A DNA stretch of 64,000 nucleotides from Amylostereum areolatum (lineage: Eukaryota > Basidiomycota > Agaricomycetes > Russulales > Stereaceae): contig SAXG01000024.1 in assembly GCA_012932865.1 (NCBI GenBank), positions 372,001 to 436,000 of the forward strand. Reading direction: 5' to 3'. Below the pieces are notes generated by a model that searched no databases, was not told where the DNA came from, and saw nothing but the letters and a program-made list of their open reading frames with translations. The position numbers and the translations under genes were made by a program. How positions within the stretch are numbered: position 1 is the first letter of the stretch; each line of letters opens with the position of its first letter. Shown here in pieces: positions 1 through 64,000 of this stretch.

Positions 1-1563
1 AAATGACGACCTTGCCACCGTTGATGAGATCCTTGAAAAGTTCATTCATCATTGCCTGGAATGTTGCAGGAGAATTCATAAGGCCAAAGAACATCACCAG
101 AGGTTCGTACCGCCCGCGGTTCATTTTGAAAGCGGCCTTCCACTCGTCTCCTTCCTTGATACGGACGTTGTTGTATTCCCAGCGGACGTCCATCTTGGAG
201 AAGACCTTGGCACCCTTGAGTTTGTCGACAAGCTCGGAGATGAGTGGGAGCGGGTATTCGTTCTTGACAGTGCCTTTATTCAACGCTTGATAGTCCTATA
301 CAGGACGAAGCTTCCCATCCTTTTTCTTGACAAAGAAGAAGGGACTCGCCATGGATGATTTCGACGGGCGAATGTACCCCTTCTTGACGTGTTCATCGAG
401 GAAGCTGTCCAGCTCTTGCTGCTCGGATGGGGTCAAAGGATAGACCTTGCAAGCCTTTGGTTGGAAGTCTGGTTTCAGGTCAATAGCATGGTCCCAGGGA
501 CGTCGCTCAGGTAGACGTTCAGACGTAGCTTTGTCGAACACCGACTTGAACGAGCGATATTGCTCAGGGACCATATCTTCAAATGTTTTCGTCTTGACAT
601 CAGCCGCCTGTTCTGCAAGCTGTTGCGCCTTGGTGAAGGTGGCACGTATGGCAAGGTCGTTGGACTGTTCTTCTTGTGCTAGTTGTTCAAGGGTGACTTC
701 CTTTACGACTCCCGCAGCACGTAGGCCGTCTTGGGTCCATGACGCCAGGACAACGTCCGACTGCTCGTCGTCATCTTCTGTGAACCACCTTGTGCCTGAA
801 GGTGTACGGCGGGGAGAACGAACACGAGCATGCTGTACACGGTGGGCAGGGATCACGTACTTCATGTTGCTTGGGTGGTTGGCCACCGTGTGGACACGGG
901 GTTCTTCGACTTCAACCTCGTCAGCTTCAACAACGTCAATGGGTGGTTGCGGCCCAGACCGATGTTCAGGTTTGATGCGAAGCTTCTTGACCGGAGGTTT
1001 GTGTAGGATGCAAGTGGGTGGGCAGCGTGTCATGTCGACTTCTTCTCCATCCCAGTTGATTTCTGGGTTATGCTCCTTCAACCAGTCAGTTCCTAGGATC
1101 ATGTCGTGATCACCGATGTCCGTGACAAAGAATTCGGCTGTTTCTTCATGATATGATTCTCAGGATTGCGCGTAGATGCAAACACGCTGGGTAGTCGAAT
1201 GACGTACCCATCCCATTATGTTCTCCATCCCATCTACATTGCGGACAGGGAACGGGCGGTCGAGGGTATCTAACGAGAGCCCTTTCTTCTCTGCAAATCT
1301 TCGGTTAATTATAATGCCTTCAGCACCGCTATCCAGCAGCACTTCAGCATCGGTTTTTCTTCCAGTGACTCGTCCAATCAGTTCGACATCCAGCAATATT
1401 GAGGGCGTGTGCCTATTCTTCGTGACCGTTGACAATTTCAAGCAGGTTGGAAGGACATGCTCACTGGATTGCATGGATGATAGTACAGAGAAACGATTTG
1501 ATGATGCCATAGAAAAACCTTTGCCACCCACAGACGACGCGACTGGGAGGCGTTCTAAAAATC
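1..1563 (-). pseudogene. Ty3/gypsy pol: aspartic protease and start of reverse transcriptase, with two nonsense codons
   Basis: The frame reads an aspartic protease (active-site triplet DSG in LLDSGAEG, near 1350) and then ILGTDWL near 1100, the second conserved protease segment. A linker follows, then the N-terminal part of reverse transcriptase (KDGKLRPV near 310, then DYQALN). A TGA at 1160-1162 and a TAG at 296-298 interrupt the same frame. At the second one the preceding RPV and following DYQALN show that a CAG (Gln) codon became TAG. The coding sense continues to the left edge: 1-295 on the minus strand encodes more of the reverse transcriptase palm. The frame overlaps the end of gag and enters at -1, so it is normally made as a Gag-Pol fusion. 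This copy is best called a decayed pol. Confidence 0.88.
1555..1563 (-). other. Putative gag-pol -1 frameshift site
   Basis: Gag ends GAT-TTT-TAG, with five T residues running into the stop codon. The pol frame is open across this point and lies at -1. Slippage on the T run next to the stop would fuse Gag to Pol. It is not a textbook X-XXY-YYZ heptamer, so this is an inference from frame relationship and homopolymer only. Confidence 0.4.
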
Positions 1564-3312
1564 CAAACCGCCAGCGAGATCCTTCAACATCGCCGCGGCC
1601 TCCTCACGCTCCTCCTTGCCCAACTTCTTCATCTTGTTGATCAGGACCGACATCTCCTTGACTGGATCCGCATTTGAGGTTGTTGCCGCTTGAGGGGACG
1701 AGGGAGCATGCGCGGAGGGTACTCCTGAGTTTGAGTCAGTTTCTAATGCTCCTACACGTCTTCCACTGCTCGAGTCCTTGTTCGGGCAGTCACACAGCAT
1801 GTGACCTGGTTGGCGACAGAGGAAACAACCACCTTCCTTGCGCAGGCGCTCACGCTCAGCATCAGTGAGACATCCCGGACGCCCTCCTTGGGTGCTGACT
1901 GCTCCAACGCGTGGTCCACTGCTGGTGGAGGATGAGGGTCGTGCATTAGTGGTCGATGACGAGGTCTTCTGCTTCTGGTCTGCAGGCGATGCGAGCCGGA
2001 GGTTGCGGAGAAAGGCTTTATTGAGCGCACATGCACGAACCTTCCAGTCGTCAATAGTGGTAGGGAGCGGCCAAGTCCTCTCCCATTCCTTGCGAAGGCC
2101 ACTGTTCAATCCTTCTTTGAAGAAGTAGAGAACGGACTCGCCTTGGAATCCTGAGCGTGGGAGGAGGGACTCGAATTTGGTGATGTACTGCTGCACGGGG
2201 CGGTCACCCTGCCTGAGGTCTGCAAGGGCATTCTGAGAGGTGATGGTCTCATCAAACTGCTTGAAGTCCTTGTCGAACTGGGCGAGGACCTCCGTGAGGG
2301 TGAGCCACTTTGCACAAGTGGTTGTACCCGCTGGCTTGTTATCCTCGGCATCAAGGATCTCCTCCTGGCGCAGCTCTGCCCATACGCCGGCGACTGAACC
2401 TTCCATTAGGGAAAGCATCAGCGGTATCTGGTCATCGTTGCTTGCGTACTTCTTGCTATTTGCCCTAAGGAACATGCGGACGGCATTTTTGAAGCGACGT
2501 GACTCTTTGCGATCGCCAGTGAATGGCTTAGGCTTAACACCTATCTCGCCGGTGGAGGGGGTGGGGGTGGTCGAGGCTGGTTGAGACATGGTGGTTGCGG
2601 GCGGTTGAAATGGGGGAAGAGGGTTAATAGGGGCTGCAGGGGACTGATGGGGACTTTGAACGGCTGGAGAGCCTGGGGTAGAGGGGGGTAGGGGAACTGC
2701 GAGTGTGTTGCGGAAGGATGCGACACGTTCGTTGTGTGCAAGAGTGATCCTGTAGAATGCTTCTGCAGCGACCTCGAGTTCTTCGTCTAAGAGGAATGGT
2801 TTTTCACCTGTGGCCCAGGTCCAACGATCAACATCTGTGTCGTAGAAGCTGGGATACCACTCTACGACTGCGCGTCCGTTCTTCTTGTAGGTGTACCACT
2901 TCTTTGTATGCTCGTCGAATCTGATACCGAGGGGAACAGACCAAGGCTGGTCTCGTCGCGGTGGAGGTGGAGGGGAGCCTTCTTCTTGAGAAGCAGTGGC
3001 GACTTCTTCTCGTTTGGGGGTCTGGGGGTTATAGATACGGTCGTGCTCCTGCGCCGCAACATCGATATCAGTCTGTTCGACGTAAGGGAAACCTTCCTCG
3101 TCGTTGAAGTACCACTGGGCAGTGACTCCGTCATCGTGTGTCCAATGTACGGTTCGTCGTCCACCGAGGGTGAGGGCGTAGTACTCGCCTGGGTTAGCTC
3201 CACGAGTGAAGCCGAGAGGGAAGTCTGGAGTGGTGGCACGGGGGGAGGATTCGGAAGCGATGGTGGTGTCTAGAAAAAGTCCGCCGCGATGGGGCGATGG
3301 CCTAAGAGGCAA
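1555..3312 (-). CDS. Ty3/gypsy Gag polyprotein
   Basis: An open frame of about 585 codons ends at 1555. The N-terminal third holds two related aromatic-rich segments (around QWYFNDEEGFPYV and DRWTWATGEKPFLLDEE). A Pro/Ser/Thr linker follows, then a retrotransposon-gag capsid-like region beginning near GDRKESRRFKNAVRMFLR. After a Ser/Gly-rich linker comes one CX2CX4HX4C zinc knuckle (CFLCRQPGHMLCDC), which binds RNA in capsids. No ATG opens this frame: it is open upstream to a TGA near 3424. The true start may therefore lie in another frame upstream, joined by a frameshift in this decayed copy. The listed 5' limit is the first non-ATG start in the frame. Neighbouring pol is in the -1 frame. 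Confidence 0.85.
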   Translation of the reverse strand: MPLRPSPHRGGLFLDTTIASESSPRATTPDFPLGFTRGANPGEYYALTLGGRRTVHWTHDDGVTAQWYFNDEEGFPYVEQTDIDVAAQEHDRIYNPQTPKREEVATASQEEGSPPPPPRRDQPWSVPLGIRFDEHTKKWYTYKKNGRAVVEWYPSFYDTDVDRWTWATGEKPFLLDEELEVAAEAFYRITLAHNERVASFRNTLAVPLPPSTPGSPAVQSPHQSPAAPINPLPPFQPPATTMSQPASTTPTPSTGEIGVKPKPFTGDRKESRRFKNAVRMFLRANSKKYASNDDQIPLMLSLMEGSVAGVWAELRQEEILDAEDNKPAGTTTCAKWLTLTEVLAQFDKDFKQFDETITSQNALADLRQGDRPVQQYITKFESLLPRSGFQGESVLYFFKEGLNSGLRKEWERTWPLPTTIDDWKVRACALNKAFLRNLRLASPADQKQKTSSSTTNARPSSSTSSGPRVGAVSTQGGRPGCLTDAERERLRKEGGCFLCRQPGHMLCDCPNKDSSSGRRVGALETDSNSGVPSAHAPSSPQAATTSNADPVKEMSVLINKMKKLGKEEREEAAAMLKDLAGGLDF

Positions 3313-3878
3313 GCGGTGAGGTAGGAGGCCTTGAGAGCCTGGCGGATCTTGTGCTGATGATGACGCTGTTGCAGCTCCTTGCGGCTGGTGATCGTTCGAC
3401 GAAGAGGTGGTGGAGGAGTAGATTCAGGCGTAGGGAGGGCAAAGTTATAGACGGTGGGGAAGCTTTGACGGATGAGTGATGGTGGCAGATGTGTGTTGGA
3501 ACAGGTGTGCCAGGTGGGGGAATGGATGGAAAACTCGAAGCGGTTCTGATCTATATCGAAGCGCACAACAATGCGAGTGTAGAGGCAGAGGATCGTCTGC
3601 CTACCGTGACCATGGTTCCAGCGCCACTCGTAAATGCGGCAGTTGACACCGTGGACTTTCCAGGTGTGCTCTTTGCAGAGGAGCTCAAGGGCGCGTAGGC
3701 GATCGACAGCGACAGCATCTTCTCGAGGCCAAGGGAAGGGAGCATCGCGGTTGGAGTTGAAGGTTTGGAGGTTGAATGTGATGAAGATCGGTTGATCGAG
3801 TGGTTCCAGAATGGGGGATTTAACGTCGTAAAGACGGCAAGGGATGTGGTGAAGTGGGTGTGGGGGAGATCGTCCTAG

Positions 3879-4250
3879 TGTTAGGGATCAGTCCAGCGAC
3901 TGGCAGATCACCCAAGTCACCCAAAGAGAGAGAGAAAAGAGGATGGATTGACAGGAGAGGGTCCAAGTCCAGGCGTAGGGCCGAAGCAGTACGTGGGGAA
4001 TGAAGAGGATGATCTAAGGAAAAGGGGCGCAGAGGAGAGCCTTATATATGTACAGGATCGATGATGCAAGAATGGTGCGAGCGGGAGAGAACAATAAGGA
4101 AAAGGAAGGGGAAGGACGTGGTCCAGAGCGATGATGTCATAGATGGAAAGATAAGAGGAGTCAGGCCGACGATGTCATGTGATGGGAAATGTAATCATGT
4201 GACTGAATGCGATGCAACGAAAAGGGAAAGGATTGAGGCGATCTGTGACA
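3879..4250 (-). repeat. LTR of the Ty3/gypsy element (5' LTR)
   Basis: In element orientation the segment starts TGTCACAGATC and ends GATCCCTAACA, so it has the TG...CA ends of an LTR. It sits immediately upstream of the gag leader. It is 372 bases long and contains a TATA-like TATATAAG in the correct orientation. No second copy is in the window, so the boundaries rest on the terminal dinucleotides and position. A primer binding site just downstream is not obvious. Confidence 0.6.
4042..4049 (-). promoter_or_regulatory. TATA-like element in the LTR
   Basis: On the minus strand TATATAAG occurs in the middle of the LTR, about 160 bases before its 3' end. That is where an LTR U3 promoter would start the retrotransposon transcript. 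Confidence 0.4.
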
Positions 4251-4296
4251 CAAAGTCTCTGTGACCGCTATCAATATCAGCTTTGACCTGGACTCC

Positions 4297-5280
4297 ATGG
4301 ACGGTTTCAAGACCCGCAAGAGGGTATGTGAATTTACACTTACACATGGTGCTATTCACTGAGATCTTCGACAGGCTTTGAGCCCTGAGATGGACCCGTG
4401 CGGCAGCTCTGCTGAGAGGCAGACAGGTACTCGGGTATGTGCATAAGCTTCACATTGTGCGTGTCCATGTATTGACTATTTTTATAGGTTCCATCTGTTG
4501 AAGACTACAGTGGGGAGACGCGTGCTGTTGCGAAGGCCATCGGAGATATTAACAACGCATGGCCATGCAGCCTGCACACTGGTCATTGCTACCTCGACAG
4601 CGAGGGCATTCACATCCCGCTCACGCGCTTCCGCAAGAAGCAATGGGGAAGTTTCTTGGTATATTTTTTGATTCTACTGCTTCTTTGTCACTAGCTAACA
4701 ACTATTGTAGGCGCCATCACCGACCCACTCCGCCTTGGAGCCTCCTCCCGACACACTTTTGGCTGAATGGTCCAACATGGCCACCGCACCCACATCCTCT
4801 GCCAAGCCTCGAGGTCGCACCGGTCCAAAGCCTAGCCCTGAATCAGTCCCCGACAAATCCAGTGCTGTCGATCCAAGCATGCTCATGATGGGTATGATTG
4901 CACCTCTCGCCACGATGGCTATGCAACATATGGTGTCCTGGGATCAGAAGACTACCGGATCTCGTGCCAGCACGTCTCGCGAGGTTCTGTCTCCCCCCCC
5001 TGCGTGCGAGGCCATTTCTTCTCCTCCACTTGCCATCGAGGATGAGTTGACGCGTTGCCTCGAGGCCTTTCGACGCGCCAAGGGTATTTCCCCCGATGTC
5101 ATTGCAGCTGCTATCACTGGCTTAGATGATACTGGCTATACTCCCGATTCGATTCCTGATCCATCTGTCGAGCGTATACAAGAGCTAACCAAGCTGCCAG
5201 AGGGCCATGCACATGCGTTGAAGAAGTTTGCTGCTGCATGGAGTGGCAAGGTCGAGGCGAAGCGTGCCCGTCGTGCTTGA
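4297..5280 (+). CDS. Hypothetical protein beside transposons, 275 aa, four exons
   Basis: Exons 4297-4323, 4375-4434, 4488-4658 and 4711-5280 join in frame at phase 0 with GT-AG introns of about 50 bases. The N-terminal half has a W-P-C-x3-H-x2-H-C-Y pattern, which could be a small metal-binding fold. The middle is Pro/Ser-rich with a Met-rich patch (MLMMGMIAPLATMAM). The C-terminal 80 residues are predicted helical, resemble a SAM-like domain, and end in a basic KRARRA tail. I do not recognise a named family; the layout recalls lineage-specific basidiomycete proteins found near transposons. The start codon lies 46 bases from the retroelement LTR, and the gene converges on the Tc1-like transposase. 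It may be transposon cargo or a host gene. Confidence 0.6.
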
Positions 5281-5506
5281 AGTATGTTCACTGACCACAT
5301 TTTTCTGTGTTACACTTGCTCTGCTAAACTGTTTTCTCATCTGCGTCTATCTTGCTATGCTTTCCTGCTGCTCCGGTGGCCTATAATTCACGTACGTGTT
5401 CATGTCTGTATATTTTTACTCGCTATCAGTTGCTATCCCCGCTCTCGTTGCACCTGCAGTCCTAGTCCTACTCTGTTACCTTAACAGTCCTACAAGCTAC
5501 TATCTA

Positions 5507-6595
5507 CTAAATATATCCACAGTCCTTCATCCATCCTGCCACATCTTCAGCTGTGACCGCCATGATGGCTTGGTGAACAAGCCAAGGTATGGAAGTGGGA
5601 CCAGAGAACTCGGTTTCGTGACGACGGAGCCAGGCCTTGATCGCAGAGAAGGCCTCTTCGATAGGATTGAAGTCGGGGGGATAGGGAGGGAGGTAGATGA
5701 GGCAGGCTTCTGTTCCACAACAACTAGTGTGAGTAACAAACCCAAAAGCACGCCGAGTCTGAATCTAAACACATACCACATTCATCCTCGATCAGAGCAC
5801 GCACTTCCTCCGCCGCATGGTGTATCGAGCAGTTATCCATCACAACTACGCTGTGTTCTCCTGGATAGCGGCCTAGCCGAGGGGCCTGGAAAGAGTCTGA
5901 ATGAGTTGGAAATCTCTAGATAGGAAAGGATGACGCACCACCTGTTCGCGCAAGAAGTGCAGGAACCTCTCCGTTGTGACAGACCCCTCAATGATATCGA
6001 GAGCCATGATTCCGTTGCACGAGAGCGCAGGGAGGATGGAGTGAGATACACCTCGGAGAAATGTTGACCGTTGCGCGCAGGGAATGTTTGCTGGGGAGCA
6101 GCCATGCGACCGCTGCATAGTGCGGTTGTTGACAGCACTCTCGTCAATGAAGACGAAGAGGTTGGGGTCATTGTACTCAGCCATGTCTATCTCCCACAAC
6201 ACTCGTAACTCCTCATCCCATTCCGCTGCTGCTTTGCTGAGCCGTTTGCGAGGCAGATCCATCTGTCGTAGTGTGCGAGCAAGAGTTGCCAGTGAAACAT
6301 CCACTCTGCGAGCTGTGCGGAGCCGGTCTTGCAACTCATCGAGGAATGCTGTTGGCCTCATCTTGATATAGGCTGAGATCCAAAATTGGTCAGCATTGTT
6401 GAGTGTCGGAGGACGTCCTGTTCGACGGCTGAATGGATTGCGGACTTGACCATACTGTCGATGGAGTCGGAGGACCTTGGAAACCAAACCGATGGAGCAG
6501 CATGCTCGCTTGGCAATTTCGGATTCCGTGAGTTTCTTGTCATAGTACCAGGTGACAAGCAAATTCTTGACATCGTCAGAGATAGCGTGGGGCAT
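5507..6595 (-). CDS. Tc1/mariner (IS630-type) DDE transposase, intact, two introns
   Basis: Exons 6595-5939, 5885-5777 and 5709-5507 give 322 residues. I chose ATG at 6595; the upstream open frame lacks an ATG. The N-terminus is a helix-turn-helix region (ESEIAKRACCSIGLVSKVLR) and a second DNA-binding segment with a GRPPTLN linker. The DDE catalytic core follows: first Asp in VFIDESAVNNRTMQRSHG, second Asp in VVVMDNCSIHHAAEE, and the acidic third site in LPPYPPDFNPIEEAFSAIK. All catalytic positions are present and the frame is intact, so the protein could be active. In RC orientation the sequence starting TACAGCCGTTTGCATAAG (ending at about 6736 on the plus strand, next to TA) looks like a Tc1-type terminal repeat. 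I found no matching left repeat. Confidence 0.88.
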
Positions 6596-6753
6596 GTTGA
6601 GAGCGCGGTTGTGCAGCGACAATGATGCTCGACGAAGTTCACTCCAAGTCACATCAGTCACATATCAGGTCTTTGTCATCAGGCACCTCGACGCAGAAAA
6701 AATCATGCGTTTCACGGACTTATGCAAACGGCTGTAATGGATGTTATCAGGGC

Positions 6754-6847
6754 CAAGGGGTATGCGGGACGGAAATCCTGGCACCAGCTCCCCCCGACCC
6801 TCGGAAGTTGCCGAGGCTGCTGAGCGCACTCGTTGCTTTGTCATCAC
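6754..6847 (+). repeat. Left terminal inverted repeat of hAT-like element
   Basis: 94 bases, inverted copy at 7699-7792 with two T/C differences. It is preceded by the target duplication ATCAGGGC. Confidence 0.88.
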
Positions 6848-7698
6848 TTCAATGCACAGTCCAGGTGAATCCAACGCGCTCGCCTCCATGGTCTATGGAG
6901 CTCTATATTCTCATCCTCGGGAGCGGCGGTCGTAAACACGCCATCGTCTGGAAGCTCCAGCTGTTGGATGTGTCAGCCATTTTACCTTCGTATGTCCCGG
7001 AAACGGCGGTGGGACTGACTCTGGCCTCGAAGATCAAAAACCATAACTTTCTTTCCGTGACTGCTATGTAGTCTCGAATGATGATCGACTGCCATGTAAG
7101 TAGCTCGTAAATTTACATGATATGTGAATACCTACTTTGTGTTTGGTTTTCTGAGATGGCTTGCCAAGGTGCTCAACTCTCAGTAAGTGATCCCGGGGCT
7201 GCCATCCCTCTCATCTCCCCATCCGCTCTCCCTGCCAAAATGCAGAGGTAATATTTTACCATACACAGTATGATTTTGTGCATGATCCTGCCTTTGCCGT
7301 TCACAAGCTAAAGCTCTAGTACCACGAGTGTTATCCAATCACGGACTACCGGCTTTCGACTTCTCGATGAGAGACTCTGACCAGGGAACCTGGGCATTTT
7401 GAACTGGAATCCCTATTAGTGTTTTAATCGCCTTTAATTCATGCTTTAATACAGCGCTGCTAGTCTACAACCCGCGGGTGTTTGCTAGGCTCGCAGTCAC
7501 TTGGCTCGAGCACTTGCCCTTCAAGTTCCCCGACCAATGATAGCCATGATCAGCTGTGCGGGGGTCGCCGCATACCAGGAAGTTTAACCCCAAATTTACA
7601 TCTACTCAGAGATCATCGATCAGATGCTACACTTTGTAAGTTAGACATAAGATGAGTCCGTGTGGCGCGCTGAGCAGTGACTCTGAGCGCGGCTGAGT

Positions 7699-7792
7699 GT
7701 GATGACAAAGCGACGAGTGCGCTCAGCAGCCTCGGCAACTTCCGAGGGTCGGGGGGAGCTGGTGCCGGGATTTCCGTCCCGCATACCCCTTG
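7699..7792 (-). repeat. Right terminal inverted repeat of hAT-like element
   Basis: Inverted copy of 6754-6847. It is followed directly by the second ATCAGGGC at 7793-7800. Confidence 0.88.
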
Positions 7793-7836
7793 ATCAGGGC
7801 TTAAATGGACTTCTGCCCCCAGTGCGTTGAGTGCCA

Positions 7837-7867
7837 GGACCCCTGAAACGCCCGCCAGAGGTCCGAT
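7837..7867 (+). repeat. Left 31-base terminal inverted repeat
   Basis: Perfect inverted match to 14652-14682. Outer flank is the target duplication TTGAGTGCCA at 7827-7836. Confidence 0.9.
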
Positions 7868-8089
7868 CCGCTAGGGGGGCTTTCCCCCGGGTTCCGCAGC
7901 AGCTCGAAAGGGTCGTTCGACCCCGGGTCGCGTCCTCGGACCTCCACCAAAGGTTGGTCTAACCCCGGACCTGTCCTCAGACCTCATAGATAGCGAACCG
8001 TGTATGTATTGTAGGTTCATAATGCGACTGGGTACTCTAAAATGTTATGGATGTAACTAGGGTAAAGTATGGGGGGAAGTGTACCATAT

Positions 8090-11000
8090 TTACGAGTCGC
8101 CACCGGCAGGTGCTCGAGAACGGCTGTGCATTGCTCCTATTGCCCGCTGAATGTCGGCCTCTTTGCTCCATATTTGCGAAAGGATTTGAACATCCTGGCT
8201 TGAAATAATATACTCGCGACTACTCTGTTCAATAGAAGAAACAGATACCAAGAAGGCCGATGGTGGAAGTAGTGCGAAGCGCGGGACTTTGAGCAGACGT
8301 GATTCGGTTGGCTTTGGGATGACACGGAACATACGAGGGACATGGCCATGGCCAGCCTTCCCGGGTTCGAAAAGCTGGACAGCGATATGAGAGAGAGCCA
8401 TGATCTGCGTGCATTCGGGCACCCAACCATGAGCGCCGTAGTTTCCGCCTGATTTGACATAAAGTTCAAGCACTGTAACACGGGCTATTTAGCTCTTCGA
8501 AGTATCGGTGCGGAGGACGTTGTACTCACCTCGCGCTAGCTGTATGCGGCCCTCGTGGAACACAAATGCGAAGTCGTGGCCGGCAGCGGCTTTGACGGGG
8601 TGTTCCTTGGACACGAGGGCAGTCTCAAGGAGAGCCGGAAGCTTGAACTTGCGAATCGCCTTCGTTCGTTTGGTTTGTTCCTAGAATCGTAGGTCGAATC
8701 GACGCTCACGACAAGATACAAAATTTGCACTTACCGAGCCAGCTCGATTGTCCGCAGCCAGTGCAGCATTCGCCGAATTCCCCGTCTTCTTCCCCCCAGT
8801 GTTTGTCCAACGTGCCAAACGATCCTGGCCTGATCCATCAGCCTTCTCTCCAGGTTTATGGAGAATATTTCGATATGTTTTGACGAGTTGCGCCCGAATC
8901 ACTGCCTCCGCAGGTCGTGTTTGCTCGGTGGATGACTGACGAGTCCCTGTTTCGGCCTGGCGCGTCTGGTGTTTCTCGCGAAGTTCTGTGAGAGTGTCCA
9001 TATCCAAGTCCGAGCAGTCTGACAGTGCAAGCGTAGTGCGCTCTCGTGGATCCCTCGTATCCGGAAGTGCATTCGCAAGATAATTACCGAGTTGTTGAGC
9101 ATCCTCTTCCCACATCCGATCTGCGTCGGCACTTGTCTCGTCAAGCATCTCGCTGCTGAGAATTTGAGTTAGGAACTTTCAATTCACCACCTAAACAGAC
9201 GGTGATAGAGAATACATACATCATGATGCCTCGTTCGATGGAAAGCGAGGCGGCGGCCATTGCAAGTGCATTCAATTCGTTATCTTCAGAGACAGTGGTG
9301 GTCTCGTCTTCCCAGAATTCCATTGTACGACGCAACTCGCAAGCACTTGTGTCGTCTTCGTCCTCCGACTTGTCTTCATGTTCATCTTCCCCTAGTACGT
9401 TGTCATCGTCATCATCGCTATGGTCCGCACTAGAAGACGATGCATTTTTAGCCAGCATAGAATATACTGAAGGTAACCGCATCCGGGAAACCTCCCAGTC
9501 ACGATTGACGTCGACACCGAGAAGTTCCCACAAGCCAGCAGCTTCTCCATATGCGGCATGGGCAATTGTCTTGATCTCTTCATCGGACGGGAAAGCGGAC
9601 AGTGCAGCGAGGTCCATGTTTTGGTCATCTTGGTACGTGTGGTTGTAACCTTGCGCGCGAGCCTTGCCATCGGAGACGTTGTTGAAGAGGAATTTCTCCC
9701 GAAGTCGAATTTGCAGTTTAGGTGCCATGTATTGGAAGTCGAGCGCATTGAAGTCCTCGACAATCTGACGAGACACGCCGAAGACATGCTCACAGCCTGG
9801 AGTACCAATCTTCCATGGCAGGAGCGGGTACTTCCCGCCAAGTTCGTCGCGGAAGATTATAACAGATTGGATGAGTGCGTCGGCAAGAAATTGGGTGATG
9901 TCGAGGGCCTCTGGGGATAGACAGTGCTTGGATTTGGGGTAGCCTCCACGCGCGAGGAAATCCTCCCACATCTCTGTAAAATAGAGGGTACGTAGGGCAA
10001 TGTGGATGCGATCCGATAGACATATGAAACGATTGCTGTAAGCGTCGGGAAGCTCGCCATAAACATAGCAGAAGACAATTGTGCCACGTTGCTCGTGATG
10101 ATGCTTGACTAACCAGCGCAAGGTGTTGGCACTGAAAACTCGGATTGCGGCGTTGTCATCCTGGCGATCTAGCTTCTCAATGTCGCGATGATAAATGGGA
10201 CCGGGTTGGCCATCTTGAACTTCAAATGCGAGAGCGCGTATGTGGCTGTAGGCTGCGATGTAATGCCCCAATGTCAAGACACGAGCACCCGAAAACAGAT
10301 TATTCCTGTATGTTTTTCGACCATGATCTGGATCTTGAGCAAAGATGACGGGGATTTCCCGGTCAGATCCGTTGACCTTGAAGAACCCGACTCGGTAGTG
10401 GCGGTTACGCGCAGGGTCAACGGGATGGGGAATGACATAGTCTCGATACCTGGCCGCTTTTCCATGCAAGATACGCTCGATTGATCGCTCCTTCGACGAG
10501 CCATCTGCTGAGTATACGACAACCTCGATGTCAAGCTTATGGAGCCCAACCAAAACAGTCTCGAGGTGCTTCCAGAGGTCCTCGGCCTTGGCTTTGGCAG
10601 ATATCGGCATCGCACATACGAGTATGGTAGGAACATTTGGGGCAAAAGTTTGCAGTGTCCAAACACGGAGCTGAGCACCAGAGCATGGATCAGATATTGG
10701 TTATTGGTGATGGTACAGGACAGCACACCTGGGTAGCCTTTTCGATTTTCCCTTGGTTGATTGCATGTGCGAGCTCGTCAGGTTCAGGGAGTATCATGGG
10801 TGGGCAATCGGTTCCACCGAGCAAAACATACTGCCCAAGGTCGGCATCCCAGTACGGGTCTAGCGATGGCTCAAGTTTGGTATCATCGCATGCCAACGCA
10901 ACGGGGCCGTTGTACTTGAGCTTGTCGAGAATCTGTCGAACACGGTCGAATGTACGCTCCTGTATTCCAATAGGAAAACGTGGCTCGCGTGACCTTTGAA

Positions 11001-14000
11001 TTCTGGGTAACAAGTTAGCACAACTCGGAAAGAAGCTTGCCAGTACTGTAATTCTACTTACTGCAGCGTGCGCGCGTGCGGAAGTGGCAGGACCTGTCGC
11101 ATTGCCTGATATGCTTTCGGGCTGTGGATATTGAGAACATGTGCGAATTCTGTCACGGTGGGAGCATAACGCATTGCACGCGAATCCACACCACGACGAG
11201 CCATCTCGTCTCGGTCGACTAGGGCTTTCAAGAAACCTTTGAATACATCCTCGTTCTTGAATCTTCCCTCTGATACTCCTCGTGCAAAAACTAGGTATGG
11301 CTCGCGTGAATTCTGCAAAGTGTGATGTAAGAAATCGCATCCACTCAACATAACACAATCACGTACCTCCTTGAATGCGTTAAGGATTGACTGGAGGCCG
11401 ATGACTCGAGCGTACCGGTCGGTGCTCATCTCCGCCCCACGAACCACTACTTTTGCCGTATACTTCGCATTTTCTGGGTCCTTGTCTTTCTGGTGGCGAC
11501 GGAGTGCGTTCGAAAAGGTTTTGAGAGATCGGAGCGATTTGCAAGCTACACATGGTGGGCGAGAGGCAATGTCCGTGTCCTCAGGAACTTGAACAGATAG
11601 TGAACACTCGGTGGAAACTACACGTTGGAGGTCTAAATCAACACGCCACTTCCAGCGGGACCGTTGAGCAGCATAGACGACCTCTTTCTGATCTTGGGAT
11701 AAATTCCGAAAGTTTTTTGCGGAGGGGAAGAGTTCGTTCGTCAACAGTGAAAGGGAGGGTGCTCCACCGCCATCAGTGTATCCTCGATCTAGGTAGTTTT
11801 TGATCTTGTCATCCGTTCTCGCAAGGAGTCCTGGGCATGGTAATTCGACAATGCGACGGGAAGTGGGCATCGTTGTTGATGCACGCCACGAGTCAAGTGA
11901 CGACATTCCGCCGGTGCCACTTCTACATGGCTTTTGTTTTCCGTCTTTACGACCAAGGACATGCCTTCGGAATGCGTTGACTTCATGAAGAGCATCCATG
12001 CGGATGACACAGCCGCAAGTAGAGTGCCGAACAAGGAAAGGATCCCGAGGGTCGAATTCAGCGTGAGAGTCGTACTCGCGGACCTTCCTCTGGAACTCGT
12101 CCTTCTTTGCACAATCTTCAGTGTACGTCCCGTCCGCCACTCCCTGTTTGATAAACCGCTGACGCTGGGCAGTCCTTGAGTTGCCTACGTTCGCAACACT
12201 CCCGGTTGAGTCGACCTTTACATGCGTTGGCAATGATTTCCCCTTCGAGGAAGCGCGGGCAAAAAGCTTGCTGATCTTTGTCGGCTTTGGTGTGTGGTCG
12301 CTCTCCTCACTTGACCCCTCGATGTCACTGAAGGTACGCTTTTTGAACCAGCCAATGACTTTGTTGGCTTTTGCCACCTTCCCCTCCGCCGCTGCCTTCT
12401 TTGTGCTCGCAAATATATCAAAGGTCTTGAGCTTTATCCGGCCTTCATTGTGTCCTGCCGGTGCGGACGACGAGGACTGGGTAGACCCACGAGATACTGC
12501 ACGAGAAGAGGGATGGAAAGCGGGAGGATTTGAGTTGAGTTTGGGTAGTATGTCCGAGTTATTATGTGGCACAACAGGGGGAGGGATTGGGGGACCAGTG
12601 TCGGCGGTGTCATTTGACATTGTACTGGAAAATGATGTCGAAAGGTTTGTCTCTGCATCTTGGGTGGGAAGCTGAAGTTGCGCACTCATGCAAACTGTAG
12701 TAGGGTCATCAATATCCATCGGATCGTTGTAGGATCCGTTGTCGTTGTCGTCAGCAATCATAACGTCTATTGCTTGCTCGGTCGGAAGGTAAGCGTCTCT
12801 GGAATCCATGGCCATCGGCGAAGGAGGGCTAATTGCTATCGGAGCAGAAGGAACATGGCGTTCATCCACAGCTAACAGCCTTGCCATGCCTGACGGAAGG
12901 CGGCTGGCTCGTAATGATCCTGCAGTGTGCGCTGGCGGTGGTATGCTTGCCACTCGGCCCTTAACAGTATCGTGGGTAGGTGAGTTCGTGTTCGTGATGA
13001 TAAAGAATAACAACTTACCACTCTGCTCCTTGTATGTGCTTCTGCTAACCGGACAAACCAGCGGACTCGGTGTTCAACAGCTGTTGTCTGTGTCCAGAGA
13101 GCCTCGTTCAATGTCGTGTGGGCAATTGTATTTGCCGCACATATTCCACATGACACCCAGTCGTCTTGAGTCGCACAGGGAAATGTATCGTCGCTGTCAA
13201 CCCATCTGTATTCGCCGCCGAGCCGGACGCGCAACCAGTGTTGTACTTTCGTGACCACTTCTTGAGGCCGCTCAAGTTTATGCCGAAGACTGTCGCCTGT
13301 ACCCCTCTGGTAAATGTCCCAAAATCATGTATCATAGATTGGGTTTCCTCACCATAAGCCACTGTGCGCTGATGACCATCTATCCGTAGAATAGCGAAGT
13401 GTTGTTGGTCCTGGACAAAAACCGGCATGAGGACAACCTTCTTGCCCTCGGAAAGGATTCTTTCGGTTTGACGGAGAAATCGGGGCGACCTGGCTTGATA
13501 GAAATCCGCGCGCTCTGCTTTTCGAATCTCGTTCCAGATGTCGAACCCGTGGACCTCGTAAACACGGCTTTCCGGTGGTGCATTTTCAAGCTGCTCCACA
13601 ATCCAATGCATCATCATGTTGAGGGTGAATGTGCTGACCCGCCCGTCTCCTAGGAGCTTGACAAAGTCTGCTGTGGTTGCATTCATTTGTGCGCCTCGAA
13701 TTGCCGTCGGTTCGTGCCATGGTATAGTTGCTACTTGTCGGAGTGCCTCTTGAACGTGTTCTCTTGATTCCTCTCCCTCCTCTCCTGCCTTGCTCTCTAA
13801 CCAAGTTATGGCATTCTTCCAGGCATTCTGTATATCCAGAATTGTGTGCATCTGTTGCCAGTACGTCACCACCCAGAATGGTAGTCGACCATCCCGATAT
13901 TGGGGGTCGCAAACTGACTGCATCCCATCCAGGACCATTTGCCCAATCAACCGGTCTACCTTCCTTACAAAATCTCGAGGAGGGAGGTCACGGACATGGA

Positions 14001-14295
14001 GGTGAGCAGATGCGCGGTCCGGCGGTTCCTTTGAAAATGCTGATGATGGTGCCGGGTATACGGATGTGTTGCTTCTCTTTGGAAGGGACGTAGACACAAA
14101 GTCCCAAACAGGAAGGTTTGGACCAGGGAGAAGGTCGTTCTCCAACTGAGGGGGGATGACGAGGAGAGTCTTGATGTGATGGGCGAGTTCCGGAGGAATG
14201 TCGATTTGGGGGAATTGTTTTCCGGTGCCAATCCAGGTCTTGTGGTCAAAATCAGGTATTTCAGAATCATCGAGGACTGAGATAGGTGTATTCAT
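8090..14295 (-). CDS. Large transposon protein: Ulp1-like protease plus DDE transposase, 1,914 aa, nine exons
   Basis: Exons 14295-13353, 13296-13019, 12959-11367, 11312-11062, 11002-10729, 10670-9220, 9155-8735, 8680-8530 and 8472-8090 join in one frame. Residues 1-400 contain a C48 (Ulp1/SENP-type) cysteine protease with catalytic order His (QQHFAILRID, about 299), Asp (AYGDS, 316), Gln (358) and Cys (DDWVSCGIC, 364). Residues 410-800 are low-complexity, then two Cys/His clusters (STCGCVIRMDALHEV; PPCVACKS...LRRH) that may bind DNA. A DDE-like core follows: Asp in ALACDDTKL (about 1061), Asp in FAQDPDHGRKTYRNN (about 1226) and Glu in TPGCEHVFG (about 1407), a spacing reminiscent of P-element/THAP9 transposases. 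The only doubtful join is exon 2 to 3: if that intron is not used, protease and transposase are two adjacent genes. Exon 7 has a NAGNAG acceptor. Confidence 0.75.
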
Positions 14296-14651
14296 GTGGT
14301 CAGGGTTGGGAAGTGTGAGTGTGAGTAAGGGACAGAAGGTTGAACATCAACGGCGGAGTAAGTGCCCAAGCTCCTGTCATTGTGCGCCTGTATAGGACGA
14401 ATATAGGTGGAATAACTGCTACTTGGAGATAAAACTATTTATCTATCATATTTGGTCCAAATTACAGTACAATACCCTGTCTGTCCATCTCATAGTCCCC
14501 TCGGATAGCCCCGGGTCAAGGATCGGACCTCGCCAGCAAACGGTCCCTAACCCGGACAGATCCTCGGACATAGAGCCAAATTTGGGGTCTCAGACCCGGC
14601 ATCCCCCCTCGGAGCTCGGCGCTGACGCGCCGTTTGACCCCGGGTAGGTGC

Positions 14652-14682
14652 ATCGGACCTCTGGCGGGCGTTTCAGGGGTCC
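14652..14682 (-). repeat. Right 31-base terminal inverted repeat
   Basis: Perfect inverted match to 7837-7867, followed by the second copy of the 10-base target duplication at 14683-14692. Confidence 0.9.
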
Positions 14683-14830
14683 TTGAGTGCCAGACTTCAT
14701 CGGTCCGTGTCTCCGCTTTCCTATTCATCCTCCCCCGCACGCACCACCTCACAAACGTCTGGAATCGAGACTATAAGTATGTGAGTGGTGTCTTGATCCG
14801 GGAATTTCGAAGCTCACGGGGACAGAGGTT

Positions 14831-15574
14831 ATGCCACCCAAAGGAGCAGCTCGCAAGAAAGCACCATTTGCCAGTGCAGAGGGAACTGCGACACCACAAA
14901 CCCCTGTGAGTCTCGCACCCTCAGCGTCGAAAACACTGTTCTGATCGTTTTTCAACCACGCCGCGCAGAGTCTCTCCGAACAACTATCGTACATGCAAAG
15001 CCCCCGGCCGTTCAAGAATCTGAACTACACGAAGAATCTGAACCGTCGCGCGAAGAACCTCAAGGCGATGCTCGGGCAAGAGCGGGAGCGGGAGCGTGTC
15101 GAGCGGGAGCGCAGGCGCGCTGAGCGAGAACAGGCCATGGACGTCGATGGAGAGGGGGATGTTGGGTCTAAATCTGAGAGTCGAGGGGGGTCCGGAGACG
15201 AAGACCTGCCCACATGTGCGTCGTCATTGCCTGTCCCAGAGATACATACTGACGATAGCGCTCCTGGGTAGACCTCTCTATCGAAGCACCACCTTCAGTT
15301 ATACCTGCACGCCACTACTGTGATATCACTGGCCTCGAGGTGCGTCTAAACGACATCCGAGATACGCGGGTAATGATAGACGGTGGCACACAGGCTCCGT
15401 ACACCGACCCTTCCAGCGGATTGCGATACCACGACAAGAGCGTATACGAGCTCGTCAGAGGATTGGTGAGTTCTCAGACTTTGTGTATCGGGACGTTTCC
15501 TCAACCCTGCGAAGGCGACGAGCGCGGCAAAGGAATATCTGTCGGCACGCGGCGTCAACCCCATTGTCAAGTAA
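14831..15574 (+). CDS. IES6: INO80 chromatin remodelling complex subunit Ies6
   Basis: Five exons (14831-14905, 14969-15215, 15272-15339, 15394-15465, 15515-15574) give 173 residues. The N-terminus is basic. The middle has the Ies6 signature PRPFKNLNYTKNLNRRAKNL followed by a charged helix rich in Arg/Glu. The C-terminus is a YL1-type domain: LSIEAPPSVIPARHYCDITG, then APYTDPSSGLRYHDKSVYE, ending AKEYLSARGVNPIVK. In yeast Ies6 partners Arp5 in the INO80 nucleosome remodeller in the nucleus. Length fits the family. The promoter has been split by the 6.85-kb transposon, leaving 148 bases between its inner end and the ATG, so upstream control may now include transposon DNA. Confidence 0.92.
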
Positions 15575-16029
15575 TGAGGTCCGTACTATGGTCACTTCCC
15601 AGGCGTCGGAAATCTTTTCAGCCACGCGTAATATACGACATTCTCAAGTCCTCTTCGACAAACCTGCATTCTCCGGTCTCAGGTTTCCTAGTCGCCCTCC
15701 CGTCGCCGTTGTGGCATCCCTCCTCCCGCTCCCTGTGGTCACGGTGCATGGCCAATGCGTCTCCCATTTCTAGCTCACGGCGTTTCGCCTTGACAATCCC
15801 ATCACGTTCGTAGCTCTTGTGTACACTGTACAGTGCTGTGTTCTACATATGTAGCGCTATCTCCTGCATTGAAATCGAAAGTCTGTTGTAACTTGTATGA
15901 ATGCATATGCACGTATGGCATATCTCCAGAACGGGGGTCCTCGACGGAGTAGGTGAATAAATTAGATTATTATAATATTATGGTCGTTATTCAACTTTCA
16001 AAAGAATAAAAACTCGACCTCTGCTGATC
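15575..16029. other. IES6 3' flank, no gene seen
   Basis: The short frames here lack motifs and splice to nothing sensible. The stretch probably holds the IES6 3' untranslated region and spacer before the tRNA. Confidence 0.5.
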
Positions 16030-16033
16030 AAAA
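16030..16033 (-). terminator. Pol III terminator of the tRNA-Leu gene
   Basis: TTTT on the minus strand starts a few bases after the tRNA 3' end. A second T run follows near 16004-16008. Confidence 0.5.
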
Positions 16034-16036
16034 GAT

Positions 16037-16144
16037 GACAAGAAGGGGATTCGAACCCCTGCCAGGATTTCCTGATGAGAAACCTTCGTGAGAAGGTAAG
16101 CTTTCACTTGAGTCACACGCCTTAGACCGCTCGGCCATCTTGCC
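16037..16144 (-). tRNA. tRNA-Leu (anticodon CAA) with intron
   Basis: The acceptor stem GGCAAGA pairs with TCTTGTC. The D arm is GCCGAGCGGTCTAAGGC, and the T arm AGGGGTTCGAATCCCCT pairs perfectly. The anticodon loop reads CT-CAA-G after the stem strand TGTGA, so the anticodon is CAA. A long variable arm marks a class II tRNA. Extra bases directly after position 37 are an intron, as is usual for eukaryotic tRNA-Leu(CAA). Its 3' limit is ambiguous: about 14 bases (16093-16106) if TCACG closes the stem, about 26 if TCTCA does. Confidence 0.9.
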
Positions 16145-16262
16145 ATGTAATGCCATTGCGACTGCGCCATCAGATAGCGCCCATTATCCTCCTTTTCTCT
16201 GGCTCTTGGCCTCGCGTTTCTCTTCTCGAGCACCGTCACGTCGCGCTCGGTGTCGGATTGCC

Positions 16263-17789
16263 ATGCTTCCTCTACGCCGCCTCCGTCCCTCCCTGGCCCG
16301 GTCCCTCACTCGCTCCAACACCACCACCGCGACGACTCCACCGCCCGCCGAAGTCACATCCGCCGCTGCCGCTCCTCCGCCAGCGCCATCCACCGCTTCA
16401 CCGCCATCCACCCCTGCTCCCGAAACCCAAAAGACCAACGGACGCAGTCGGTATCCCACACACCGGCCGTCCATAAACCTAGACCGTCCGCGCGAATGGC
16501 ATCGTCCGGTCGCTTACGGCGTCCTCCCCGCGTACGACCTCGCCCTTCGCGTCATTGAACACGACGCGAAGGCCGTCCAGGCAGAAGCAGCGGAGCTGAA
16601 GGACAAACTCGACAAAGGTCTCGTCGAAGAGTCGGACAGGGCGTCGGCACTAGAAAGGCTGGAAATTCTTGAGGTCATGAGCAAGGTGAATTTGCCGGAC
16701 GTGAGGTGGAAGGCGGCCAACGGCATGGGTGCGTTCTGTCCCTTCGCTTTCCGTCGACCTAGGCTCACCGATTTGACGTTTAGCGGACCTGAGCCAGCCC
16801 GTTTACCGTCGCCTTGTTGAGCAGCGGTGGCGCAAGGAAGGCGCACTGGACCTCCTCGTATGCCTTTCACTCTTCAACCTGTGCCCTATGCTAAACCGTG
16901 TACCTTCCTAGATGGAACGTCTACACCAAATGCACGTCATACCTGACGTGCTTCCTGACTTTCATCCCTCCTTGGACCTTCGTATCACGGTTCCCTCGCG
17001 CCCGCACAATGCGCGTCTGGCCCCTAGACACAAAGCGGTCGAGCCGGGGGTCTTCGTTTCGTGCGACAGGGTACGCTTTTCCTGATGTGTACTGGTACAT
17101 TGCCTTATTGTATCCTGGACAGACGCGTAAGGCACCTAGGCTGTATACCACCGTCTTCCACACGGACCCCCGTTTGTACACCTTGCTCATGATCGATCCT
17201 GGTACGGCCTACATCCCCGTCCTTTACGTTTCATGCGCTTACCAGTCATTTTCAGACGTCCCTGACGAGAGCAACGCTGCTTTCACGACATTCGTGCACT
17301 GGCTTCAGTGGGTGTTATCTAATTTGTTTTCCGTCCCGATGTTAATTTTTCCAAAGGCCGAACGTGACTCTCCCCATGTCCAATCAGCCGTTAGATCTCC
17401 CTACCGCGCATACATCCTACATTCCACCCCACCCGTCCCGCGGCACGCCCTACCATCGCTACGTGTTGCTACTCCTTCCTCAAACGACGCGTATCCGCGT
17501 ACCCCAGTTCACGGATGAAGAGCGCCTCGGCTTCAACGTGCGCGAATTCGTGGAAAAGTACCGGCTGAGGACAGATGGCGGCGGCGCACACATGTGGCGT
17601 GCGGTGTGGGACCAGAGCAGCACCAAGGTGTGGGAGGAGGTTCTCAGTACGTTCTCATCCCGTTCTGTACCATATCGGCTAACTGACCGTGATCCTTTTT
17701 CCCCAGAGAAACCGATGCCAAACTATGGCTACATTCCCAAGCCGGATGCCTATGCCGAGGTCAAATCGAAGAAAAGGTACACCGCGTAG
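16263..17789 (+). CDS. MRPL35: Mitochondrial large ribosomal subunit protein mL38 (MRPL35, PEBP family)
   Basis: Seven exons (16263-16728, 16784-16857, 16912-17070, 17123-17201, 17256-17313, 17357-17646, 17707-17789) give 402 residues. The first 20 residues (MLPLRRLRPSLARSLTRS) are Arg/Leu/Ser-rich without acids, a typical mitochondrial presequence, followed by a Pro/Ala/Thr linker. The C-terminal half has a phosphatidylethanolamine-binding-protein fold: RLYTTVFHTDPRLYTLLMID, DVPDESN, then HRYVLLLLPQTTRI and the C-terminal GYIPKPDAYAEVKSKKRY. That layout is the fungal mL38 type. Exon 5 appears to use a weak donor (GTTATC), the only one that keeps the PEBP frame. The gene starts 118 bases from the divergent tRNA-Leu gene. 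Confidence 0.88.
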
Positions 17790-18108
17790 GCACACCCGTA
17801 CAATACACCTACTTTCCTTTATCCCTGGCACATCCAATACATCACGCACTGATCTAATAAGAACCTGTCTGGCTGGACAAAGCCTGGTCCTTGAAGCACA
17901 GCTTCACTGTGTTGGCTTGTCGGACAGAACATATCATGGAGACGCCACTGACGCCACCCTCCATGTGGAGGCTGGGTACCCGAGTAAGTCAAAATCTACA
18001 GTGGTATGAAGAATCGATTTACATCCGTCGGGTCGGACCTCCCACATAGATACCCTTGGAATTCGTCCATTCGTACAGCGGCTGAACTGCTAGACCTCGA
18101 GGGGTCGA

Positions 18109-19314
18109 CTACTTCGGAATGCAACACTTGCTTACCAGTCCATCCTGTGCAATTATCTTCGCCTTCCAGTCCCGGTCGACCTCGCCCAGGTCCCAATTCG
18201 CAGAGACGTAGCTTCAACGATACCGTTCGTCGTGTCAAAACACGCCCGCTTGAATAACATTGAAGCACCCACCGACCGCTAAGCCAATCCGCGCCGCCTG
18301 CGCTGAGATAAACCGTGGTTGCGGCACAAAGCGTCGGCGTATCCCACTCCCACTTGTTGAGGTCGAAGGGGCCAAAGTCATGTTCATTTACGAGCCGGGT
18401 GCTCACGATGCCGGGGTGGAGGGCGAACGCTTTCACGTCGGGAAATTCTGATAAAAAACGATGAGTTGCCAAGGAGTCGAGCCGGACTCCCTTGAAGAAT
18501 ATAGAACCAACCTAGGTCAATGTACTCAACCAGGCGGTTCAGCGCATGCTTCATGATACTGTAGTCACTCGCCCCAGAAACACGGAGTTGTGCAGTACGA
18601 GCAGAAATTGCAACCACGTAGCCGCTTGTCTTCTGGAGGGCTGGGAGAGCAGGTCTGGATCCAACTTCAATTACATACACAGCAGGTCAAGTCACAAAGA
18701 TCCGACACACCTCACGAAGTTGAAAGTACCCCGGAGACCGACTTCAAAGGTGTTCCACCAGGCCTCTTCGTCCTTCTCGGCCAGCGCTATGCCCATCAGC
18801 CGATAATGAGATGAACCCATCCCAGAGAGTAGATAGTATTGGGGCACGCACTTTCACCCCAAGACGTCAACGTAGCAGCATTGGGTACCAGCACATCCAG
18901 TCGTCCATATGTTCCTAAAGCCTTGTCCACCGCTTCTTTCGCTGCCTTCGGATCCTTGACATCCACAGCGACGCATTCGATCTGCGAGTCAGGTGCTTCC
19001 ACTTGTATAGCAGTGCGGACGGCCTCGAGGGCGGGTTGGTTTCGGGACACCAGGAACAACGAAGCGCCCGCACGCGCAAAAAGCGTTGCGATTTCCTGGC
19101 CTATGCCACGCGAAGCCCCAGTGACGAGCACAACCTTTCCCTTGAAAGTCTGGGCAGCGTAATGGGGGCTCGGATCGATGGTTGCATACACGCTGCCCGT
19201 ATAAGCAGGGTATCACTCGCCAGTAAGTACTTGACGTATAAGAGGGAGACGAACGACGTACTCGTGGCGTACAGTCACAGGCAAGTCCTCCTCGACTCCT
19301 TTGAACGTGGACAT
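18109..19314 (-). CDS. Short-chain dehydrogenase/reductase, 296 aa
   Basis: Exons 19314-19262, 19192-18852, 18786-18711, 18654-18512, 18447-18273 and 18211-18109 join in frame. The classical SDR motifs are present: the dinucleotide-binding TGASRGIG near residue 40, PNAAT, and the catalytic Ser/Tyr/Lys set in SGASDYSIMKHALN. HPGIV follows the active site as in many NAD(P)-dependent oxidoreductases of this family. The substrate cannot be told from sequence. The N-terminal extension (about 35 residues, DVYATIDPSPHYAAQTFKGK) is common in basidiomycete members. Cytosolic: no signal or membrane segment. Confidence 0.87.
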
Positions 19315-20447
19315 AATTGCGATGGTGGGTAAAGCACGGCGTGTGCGGACAGGTCAACGTTGGGCGTCCTTATAAGTATGGTGGGGCGTCTTTACAGTCA
19401 CAGGATCTCCGAAGTGATCTACCTTACACCCTTCTAACCCTTCGAGAGGCGGGAAGGGCATGACCTACTTGACGTTCACAAGCGCCATAAGCACCACGGA
19501 AAGGTCAGATGGAAAGGAAAGCATGGCCCGTGGTATGCAATATTCTGATAAGCCTACCGGTGTCTCTCGCCTGTTTTTTTGTCGTACGAACCGATCGGAA
19601 TCTGCATTGGCGTCTGGGTTACCGCCATTCACCGATTGGCGGCAGGGGAACTCCGTGGTTGACTCATCTTGGAGATCCCTCTGCCGCGGGCGCCTCGTGA
19701 GTCGTCGATGACCTTACCCTTGAGGTTGCCGGGCCAGTGATAGAACCACCTTTCGATGCTCTCCGAGCACTATGCGTTCGCGTGTCGAGGCGCGTTTTTT
19801 TGGAGAACATGTTCTGGAAATCCGTGCCGGCGTGGTAGGAGATGCCTTGGTGAATGGCAATGAGTGCGACTGGGCGGGGTCAACGATGGAAGACCGGGAA
19901 TGAGATGTGTTGAAAGTACCGTGTGGTGCTGGCCTTGTCGCTCGAAGGCACACTGTCAGGTCTAGAGGACGACATCGACTGACAGAGTTGGTCGCCATTG
20001 ATGTCACGAGTACGCCATCTAGACACCAATGAGGACGCTCGCAGAGAAAGAGATGGCTGAGATTCTACCTGTCCGAAAAGAAGCAATATTCGTGTAAGCT
20101 GCATGAATAGAGAAAAGTGCTTATCCCACCCGGTATTGGCACGCTGTCAGAAATAATATATGTAGAGACAATTATACTGATAAGTATGCTACAAGGGAGA
20201 CATGATCGAACGGTGATGCATGGTCAAGAGCGTGTAAGCGGGGAATTGGACAATGGGTATGTGGGGGTTCAGGCCAGGGTATGAGAAATGATTAATGAAG
20301 GAGTGTTTGATCGGTAAGACCGGTCGAGAATGAAGAACACCGTGTATAATCCCCAGTAAAAGTCAGGTAAAAAAAGGTCGACACTCATTGATTCTGTGCC
20401 AAGGCTATCCTATCGTCAAAGGAAACAAGGGCTAACCTGAGAAGCTA
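19315..20447. other. Intergenic stretch, no confident gene
   Basis: Overlapping short frames occur on the minus strand between 19714 and 20104 (one starts MQLTRILLLFG), but they share no conserved motif and do not splice into a convincing protein. The upstream region of the dehydrogenase lies at the left end. Confidence 0.4.
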
Positions 20448-20989
20448 TCATCCTCTGAACGCATCGCGCAAGCGCACGAGCAGATGAGGTTTTGAGCTAC
20501 CAGGGCGAAAGACGAGCGCGGTATCCGACTTCTCCAACGTCTTTATCTCTATCATCGCAGCGGGGTTCACCTTCGCATAGCTGGGTGGCGCCGGGTCCGG
20601 GTTGAGCAGGTGGATCTCGATGACCTCGAACCTGATCAAACCGCGGACCACGCGAGGCCATGCATCCGCCGAAGGCGCTATCCGCACGAGCGTGACACCG
20701 CCGCCTGGCACACTGCTGACCTTGGCGCGAACGGCGAAGGATATTTGTTCGCGAGGGACGGACTTCAAGGCTGGGAATACGACAAGAGCCTTGTCGATGG
20801 CCTCCTAGCAGCGGGGAAAGGGGTATCAGCGACAATGTGAGGAGATAAAGACGAGTATCGAACCTCGTGAGATGATGCCACCTCGGTGTAGACCATCTGT
20901 CCCTCGTAAGAGTATGTAAGAATGTCACATGGCTCGCGAGGTTTGACGGCTGTGCTAGCAGAAGAGGAAGTGGAGGCGCCAGAACTCAT
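20448..20989 (-). CDS. Small hypothetical protein, 160 aa, two exons
   Basis: Exons 20989-20864 and 20804-20448 join at phase 0 (GT-AG intron of 59 bases). The protein starts with a Ser-rich tail, then DILTYSYEGQMVYTEVASSHEEAIDKAL and a mixed alpha/beta body with alternating hydrophobics (FAVRAKVSSVPGGGVTLVRI, VIEIHLLNPDPAPP). This looks like a compact folded domain. No signal peptide, membrane segment or catalytic motif is visible. I do not recognise the family; even codon use and a clean intron suggest a real, probably conserved basidiomycete gene. Confidence 0.65.
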
Positions 20990-21418
20990 GTTCGAGAAGA
21001 GGGACGGTTGGGAAGTAAGAGTTAGTCGAGTACGGGGATTGGACAGTCCTCTGGAAGAACGATGCTTGATTCTGAAAAGTGTTCGAGCTATATATCCGGG
21101 CCAGGTCGTGGCGGTGTAGGCACTGGCAAGCGGGTACACGAGAAAGAAGTGTCAAGGCAGTTGAGGCATCGCAAATGAGTCGGAAGTCCACGCCGCCCAC
21201 TTTGAGCATCGCACTGCATGCAACAGAGCCTCCAGATTTTCACTGCCATCAAGCGCCTCCATTCAGGCCCCGTCGCGGAAATGAATGCAGTTCGTTGGAA
21301 CTTACCAAAAGAGCACCAGTGGGTCGTCCTCAAGATCAAAGGCATTGTCTGCAGAACTGTTCGAATCAGAAACAGCTGTAACTACACGAGCACAGGCAGA
21401 GCTAAGACATACCACCGC
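20990..21418. other. Short intergenic stretch
   Basis: It contains the upstream region of the small unknown gene and the 3' flank of NAA38. A plus-strand frame at 21079-21381 has no recognisable features and is taken as chance. Confidence 0.4.
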
Positions 21419-21739
21419 TCACAGATACCCATACATCCCGTCCTCCTGTGCCTCTTCGTCTCCCTCGTCTGAGTTGCCCTCTTGAGCCTCAACGCGAACA
21501 ACAAGCCGCCACGGAAGGAGCACCATCCCGATGTAGCGTCCCCCCGGATTTTCGTCGGGTCCGAGGCGGAACTCGTCCGTGTTAATCAGAATGACATTGA
21601 GGCCTTTGTCGGTTCCAACAAACATGCCGATGAATATTCGGCCGTCGGTGACGGTGACTCGTAGAGTTGTGCGAAGAAGAGATTTGAGGAGTCGGATTGA
21701 CTCGCCGGGCTCTCTGGTGGCGGGAGTGGTCGACGACAT
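21419..21739 (-). CDS. NAA38: NatC auxiliary subunit Naa38 (Lsm-domain protein)
   Basis: A single exon gives 106 residues. The Sm fold is clear: Sm1 in LRVTVTDGRIFIGMFVGTDK followed by GLNVILINTDEF, and Sm2 in GRYIGMVLLPWRLVVRVEA, with an acidic C-terminal tail (EGNSDEGDEEAQEDG). A single Lsm domain with this Sm2 segment fits the LSMD1/Naa38 type, which supports N-terminal acetylation by NatC (Naa30-Naa35) on ribosome-bound proteins. A splicing Lsm protein is the alternative, but the MVLLPW-type Sm2 favours Naa38. It lies head-to-head with DPM1, 119 bases apart, suggesting a shared bidirectional promoter. Confidence 0.8.
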   Translation of the reverse strand: MSSTTPATREPGESIRLLKSLLRTTLRVTVTDGRIFIGMFVGTDKGLNVILINTDEFRLGPDENPGGRYIGMVLLPWRLVVRVEAQEGNSDEGDEEAQEDGMYGYL

Positions 21740-21852
21740 CGTCGCGGTGAGTGTGTAACTTGTAAGGGAAGATCAGTGGGCCGTCACGACGGTCACGGTC
21801 CAATAACGGATCGTCGCCGTGACGTCGCGCGTGTCGTGGCAGTCGCGAGTGA

Positions 21853-22982
<1,130 letters not shown>

Positions 22983-23228
22983 GCCGTCGTGGTCGAGATG
23001 TATCCTGTATTCGAGATATCCAGCCTCCAGGCCATCGAGGACAGAGCCTGGATGGAGCCTGAATAATAGTATTTATTCTATTGTACTCTCGATTAGGCAG
23101 GACAGTCGTGACGTCAGCGTGGCCGCCTCCACTCACGTTTTTACTATTATTTAGCGGACGGCATCGTCCGAACCCCACACTCGAACACTTTGCTCTTTCC
23201 CTCCACCATCTTGCAAACCGTCCGAACG

Positions 23229-24154
23229 ATGACTTCCAGCTTGCTTCAAGGTCTCCTCCGTCAGACCGCCAGCGATGCTCTCGACAACACCAAGCAACGC
23301 TCTGGCGCCAGTCCGCCTCTTGATGACTCAAGCGACGATGAACTCGTCAACGTCGTGCGTTCTTCGTTCCCTCTCCTTTCACACCCCTTTCGCCTAACCC
23401 ACGCACATTCAGGTATCTCTTCCTGGTACACCCTCACGCTCTCGCGCACCTTCGCGCCCCCCTTCTCCCACCGGTCGAGGCGCCGCCCGTAGACTAGCCC
23501 CGGGCCCTCTCCTCCTGAACTCCAACTCCAAACGCTCTACCGACCCTCTCAAGGTCCTACCTACAGAAGTCACTCAACGTGTCTTCGCCCAGCTCGCCAT
23601 CCGCGATCTCGCTCGATGCGCCCGCGTCTCGCGCAAATGGAAGAAGAGCCAGACGATCAACTACGGTGCGTTCGCGCCATTGTTACCTCCCCCTTAGAGG
23701 CGACTTACCTTTCATTCCAGTTTGGTTCCAACACTATCGTAAGGAAAACTTCCACGACGAAAGCCTGCCTCCTGGTAAATGGACCAAGCGCGAGTCCAAA
23801 CAAAACTGGGTGCGTCCCCCTCTCTCATATCCCTTCTTCTCAGCTAACCACCCCTTTCAGTCAACCATGTACGCTCAAATTGCCGCCAATCGTACTCCTC
23901 CTAGCGGGTCCATCCGACCTTCTCGCTCTGGCTACTCCACCCCTGGGTCAGGATACCAAACACCTCGCGAAATGCGCGAGGAGCGCTGGAAGCAAGAGGC
24001 CGAGACCGTCGAGAAGCCTGGAAAACTCGAGATGCGCGAGATGTACAAGGAGCTTGGGGGACGCAAGTCCAAGGCCAAGGCCAAACTTGGCGGCTCTGGT
24101 GCTGTAAGGGACAAAGGTGGTTGGACCGACGGGATGGGCGAGGACTACTACTAG
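23229..24154 (+). CDS. F-box protein, 253 aa
   Basis: Exons 23229-23354, 23413-23665, 23721-23809 and 23861-24154 join in frame. After a Ser/Pro/Arg-rich N-terminus comes an F-box: DPLKVLPTEVTQRVFAQLAI, then RDLARCARVSRKWKKSQTIN, with the conserved Leu-Pro start and VSRxWK end. A WF-x2-YRKENF segment follows directly. The C-terminus is Ser/Thr/Pro- and Lys-rich (RSGYSTPGSGYQTPRE; GGRKSKAKAKLGG) with no repeat domain for substrate binding. F-box proteins link substrates to SCF ubiquitin ligase through Skp1. The substrate is unknown. The gene ends EDYY. Confidence 0.82.
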
Positions 24155-24837
24155 AGCGACGACGCGACACCTGGACCCCAAATATACGGAATGGTGAATG
24201 GTCTTGGATCAATGTATAGGATTAAGCAGTGTGTATATGTATGTACATCTTCCGCCTAGAGCGTCTTGCTTGGATGCTTCAAATAGAGCTGGATATCACG
24301 ATCAAGCTCAGTGTCGGTCTGCCTACTGATCCATGAGTTCCGTCCGATATATCTGTAACTAGTCAGCTACAGATAGCCACGGATCCGCACGTCCATTCCA
24401 ATCCTACAGGTCTACAACGCGAGCGGTGGATGGGCGCCGTCCAGCCTATAGTGCCCCGCAAGGACTGGATGAAACATCTCACGGAATTTAGCATGGGCGA
24501 CCTGTAACAACCAATTTACAAGGCGGTGTGTTGGCCCCCAAATGGCGAGGTTCTCCAAAATAGGATTGTCCATTAGGATATGCCGTCCGTCTGCAACGGA
24601 ACCAAACGAATAGGGCAGGGCAAAGGTCCAGATACCCAACACGATGCGCGTCAGAAGCAAAACACCATGCGTTGCACGTCTTCAGCCCTCCTTGGATTTC
24701 AGGCGCGCGTTCATGTACAAAACTCATGATCAAAATTCAGCGATCGCTACATAGCAGACTTCTTACACATACAACATAGGATAGGAAAAGCCAACCATTC
24801 GGCGCACATCGACCAGCTGATCCGCAAGACGAGGCGC
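24155..24837. other. Intergenic with coding-like fragments on the minus strand
   Basis: Between about 24730 and 24256 the minus strand has two coding-looking pieces. One contains FREMFHPVLAGHYRLDG. The other contains YIGRNSWISRQTDTELDRD and ends at a TAG near 24257. They cannot be joined cleanly into one frame and I do not recognise the family. It may be a decayed gene or one whose introns I could not resolve. Confidence 0.3.
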
Positions 24838-26070
24838 CTACAAGTATGTGTTGAACCAGTCGACGGCCTCCTTGAAGGCACCCTCCTTGCCCGCTTTGAC
24901 CTCCGGGATATTCTACAACGATACTTAGAAGAGCGCGCAAGAAGAACGCACGCTAAACGCACCATATCACCGCGAACCTGGTCCCCGTTCGATTCGATGC
25001 GAGGAACCGGCAGCGAAGAAAAGTCTACCGTCAGATAAAGTCATACAGATAGATAGAAAATATGAACCCACCGCGAAACCATGCGTGCATCCAGCCCAGT
25101 GAGCTCGTTTATACCCAGGCTTGAAGTCCTTAAGGAGCTCATCAGCGGCCTCCTGCTTCTCTTTAGGGAAAGGCTTGTCGACGTCGCAGGAATTGATGAG
25201 CAGAGGCGTTGTGGTGGATGCGTATTTCTGAGGCACGGCGTGAGCGTGAAGACGGTAACTTTGGCAGACTCGAAGCCTACCTCAAGGTCTACAACCTCGA
25301 GAGCACTTGGGTGCGTGACTACGGCCGCATCAATCTTGCCGAGGAAGGCAAAATCGAACACTAGGCGGGCTACGCATCGTGTGAGAAATGCGAGATGGGA
25401 GAGGCGATACCATGGGGCATTGCTCACCACCGTAACAATAGCCCGTTGCACCAACGCGAGTGATACCTTGGGCAGGGAGCGCCTCGAGCACGGCGCGAAC
25501 GCGCTCCGTGGTGATGGGAAATGAATGAGCGGCGTGGAACCGTTCGCGATCGAAAGGCGGGCCCTAATGTTTAGAGACATAGATGCGGTGAGTAACGGTA
25601 CGTATGGAGGTGTATAAAAACGAAACACGTACTCCGGGCTCAAAGGCATTCACGGGAACAGGGTCGCCGTCGAATAAATCAGGCATGTAAACTGTGAATC
25701 CATTGCGCGCAAAGTCGTCGGCTAGGAGCTGTGAGATTATGAGTATCAGACCGTGGCTGATGTAGGAATCACGGATGTGGGAAATGGACCAGGTTGTTTT
25801 GAAGTGCGAGGCCAAAGACATCGGTGAGGAAGAGGATGGCTTTGGTGGTGGTGATGCCCTCGGGAGGAGAAGCGACGTATGTAGCAATGCTATTAATACT
25901 CTCGACCGATCCTGAATTCATGGGTGTAAGACAGAGAATAAGAGGAGATCGAGAGAGACGAACCCGTAGGAGTCCCTTCATGCCGCACGCCTAGAGTCAC
26001 TCGTCAGATAATTTCAGGGGGGTAAAAGTGGACATCGCGCACCTTCAAAGCAACGATCGCAGAAGGACAT
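24838..26070 (-). CDS. Dienelactone hydrolase family protein, 247 aa, nine exons
   Basis: Exons 26070-26043, 25990-25964, 25911-25790, 25728-25633, 25563-25428, 25369-25281, 25227-25072, 24977-24963 (15 bases) and 24912-24838 close to one frame. The alpha/beta-hydrolase triad of dienelactone hydrolases is present: nucleophile Cys in GATGYCYGG, Asp in LINSCDVDKPFP, and His in GCTHGFAVRG. The N-terminal MSFCDRCFEGVRHEGTPTG is typical of the fungal branch. Family members hydrolyse dienelactones in aromatic breakdown or other small esters; the substrate here is unknown. No secretion signal. The 15-base exon is supported by the conserved VRGDM...PEVKAGKEGAF join. Confidence 0.85.
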
Positions 26071-27475
26071 GTTTACGGATGTTAAGAGGGATGCGAGTGA
26101 AGGTTCGTGAAGCTGAGAGGACTGGCAGTTGAAGTACTTTGGAAGCCGACGGAAGAGGAAAATCCCAGCGGGATTGGCGTGGGCACTCTTGTAGAGTTTC
26201 TGTGATCTTCCAATGCAGATATCTGCCACGGCGAGTGACTCCTGCGCATTATGGAGGCTTGTCGGATGGTGTATGGGGGTGTATGCGCAGGGAAAGGCGG
26301 TTTCTGTCAGAGCTACAGAGAGTGAGTAGTGGAGTTCAAGCTTCAAGACTGGGAGAGATCATGTGCTCGTGTAGGCTCAGGACCCCTCGGCATCGTCCGA
26401 AGGCGAGCATTGAACAACTCTTCTTCGACCATTGAACTTGCCTTCGACCACTCCGACTTTTCAGTGCACAACGTGTAATACACAGCTCGTCTCGTCATCG
26501 ATTCATATCTCAACGCGCTTGGGCTTGGGCGAACGTTCTGCGAAAGAAATCTGCCCACAAATTCGGTCACGAAATTTGATGAACGTTGAACGTTGAACGT
26601 TGAACTCATGCGGCGGGGAGTAAGTATACGATGTACTGGTTCCGTCAAGCAGCCAAGCTACTCTTATACGACCTCGTCATCAGGCTGCTCCTTGTTTTCT
26701 TTCTCCCTTCATTTGTCAAAGCGTTTTCATCGTTCCTCTTCTCTCCTCAGTTGCCAACAATGTCCCGACGCTGGTGTTCGATCTGGTGTCTTGGGCACGG
26801 TTGTACTGATCACGGTTTAGACTTGGCCACTTTGTGGATACCGTCGTCGATCCATGATCTATTGGAGTAGGCAATTCGACGGACGCTGTACATTACCCCT
26901 GGTAAGTATCTATGCCAGGAACTCCTGCTGACCCGTGGTACCCGCTGCATAGGCGTAGTCCAGGTGACTACGTATGTGCTTGGCCATAATATTGGTCCTT
27001 TGGAAGTTCGATCCTGAATGTGGAAGCAAAGGCGTCAGAGCGTGCACCGCTGCACCCGATCCCCGGAGCCCCCTCGCGTGTTTTCAAGCATGTGCTCTTT
27101 GCACGTATTCAATCCTGCTATCCCCATGATCCCCTCTGACGTCTACCCTAGCAGCCTTCTCTTTTTTGGACGAATGTTCCCCCCCACACGGCGTCTAAGT
27201 GTCCGTCCTTATGCTCGTATTGTTTCGTCGATAAGTTGTATGCGATATCATTCCCGCTATTCTTCCGCCCTCCAAACCTCTTTATCTGCATTCTTGCAAC
27301 GATAAAGGCCCCGAGGCTGAGCGGCCCTTCTATTCAGAAGATAGCATGCCCCCAAGTACACAACGAATGTCTCCTGTATAAGGTCAGCAACGGGAACTAA
27401 CAATATCTACATTCTTATATAGCACCTTCAAGGGGGGGCGGTTCGTTCTCATCCCACCACCGATAACTCCACGAT
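26071..27475. other. Gene-poor stretch before the P450
   Basis: No convincing gene. It contains a short tandem repeat of GAACGTT (about 26580-26608, three and a half copies) and a plus-strand frame at 26631-26870 with a hydrophobic start but no conserved features. The upstream region of the P450 lies at the right end. Confidence 0.4.
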
Positions 27476-29721
27476 ATGGCATCCATCAGCGGATTGCTGT
27501 TGCTCGACTGCGTCGCTGCCCTCGTCTTCATCCTGACCTTGACGCTGTACTTTATATTCCACACTGCAAACTCCCGCCTGCCTCCGGGGCCGCCTTCCTT
27601 GCCTGTGGTCGGAAATCTATTTAACGTTCCCACTCAGGAGCCGTGGAAAGTTTATGCCCGTTGGAGCAAGAAATACGGTGCGCAGGCTTGGACATATGCA
27701 TTCGATATCTACCTCCTGATTCGCGTCCTCTAGGAGACTTGATGTCAGTTTGCATTCTCGGGAAGACCACAGTCATCGTGAATTCTGTGAAGGCCGTGAA
27801 GGATCTGTTCGAACGGCGTGGAGCGGTGTATTCGGAGCGCCCCGTTGTACCTATCTTTGAGTCGGACATGTAAGGATACCCTGCTCCTTCCACAGCTACT
27901 CGTCTGACGCTGCCCGGGCCCAGGATGGCTCTCCATGATTGGAGTTACGGCATGTTTCCCACCAACCATCGATGGAGAAGGGGGCGCAAAATCTCAGAGC
28001 AAGCCATGAGGCCGGAAGCCGTGCAAAATTACTGGCCAATTCTCGAGGTCAAAGCCCACCAATTTCTCTCAAAGGTCCTTCAGTCTCCAACCTCTTTCAG
28101 GGAACTCATCCGATAGTAGGCCACCTCTCCCGAATACCGATCCTTCAGAATTTTCTGCTCAAGTTAACTCGTGCAGTTCTGCGGGCTCCACCATACTACT
28201 TCTGTTGTACGGATACGACGCTGAAAGCCTTGATGACGACTTTCTTTCTCTCGCCGAAGATTTCATGGACGCCGTAAACAAAGTCATCCTTCCCGGTGCT
28301 GTCCTGGTGAATGTTTTTCCCCTATGTGCGTGGCCTTTCTATTGTCATCCGTATTCGGTTATGAGTTCTTATAACGCCCACAGTGAAATATCTTCCCAGC
28401 TGGTTACCCGGCATGGGCTTCAAAACGTCGGCCGCCAGGTGCAAGGAGGTTGGATATCGTGCGCGACAACGTGGTTATGACTACGTCAAAGAGCGAATGG
28501 TAAGGAGTATCCCCGGCTATAGCAACGCCTACTAACTGGCGCACTACAGGCGGAAGGGACAGCAAGGCCGTCATTCGTTCGCGACCTTCTTGAGAGCTCC
28601 CAAGAGGCCGACGACGACAATCCCCTGATGAACGATGACCAGACCATCATAGACTCCGTTGGAACTCTCTACGGTCGTACGTCAACCTGCCTATTTGTAG
28701 TATACGGTCAAACACATTGACCCCTTTCCCACCCCAGCTGGCGCTGATACTGTATGCATCTCGCTAAACGGTGCTAGACGACTGTGTCCTGACTGTACTT
28801 ACTAGACCGTGTCGGCGCTCAGCGTGTTCTTCCTCGCCCTTTCGCTAAACCCGAAGGTACAAGACAAGGCGCAGGAGGAGCTTGACCGTGTCGTCGGCGA
28901 TGGAAGGCTCCCGACCTTCTCTGACCGTGCCTCCCTGCCGTACGTGGAGGCTGTTTACAAGGAGACTTTGCGATGGATGCCTCCTGTTCCACTTTGTTCG
29001 TGCACCCAGACTTTTACTTAATGCCCACCGCTCACTGTTCCGAGTCATTTCTAGCTCTTCCTCATCAAACGGCTCGGGACGACGTTTACGAAGGTTACTA
29101 CATACCCAAAGGTACGCCCACCCCTTTTCTGTTTTCTTCAAGTATGACGATTACGGTTTATAGGCTCCGTTGTCTTCGGAAACGTGTGGTCAGCGCCTCG
29201 AACCCGTCCGTCTCGATATCCTGCTATTCTCACTACCTATTGTCGTGCAGGTCTATTCTTCACGACCCAGATTCATATCCAAATCCGGAGTCCTTCGACC
29301 CGTCTCGTTTCCTCGATATTGAAGGCAAGGTGATTGACGACCCCAATCTATCTCTCGTTTTCGGCTTCGGCAGGCGGTAAGTCTTCGCGCGATATAAGCT
29401 AAGCTTTATGTCCATCGACCGATAGCCCTAACTTCCCCAAAGTATATGTCCAGGGCGACATCTCGCCGATTCGTCCGTCTGGATAGTCATCGCCTCCGTG
29501 TTATATTCGCTCCGTATCGCGTCGGCAAAGGATGAAACGTGCCAGGAGACAGCAGGAAGGTTCACGGATACAATTTTCAGGTAAGCGCAGATCTGTGTAG
29601 CTTGCTTGGTTTAAAGGCTTCCATCTGAACTGCCTGTAGTCACCCCGAGGCCTTCAACTGTATCATCATGCCTCGGAACGAACATGTCAAAAACCTCGTG
29701 GAGACATCAGAGAATCCCTAA
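27476..29721 (+). CDS. Cytochrome P450, 516 aa, 13 exons
   Basis: Exons start at 27476, 27734, 27924, 28177, 28384, 28550, 28738, 28806, 29055, 29164, 29251, 29443 and 29640; the last ends at 29721, and all phases close. The N-terminal anchor (LLLLDCVAALVFILTLTLYF) and proline hinge LPPGPPSLPVVGN are followed by the I-helix AGADTTVSALSVFF, the ExxR motif KETLR, and heme-binding FGFGRRICPGRHLAD with its Cys ligand. This is a microsomal monooxygenase needing P450 reductase. Agaricomycetes have large expanded P450 families for xenobiotic and secondary metabolism; the exact family and substrate cannot be fixed here. A close relative with the same exon plan is at 52158-54446. Confidence 0.92.
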
Positions 29722-30249
29722 GTTCCAGGATACACTGTTCGCAGACTGCAGTAGGAACTCAGTGCTAAGTTGTTCCATTGAAACGAGTAGCATTTACGTA
29801 CGTCGCATGATCACTGTGAAAACATGTTTCATACCGAGGCCCGTTACTCGCATGTGGGCTCACAGGTTCGAAAGTGTATCGAACCCATGCAAAGTGTTAT
29901 AGCAACAACTCTGAGCGCAAGAAGCCGACAAAAGCATGACAGAGGAACTTCCCACAAGTATTCCGAGTTCTGCATAACCAGTTCTGTATTACTCTGTCAG
30001 GGTGGAGCGCGCTCAGACTCGCCACACCACACCAAAAAAGAAACCCTTGTCTAAATTCAAAGAACCTGTAATGTAGTCAGCCAGAGAAAACAGTGGAACG
30101 AGCGCGTAGTGAGAATGTATGGAGGGTATGCCTATGGTACAAGCATGCGTGTGGGGGTAAGGTCCGAGCAATGAGTGAGTTCTACGCGTCGAATCGAGCG
30201 GGTACCGAAAAGGTGTCCATGAGTCGAAAGTCTATCAACCGTCCTCGTA
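29722..30249. other. Intergenic between P450 and Sel1-repeat gene
   Basis: Contains only the 3' flanks of two convergent genes. No coding or repeat signal seen. Confidence 0.5.
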
Positions 30250-32543
30250 TCATTGAAACTTTTCCTTGTATATCCACGCAAGGCCGATGTCGCTGACGCC
30301 CTGCGCAACCTGTCTCGTCGTCAGCCGGCGAACGCAAGCACCAAAGCGAGCAAAGAAAGTCACTCACTGCGGCGCGATACCACTTCGCCGCCTCCTTCCG
30401 GTCCTTCTTGCATCCCCGTCCGTTCGCAAGACAGAACCCAAGCTCCTGCTGTGCATCCGCGTCCCCCAGGCGCGCTGCGACCCGGAAATAGCTCTGCGTG
30501 TACTTGTGAGCCCATCGGACCACCGCTACCGCCACGAACAGACTCACCACGGCCATTTTCGGATCCTTCTTCACGCCCCATCCCTGGAGAAAGCACTGAC
30601 CGACCTCGTAGATCGCGAGCACCAGCTCGGCCTTCACCGCGCTTTTATCCCCGCCCTCGGTCCCGCCCCCAGCGCCGAGCATGCCCATCTGGTTCCTAAG
30701 ACCCTCAAGATCGCCCACAGCCGCCTCAGCCGCGCGCCGCAACCACGCAAATCCCTGTTTCGCGTCCGCGACGCAGCCCCAGCCGTGCCGGAGCGTGAGC
30801 CCCCACATGAGCATGCCGAAGCCCGAACCACCGTCCATGCGCGCGCTCCGCTCGAAGCACGCCGCGCTCTCCTCGAGCCGGTTCGCCTCGTGGTGTTGGA
30901 TCCCGAGTTGGAGGTAATCGTCTGAGGTTGTGGGTCCGGTGGAAAGGGGTGAGGCGGAGGGGGAGGGTGCGGCGCGCCGAGAGGAGGATGTGGTGGACGG
31001 GTTGGGTGAGGACGGGGTAGGTGTGGTTAGGGAGGGCGCGGAAGCGTTGCGGGAGGATGGACCGGTGGGCTGCCACGGGGAGGGCAGAGCGCCGGGAACT
31101 TGGAGGGTGTCGTTTGAGCCGTTGGGATTGTCCAGTTGGTAGAAGGAGTAGGAGGAATAGACGCTGGTGGCGGGGCTGGAGGGAATCGGAGGGGGTTCGC
31201 GGCGGAGGGAAACAAACCCTGAGGAAGCGGCGGCGGAGCTGGGTTGCATGACGGATTCGGAGCGGGAGCGGGAGAGCGAGGGTGAAGGCGAGGGAAGAGC
31301 GAGAGACGAGACGGATGCGGTATATTGCGTTTCGTTCGGACTGCGGGGCATCGCGTACGGAGAGTGCGGTGCAGGCGAGCGCCCACTCGAGCGTGGATCT
31401 TGACCGGGCTCCGTTGAGCGTGATCTCGGCGAAGACACGGCGGATGGACTCGGCGACCACAGTTGGGAGTTGGCCGGCGAACTGGGCGAGATTTTGCGGT
31501 GCGCGTTGCGCTCGAGCACCTTGCGTTTCTCGTCCTCGGAGCCGATGACGCTCGGGCGGTTCGGGCGGGAGTAGTTGACCCCTTGGGGGAGAGCGGAGGG
31601 CGTGCGGCCGGAGGGCGTGACGGGAGAAGGGTAGCCGGGGGAACGCGGGGCGGGGACAGGGGAGCGGTGGGAGGACGCGTACTCGTGCTCGTAGTCGATG
31701 TCGGGGGCTTCGGCGGAGATGACGACTTGGGGAACGATCGTTGGCATCGGGTCGGGGTCACTCTGGCGGAACATGAAGGGGTCGACTTCGCTGCTTTGTC
31801 GCGGGCGGGTGGTGGTGGGGAATGCTGTATAATCCTGCCCCACGTCGTTGTTATATGTCGGGCCATCTGGAGACAGACGTCGTCAGCGACGGCGACTACG
31901 AGCGACGGTTGCTGGGAAAGAAGCGAGCGGCGAACGCGAGGCTGGGATGGCGGGGTGCGGTCATGAGGCGAGTCTATGCGCGCTTTGCGGGGACTCCGCA
32001 CCATCGCCGCCCGTTGACGGCGTCCAAGGACACACTCGTCTTCTGTCCGCGACCATGCCATCCCCTCCAACACAACATCTCATTCATGTCCATCCTCCTC
32101 CTCGGATACGAAGGACGGTACACACCTGATCGGCCATACCTGCCATAGCTCGGAGTGTCTGGTGGGGTTCTCAACATTTTGTTTCCTCCGGGAGACCCAT
32201 GGGAATACAAACTCGCGTCCTCGTCGTAAAAAACATCCTGACTGTCGTCCCTCGAATGAGACAAATTGAACATGTCGAGGGTGGTGTTGAAGGAGGAGTG
32301 CGTGCCCGTGGACGTGCGGAACTGCGTATGCAGCAGGGGCGAGGACGGCGGACGTGGTGCGCGTCGACGCGGCTGGGGCACCGGCTCGTCGAAAGGATTG
32401 CTGAAATTTGGCCGGGACTCGTCGGAGACTTGGATGGCATTGGGCGCGCGTTTCACCCTGCGGGACGAGGTGCGGCGGACAAGGGTGTCGAGCGGAGAAG
32501 AGCTTTGGAGAGAATGGACCGAACGGGCGCTGAGGTCGTTCAT
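30250..32543 (-). CDS. Sel1-repeat (TPR-like) protein, 640 aa
   Basis: Exons 32543-32126, 31866-30548, 30493-30368 and 30309-30250 join in frame. ATG at 32543 is chosen; the frame is open 36 codons further up but without an ATG. The first 400 residues are disordered and rich in Ser, Pro and Arg. From DDYLQLGIQHHEANRLEESA onward there are Sel1-like repeats: CFERSARMDGGSGFGMLMWG, LRHGWGCVADAKQGFAWL, YEVGQCFLQGWGVKKDPKMA, then YFRVAARLGDADAQQELGF and GRGCKKDRKEAAKWYRAAV. It ends GLAWIYKEKFQ. Fungal relatives include DSF2-like and chitin-synthase-regulator-type scaffold proteins. It is probably a cytoplasmic scaffold, perhaps phospho-regulated through the Ser/Pro-rich tail; the exact role is unknown. 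Confidence 0.83.
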
Positions 32544-35520
32544 CGGTGGCCGCGTCGACAAGGGGGATGTCGGGGGCGAGAGAGGATGGTGAGGTGAAGA
32601 AGAAGAGCGGAAGGCAACGGCGGGCTGGGCATCGTTCGCGACGATGAACACACCAGTTGAGCAACCGCCGTGATTTTACCTTTTTCGGTCAAGTCAGCAC
32701 GCGCCACGCGCCCGCAGTCGTCGTATGTACGTCTTCCTGAATCCTGATCCTCAACGTCAACTTTCGTCAAGCCCCGCTCATCCTCCGCGACCAGCACCGT
32801 GGCCTCGGATGTATGTCAAAGCGTGCCACCCACACGAGCTCATTTTACCCTGTCCGCAAGATAATCTTCGCCAGGCAATGGTACATAGCATCCCTTCGCG
32901 CACAACGGTTTCTCCTCTTGGACCTGGTACGTAGCAATACGTCCTCATACGTCCCTTCGACAATACGGGCTCACGATGACCCTCTTATAATTAGCGCGTT
33001 TATTTTAGGTGCTCGCGCGCTCAGCATGCTATAAAAATTTCCAAGAGTCAAATTTGGACCATGGTATTTTGGGGGAGGCCGCCGTTACCTGCAGGCTACA
33101 ACCAGTGCGACACTGCGAGGATCAGCCGGCGCGTAGGATGTTTCTTATCCTTGTAGACTCTCACAGATCCCACAAGTCTTTCCCATGGTCTGAATATACA
33201 GTATCAGGCTCCCAAGGCAGAAGGCTCTCCGTTGTTCGGTCAGATGCGCGTTCCCTTCGCCTCCGAACCAGGTCGAACGGTCCAGCCCTGCTTCAATTAT
33301 CTTGATTCGTAGTCGTGCTCCTCCATCGGCGTCGTCAAAGGTGCCCTGAAAAAAATTTCAGCCAATGTAGCTCTGATCGCTTGGACTCTCCTTGCAAGTC
33401 GCCCTCCCGTCGGTACATGTCCCCGTACTTTGCCGATCGCCTGACCGTCGCTTTTTTCCAGATAAGATCTGACCATGTAGGATGAATGGCCCGAAGCCAA
33501 AAGCCACCCGACGGTTCGAAACGGTGTTCAAGACCCGCCTCTCCTCGCTTTCTTCCTCTGGCCACACCCTCCACCAGTCTCGAGTACTCCGTCGCGCCTG
33601 GTACGACTCTGACAGGTTCAAATCCCGTCGCACGGCACATTCAAAGAAAGGCTTTACATCGCCTGCCCCTGCCCATCCTCCAGGCTCCGACACATTTTCA
33701 CGCTGCAAGCCGTACCTCAGGTTCGACGATGTACTCTCCTTGGCCACACAACGTCTGTCACCATGTCGCTGCTCCACCCTGGCCTGCACACCTGCTTCGC
33801 CAACAGTACTTTCTTTTTCATGTAGTAATACCCCCCTTGTACACCTTGCTATCATGCCAATAATGCCATCTTCTGTGCATTCCATCGATGCAACCCTTTC
33901 GGTCTCGAAGTCAACTGAAGTTGGCATAAGTGGTAACTTACGATGAGCAGCTTCGGCCGCATACCTCGGCCACAAATGAGTCCCCTTGTGCCCGTTATGT
34001 AAAGAAACGCGTCGTGTAGGCTGCCAATCGTGCGCCAACCTGCGCCAACTGGTAGCCGTCCACCGCAGTCGCTGCAGCGGAGCACCTGCATCCGCGCGCG
34101 AGCTGAGCATGTCGAGAATGTCTTCCATGTATAGCTGAAGTGACGGGTGGTGGACTATGTGTCCGTGTCTGACACCGTAAATTGACCGAAAGACGGGAGC
34201 AAGGAGGGAGTAAATGAGTATGAGGCGATGACCACCGAAAGTAAAACAACATGAATCTAGAGCATATAGACTGGGAAAGGTATACAGGACCGGGTGGGTC
34301 GATGGGTGTAGGCTCTACTAAGTATACGAGATATCGGGAAGTAGATGGGAAACGTGCGAAGCTAGGGAATAGAGAAGATATATAGGAAATACTATAACGG
34401 GGAGATCCGTGTGTGCAGTCCGTGTCCATGTACATAGTCTCGGTTCCAGACGTTCTACTCAAACCGGCGACGCGAGGACTCGTAGAACGTCTGGGGCAGT
34501 TTGTCAATGAAATGCACCTCTGTGACTGCCGTCACAGGAACTGATCTGACTAAGCGCTCCACGTGAGGAAACGCGCTCGTACGCGTTCAAATGCCGTCAT
34601 CTTGAGAGTGTAAGATACCTAAATATTACTGCTAGAAAACCCAGGCCGCCCTCATTGATCCGCGTTCGTGCATCCCGGAGCCACGATGTGGACACACTCC
34701 GCAACCAAGACCTCGTGCACCACACGGACCCGACCACACCCTACCTCTCCTCTCTGTGGCAGCTGTGCAACCTCATTCTCCAAGACGAGCACTCAGTTGC
34801 ACGGCAACACCGGCTGTGAGACCAGGTCAAGCGCATGGTGGAAGGGAACACAAGAAATGCGCGTGAATTCGGAGGAGGTGCAGGGTGGGGACAAGCTGAG
34901 GATGTGGATGTGGATGAGGAGCACAGGGAGAAGGAAGGTGCAGTTCGAGGGGGTGGCGAGGAGGGTCGTCAGAGGGTGTCGATTCGGATATTGAGTCCCT
35001 GATATCTCATCTTCCAGTTTTCTGTCTGCGTACAGAAACCCACTGAGCTGGCCGGCTTGTAACGACCAGGCTATGTATCTTGTTTCTTTCCATTCGGTTC
35101 TCATTTAATCCGTGCTTGTTGCTGTCGATCAGTCGATGACCGTCTTGGTTGTTTCTATTGTGTATGCTGAATTTCATTGGCTGTGGTCCCGTCTGACCAT
35201 GTTCATCGTTACCCACGGCAGCGCGCGAACAGGCGCGAACATGCGCACAAGCAGTGCCAGTCACTAGTTACCCAACTTTATGGGCTTGCCTGGGACAAAA
35301 CCTATAGTACACAGCTTAAATCCGTGTACTTCATTGAGCACAAGTGGGATGATCATAGACTCGGAGTGAGTCGACAGTGGATCAATATTCAATTGTACTA
35401 CGACCGGCTAAACAAACCTGAAGAACTTCAATGGCTCGATGATACATTTCGTATGAGTAAAAATCACCTGACTGTGACCTTCTGTCACAGAGGTGCGGTG
35501 CCTTGACAAAGTGCCCCAGA
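32544..35520. other. Gene-poor region with F-box-like remnants
   Basis: No gene I can support fully. A minus-strand open frame at 33358-34128 (256 codons) begins EDILDMLSSRADAGAPLQRL, which resembles the end of Agaricomycete F-box/LRR-type proteins, then degenerates into unlikely sequence. Near 34440-34500 the minus strand reads KLPQTFYESSRRRFE before a stop. A related stretch (TCACAGAGGTGC...CCCCAGACG) recurs on the plus strand at about 35478-35522, right before the small inverted-repeat element. These look like scattered gene fragments. The upstream region of the Sel1-repeat gene is at the left end. Confidence 0.35.
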
Positions 35521-35656
35521 CGTTAGGTAGCGAGTTGTGCAGGGGTTTTTCGAGGGTGAGTCAAGTGTGATTGTGTCATCCCATCATCATGATTTCATCA
35601 TCCCATATTTCCCTCCTCCCCCGCTGAAAAACCCCTGCACAACTCGCTATCTAACG
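35521..35656. mobile_element. Small inverted-repeat element (MITE-like), 136 bases
   Basis: Arms at 35521-35551 and 35626-35656 are 31-base inverted repeats with one mismatch (core GCGAGTTGTGCAGGGG), separated by 74 bases. TA dinucleotides sit near both outer ends (35524-35525 and 35652-35653), which would suit a Tc1/mariner-type TA duplication. It could fold into a hairpin. It has no coding capacity. Confidence 0.6.
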
Positions 35657-35755
35657 GCGGGAACGAGACTACCATGTACAGTATGCAGTGTCCGAGTCGT
35701 AATGGCCGAGTCTGTCTATAAATGAAATCCGTCCATGATGATGCGAATCAACGGC

Positions 35756-38700
35756 CTATCGGAAGCCCGCGCGCGACACTCGACCATCATTATCCCTTGC
35801 AGTATTGTCCAGCGCGCCAAGCGGTGTCCGCGTACTTGTCTGCGTCTTCGTTGGCGTAGGAAGCGGACAGGAGGGTTCGGAGGGTGAGCGTCCGGCTGGT
35901 GTGCTCGTTCGGCAGCGGGCATCGATGCGTTGCTCGAACTGGACCCATGGCGGAAGACCAACGACGCTGTCGACGATAATTTCAGCGGGCGGTACGTCGC
36001 CTCCACCTGTCACACGATCTAAATAGGGAGAGCATCTAGAAACGATCCATGCGGACAAAGGAGGCGGGAGACATACTCGACGTGGGGGAAGGGAGTACGT
36101 TGGTTTCATCTCGAACAACGTTGCTGGGGGATGCCAGTGGAACATCCAGTGTGGCGAACAGCGGTGGTACGAAGGCGGATGAGTCTGAGCCATTTAGGAG
36201 GGGTGAGAAAAGGTCGGCGATGTCTCGAGGGCTCGTCGATGGTCGAGGCTCCCGCTCGGACGGGCATGCAATCCAGAGGCACGCGGACGGTGAAAGGGGT
36301 TCTTCAAGAGTCTCAGTTTTGATGGAAGATAGAGGTACAGCCATGTCCAGCTGGAACGCCGACGTTGAGAAAGTCGAAACAGCGGAATGGCGACGAGATG
36401 AGTTGGCCGATCCTCCATGCGACGTAGGTGATCCTTGAGGTAAAGACCAGTCAACAATCTTCGGCAGTGCGAGATCTATAGGGCAGGAAGGAGACTGTAT
36501 GGAATCTAAAAGCGAGGCCGGTGTAAGACTAATGAAGATATCAACGAGGTAAACTGGAGGTATCTTACCTAGAATGGGACCTGCTTCCTCCAATGGGCTG
36601 ACGCACTGCTCCTCAGATTCAGAAGTCAAGGTCTTCCAACCCAGGCGAGCAAGCTGACGGGGTGTGATAGTTGCTTGAACTTGAGGCGGAACGGTGAGAG
36701 TGGAGTTGAACAAGTCATGGTCACTAGGCGCGGTGGCGACGATAACAGGCGAACCCTTGTCTTTGTGGGTGACGGCGAGTGGCGACGGGGACGACGGCCA
36801 TGTAGAGAGGGCGGCCCCATTTGCGCGTGGGGACAAGTTTAGGTCGCTAAAGCCCAGGGCTCTTGAACAGTTTGAAGGGATTTGAGCAGGGACAGAACCT
36901 GTCAAGTCCGTGCTAATGTACGCGCAGGTATCGTTCTGGTCGCAATTCGCTGGTTTAGTGGACAACTCCGCGTCGTGCTTCGTCGTACACTTCCTCTTCT
37001 TGAGTTGCGCCGTCAGCTTCTTTTCAGCAGCCAGTTGATCCTTGGTTTGCTCGAGTTCCGACCGAAGATCTCGAATGTTGAGGTTCTGCTCCAAAGTCCT
37101 GGCAGTGAATTGAGCCTCAAGACCCGTCCGCGAGGCATCCAACCCATCTAGCATAGTCTGCCAATGCGTCTCGCGCGTTTGCATCTGCCTATCCTTCTGC
37201 ACCACGGCCCCGTTCGCCTCCTCTACTTCCGCCTCCAGCGCATCGACCTGTTGGGTCATCTCCGAAATTGCGTTCCGCAGGCCCTCCACTTTCTCCTCCA
37301 TGTCTTGTATCTGTGATAGCCGCTTCGCGTCCTGGAGCCTTGCACCCGCTTTCGCCTCCAACCGCGCGTCTTCAAGCATACGCTCCAAATCTTCGACTTT
37401 CGTTTCCAGCTTCCATGTACAGATCTGGCGATATACGCTGTCGCGGAGAGCGGACTCATACTTGTCACGAGTCGTGCGTAGTTCTTTCTGGGCTTCCAGG
37501 AACTGGGCTTTGTTCGCCTCGCGCTCCTCGAGAAGCGTAGTCATGAGCTGGCCAATGTCGAGCTCGCGCGCGTTGAGCTCAACGTAGACACCGTCAACCG
37601 TGGCTTGAGATTCTTCTAACTCGTCGTGGGCGGCTCCTAAAGCTTCGTCTTGTTCGGAGACACGGTGGAGAAGCTGGTTGCGCCGAGACACAACTTGGTC
37701 GAGCTCGGAGACAACTTTCGCCAGCTCATCGTTGGCGGCACTGGACACCTCCGCGAGGGAAGCCTCCAAGCTTTGAAGGCACGTCTATGTGGACAGTTCG
37801 CATGAGATGATAGAGGAACGTTGTACGAATGGACGAACCTCGAAGTTATGCCCAAGCTCAGAAATCTGGTCCTGGAGTCGAGAGTTGTCTTCAGCGTGCT
37901 TTTCGCAGGTCACACGCGCATCGGCGGCATCAGCGAGCGCGACTTCAAGTGCGTTTCGTAGATCATCTTCTCTTGCGAGTGAGTCGGTAAGACACTGTTG
38001 CTGCACCGAGTGAGCGTTCTCCAGCTCGCCAAGGGACCGCTCAAGTTCAATTATGGTTTTGTCCTTGAGCTGGGTTTCTAAGGTGTGCGTCCGGGATTGT
38101 TGCTGTAAAGATGGTAAGTGAAGTAGAAGATAAATCAAAACATCGACAAACCTCGTTGGCCGCTTTGATCTCGACAAATTGAACCTGCAACTGGGCAATC
38201 TCCTGAACGGCCCTTATACCGATATTGTGCTCCTTGACGGCCTTGCGGGCCTCGCAATCGCGAGCTAGTACTAGGTCTTGTTCCCGAGCGATCGAGTCGT
38301 CCAGTCGTTGTTGCACCTCTGAGAAGGCCCCTTGCATAATGGCAGAAGATCGCTCCAGCCGGGCGATTGTCGCATCTCTCATCTTGGTCTCCAGTGTCTG
38401 TTCATGGCTGGCTGCGAGTGCGCGCTGGGTGGCCTCTTCTGCCAAGCGGACTCTACTCTCGATCACAGAGGACGACTGCCTGAGGGTTTGGATTTGGATT
38501 TGGAGTTGAGCGATGGAGCTCTCATTCTTGTCGAGTTGAGAAGATTGCTCGCAGATAGTCGCACGTAGGGGTTGAGAGGCTTCTTTCGCCAAGCACACCT
38601 GGTCCTCGAGGATGGAGGTGGACTGTCGGAGTTGTCGAACCTGAATCTTGAGTAGGGATATAGCCTCGTCCTTCTTGATGAGCTCTGTCTGAAGCTCTGC

Positions 38701-39644
38701 CTCGTGAGTTCGGAGTGTCAAGACTGTGTTCGCGGCCTCAACTCCGAATTCGTTCAATTTCGAGATTTCCTTTTCCTGGACGAGGATGAAGGCGTGCAGG
38801 GAATGAAGCTTGCTGGCCTGGATATGGGCGTACGACTGGTACGTATGCTGGATCTGCTCAAGAGGTTAGCCACGATGATGTAAATGCTACTCAGTGTCAC
38901 GAACATACCGAGGCAAGAACGTATCTCAGGATCCAGAGAGGAGACGTTACGAGGACCGCGAGCCCAATCGATCGAAAGACTGACTAGCGAAGAAGTCAGA
39001 AACTTTGCAGGGGCGGAGTAAGATAACGTGCTTACCACGGTGCGGAAATGCTCAAGGGCACAACTCAGACTTAACATGGAGACATCCAGTATAATGGCTC
39101 CCGCCAATCGACGTGGCCACTCAGGCAGCTCCTTCCGGAGATGGATTTCACCCACGACCCAGCATCTCGACACCACAGATGACCAGCGTCGGATAGTGGA
39201 GTGAAGAGACCGCTTGCATACCCGGCCGAAATCTTGAACATGCACCGGTTTGTTAATGGCCGCGACGACTGCCAGTAGGAAGAAAGCCGCGAGGGAGAGG
39301 ATTTTGTGACGAAAGGGGACAAGACGGGGAGCTGGCGGCTGCGGGAGGACCATAAGGGCGTACACCTCCGCGGCAGGGGTGGTTTCTGGAAGGCGAAGAG
39401 GACACCCGCCAGACGGCTGGGGGGATTGTGAAAGTTCCGGTCCATCCCATGGAGATCCCGGTGGGTCAAACATTGCAGAAGGGAAGTTGGCGGAAGTGGC
39501 GGGGAAGGTGAGGGGAGAAGGGGATGAGGGGATGCCAGACTGGATAAATCTTGAATCAGATCCACCGGAGATTAGGACGATACTGCAAAGCGCAGTGAAG
39601 ACGGCGATTACGGCGACGAGGAGATGGGCGAGAGCATCAGACAT
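35756..39644 (-). CDS. Membrane-anchored long coiled-coil protein, 1,186 aa
   Basis: Exons 39644-39036, 38983-38909, 38856-38152, 38102-37839, 37784-36569, 36505-36077 and 36018-35756 close to one frame. Three hydrophobic segments lie near the N-terminus: LLVAVIAVFTALCSIVLISG, ILSLAAFFLLAVVAAI, and IGLAVLVTSPLWILRYVL in exon 2. From about residue 235 to 790 it is a long heptad-rich coiled coil full of Gln, Glu, Leu and Lys. The C-terminal 390 residues are Ser/Pro-rich and disordered. The last intron has a strong donor (GTATGT), so the stop near 36036 is bypassed. I do not recognise a named family; the layout suits an organelle-membrane tether or scaffold. Confidence 0.72.
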
Positions 39645-41730
39645 TGCAGGCGATCCTGGAAGAGGATAGGGTAGGTGAGGAGGAGAAGATGGACGTGAGC
39701 GCGAGTTTGACTTGAGTCACGGGACTACATATATATCGTTGACAGTTCCCCGCCGACAAGTGATGCATATCCATTGCATTCCAACAAGTCGCGCGACGCT
39801 GACAGACTGGCCTGCGTCGAGTACATCCGGGTTCGGGGTGAGAGATCTTGTAGACGGTTTGAATGAGAACGCGTATAAATTCGGGCTTTCCGCCCAGATA
39901 ATTCGTCTTCACCCATAAAGATACTCGCACTGGTCTGGCTAGAGGTGGTGGCGTCGAATGAACGAAACGATGTATCTGATATTCTTCGCGCGAGAAAGCG
40001 ACGCCTGTAGAAGTCACATGAATCGCATGGAAGTGTTCCAAACTCCATGGAATTGAAACGTACGAGGTACAGTCGTGCCACACTTTCCGACTTACGATCC
40101 AAACACCCAATCTGAAATCCGCAGTTCACGCCTGTTTACTGCAACCGGTGGAGCGATACAGCATGACACCCATTTGCTTTCAACCTTGCTGTATTTAGCG
40201 GCGCATATGCACAAAGTCTAAGATGGTGTTTCGTCAGAAGAGAGCTGATAAGACACCACTGGTAAGTTACCGATATTGCGCAGACGCCTCGTCGTGGTTT
40301 GGTCGTGGTCAGCTATTATGACCATCATAGCTTCATAGTTCGCCCTGGATCCGGACCACGTCGGTCGGGTCTCTGAGGTCTGAGTCCTTAGCGACAAACG
40401 GGACGACGATCATTCCTAGCGGTGTAGAGGAGTTTTTGTTCTTGGAAGCTGGATCGGGGTTGAACTAGGTTGAACGTTGTACGTTGAAACGCTGAATGCT
40501 GGAAAGCACGACCTGGAAACATGGACGTGGACACTTGGGTAGTGGGCAGCCGCAATGTATTGGTCAAAATATGCGTGAGGGTCGTGTCGTGTGTGATAGC
40601 TCCGTCACTATTCGTTACCCTTCGTCACTCTGCGTTACCCACATTGACTCCCGTCACGTCACGTCACTGCGAAAACGCCGACCACTGGCACTGGCACGAC
40701 CACCGTCCACGACCTCTGGCTCACCGCGACGCAGAATCCGGCTGCCTTACTTACGCAGGGAAAGACTTGGCAACGGTAAACAACGATGCTCACCTGAAAT
40801 CATTATACCAGCAGACATACTGATAGCACCAATAGGACATCGTTTGCAATGAAATCAGGCAGTGCGAACGGGAACTGCGAAAGAACTGGCCATGCTGCGG
40901 ACGCGTGGATGCCCCGTGAAGTGTTCTTACGGCTTGGCGGAACTCGCCATCCGACCATTTTCACATCGCATTGTGGAGCATCATACCAAGTACAGTCCAA
41001 ACCGTCGTCCCTGGAGATCGACGACAGCTATTTCAACTCTCTGGTGGTCCATGGACAATTTCAACTGCCCAACCGAGAGATGTGTAAGGCTGATTTATCA
41101 TATCGTTTCCGGGGCCATTTCGGTGTAACTCATCCCTTCAGGTCTGGTTGAACGGGGCACCAACCAAACCATGACTCGCGGTATGGTGTCGTTCGATGGA
41201 CAATAACGAACTTCGTATCAGGAGTCCATTCTGACATGCTCACCCACCGCGGCATGCTCTGAATGTGAGTCCTTGACGCGTCGATGCGGATGAGGACACT
41301 GGGTTTGACGTCCACTGCAGCCCCTGCCTGGCGAAAAATCTGTGCACCCGGTCGGCGTGGACCTTCCTACAGGCAACCCGTGTGATCGTGGTCGTTGACC
41401 AAAAACCATTACCCCGAGACCACCCTTTTTTCCATCTCGCATCGCGATAACGACCCCTCGTCGAGGCTGTGTCTCTGCCTCCCAAATTCGACACAGCCGT
41501 CTTTTGGGGGGACCTCATGCTGGTGTCTGAAATGTATAAAAGCATCGGTCAGTCCTTCCTCAAACCCCAGTCTTCGCCGCTCACTTATTCATCTTCTGCA
41601 GGTGCTGGTAACCTCGCTTCTTCTCTTTCATACTCAACTTTCCAAACTACCCTTCACGACATCCCCACGTCCTTTCGTCTTGCACATAACTTTTTTTGTC
41701 GCCAAATCACTTTCATTCATCTTTATCATC
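39645..41730. other. Long intergenic region, no gene supported
   Basis: Only short unrelated frames on both strands. The left part is the upstream region of the coiled-coil gene. The right part has the promoter of the repeat protein (a TATAAA is seen near 41536). Copies of the GAACGTTG-like motif recur near 40465. Confidence 0.4.
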
Positions 41731-43675
41731 ATGCGTTCCACCTCCGCCAACGTCATTGCCGCCACCCTCATCGCCGCCCAGGTTGCTCCTTCCTTTGCTG
41801 CTCCTATCCAGGGGTAAGTCATTCTGGTGTTTTGTAGACTTCACCGTGCTGATATTTGCCCAGGAACACCTATTACACGATCCAGCCGATTGACACCCGC
41901 TTCCCCCCCCGCCGTGAAGGCTATTGGCGCCGCTGTCGCCGGTGGTATTGCCTCGGGTGCAGCGGGTGCTGCCACTGACGCGATTCTCAACCGCGAGTAC
42001 GAGGCTCGTTTCCCCCCTGCTGTCAAGGCTGTCGGCGCCGCTGTTGCAGGCGGCGTGGCGTCTGGCGTGGCGGGCTCTGTGGCGGAGAACATCCTCAGTC
42101 GGTACGTGCTGCCATATCTTATACATTATAGCAGCTGCTTATGTTGCTCTAGCGAATACGAAGCACGCTTCCCTCCCGCTGTGAAAGCAATCGGCGCTGC
42201 CGTCGCTGGTGGCGTCGCTTCTGGTGCAGCGGGTGCAGCGACTGACGCGATCCTCAGCCGCGAGTATGAGGCCCGTTTCCCGCCTGCGGTTAAGGCCGTC
42301 GGCGCCGCCGTTGCTGGCGGTGTGGCGTCCGGAGTCGCTGGCTCTGTGGCGGAGAACATCCTCAGTCGGTACGTGACTTCATATCCCGTCATTTGTAGCA
42401 GCGACTTATGTCGCCTCCAGTGAATACGAAGAGCGCTTCCCTCCCGCTGTGAAGGCGATCGGCGCCGCCGTTGCTGGCGGTATCGCATCGGGTGCGGCGG
42501 GCGCTGCCACGGACGCGATCCTTAGCCGTGACCTTCAATACGAGGCCCGTTTCCCGCCCGCTGTCAAAGCTGTCGGCGCAGCCGTTGCTGGCGGTGTGGC
42601 GTCTGGTGTGGCAGGCTCTGTGGCGGAGAGCATCCTCAGTCGGTACGAAACTCCTTGATTCACTTCTATTTGCAGCTACTTACGTCGTTTCCAGCGAATA
42701 CGAAGAGCGCTTCCCCCCCGCCGTGAAGGCTATCGGCGCTGCCGTTGCTGGTGGCGTTGCCTCGGGCGCGGCAGGCGCTGCTACCGACGCGATCCTCAGC
42801 CGCGAATACGAGGCTCGCTTCCCGCCTGCCGTTAAGGCCGTCGGTGCCGCCATTGCTGGTGGCGTCGCGTCCGGCGCGGCGGGTGCTGCTACCGATGCGA
42901 TCCTCAGCCGCGAGTACGAAGCCCGCTTCCCGCCTGCCGTGAAGGCTATTGGTGCCGCCGTCGCTGGTGGTATCGCGTCCGGCGCGGCGGGTGCTGCCAC
43001 TGACGCCATCTTGAACCGGTGTGTACCCCCTCCTTCTCCTCCTGTCCACGCACTGATCGGGTGCTGTGCTTTGTCCTTACAGTCGCGAATTCGAGTACGA
43101 GGCCCGCTTCCCGCCTGCGGTTAAGGCCGTTGGTGCCGCCATTGCCGGCGGTGTCGCGTCCGGCGCCGCAGGTGCTGCTACCGATGCGATCCTCAGCCGC
43201 GAATATGAGGCTCGTTTCCCCCCCGCCGTCAAGGCCATTGGTGCCGCCGTAGCTGGTGGCATCGCGTCCGGTGCCGCAGGTGCTGCTACCGACGCGATCC
43301 TCAGCCGCGAATACGAGGCTCGCTTCCCGCCTGCCGTTAAGGCCGTCGGTGCCGCCATTGCTGGTGGCGTCGCGTCCGGCGCTGCAGGTGCTGCCACCGA
43401 TGCGATCCTCAGCCGCGACATCGAGTACGAGGCTCGTTTCCCCCCCCGCCGTCAAGGCCATTGGCGCAGCTGTGGCTGGTGGCGTGGCGTCTGGTGCGGC
43501 TACCGCTGCAACTGATGCCATCCTCAATCGGTTCGTTCCTTCGATGGCTTGAGTTGTCTGTCCTCGTAGTCTGACTTCCCCTCCTCGCCTCAGCCGCCAG
43601 GTATCCGTCGCTGACCTCACCGTCCGCGACCTCATCCACGTCATGAACTCCCTCCGGATGAACGACCTCGAGTGA
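41731..43675 (+). CDS. Secreted protein of thirteen Ala/Gly-rich 36-residue repeats, with two C8 frameshifts
   Basis: Exons 41731-41813, 41864-42101, 42153-42368, 42421-42642, 42695-43018, 43083-43530 and 43594-43675. The N-terminus is a signal peptide (ANVIAATLIAAQVAPSFAA). Thirteen repeats follow, each with an EYEARFPPAVKA-type head and a helix such as AAVAGGVASGAAGAATDA ending ILSR or ILNR. The C-terminus is VADLTVRDLIHVMNSLRMND. Exons 2-6 hold 2, 2, 2, 3 and 4 repeats, and every intron among them splits the repeat-ending Arg codon at the same place. In repeats 1 and 13 the TTC-CCC-CCC tract has one C too many, shifting the frame; with one C fewer in each the model is 536 residues. The function is unknown. 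The GxxxG-containing helix could pack in or on membranes, and the repeats could be released as peptides. Confidence 0.75.
41891..43530 (+). repeat. Tandem 108-base coding repeat array (13 units) with embedded introns
   Basis: Units are 108 bases (36 codons). Introns of about 50-64 bases interrupt after units 2, 4, 6, 9 and 13. Exon 3 is exactly 216 bases and exon 5 exactly 324. Small insertions lengthen units 6 (two codons), 10 (three) and 13 (two). Two subtypes alternate (GAAGAATDAIL and GVAGSVAENIL) in the first six units. Confidence 0.88.
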
Positions 43676-45529
43676 TTTCCCAACTCCCTTTGCGACATTT
43701 TACGACCCCTTTACGACGATTTGATGATCACCCGTGCGCCTCGCTGGCGTTACGCATGGGTTGAAGGCCTTTGGAATTTGTAGTGAGAGTGCGAGGGTCT
43801 ACTTGCAGTACCTTTTGCGGTTGAATGATATTTGTGCGTTGACTGGAATCTTTGGTGTGATCTGAGCAATTGTGAGGCAAGGCGCTCGTCGGTGGTGCTG
43901 CCTGCCCGCGATGGTTCGAGTGATCGTTTGCTTCGTCGTTGGCGCCATGGTTGTTTGGAGTCGTATATTATAATTTATATGTAGAGCACACTGGGGTTTC
44001 ATGCGAGTTGTTCGAGTGCGCAAGAGTAAGATCCTGGTTGTACGGAAGCTGCTAGATCGCATGTTTATTCGCTCGGATGTTCGACGCGAAGCTACAAGGA
44101 CGTCGTAATGCATTGCAGGATCTCTTTGAGCACGCCCTTTTCCCCCGGTTTACATTATTACATAACTTTCGGGATCGACTGAAAATGAAATGTGCAGCGC
44201 GAGATCGGACCGAATGAAACAAGGGAACGGGTGGAAGACGTACTGTCACCGCGGACCTCGCCCGACGCCAGTCGCGTCCCGCGTCTTTCAGCTTGCCCAT
44301 CGACCTAGTCTACTTTTCCCACTGATGCGCTTGTCGAGAGGTCGGGGGAGTTCGGTATGTTCCGAACGAAGGGCCTTGTCAGTGTCGTGCCGAGGAGCGC
44401 CGAGCATGCAAGTAAATGTGAATAATCTAAATTAGTACTTACAATAACTGTCGTCTCTCCCTCGTTGTTCCCTCGCATCCTCCTTCATCGTGCCCCTTCT
44501 CATTTTCGTCACCTTTCTGGAAGGCTTCGGTTGATTTTGATAGCCGAAAGACACGCACAGAATGGGACTAGAGGATGGACGCATTTCTCCAGTTCATTCA
44601 GAAGAAAGAACAGTCTGTTTCCAATTCCTCGAAAGGCTCTCCCTTCTATGCGAACCGGGCGAACTACGCAACTCCTAAGCTTCTCATCTACAGCTCCCGG
44701 TACATCAAGCTCACTCCCCCATGGTCCTCAGAAAGTTGCACCACGGCCGGAGCTCCCCATCGGAATCGCCATCTCATGGGCCGTTTCATCCTCGAGTAGA
44801 CGCTACGCAAGATCGAGGAAATCCTTAGCGAACAAGCGGCCGGTTTCGCGTCGAGAAAGAGATGTTTCAGATGGACAAGGTGAGGGATACCATCCTCAGC
44901 TTTGCAATGGGTGATTTTCTGCGCGACCTGCACGCCAAGTGCTCCTTCATCAGCCTGCTGTGAATTCTCATCGCCATTGCATACAAGAGGAAGGATTGGC
45001 CTCCCGCAGATTCCAATTCTTCTCCTTCTCAACCGATGTACAATGACCACTTGTCAGAACAGTCCCCTCTGGATCATGCAACAACTTTCATGGTGCCGCC
45101 CAGTGCGTATATTGTCATCGATTTCATCTCCTCGTCCTACTAACCCTCTGTTTTAGATGGTCATCACTGCGACCCTCGTGCTTTTGACCGCGCATAACAG
45201 GCTGTTCAATTTGTTCCAATGGATCGTAATTAGGGATTTGGATCGCGACGGCGATGTTCGAAGTTTCGTATTTAACAATTAATGTAATTATCTTAACCCA
45301 AACACATGACATGCCGATCACCGGCAATGGGCGCCAATCAAGCTCCCCCGACCTCCCGACAACGGTTACCGTATCAAAAGCAGACGCCAGACACGAGGAT
45401 CCTGAACTTGAGAAGGTTTGACGAAAGTGTCTCGTCTGCCTCGGGGAGACTACATCGACCACGACTAGCCCGCGGGACGTGAAGCTTAAAGCTGAGAAAA
45501 CATACCTTCCCCAGCTCGCACAGAGCACC
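43676..45529. other. Intergenic with a possible decayed coding fragment
   Basis: Between about 44800 and 45200 the plus strand has coding-like pieces (LRKIEEILSEQAAGFASRK; MDKVRDTILSFAMGDFLRDL; a hydrophobic ILIAIAYKRKDWPPADSN; and a last exon-like piece ending at 45209). A shift and an in-frame TGA separate them. They could be one broken gene. The rest shows nothing. Confidence 0.3.
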
Positions 45530-46813
45530 ATGCACTCATGGTCCCGTCTTCAGCATCGTCGTCTGTTTGGCACTGCGCGCGCTTTGCGTCATGATAATCC
45601 TCTGGTAAGCGTATATTGACCATCCGAGTCCATTCGCGCTCACCAACCCAGGGCCTGCCCAAAAACACAGAGACACCCCCACCGCAGATCCCTCGAAGAG
45701 GCGGAGTTCCTGAAAGGCGGCCCATCGCTGGAGTGAAGAAGGTCGTCGTCGTGGCCAGTGGGAAAGGTGGGGTCGGGAAGAGTACTGTCGCTGGTCCGTG
45801 GTTCATGTTTCTGCATTTCACCGCACCGCTCATGGTGGAATGCCATTCAGTGAACCTCGCTTTTTTCGCTCGCGATGCGTAAAGGGCCTACGAAACCTCG
45901 GGTTGGAATCCTCGACCTGGACATTTTTGGCCCATCCATCCCCAAACTCATGGGCCTTGATCTCGCTCCAGAGCCCAACCTTACTAGCGGTGCGTTTCTT
46001 TATTTCCCTTTTGCCTGGTCGCTCAACTTACACACATGTAGCCGGCGCGCTCATTCCTCTCGTGAACCACGGTATGCCTTGCATGTCCATGGGCTTTCTC
46101 CTTCCCCGCGCCGAGGCCTCCGACTCGAACGCCGACGTACCCGTCGTTTGGCGAGGACTCATGGTTCAGAAAGCTGTACAGCAACTGCTATTCCAAGTCG
46201 ACTGGCGCGCAGATGCTACGGGAAACTCGTCCAGTACAGACCTCGATGTTCTCGTGGTGGATATGCCGCCCGGTACTGGAGACGTACCACTGACGCTTGG
46301 GCAACTTGTAAAGGTCGACAGTGAGTTCTTCGCTGTTTTGTACGAGCATATTGAATAATGTACTCTTGAGGTGCTGTCATCGTGTCGACTCCACAGGACG
46401 TTGCCCTCGCAGATGTGCGCAAGGGTATCGCTATGTTCCGTAAAGTCGCGGTTCCCGTACGTGCCCCTCTTTTTGAACCTTCGTTATCTCACGAGAGCCG
46501 TTTGATGCAGATATCAGGACTGGTTCTCAACCAGTCATATTTTTTCTGTCCTTCATGCACAACCCCGCATCATCTTTTCGGCACGCCCGATAGATTCAAC
46601 GCGGTAGCGGAGCAACTCGGCGTGCCCGTCCTCGGGCAGTTACCTCTCTTGCCTGGGGTCAGCACTAGTGGTGATAGAGGGGCCCCTTACGCGCTTGTGG
46701 GCGATTCGGCTTTGCAACAGGGAGCAGGCGAAGGCGCATTGAAGTGGAAGGCGGGGATGAATGCGGTTGCCGACCGGGTGTGGGACGTTTTATATCCATC
46801 ATCGTTTGCCTAG
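45530..46813 (+). CDS. IND1: Mitochondrial P-loop Fe-S assembly protein Ind1/NUBPL, with one T-tract frameshift
   Basis: Exons 45530-45604, 45652-45793, 45851-45989, 46042-46320, 46371-46456 and 46511-46813 give about 340 residues once one base is allowed for. An Arg-rich mitochondrial presequence ([19 protein letters not shown]) precedes the Mrp/NBP35 deviant Walker [14 protein letters not shown]. Further motifs are [36 protein letters not shown] and the cluster-binding CPSC in [15 protein letters not shown]. Ind1 supplies Fe-S clusters to respiratory complex I. At 45861-45866 there are six T residues where the conserved NLAF-LAMRK frame needs five, so the sequence as given shifts frame in exon 3. 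All other phases close only if that base is removed. Confidence 0.87.
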
Positions 46814-47076
46814 CATTGTGTCACTCTAGAAACTCCTTCTATCTTTCGCGAGAACATGCATATTTCGTCCATGTACGTTGTCTGAGAAGAAAGTGGATGA
46901 ACTTCAGAATCGAGAATCGTCAAACGCCGCTGAAACGCGAAGCTCTCCTGGTCACGTGTATTTGCGCGTTCACTGCCGCGCGCACCGAACTTGGGTTTCC
47001 TTCGACTCCAACGTCGACCGGTGCTGCAGCCTGCCGTCCACACCAGCTGCACCTCTTACATCCACGCCCTTCCACG

Positions 47077-51885
<4,809 letters not shown>

Positions 51886-52157
51886 CTCTGTGTTGTGTGT
51901 TGTACGTTGTAATTTCAGATTACGACCCGTTGGCATGCTGCTCTGCGGAAAGTGGCGAATTTTATCGGAATATATATGTATAGAATGGTCGTATAGCGAT
52001 GCGGGGTGGAACCACAAGTCGTAGTCTTCATAGAGCATGAAACCAACATCGGGAGCTTGACGCTATGGTTCCAACGAAGAGATATGACACGATGGATATG
52101 TTGTACAGAGTGATGGGCATGTGCATAGTGATAGAGCATGTATAAGGCTGGGGTCAT

Positions 52158-54446
52158 TTACGAACTTTCGACAAGGTCTCTAATCCGTGCATTACGGGGA
52201 ACGATAGTACACTCAAATGCTTCCGGGTGACTGTGACACGGAGATCAGCTACTAACGAATTTCATGGAAATCTGGTGATGCTCTTACCTGACCAATGTGT
52301 CTGTGAACTCTTCCAACAAGGGGATCTCGCGCCCGGCGGTGTCCTTCGCCGGCGAGATACGGAAGGCGAACAACACAGAGACAGCGAACACCCAGAACGA
52401 CGACTCAGCGAGGTGCCGTCCAGGACAGATCCTTAGAGAAGTAATGCGTGAGAATCCAATATGGTGGTGGCAAATCGACCTCGATGAGAGGTCAACAACA
52501 TACCGTCGTCCAAAGCCGAAAACGTAACTGATGTTTGGATCGTCTATGACCTTGCCATGATTGTCGATGAAGCGCGATGGGTTGAAGCTTTCTGGGTTCT
52601 TATAAGTTTTGGGGTCGTGAAGAATGTGCCTGGATTGTTGTTAAGTGCGTGGGAAGGTAGGATGGTAATGGGTCAAACCATGGGTTGCCGAACACAACAG
52701 CTCCTGCCATACGACACCACGTCAATAGTGATACGGTATTATGGCACGGCAGGGCCTACCTTTCGGAATAAGGTAGCCTTCGTAAATGTCATCTTGAGCT
52801 GTTTCATGAGGAAGAGCTATTGAAGCCAAGGTCAGTTTCGCCGCCAACCTTGCTATGAAGAAGAAGATATCTACGCACACAGCGGAACGGGGGGCCTCCA
52901 CCGCAAAACTTCCTTACAGATGGCTTCGACGTAAGGCAAGGCGCTGCGGTCCTCAAACGTGGGAAGCCTCCCTTCTCCGAGAACACGGTGAAGTTCCTCT
53001 TGAGCTTTATCCTGTATTTCAGGGTGGAGCGCAAGTGCGAGGAAGAGCACCGTAAGAGCCGCTACAGTCTGCTCACGTGGAGACGTCAGGGTTGGTTCAT
53101 ATTTCGTACAGAAGAAATATCACAGACCGTGTCTGAACCGGCTGGAGCGGGTGGTTAGAAAAGCTTGCTATTCAGAGCCAGAAAAAGGCCAAAAACTCAC
53201 GGGCATAAAGAGAGGCGATGGAGGTCTTGATCAATTGCTCGTCTCGTGGTAGAGAGCCGCCGTTTTCCTGAAGGCTTTCGAGATAATCGCGGACCAAACA
53301 AGGACCGGCAGTCCCGTCCTCCTATGATTTTGGTATACTGGTCAGCATCCTCTGTTCATATGTCCCGGCCCAATGTCCGCATAATGTGCAACATCACTCA
53401 CCATCCGATTCCTGGTATAGCGGTAGGTATCGTTGATTATACGATCGCCCATTAATCTACCCCGGGCAGCCAAAGCCTTGAATCCCATACCTGGGAGCCA
53501 AGCGGGTAAATGCCTTACTGCTCGCGAGCACGCAAAAGGCGTTAGCTCGAGGGAGCGTAGGATGGGAATCTGTACTCACGAAAAGGTATGTCATTCACTA
53601 AGACGGCCCCTGGAAGCATGACATCATTGGTGACGACCATCAAGCCTTCAGCGAGGGAGAGAAGATCATCGTCTAGGGTCTTGGCGTCGTACCCGTAGAG
53701 GAGAAGTAGCATTGTAGATGCCGTAGCACTGAAAAACACTGTTGTCAGCAGGGCGCCTGGAACAGCTACTGATGGATAAAGCTGGATATAATGAAACGTA
53801 CTACTTGATATGACCTGAGAATGTGTCCGGATCTTGTGCGACAAGGCGGAGGAACTGGTACGCCTTCATCTGAAGAACAGGAAACAATCGCTGGATAGCT
53901 GTCGGTCGCATGCCCTGCTCTGTGATCCTCCGTCCCGTCCTCCATCGATGATCTGTAGGCATCATGGGATAGTCCCAGTCATAGATTCCTATCCTGGATT
54001 ACATAGAGTGAGTAAGTTAGCTGAAGAACGATGTGTAGGAAGACGTGCATTTCGAGCATAGTCTGGCGCGGGCGCTCGGAATAAATCGCACCCCGCCGTT
54101 CAAAAAGATCTTTCACAGCTCTGACAGAGTTTAAAACGACCATGGTCTGGCCGAAGACGCGCACGGATACTATGTCGCCTACGATTGGGCAGAAACTGTG
54201 ATTTAAACAAGGAACGAGAACACAGTTACTACGTGAAATCGTACCGTATTTCTCGGACCAGTCAGCGTAGGTGACCCACGGTTTCTTCTTCGGGATGTCA
54301 AAGAGATTTCCAACCAACGGGAGAGGCGGTGGGCCAGGAGGGGCGCGAGACCGTCGCCTGGGAGAGGTAATGTACCATGTTGCGACACCGATAAAGGCTA
54401 TGAAGGCCAACCAATCCAGCAAATAAAGGGGGGTAATGAATATCAT
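52158..54446 (-). CDS. Cytochrome P450, 511 aa, 13 exons, one probable GC-AG intron
   Basis: Exons (high to low) 54446-54245, 54178-54049, 53993-53805, 53728-53580, 53517-53402, 53321-53201, 53141-53128, 53068-52879, 52816-52760, 52703-52679, 52629-52504, 52431-52288 and 52230-52158. It has an N-terminal membrane anchor (LLDWLAFIAFIGVATWYI), hinge APPGPPPLPLVGN, I-helix GSDTTVAALTVLF, ExxR in KEVLR, and heme loop FGFGRRICPGRHLAE. It is a paralogue of the P450 at 27476-29721: twelve introns at matching places and eight exons of identical length. Intron 2 (53994-54048) begins GC instead of GT at the place set by the paralogue. Substrate unknown. Confidence 0.88.
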
Positions 54447-57400
54447 GATGTGGGGTCGTTGTAGTGGAGACTAAGAAGGAATCATTCAGCTCCCGACGTA
54501 CATACTTATATAAGAAAGCGTGGACGAGCGCGTGCTCGCCTATGACATGCCAAACGCTTGTTGTTCTATCCCCCTTCGGTACTGAGTGTTCGGACCCGAG
54601 TTCTGAATTACGAGGGGTCAGCGATAAGCGCGCGGTGGATAGGAAGGATACAGACGACCGGCGCGAATCATCGACGGAGTCGTCCTGTCCAGGAAACAGA
54701 CTGGCAAGAAGATAATTCTTTTCAGCGACGACATTGCGATATTGCACCTGGTGACGTTCAGAAAAAGCCAGTGCTTCAGACTTCTGACCGGCGCAATCAG
54801 TGAACTTCAAACACTAAGTAAACGCCCCGACCTGACCCGTACAATGCCCAAGGTCAGTCGGCCGCGGAACTGAGATTATAGTCGCATGCATGGCGCCGGA
54901 GCTTACCAACAGAAAGAAGCCAGGTGATCATCCTGAGAGAAGGGAGCCTCTATAAGAGGCTATTGTATGGTGATCATCGATGAGCCAAAGAACATGCAGA
55001 GTTGGGGAAGCATGCTGGACATTCTGTGATACGAGAGGGATCGGAACAGACTCCTGGACAATAAAAGGAAAGGTTCCACGTTGGTAAGTTGTAGGTATAG
55101 GTATTTTCCGGATGACGACTTACGACGCATACACCCAGACGCTACTCGTCCAACAGAAGGCCCGAGCTTCTAGTGAACATTGTATCCTAGACCCCAGACT
55201 TTTCACCTCCTGTACGAGGTCTCTTGTACATTGGTTCTGAGGCCGTGGCGGTGTTTTCGGAGGCCGTGAGGCGGTTGCAGGCAAACAGAATGAGCATCGT
55301 GAACGGAAGCAAGCCAGATGCACGCTTACCTTACCATCGTAAGGATGATAGGGCCCGAACACATAGGAAAAACTCGCCAACACGAACGCAATAGTCAGAA
55401 CTTGGAGAGTATGACGCATGCTGACGGTCTATACTGAAGGAGCCATAGTACCTGCGACGACCTGAAAAGAAACACGGTCTGAAACCAGATGTCTTGTCGC
55501 AGGGATGAAAATCGCTACGAGACTTCATCCCGTGACGGCATGGCAAGGACAGGGGAAAGGGAATGAGTAGAGCTGAAAATGCGCGAGTTAGAATGAGAGC
55601 GAGTGGTCATGAATACGAGGACGCACCCTTATAGTCTATAGACATGGTTTATGCGTACGTCGCGGGCTGTGCGGAATCGGAACCATGATTGACTCGGGCT
55701 GGCTGGTCGATATTGTATTGGGGAAGGTTGGCACTGCAGAAGTTCACGCGATGTGAGGCTTCTGTAAGCCGAAGATTTCGATCCAAGACTGGATAATTGT
55801 GGACGGGGATGGGGTCGAACTTATTTGAGAGGCATAAATATCGGACAAACTTAACCATCGGGGAGGGTGAATGATACGGCAGATATTTGCATATTGAATC
55901 GATCGTAGGATACATAGTCACTATCATACCTGCGGACAGCGTTAACGATGAAAAAAGAGCGCCACAACAAGACGCACGCACGGTAGCCAGTATTGAGCCT
56001 CGCTAGCATCACAATCGTTCCTTGGCAAGTAATGGGATACGAATGATACAAAGGAGATATGAGTACTAGAATCCGCGGACATGAAGAATGAGAACACACC
56101 TCTGCCCCCCACCCTCTAGAGATCCCGCATTTCCAATACCGTGGCCCATTTGCCGATTTCTCTTGCGATTCCGTCACATCTGTCCTTGAGGGAGGGCTTG
56201 GGATAGGCTTCTGAGGGTGGAAGTTTCTCGAAGAAACGTCGGTGCTCGTTGAACTCGGTCTGATACCTTTGGTGGAGCTATGTACGCTGGCGGAGAGCTG
56301 ACGCGTGAATAACGGAGATCTCCTGTTCGCGGTTTGGGGATAATCGTACTCATGGAAGCGGTGAAGATACTACTGATAGAGGTCGAGAGTCGAAATTGAG
56401 AGGAAGTGAAGCTCTTCTCACACGTCCAACTTCGGGCAGTATTGGGGTAAAGGGGGATAACTTCGATCCACGAAGGTGTGGTTGGAGACGATGTGAAATT
56501 GCAGTAGGTGGGCGGTGGTACAACGGTTGAGGACAGAGCCTGCGAATGTGCGAGTCAGTAGTAAGAGGAATACGTAAGAACAAGAATAACGGCCTCTATG
56601 TCTTTAATACCTCCGAGGACGGTGCTGGAGCTTGTGTCTTGGACTGCTTGACGGCATTAGGGTTCGGACCGAGTCGCAGCAGCGAAGCGGTCAGGGTAGG
56701 CCTGACAGTCCGAAACGTAACGACTGAGGCCATTGGGCTACAGCGAGTGAACATTGGATGGGTGGAGTTCCCGAGACGGTCTGGGTGGCGGACGTGAGAT
56801 GCTAGTGGGGCCGAGCTTGAAGGCGAGGGACGTGCACGGTGAAATGTCCTCTGCACGCACCGGTGAGTTAGCGATCTTACGAATATGAATGCACCAAAAC
56901 AAAACAGACATACAGTACGTCCGTGGTGAACGCTGTCGGTCTTCGAATACGGCAGTCCGTCATACATGTTGTACCCAGCCCACAAGTCGACGGCAGCTAT
57001 TCGAATATGTGAGCCTTTGTGACTGGCGGACAAAGCAGCCGAGAACGCACCTTAACATCATGCCCTCGACGGAGACTTGATACGACGTTGCGACGAGATT
57101 GAGCTCCTCGGTGGCGGTGGGGGGCTTGGGGAAAAGAGTAGGCATCGAGCATGACAGCCCGCACGATCGAAGCTACACGACTGGGAGAAATCAGCGACAT
57201 GTGTTGCATAACGACATTGCCTTGGCTACGTACATCGAAACGGCATTCGTGTTGGATGTCGTGGTGCACGACCGGAGCCAAAGCCATAGGTAGGTAGGTG
57301 CTAGAAGAATGAGGGTCAGGAGAAGATGGAAGGAAATCAGGAAGACCGCGCACCTCCATCCCTTTTATGTCTTCAGGATGGGCCGCGGACGGTGTCTTGG

Positions 57401-60009
57401 ACTGCCCAGCTGAGAGTTGCGTTTGGATCCAGACTAGGTTGGCGCGACGGTGGTGCCATTTGGGCGCAGCGATACCACTGGACGGGTCTATCAGAAAAAA
57501 CCACGCTGGCCTATTCACGACCCGAGACTCGTCTGGTACAAGGATTCTGCATAAAACTGATTTGGTTGGATTCTGCGCGTTGGCGCGATCGGCGTATTTT
57601 GAGAGCATGCAACACAACATTGTCCACGAACTTGACGGATAGCACAGGAGAAAAGTTGTACATTGGCACCATGCATGATATTACACGTTCGCTACTTATA
57701 CCTGCGTTGGAAACGTGGAGTCAGTGATAGAAGGAAGGCTACGGACAGGAGACGTGCGCACGATAATCGCCCCTTGAGTACTAGTCGACAATCCCAATAA
57801 CTGCATGATCGCCTGCCATACCCGTCCACGTACCAATCCCTAAGGCCTGAGGTACCCAGCGCCTTCCGGCGACGGCGTGAGCTCTCACGTTTCGCAAATT
57901 GAACAGAAGAAAACGCACGTCGAATATCCGTTCCCTACGCCTTTTCACTATAGCCTATAGGCGCTACGCGCCATCGTTGCGATCATTCGTGAAGCCTTCC
58001 GACGAGCTCCGAAACGAAATCACGGAGTAGGGGGAGAGCTGGAGGTAGGAGACTTGAGAAGTGAGCTGAACTGAAGTGCTTGTGCCACTGCCACTCAGGG
58101 AGTCAGGCCAGTGGTCGTCGAACAAAGCGCGGGAAGAGCGCCGGGGGTGCCGACGTCCTTCCCAAACAGGGTCGTCACGGGCCGCCGCCGATTGAGCTCG
58201 TCGTTGCAAACGATGCTCTCGGCACTAGTACTCTTGCCTTCTGCCAGTCCCCTGCTCATAATCTATATATCTCTTTTCGCCATCTCTTCTCGCCCTCGAA
58301 ACCACTCCTGCTCACGAGGCCAGCGATATTTACTTGAATAACTTGGACTCTACCTCAACGCCCTTGTCTCAACCCGTCAAATGCACCGCCCCGGTTTCTC
58401 GTCTCAGATCAGACCAAGCCTCCACAAGCCAAGCCCCATGCCCTTTCTAACCGGTACAATACCTCCTATCGCGCGCAAGAATGCGCGCCTCGTCCGCTGC
58501 CTTAATGTCTGGCCTTCTCCCTTTTCGGTGGTCCGACGGCCACTACTGTCATCACCAAGTTGAAGTAGTCGTATTCGGTCCACCCACGAGGCCCCAAATG
58601 CGAAACCGTCGTGTAACACGCCCAGAGTGCTCAAAATAACTGCGAAGGGAGATGCACTTTGCAGTGCTACTGGTCGAATGGACTACTAGGTGAGCATATC
58701 TTTCCAGAGTCAAAGGATGGGTCGTGGTTGTGAAAACGAGGGTGCCGGGGCCCGGCGGCGAGGGATGGTGATGTTTAACCCATCGACAACGACGGCGGCG
58801 GCGCGCACCTCTTACAGGGCTGTATGGTGCGCATATAGTCCTGTTACGAGGGAAGTCCATCGTCCCACGTTGGAACTGTCTCCTTTCTTCTATTTCGCCT
58901 ATGTATGCATACCCGTTAATCGTCACTGCTCACTGTTCGATTTTTTGCTTCAGGATACTGGGGCCTTGTCATCGAAAACTGGAGCCCGAGCCCATATCTA
59001 CAATAGGTCCTTACGCTCCTTCTCTCAAGTGTTCAACACCGTTACGCTCTCACCGCGACCTCTCGTGCTCTCCGGGCTCCCTCGTTAGGTTATAATTCGA
59101 TACTTCCCTCCGTACCCCTGCTCCAAGCCACTCTCCGAATCGTGTTCGCACCTCAAACCGTCTTTGATGTCCAGGCCGGCTATCTTCCCTCGCGCATTTC
59201 TCCACACCCGCCGTCTCGCTCTACAGCTTGTCTCCTGCCCCCCCCCCCCCACTTCCTTCGTCTTCCTCCTTCTCGTTGATCGAACATCGCTACGACTTCG
59301 GATGACGCCCTCACAGTCGGAATGATGCATCAAGGTCATGGCTTTGATCCTCGCGCGATGCTGGTGCTCTCCCGGATGCCCGATGTCGTTCGTTCCACGA
59401 CATGGGAGCGTACGCGGGCATGTCCCACACTCGCCACTCACAATATTTCAACAGCTCAACCTTCCACCACGCGCGTTCCTCAAACTCGTTCATTCAACTC
59501 CTTCAAACACTATGTCCATTCCTCGCGCCCTCTGTCAGACCCATGCCCTCGTCGGAGGTCCGCGTCAACTCCCGGATCCAACAATGTAATGCGAACAGGC
59601 CATGAGAGGGTGTGGTGTGCTACGGGTGATGTGCATGCATGAATGACAGCTTCGGGATCTTCGGCATGCAGGTGTGGGTACTCGAGCTGCACTGAAGCTG
59701 GAGACACGCTGTGCGAGCGGAACAGATCCTCCCGGTGAATGTGGTCGAGGCGATGCTGTCTCGTTCTTTTACAATCGACACCGTTGTAGGCTGTGCGGTA
59801 TAGTTTGCGACACCCTTCAACCCACTGCATCCCCATTCACAACTGACATGCCCGTCCTACGTTATTGTTGGACTTTACATCTGATATACATAAGTATCAT
59901 ATATCAAACAGACTGAACCACTCCGTGTTAACATCTGCAACTAAACCTGTGAGCTCAAATCATTCAGTTGTGTATGTCTAAGTTGATCAATTGATGACTT
60001 ACCTATTCA
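54447..60009. other. Five-kilobase gene-poor region
   Basis: I see no gene I can support here apart from one weak small-peptide candidate (55187-55419). Minus-strand frames around 56596-57620 contain protein-like stretches (LNLVATSYQVSVEGMM; DLWAGYNMYDGLPYS) but the splice phases do not close, so they may be remnants. A C13 homopolymer is at about 59238-59250. The left end is the P450 promoter. Confidence 0.4.
55187..55419 (-). CDS. Possible small secreted peptide, 44 aa
   Basis: Exons 55419-55335 and 55236-55187 could encode a 44-residue protein with a clean signal peptide (LQVLTIAFVLASFSYVFG) and a tail containing a KR dibasic site (MYKR-PRTGGEKSGV) such as Kex2 cuts. Two overlapping donors (GTAAGGTAAG) are present. 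The evidence is only an ATG, a hydrophobic segment and splice consensus, so it may be chance. Confidence 0.22.
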
Positions 60010-63000
60010 TTATGCACCAATATGCACAAAATTCACCCACCGGTCTAGTGGCACACCATTCCTTCTCATGACCCTCACTGCCATGTGGAGAGCCTTGGCT
60101 GAGTTTCTGTAGTCTAGCTTGGCAACATCTCCACCAGCAAATTTGAGCATGGCCTTGTAGAATGCTCTGGCAACCATAGGTCCATCCTCATCTGCCATTC
60201 CCCACAGAGTCCCAATCACAGACTTGAAGCCAGCAAATTGCATTGCTGCAGCTAGATGTATGACTTCATCATAATTTCTCTGCTTATCTCCAGCTGCACT
60301 GTGACAAGCAGAAAGGAAAGCCAGTTCAGCATTATCAAGATTGGCTCTCATTATATCAATAACCCGGAGGGTGTTTTGGCCAGACAGCTTGAAGTGAGAG
60401 TCAAAAGGAAATTTCTCAAGATTACCATGGCAAGCGATGTGGGCCCATGGGTATTTAGCAAGAGACTCAAGGATTAAAGCTTGATCTATATGGTTTTTGT
60501 ATGGCATCTTTACGATGCTGCCCACAGACTCTCTAACAGCAGCAAGTTCATCTGTGACTTGAGGGAGACTGTCTTTGATTCCAATAACAAAGAGAGAGGG
60601 TGGGACACTTTGTTCCCTGTGTGCTTTATGTGCTGCAAGCAGAGAACCAAGAGTAGAAGTATAAGATGATATATAGAGATCAGAGACACCTGGGCCATGT
60701 GGAGGCTGTGCAGCATGAAGAGGAAGGGTGCAAAGCTCTCTGGTTGGGCACCACCAAATTCTAGATAGCTTTGGGACCTTTAGTTCTTGTAATTTGGCTA
60801 TAATTGGTTGCACAATAAGGTTCCAAAGGGAAAACAGGATATCCTGTATAATACGAGAGCGTCCATCATCTTCTCTATTGATTGCTGTAATGACAGACCA
60901 CTTATGTGCCAGCTTTGACACCACATCCACAAGGTCGGAAGACTCCGTTTGAGCACTTGCAAGAGAGACAATAATTGGGTCTACATGTGGACTTGGAAGA
61001 ATAAGAGCATCAGAACGAAATTCAGACAGATTGACCACAATGACTGGGCCAAATAAGGCTGCCTCAGAAAGCAGGGAATAAGGAGTGGCCTTCAAGAAAT
61101 GCTCTTGCCCTGGTAGCTGTCGTATCTGGGTTATAATCTGCTCCCTTCTTTCAATAAACTTCCGCTGTTGAGCCCATTTTTCCATGTTATTGCTATATCT
61201 CTCAGAGTTTTCATAGGAGCCTGTTGATATAGGCATTTGTTCTAGTGCTGTGCATAACATTTCAAGCTCATTAAGTAGATAATTAGAGCCAAGTGATGTG
61301 CGCTCAAATGTGGGTCTGAGTCCTTTAGTTGTGGACCAGATAATGGCTCTGCCCTGCTCAAGGAGCTCTATTGCTTGGTGGTACTCCTTCTGGTTCAGTG
61401 CTTCTGATGTGGCATTGAGACCAGTTAAGGACCAAGAGTGATCAATAAGCCTATAGCGAAGAACAATGTTTGGATGGAGGAGAATTTGAGATATAAAAAC
61501 CTCCAGTGCAGCTCTATATGCAAGTAGCAAGGATGCATGATTATTTTTCTGAACAAATGATATCCAAGACTGTGCAGCATTAAGGCGGGTTTCAATTGGA
61601 CCATGTATATCATAAACAACCTCAGAGAGTATTTCAACTACATTATCAAGATCTTCTTTTTTCCCTAGAGCTTCATAACGCCTCTGTAGTATATCGCCAA
61701 GGCTATAAAGGGAGCTAGATCGGGAAGGGTGGCCTTGGGGGCTCAATTCCAAAGCCTCCTGACAGTAGACAATGCCTTGTTCCAGATATTTTATATCACC
61801 CTGACTCATATCATAACATTTAATTGCTGTACCTGCAAGATTATGTAGAGTCTGAGATCGATAGTAATGGCCTTGGGAAAGTAGGCTCAGAGCCTCCTGA
61901 AGGTATATTATTGCCTGTTCCAGATCATCCACACACAGAAAGATATCATAGCGTGTAGAGAGTGCAGTTGCAAGATTGTTTAGACTCATAAATTGATTAG
62001 AATCACCTTGGATGGCATCCAAATCCACAGCCTCCTGATAGTAGACAATAGCCTGTTCCAGATCTTCTATTTTCCGAAGGACATCATAACGGTCAAGAAG
62101 TGCATTTGCAAGGTTGTTCAGAGGTATAACTCGGTGAGGTTCCCCTGGAGGCTGCATGTCTAGAGTCTCCTGAAAATAGACAATAGCCTGTTCCAGATCC
62201 TCTCTTTGCCCAAGAATTTCATGGCGTGTTGCAAGTGCAAAGGCAAGATCACTTAAGGATACAGTCCGGCTAGGATGACCATGGGGACATAACATCAGAG
62301 CCTCCTGATGAAATCTGATAGCCTGTTCTAAATCATCTATCTGCCCAAGAATTCGATGACGTATCCAGATTGCACTTCCAGCATCATTCAGATAGTTAGC
62401 TCTGTCAGGATGGCCTTGGGGGTGCAAATCTAGTGCCTCCTGGAAGTAGACAACAGCCTGCTCTAGATCATCTACCTGCCCAAGTCTGTCAAAACGTGTC
62501 GATATTGCACATGCCAGATGTTGCAAGTAATGAGACCGATCAGGATGCCCTGGGAGGTGCAAATCTAGAGCCTCTCGAAGGTAGATAATGCCATGTTGCA
62601 GATCATCTATACAATGTGTCTTATCATAGATTTTACGCACTGCAAGTTCAAAGTTGTTCAGTGATGCGGGTCGATTGAGCTTGTCTGAAGCACACAGTTT
62701 CAAAGCCTCCGTGTGGTAGAACATAGCCTGCAAAAGAAGCCCTTCTTGGCCTAGACGACCATACTGTTTCAGCAAAGCATATCCCAGCGCACATAAACCA
62801 AGACAGTCGACCAAGAGCCCAGCATCGCGATAGTCCGTCAAGATTTGTATAGCATCATCGAGATCCTCAAAGTGTCCGTGCTCCCCGAAGTGAGCGAGCA
62901 GTGATTCACCCCGAGTTCTTAGATCAACATAGTTTTCAGAGCCGCGCACGGACGATATAGCCTTCAGTTGCAGACGTTGCTGTAGGAGAACAGTGTCCTA

Positions 63001-63402
63001 AAGTCGCAGTATTGAACGCGCGTAACACTGGCAAGATATATGTTCACTCACATCACTGTCGTCCAGGTCTTCTTTCTCTCTCGCATCGTATGGGTGCGCA
63101 CGATGGCCGTGCTGGATGTGCTGCTCAACCGTATCCGTGTCCTCCGAGCGAGAATCATCGTGGTGAAGACTGATGGTCGACAATAAAACATGACGTCGGC
63201 GCGACGAGACGCAAGCACATACCTTTTGACTTCAGAACCATCACGGATAGCATCCTGTGGATATAATTGGTACATATCGTGGAAAGGAAACTTATAGAGC
63301 ACGTACCGAGAGACCATCCGAATCCCATTTTCCCGAATCCCGCGTTGGGACGGTGTCTTGATCAGTATCCGACTCTCGAGAGTCTCTCACGATCGATGGC
63401 AT
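60010..63402 (-). CDS. TPR-CHAT protein (caspase-like protease), 1,077 aa
   Basis: Exons 63402-63307, 63254-63223, 63169-63052 and 62997-60010 close to one frame; the last exon holds over 90% of the protein. After an acidic, disordered N-terminus (about 90 residues) come about nine tetratricopeptide-like repeats of the DDLEQAIVYFQEALDLHPQG type, with the recurring GHPDR linker. The C-terminal third is a CHAT (caspase HetF associated with TPRs) domain. It has the expected dyad: His in WAHIACHGNL (about 939) and Cys in LAFLSACHSAAGD (about 980), then GFKSVIGTLWGMADEDGP. Both catalytic residues are kept, so a cysteine protease is plausible. Agaricomycetes carry many such genes; roles in self/non-self or death signalling are suspected by analogy only. 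It looks AT-richer than its neighbours. Confidence 0.9.
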
Positions 63403-64000
63403 GTTTGATTGTGTCTTTCTAAATTCACAGGTGAGCTGAGCACGTTAGAGGATCCGACGGTGGGCATACCGAGCTGCGCGATGAAAGATGGACAGCGATG
63501 GTGGTAGTCGTTGAGAGAGAGAGAGCGTGGGAAGACGACGACGTCGCGTCCACTCCAATGCTGCTGCTCCTCATGATGTTTGCCGCCACGCACTCGCTAC
63601 GTCTAGGACATCCGCCTTTCTGTTCATTGATCTCATCCTTGCACGAGCAATATTCCCGTGCATAGTGGTGGTAGCGCCCTTCATCCATACCGAGCGGCCG
63701 CACTGTGCAAATGTACGCGCGCGGCGCAAGCCTATATTGGGGTCAGTGATCAACATCATTCGGACACTTCCCCGATCTATCAAGGCCTACCAACGTGAAG
63801 GAGTCGCCGTGCTGGTTGAATGTCAGGTGGAAATGCGACGGATGATTGTAGACGGCTGTGACTCGAGGTGTGCTCTCCCGCGTTGTTTACTCCCTCCCCC
63901 TTCCGTCTCTTCCTAATCGCCATCTTTCTGGTCTGTGCTGTTTTCGTCCACGGTACTCTGACGCAAGGACCTCCTCTCCGTGTCAAACCATCCCGTTTCA
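63403..64000. other. Upstream flank of the CHAT gene
   Basis: No gene supported. Overlapping short frames on both strands (63425-63916) contain no conserved motif. The stretch should hold the CHAT promoter and possibly a non-coding first exon. Confidence 0.4.

Follow-up and report, generated by a model that had tools for sequence, protein, structure and literature searches.

A 64,000-nt stretch of DNA (the window, whose positions are used for all coordinates below) contains what the initial annotation described as a complete DNA transposon whose one gene encodes both a Ulp1-like protease and a DDE transposase. The locus raises the question of which superfamily such an element belongs to, whether both activities lie in one protein, and what a protease might do ahead of a transposase. 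Our analysis indicates that it is very probably an autonomous, recently mobile cut-and-paste transposon of the P superfamily from a wood-decay agaricomycete, with one predicted protein carrying an N-terminal (NT) domain and a C48/Ulp1-like protease ahead of a P-type transposase. This reading draws on the element ends, the 8-bp target duplications, the near-identical copies, the domain order and the conservation, among relatives, of the catalytic residues of both activities, as observed by sequence analysis and structure prediction.

The element spans positions 7836-14683 (6,848 bp), as supported by four more copies elsewhere in the genome that are nearly identical, and is bounded by 32-bp terminal inverted repeats at 7836-7867 (plus strand) and 14652-14683 (minus strand), identified from the sequence and by pattern search of the 57-Mb assembly (182 contigs). 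A genome search for copies with matching ends, as suggested in the initial annotation, returned 11 matches to the 32-mer with up to three mismatches, 10 of them perfect and forming five pairs, and the reversed control pattern gave no match in the same search. The repeats are perfect in all five copies, in line with the approximately 31 bp that characterizes the P superfamily. Comparison of the flanks across copies placed the target duplication, TGAGTGCC, at 7828-7835 and 14684-14691 (no strand is assigned to the duplications or to the whole element). With the element read from an initial A to a final T, a perfect 8-bp duplication flanks four of the five copies (TGAGTGCC in the window, GCTGTGAA in L010, CAGGCAGC in L011 and GGAACACC in L012). 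Repeats of 31 bases and a duplication of 10 bases, both perfect, had been proposed earlier; the perfection of the repeats stands, but both lengths were dropped because the other insertion sites give 32 bp and exactly 8 bp, and TTGAGTGCCA, the apparent 10-bp repeat on both sides of the window element, consists of the 8-bp duplication extended by a T and an A that match by chance. The fifth copy, L009 (G000:C172:945489-952336), is the only one in which the duplication is absent, with mismatches at six of eight flanking positions; recombination between copies or a deletion in the flank could account for this.

The four sister copies are located on contigs C172 (L009), C150 (L010), C100 (L011, at 59040) and C8 (L012), and the alignment of all five has six variable columns. 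When the exon borders of the window copy are applied, the frame stays open to the stop at codon 1915 in four of the five, and the three others of these differ from the window protein by one or two residues. In L012, a length difference produces a frameshift in exon 6, with the first stop at codon 1237. The element is probably complete and recently active. The activity of the window copy itself is not assured, since it departs from near-invariant positions of the transposase core, such as P1404, where 85 of 89 aligned rows have E. A lone end on contig C102 (L039, approximately 5222-5669) carries the 32-mer with two mismatches, and stretches resembling both end regions of the element lie there within about 0.5 kb; L039 is perhaps an internally deleted, non-autonomous derivative.

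A sister family in the same genome, L033, is 60% identical to the window element over exon 6 and 47% over exon 1. It has a perfect 8-bp duplication (GGTGAAGC), and its perfect inverted arms cover 33 nt inside the element. The motif CGGACC/GGTCCG occurs three times in the first 250 bp of the window element, twice in the last 250 bp and three times in the intervening 6,348 bp, with corresponding counts of three, three and one in L033. These repeats may mark transposase binding sites near the ends. Directly outside the right end of the sister element lies a long inverted structure (L033:8238-9479) with 484-nt arms (99%).

Between the ends, splice signals and relatives define a predicted gene of nine exons on the minus strand, running from 14295 to 8090. 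This model reproduces the nine-exon gene of the initial annotation, including its length of exactly 1,914 residues, and its eight introns are all GT..AG and 54-64 nt long. The predicted protein comprises, in order, the NT domain, the C48 domain, a helix-turn-helix (HTH), an RNase H-like DDE core that holds a mostly helical insertion, and C-terminal domains. Exon 1 (13353-14295, with the ATG at 14295) encodes the NT domain and the first part of the C48 domain, and exon 2 (13019-13296) encodes the remainder, including D316, Q358 and C364. Exon 3 (11367-12959) covers a poorly conserved linker followed by a Cys/His-containing stretch, and exon 4 (11062-11312) harbors the Pfam Tnp_P_element HTH (approximately 11061-11240). 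The core starts in exon 5 (10729-11002), with D1061/D1062 at approximately 10882-10887, and continues in exon 6 (9220-10670), which encodes D1169 (10503-10505), D1226xxH1229 (from 10334), the insertion and E1407 (9789-9791). Exons 7 (8735-9155) and 8 (8530-8680) encode the C-terminal region, and exon 9 (8090-8472) encodes the C-terminal domain, beta-rich in the model of the homolog P0007, and the stop.

The transposase part agrees with the P/THAP9-like core proposed earlier in its fold, HTH and signature residues. The HTH of the window matched PF12017 with 38.7 bits (cut-off 23) when window pieces were compared with Pfam, and 11 of 24 relatives, which were chosen partly for their listed Pfam domains, also matched this family at E<=1. 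No THAP family was found in the window pieces (E<=10) or in the 24 relatives (E<=1). The P signature, as outlined in a passage of PMC8230255, consists of an Asp on beta-1, an Asp on beta-4, a [C/D](2)H motif after beta-5 and a Glu on alpha-4. The window protein has D1061/D1062, D1169 (within YSADG), D1226xxH1229 and E1407 at these places. The earlier D/D/E assignment was thus right for ACDDTKL (D1061/D1062) and CEHVFG (E1407), but AQDPDHG was rejected as the second catalytic Asp, as it is the conserved D(2)H motif and D1169 is the beta-4 Asp. The modelled fold, with its mostly helical insertion, is closest to P transposase by a wide margin. We place the element inside the P superfamily because of its 8-bp duplication, 32-bp repeats and P fold; it has those defining features of the superfamily that are open to test, in an unusual architecture.

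The His-Asp-Gln-Cys order of C48 peptidases, already noted for the N-terminal part, is present in the window and its relatives; six of 79 rows have N or S at D316, and one row has W at C364. The C48 fold is indicated by a structure match of the homolog P0099, with NEDD8 and SUMO proteases within approximately 2 Z units. Neither the spliced NT-C48 part of the window nor its exon pieces gave a Pfam match at E<=10, and this part is not among the 13 places listed in a genome scan with PF02902, a family found at E<=1 in 16 of the 24 relatives scanned. The C48 identity of the window protein rests on the aligned relatives.

Three other explanations of the locus were considered. Mutator (MULE) elements have target duplications of 9-11 bp, and the window site by itself reads as a 10-bp duplication, so that the element could be Mutator-like, could belong with other elements making 9-11-bp duplications, or could represent a new superfamily. 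In this vein, the initial annotation saw in a Mutator-like duplication and a P core an unusual combination that might mark an undescribed superfamily branch. That view does not survive the comparison of copies: their exact 8-bp duplications fit P, as does the modelled fold, and an element of any of these three kinds is barely credible. MULE membership was rejected on the 8-bp duplication in four of five copies and on the lack of any MULE family among the Pfam matches of the window pieces and 24 relatives, and KDZ membership on the lack of a KDZ transposase domain among the same matches.

The other two explanations concern the single protein. A search with the core (E<=0.001) identified 110 relatives among the 7,996 candidates sharing most words, all agaricomycetes by source name in a search that reaches only relatives sharing short words. 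As the initial annotation had proposed for the window, the C48 part precedes the core in one predicted protein in 84 of the 110 (counting P0019, whose C48-part match is 31 residues), and 78 of these 84 also have the NT domain. Within the same genome, L033, L034 and L035 show NT, C48, HTH and core in order on one strand, the HTH region of L035 being interrupted by approximately 1.3 kb. Alternatively, the locus might hold two genes, a stand-alone C48 protein whose frame runs on from exon 2 until the stop at 12872, and a transposase with its start within exon 3, and the fusion would be a gene-prediction artefact recurring across genomes. The frame does stay open through intron 2 (12960-13018) to 12872, exon 3 contains internal ATGs, and no C48 match was found in 26 of the 110 relatives, several of which are short or named partial. 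However, the order is kept in the 84 relatives and the three other families of this genome, as gene predictions or open frames, and the junction leaves little space for a separate terminator and promoter; two genes, and likewise a recurring artefact, are very unlikely. It is also possible that the protease processes its own polyprotein to free the transposase, as in viral and Ty-type polyproteins. A single long predicted protein whose linker is poorly conserved would suit this (the commonest residue occupies 10-13% of rows in the linker vs. 34-42% in the C48 part), but no conserved cleavage site was seen, and Gly-Gly pairs in 85 linkers are not enriched (42 vs. 45.6 +/- 6.4 in shuffles). In addition, the usual cleavage site of Ulp1-type enzymes lies behind a folded ubiquitin-like domain, and no Pfam family of this kind was listed for the window pieces or the 24 relatives. 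We consider self-processing unlikely. Stretches resembling SUMO-interacting motifs, searched with a simple custom pattern in the same 85 linkers, were not above shuffles either, and the linker motifs therefore add no support to self-cleavage or to action on SUMO-marked factors, both suggested earlier.

How might a P element use a protease? According to sections of PMC7776569, the Drosophila P transposase pairs the ends with GTP, cleaves them and inserts 8 bp apart, and its GTP contacts are D528, K385, K400, V401, S409, F443, D444 and N447. By analogy, the fungal transposase would pair and cut the 32-bp ends and insert the element with an 8-bp stagger; this cut-and-paste route is the best inference because the 8-bp spacing is the same and the repeat length and fold are similar. 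With less certainty, the fused protease could strip SUMO or a related modifier from proteins beside the transpososome, such as the transposase itself or silencing or repair factors, and may act in cis, on the chromatin that the element itself occupies. For the predicted C48 domain, we favour a cis-acting removal of a SUMO-type modifier because the family conserves the catalytic residues but not the linker, and because the NT-C48 module is also found with an unrelated transposase.

This unrelated transposase was found in the same genome. The exon-1 protein gave weak matches elsewhere; three of these places were taken up (L036, L037 and L038), and the PF02902 genome scan gave a fourth, L041 (G000:C129). 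At all four, the NT-C48 module is followed on the same strand by stretches resembling the DDE transposase of L038, preceded by a conserved stretch that is taken to be an HTH and has no Pfam match in L041. DDE_1 (PF03184), which we take to mark pogo-type transposases, scored 44.2 bits in L038 and 28.2 bits in L041 (cut-off 22). L041:3545-8442 is apparently a complete pogo-type element: its 26-bp repeats, starting TACTGTA, lie at 3545-3570 and 8417-8442 and enclose the module, a linker, the HTH-like stretch and the DDE frames. In L036 the repeats are 22 bp long and also start TACTGTA, the module is split between frames and the DDE region is spread over several; the DDE match of L037 is limited to positions 2-154 of 357, and the open frame of L038 begins in a neighbouring repeat.

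A P-type NT-C48 profile (75 relatives plus the window) matched the L038 module over positions 33-387 of 403 (146 bits) and the L041 module with an E-value of 1e-55 (for 100,000 sequences). Across 11 aligned rows of P- and pogo-type modules, of which two are near-copies, the His, Asp, Gln and Cys do not vary. P0111 of Amylostereum chailletii (Agaricomycetes, Russulales), 99% identical to a reading from this genome over the 401 residues searched, is an independent gene model whose first two splice junctions behind the module are the same and which ends ahead of the transposase. Given this identity, the host is probably A. chailletii or a close relative. The pogo-type gene is likely fused into one protein. 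A single branch (support 83/64; present in 92% of 200 bootstrap trees) sets the four pogo rows apart in a tree of 82 modules; the branches that meet are long, and the tree gives no direction. Three more open NT-C48 frames of 433 codons (G000:C163:119732, C178:49559 and C66:403484) are 42% identical to the L038 module. We tentatively propose, as possible rather than probable, that the NT-C48 module of approximately 390 residues is a portable accessory that has passed between P-superfamily and pogo-type (DDE_1) elements in mushroom-forming fungi and was joined ahead of the transposase in each case. It would aid both kinds of element by removing SUMO-like marks with which the host silences them or controls the transpososome.

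No description of a protease-fused P element was found in open PMC text, Repbase being outside the scope of that search. Our results point to many long P elements with a fused protease among mushroom-forming fungi. Such an element offers a natural system tying a deSUMOylase-like domain to a transposase, in which the question whether SUMO-type marks control transposition becomes testable through one cysteine. That this genome also pairs the module with a pogo-type transposase suggests an accessory function of enough use to occur with unrelated transposons.

The fungal element is more than twice as long as the Drosophila P element (2.9 kb), and differs from Drosophila P and THAP9 in having an N-terminal NT and C48 part, in giving no THAP match in Pfam, and in having a C-terminal domain that is beta-rich in the model. 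Unlike Ulp1/SENP proteases (peptidase C48), its protease is carried by a transposon and joined to a transposase, the NT domain precedes it beyond the coverage of the matched solved proteases, and the window's own C48 sequence is too divergent for a Pfam match. KDZ and some Mutator-like elements are said to carry Ulp1 genes and would be, like the fungal P element, DNA transposons associated with a Ulp1-type protease, but their transposases are different, neither Pfam family appearing in the window pieces or the 24 relatives. Zisupton elements also make an 8-bp duplication, as stated in PMC12730594. According to that source, TET/JBP dioxygenase genes are shared among fungal transposon lineages; its abstract names ten, and P and pogo are not included. 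Both cases place an accessory enzyme in unrelated fungal DNA transposon lineages, a dioxygenase in those ten (PMC12730594) and, in the present study, a protease module in P- and pogo-type elements.
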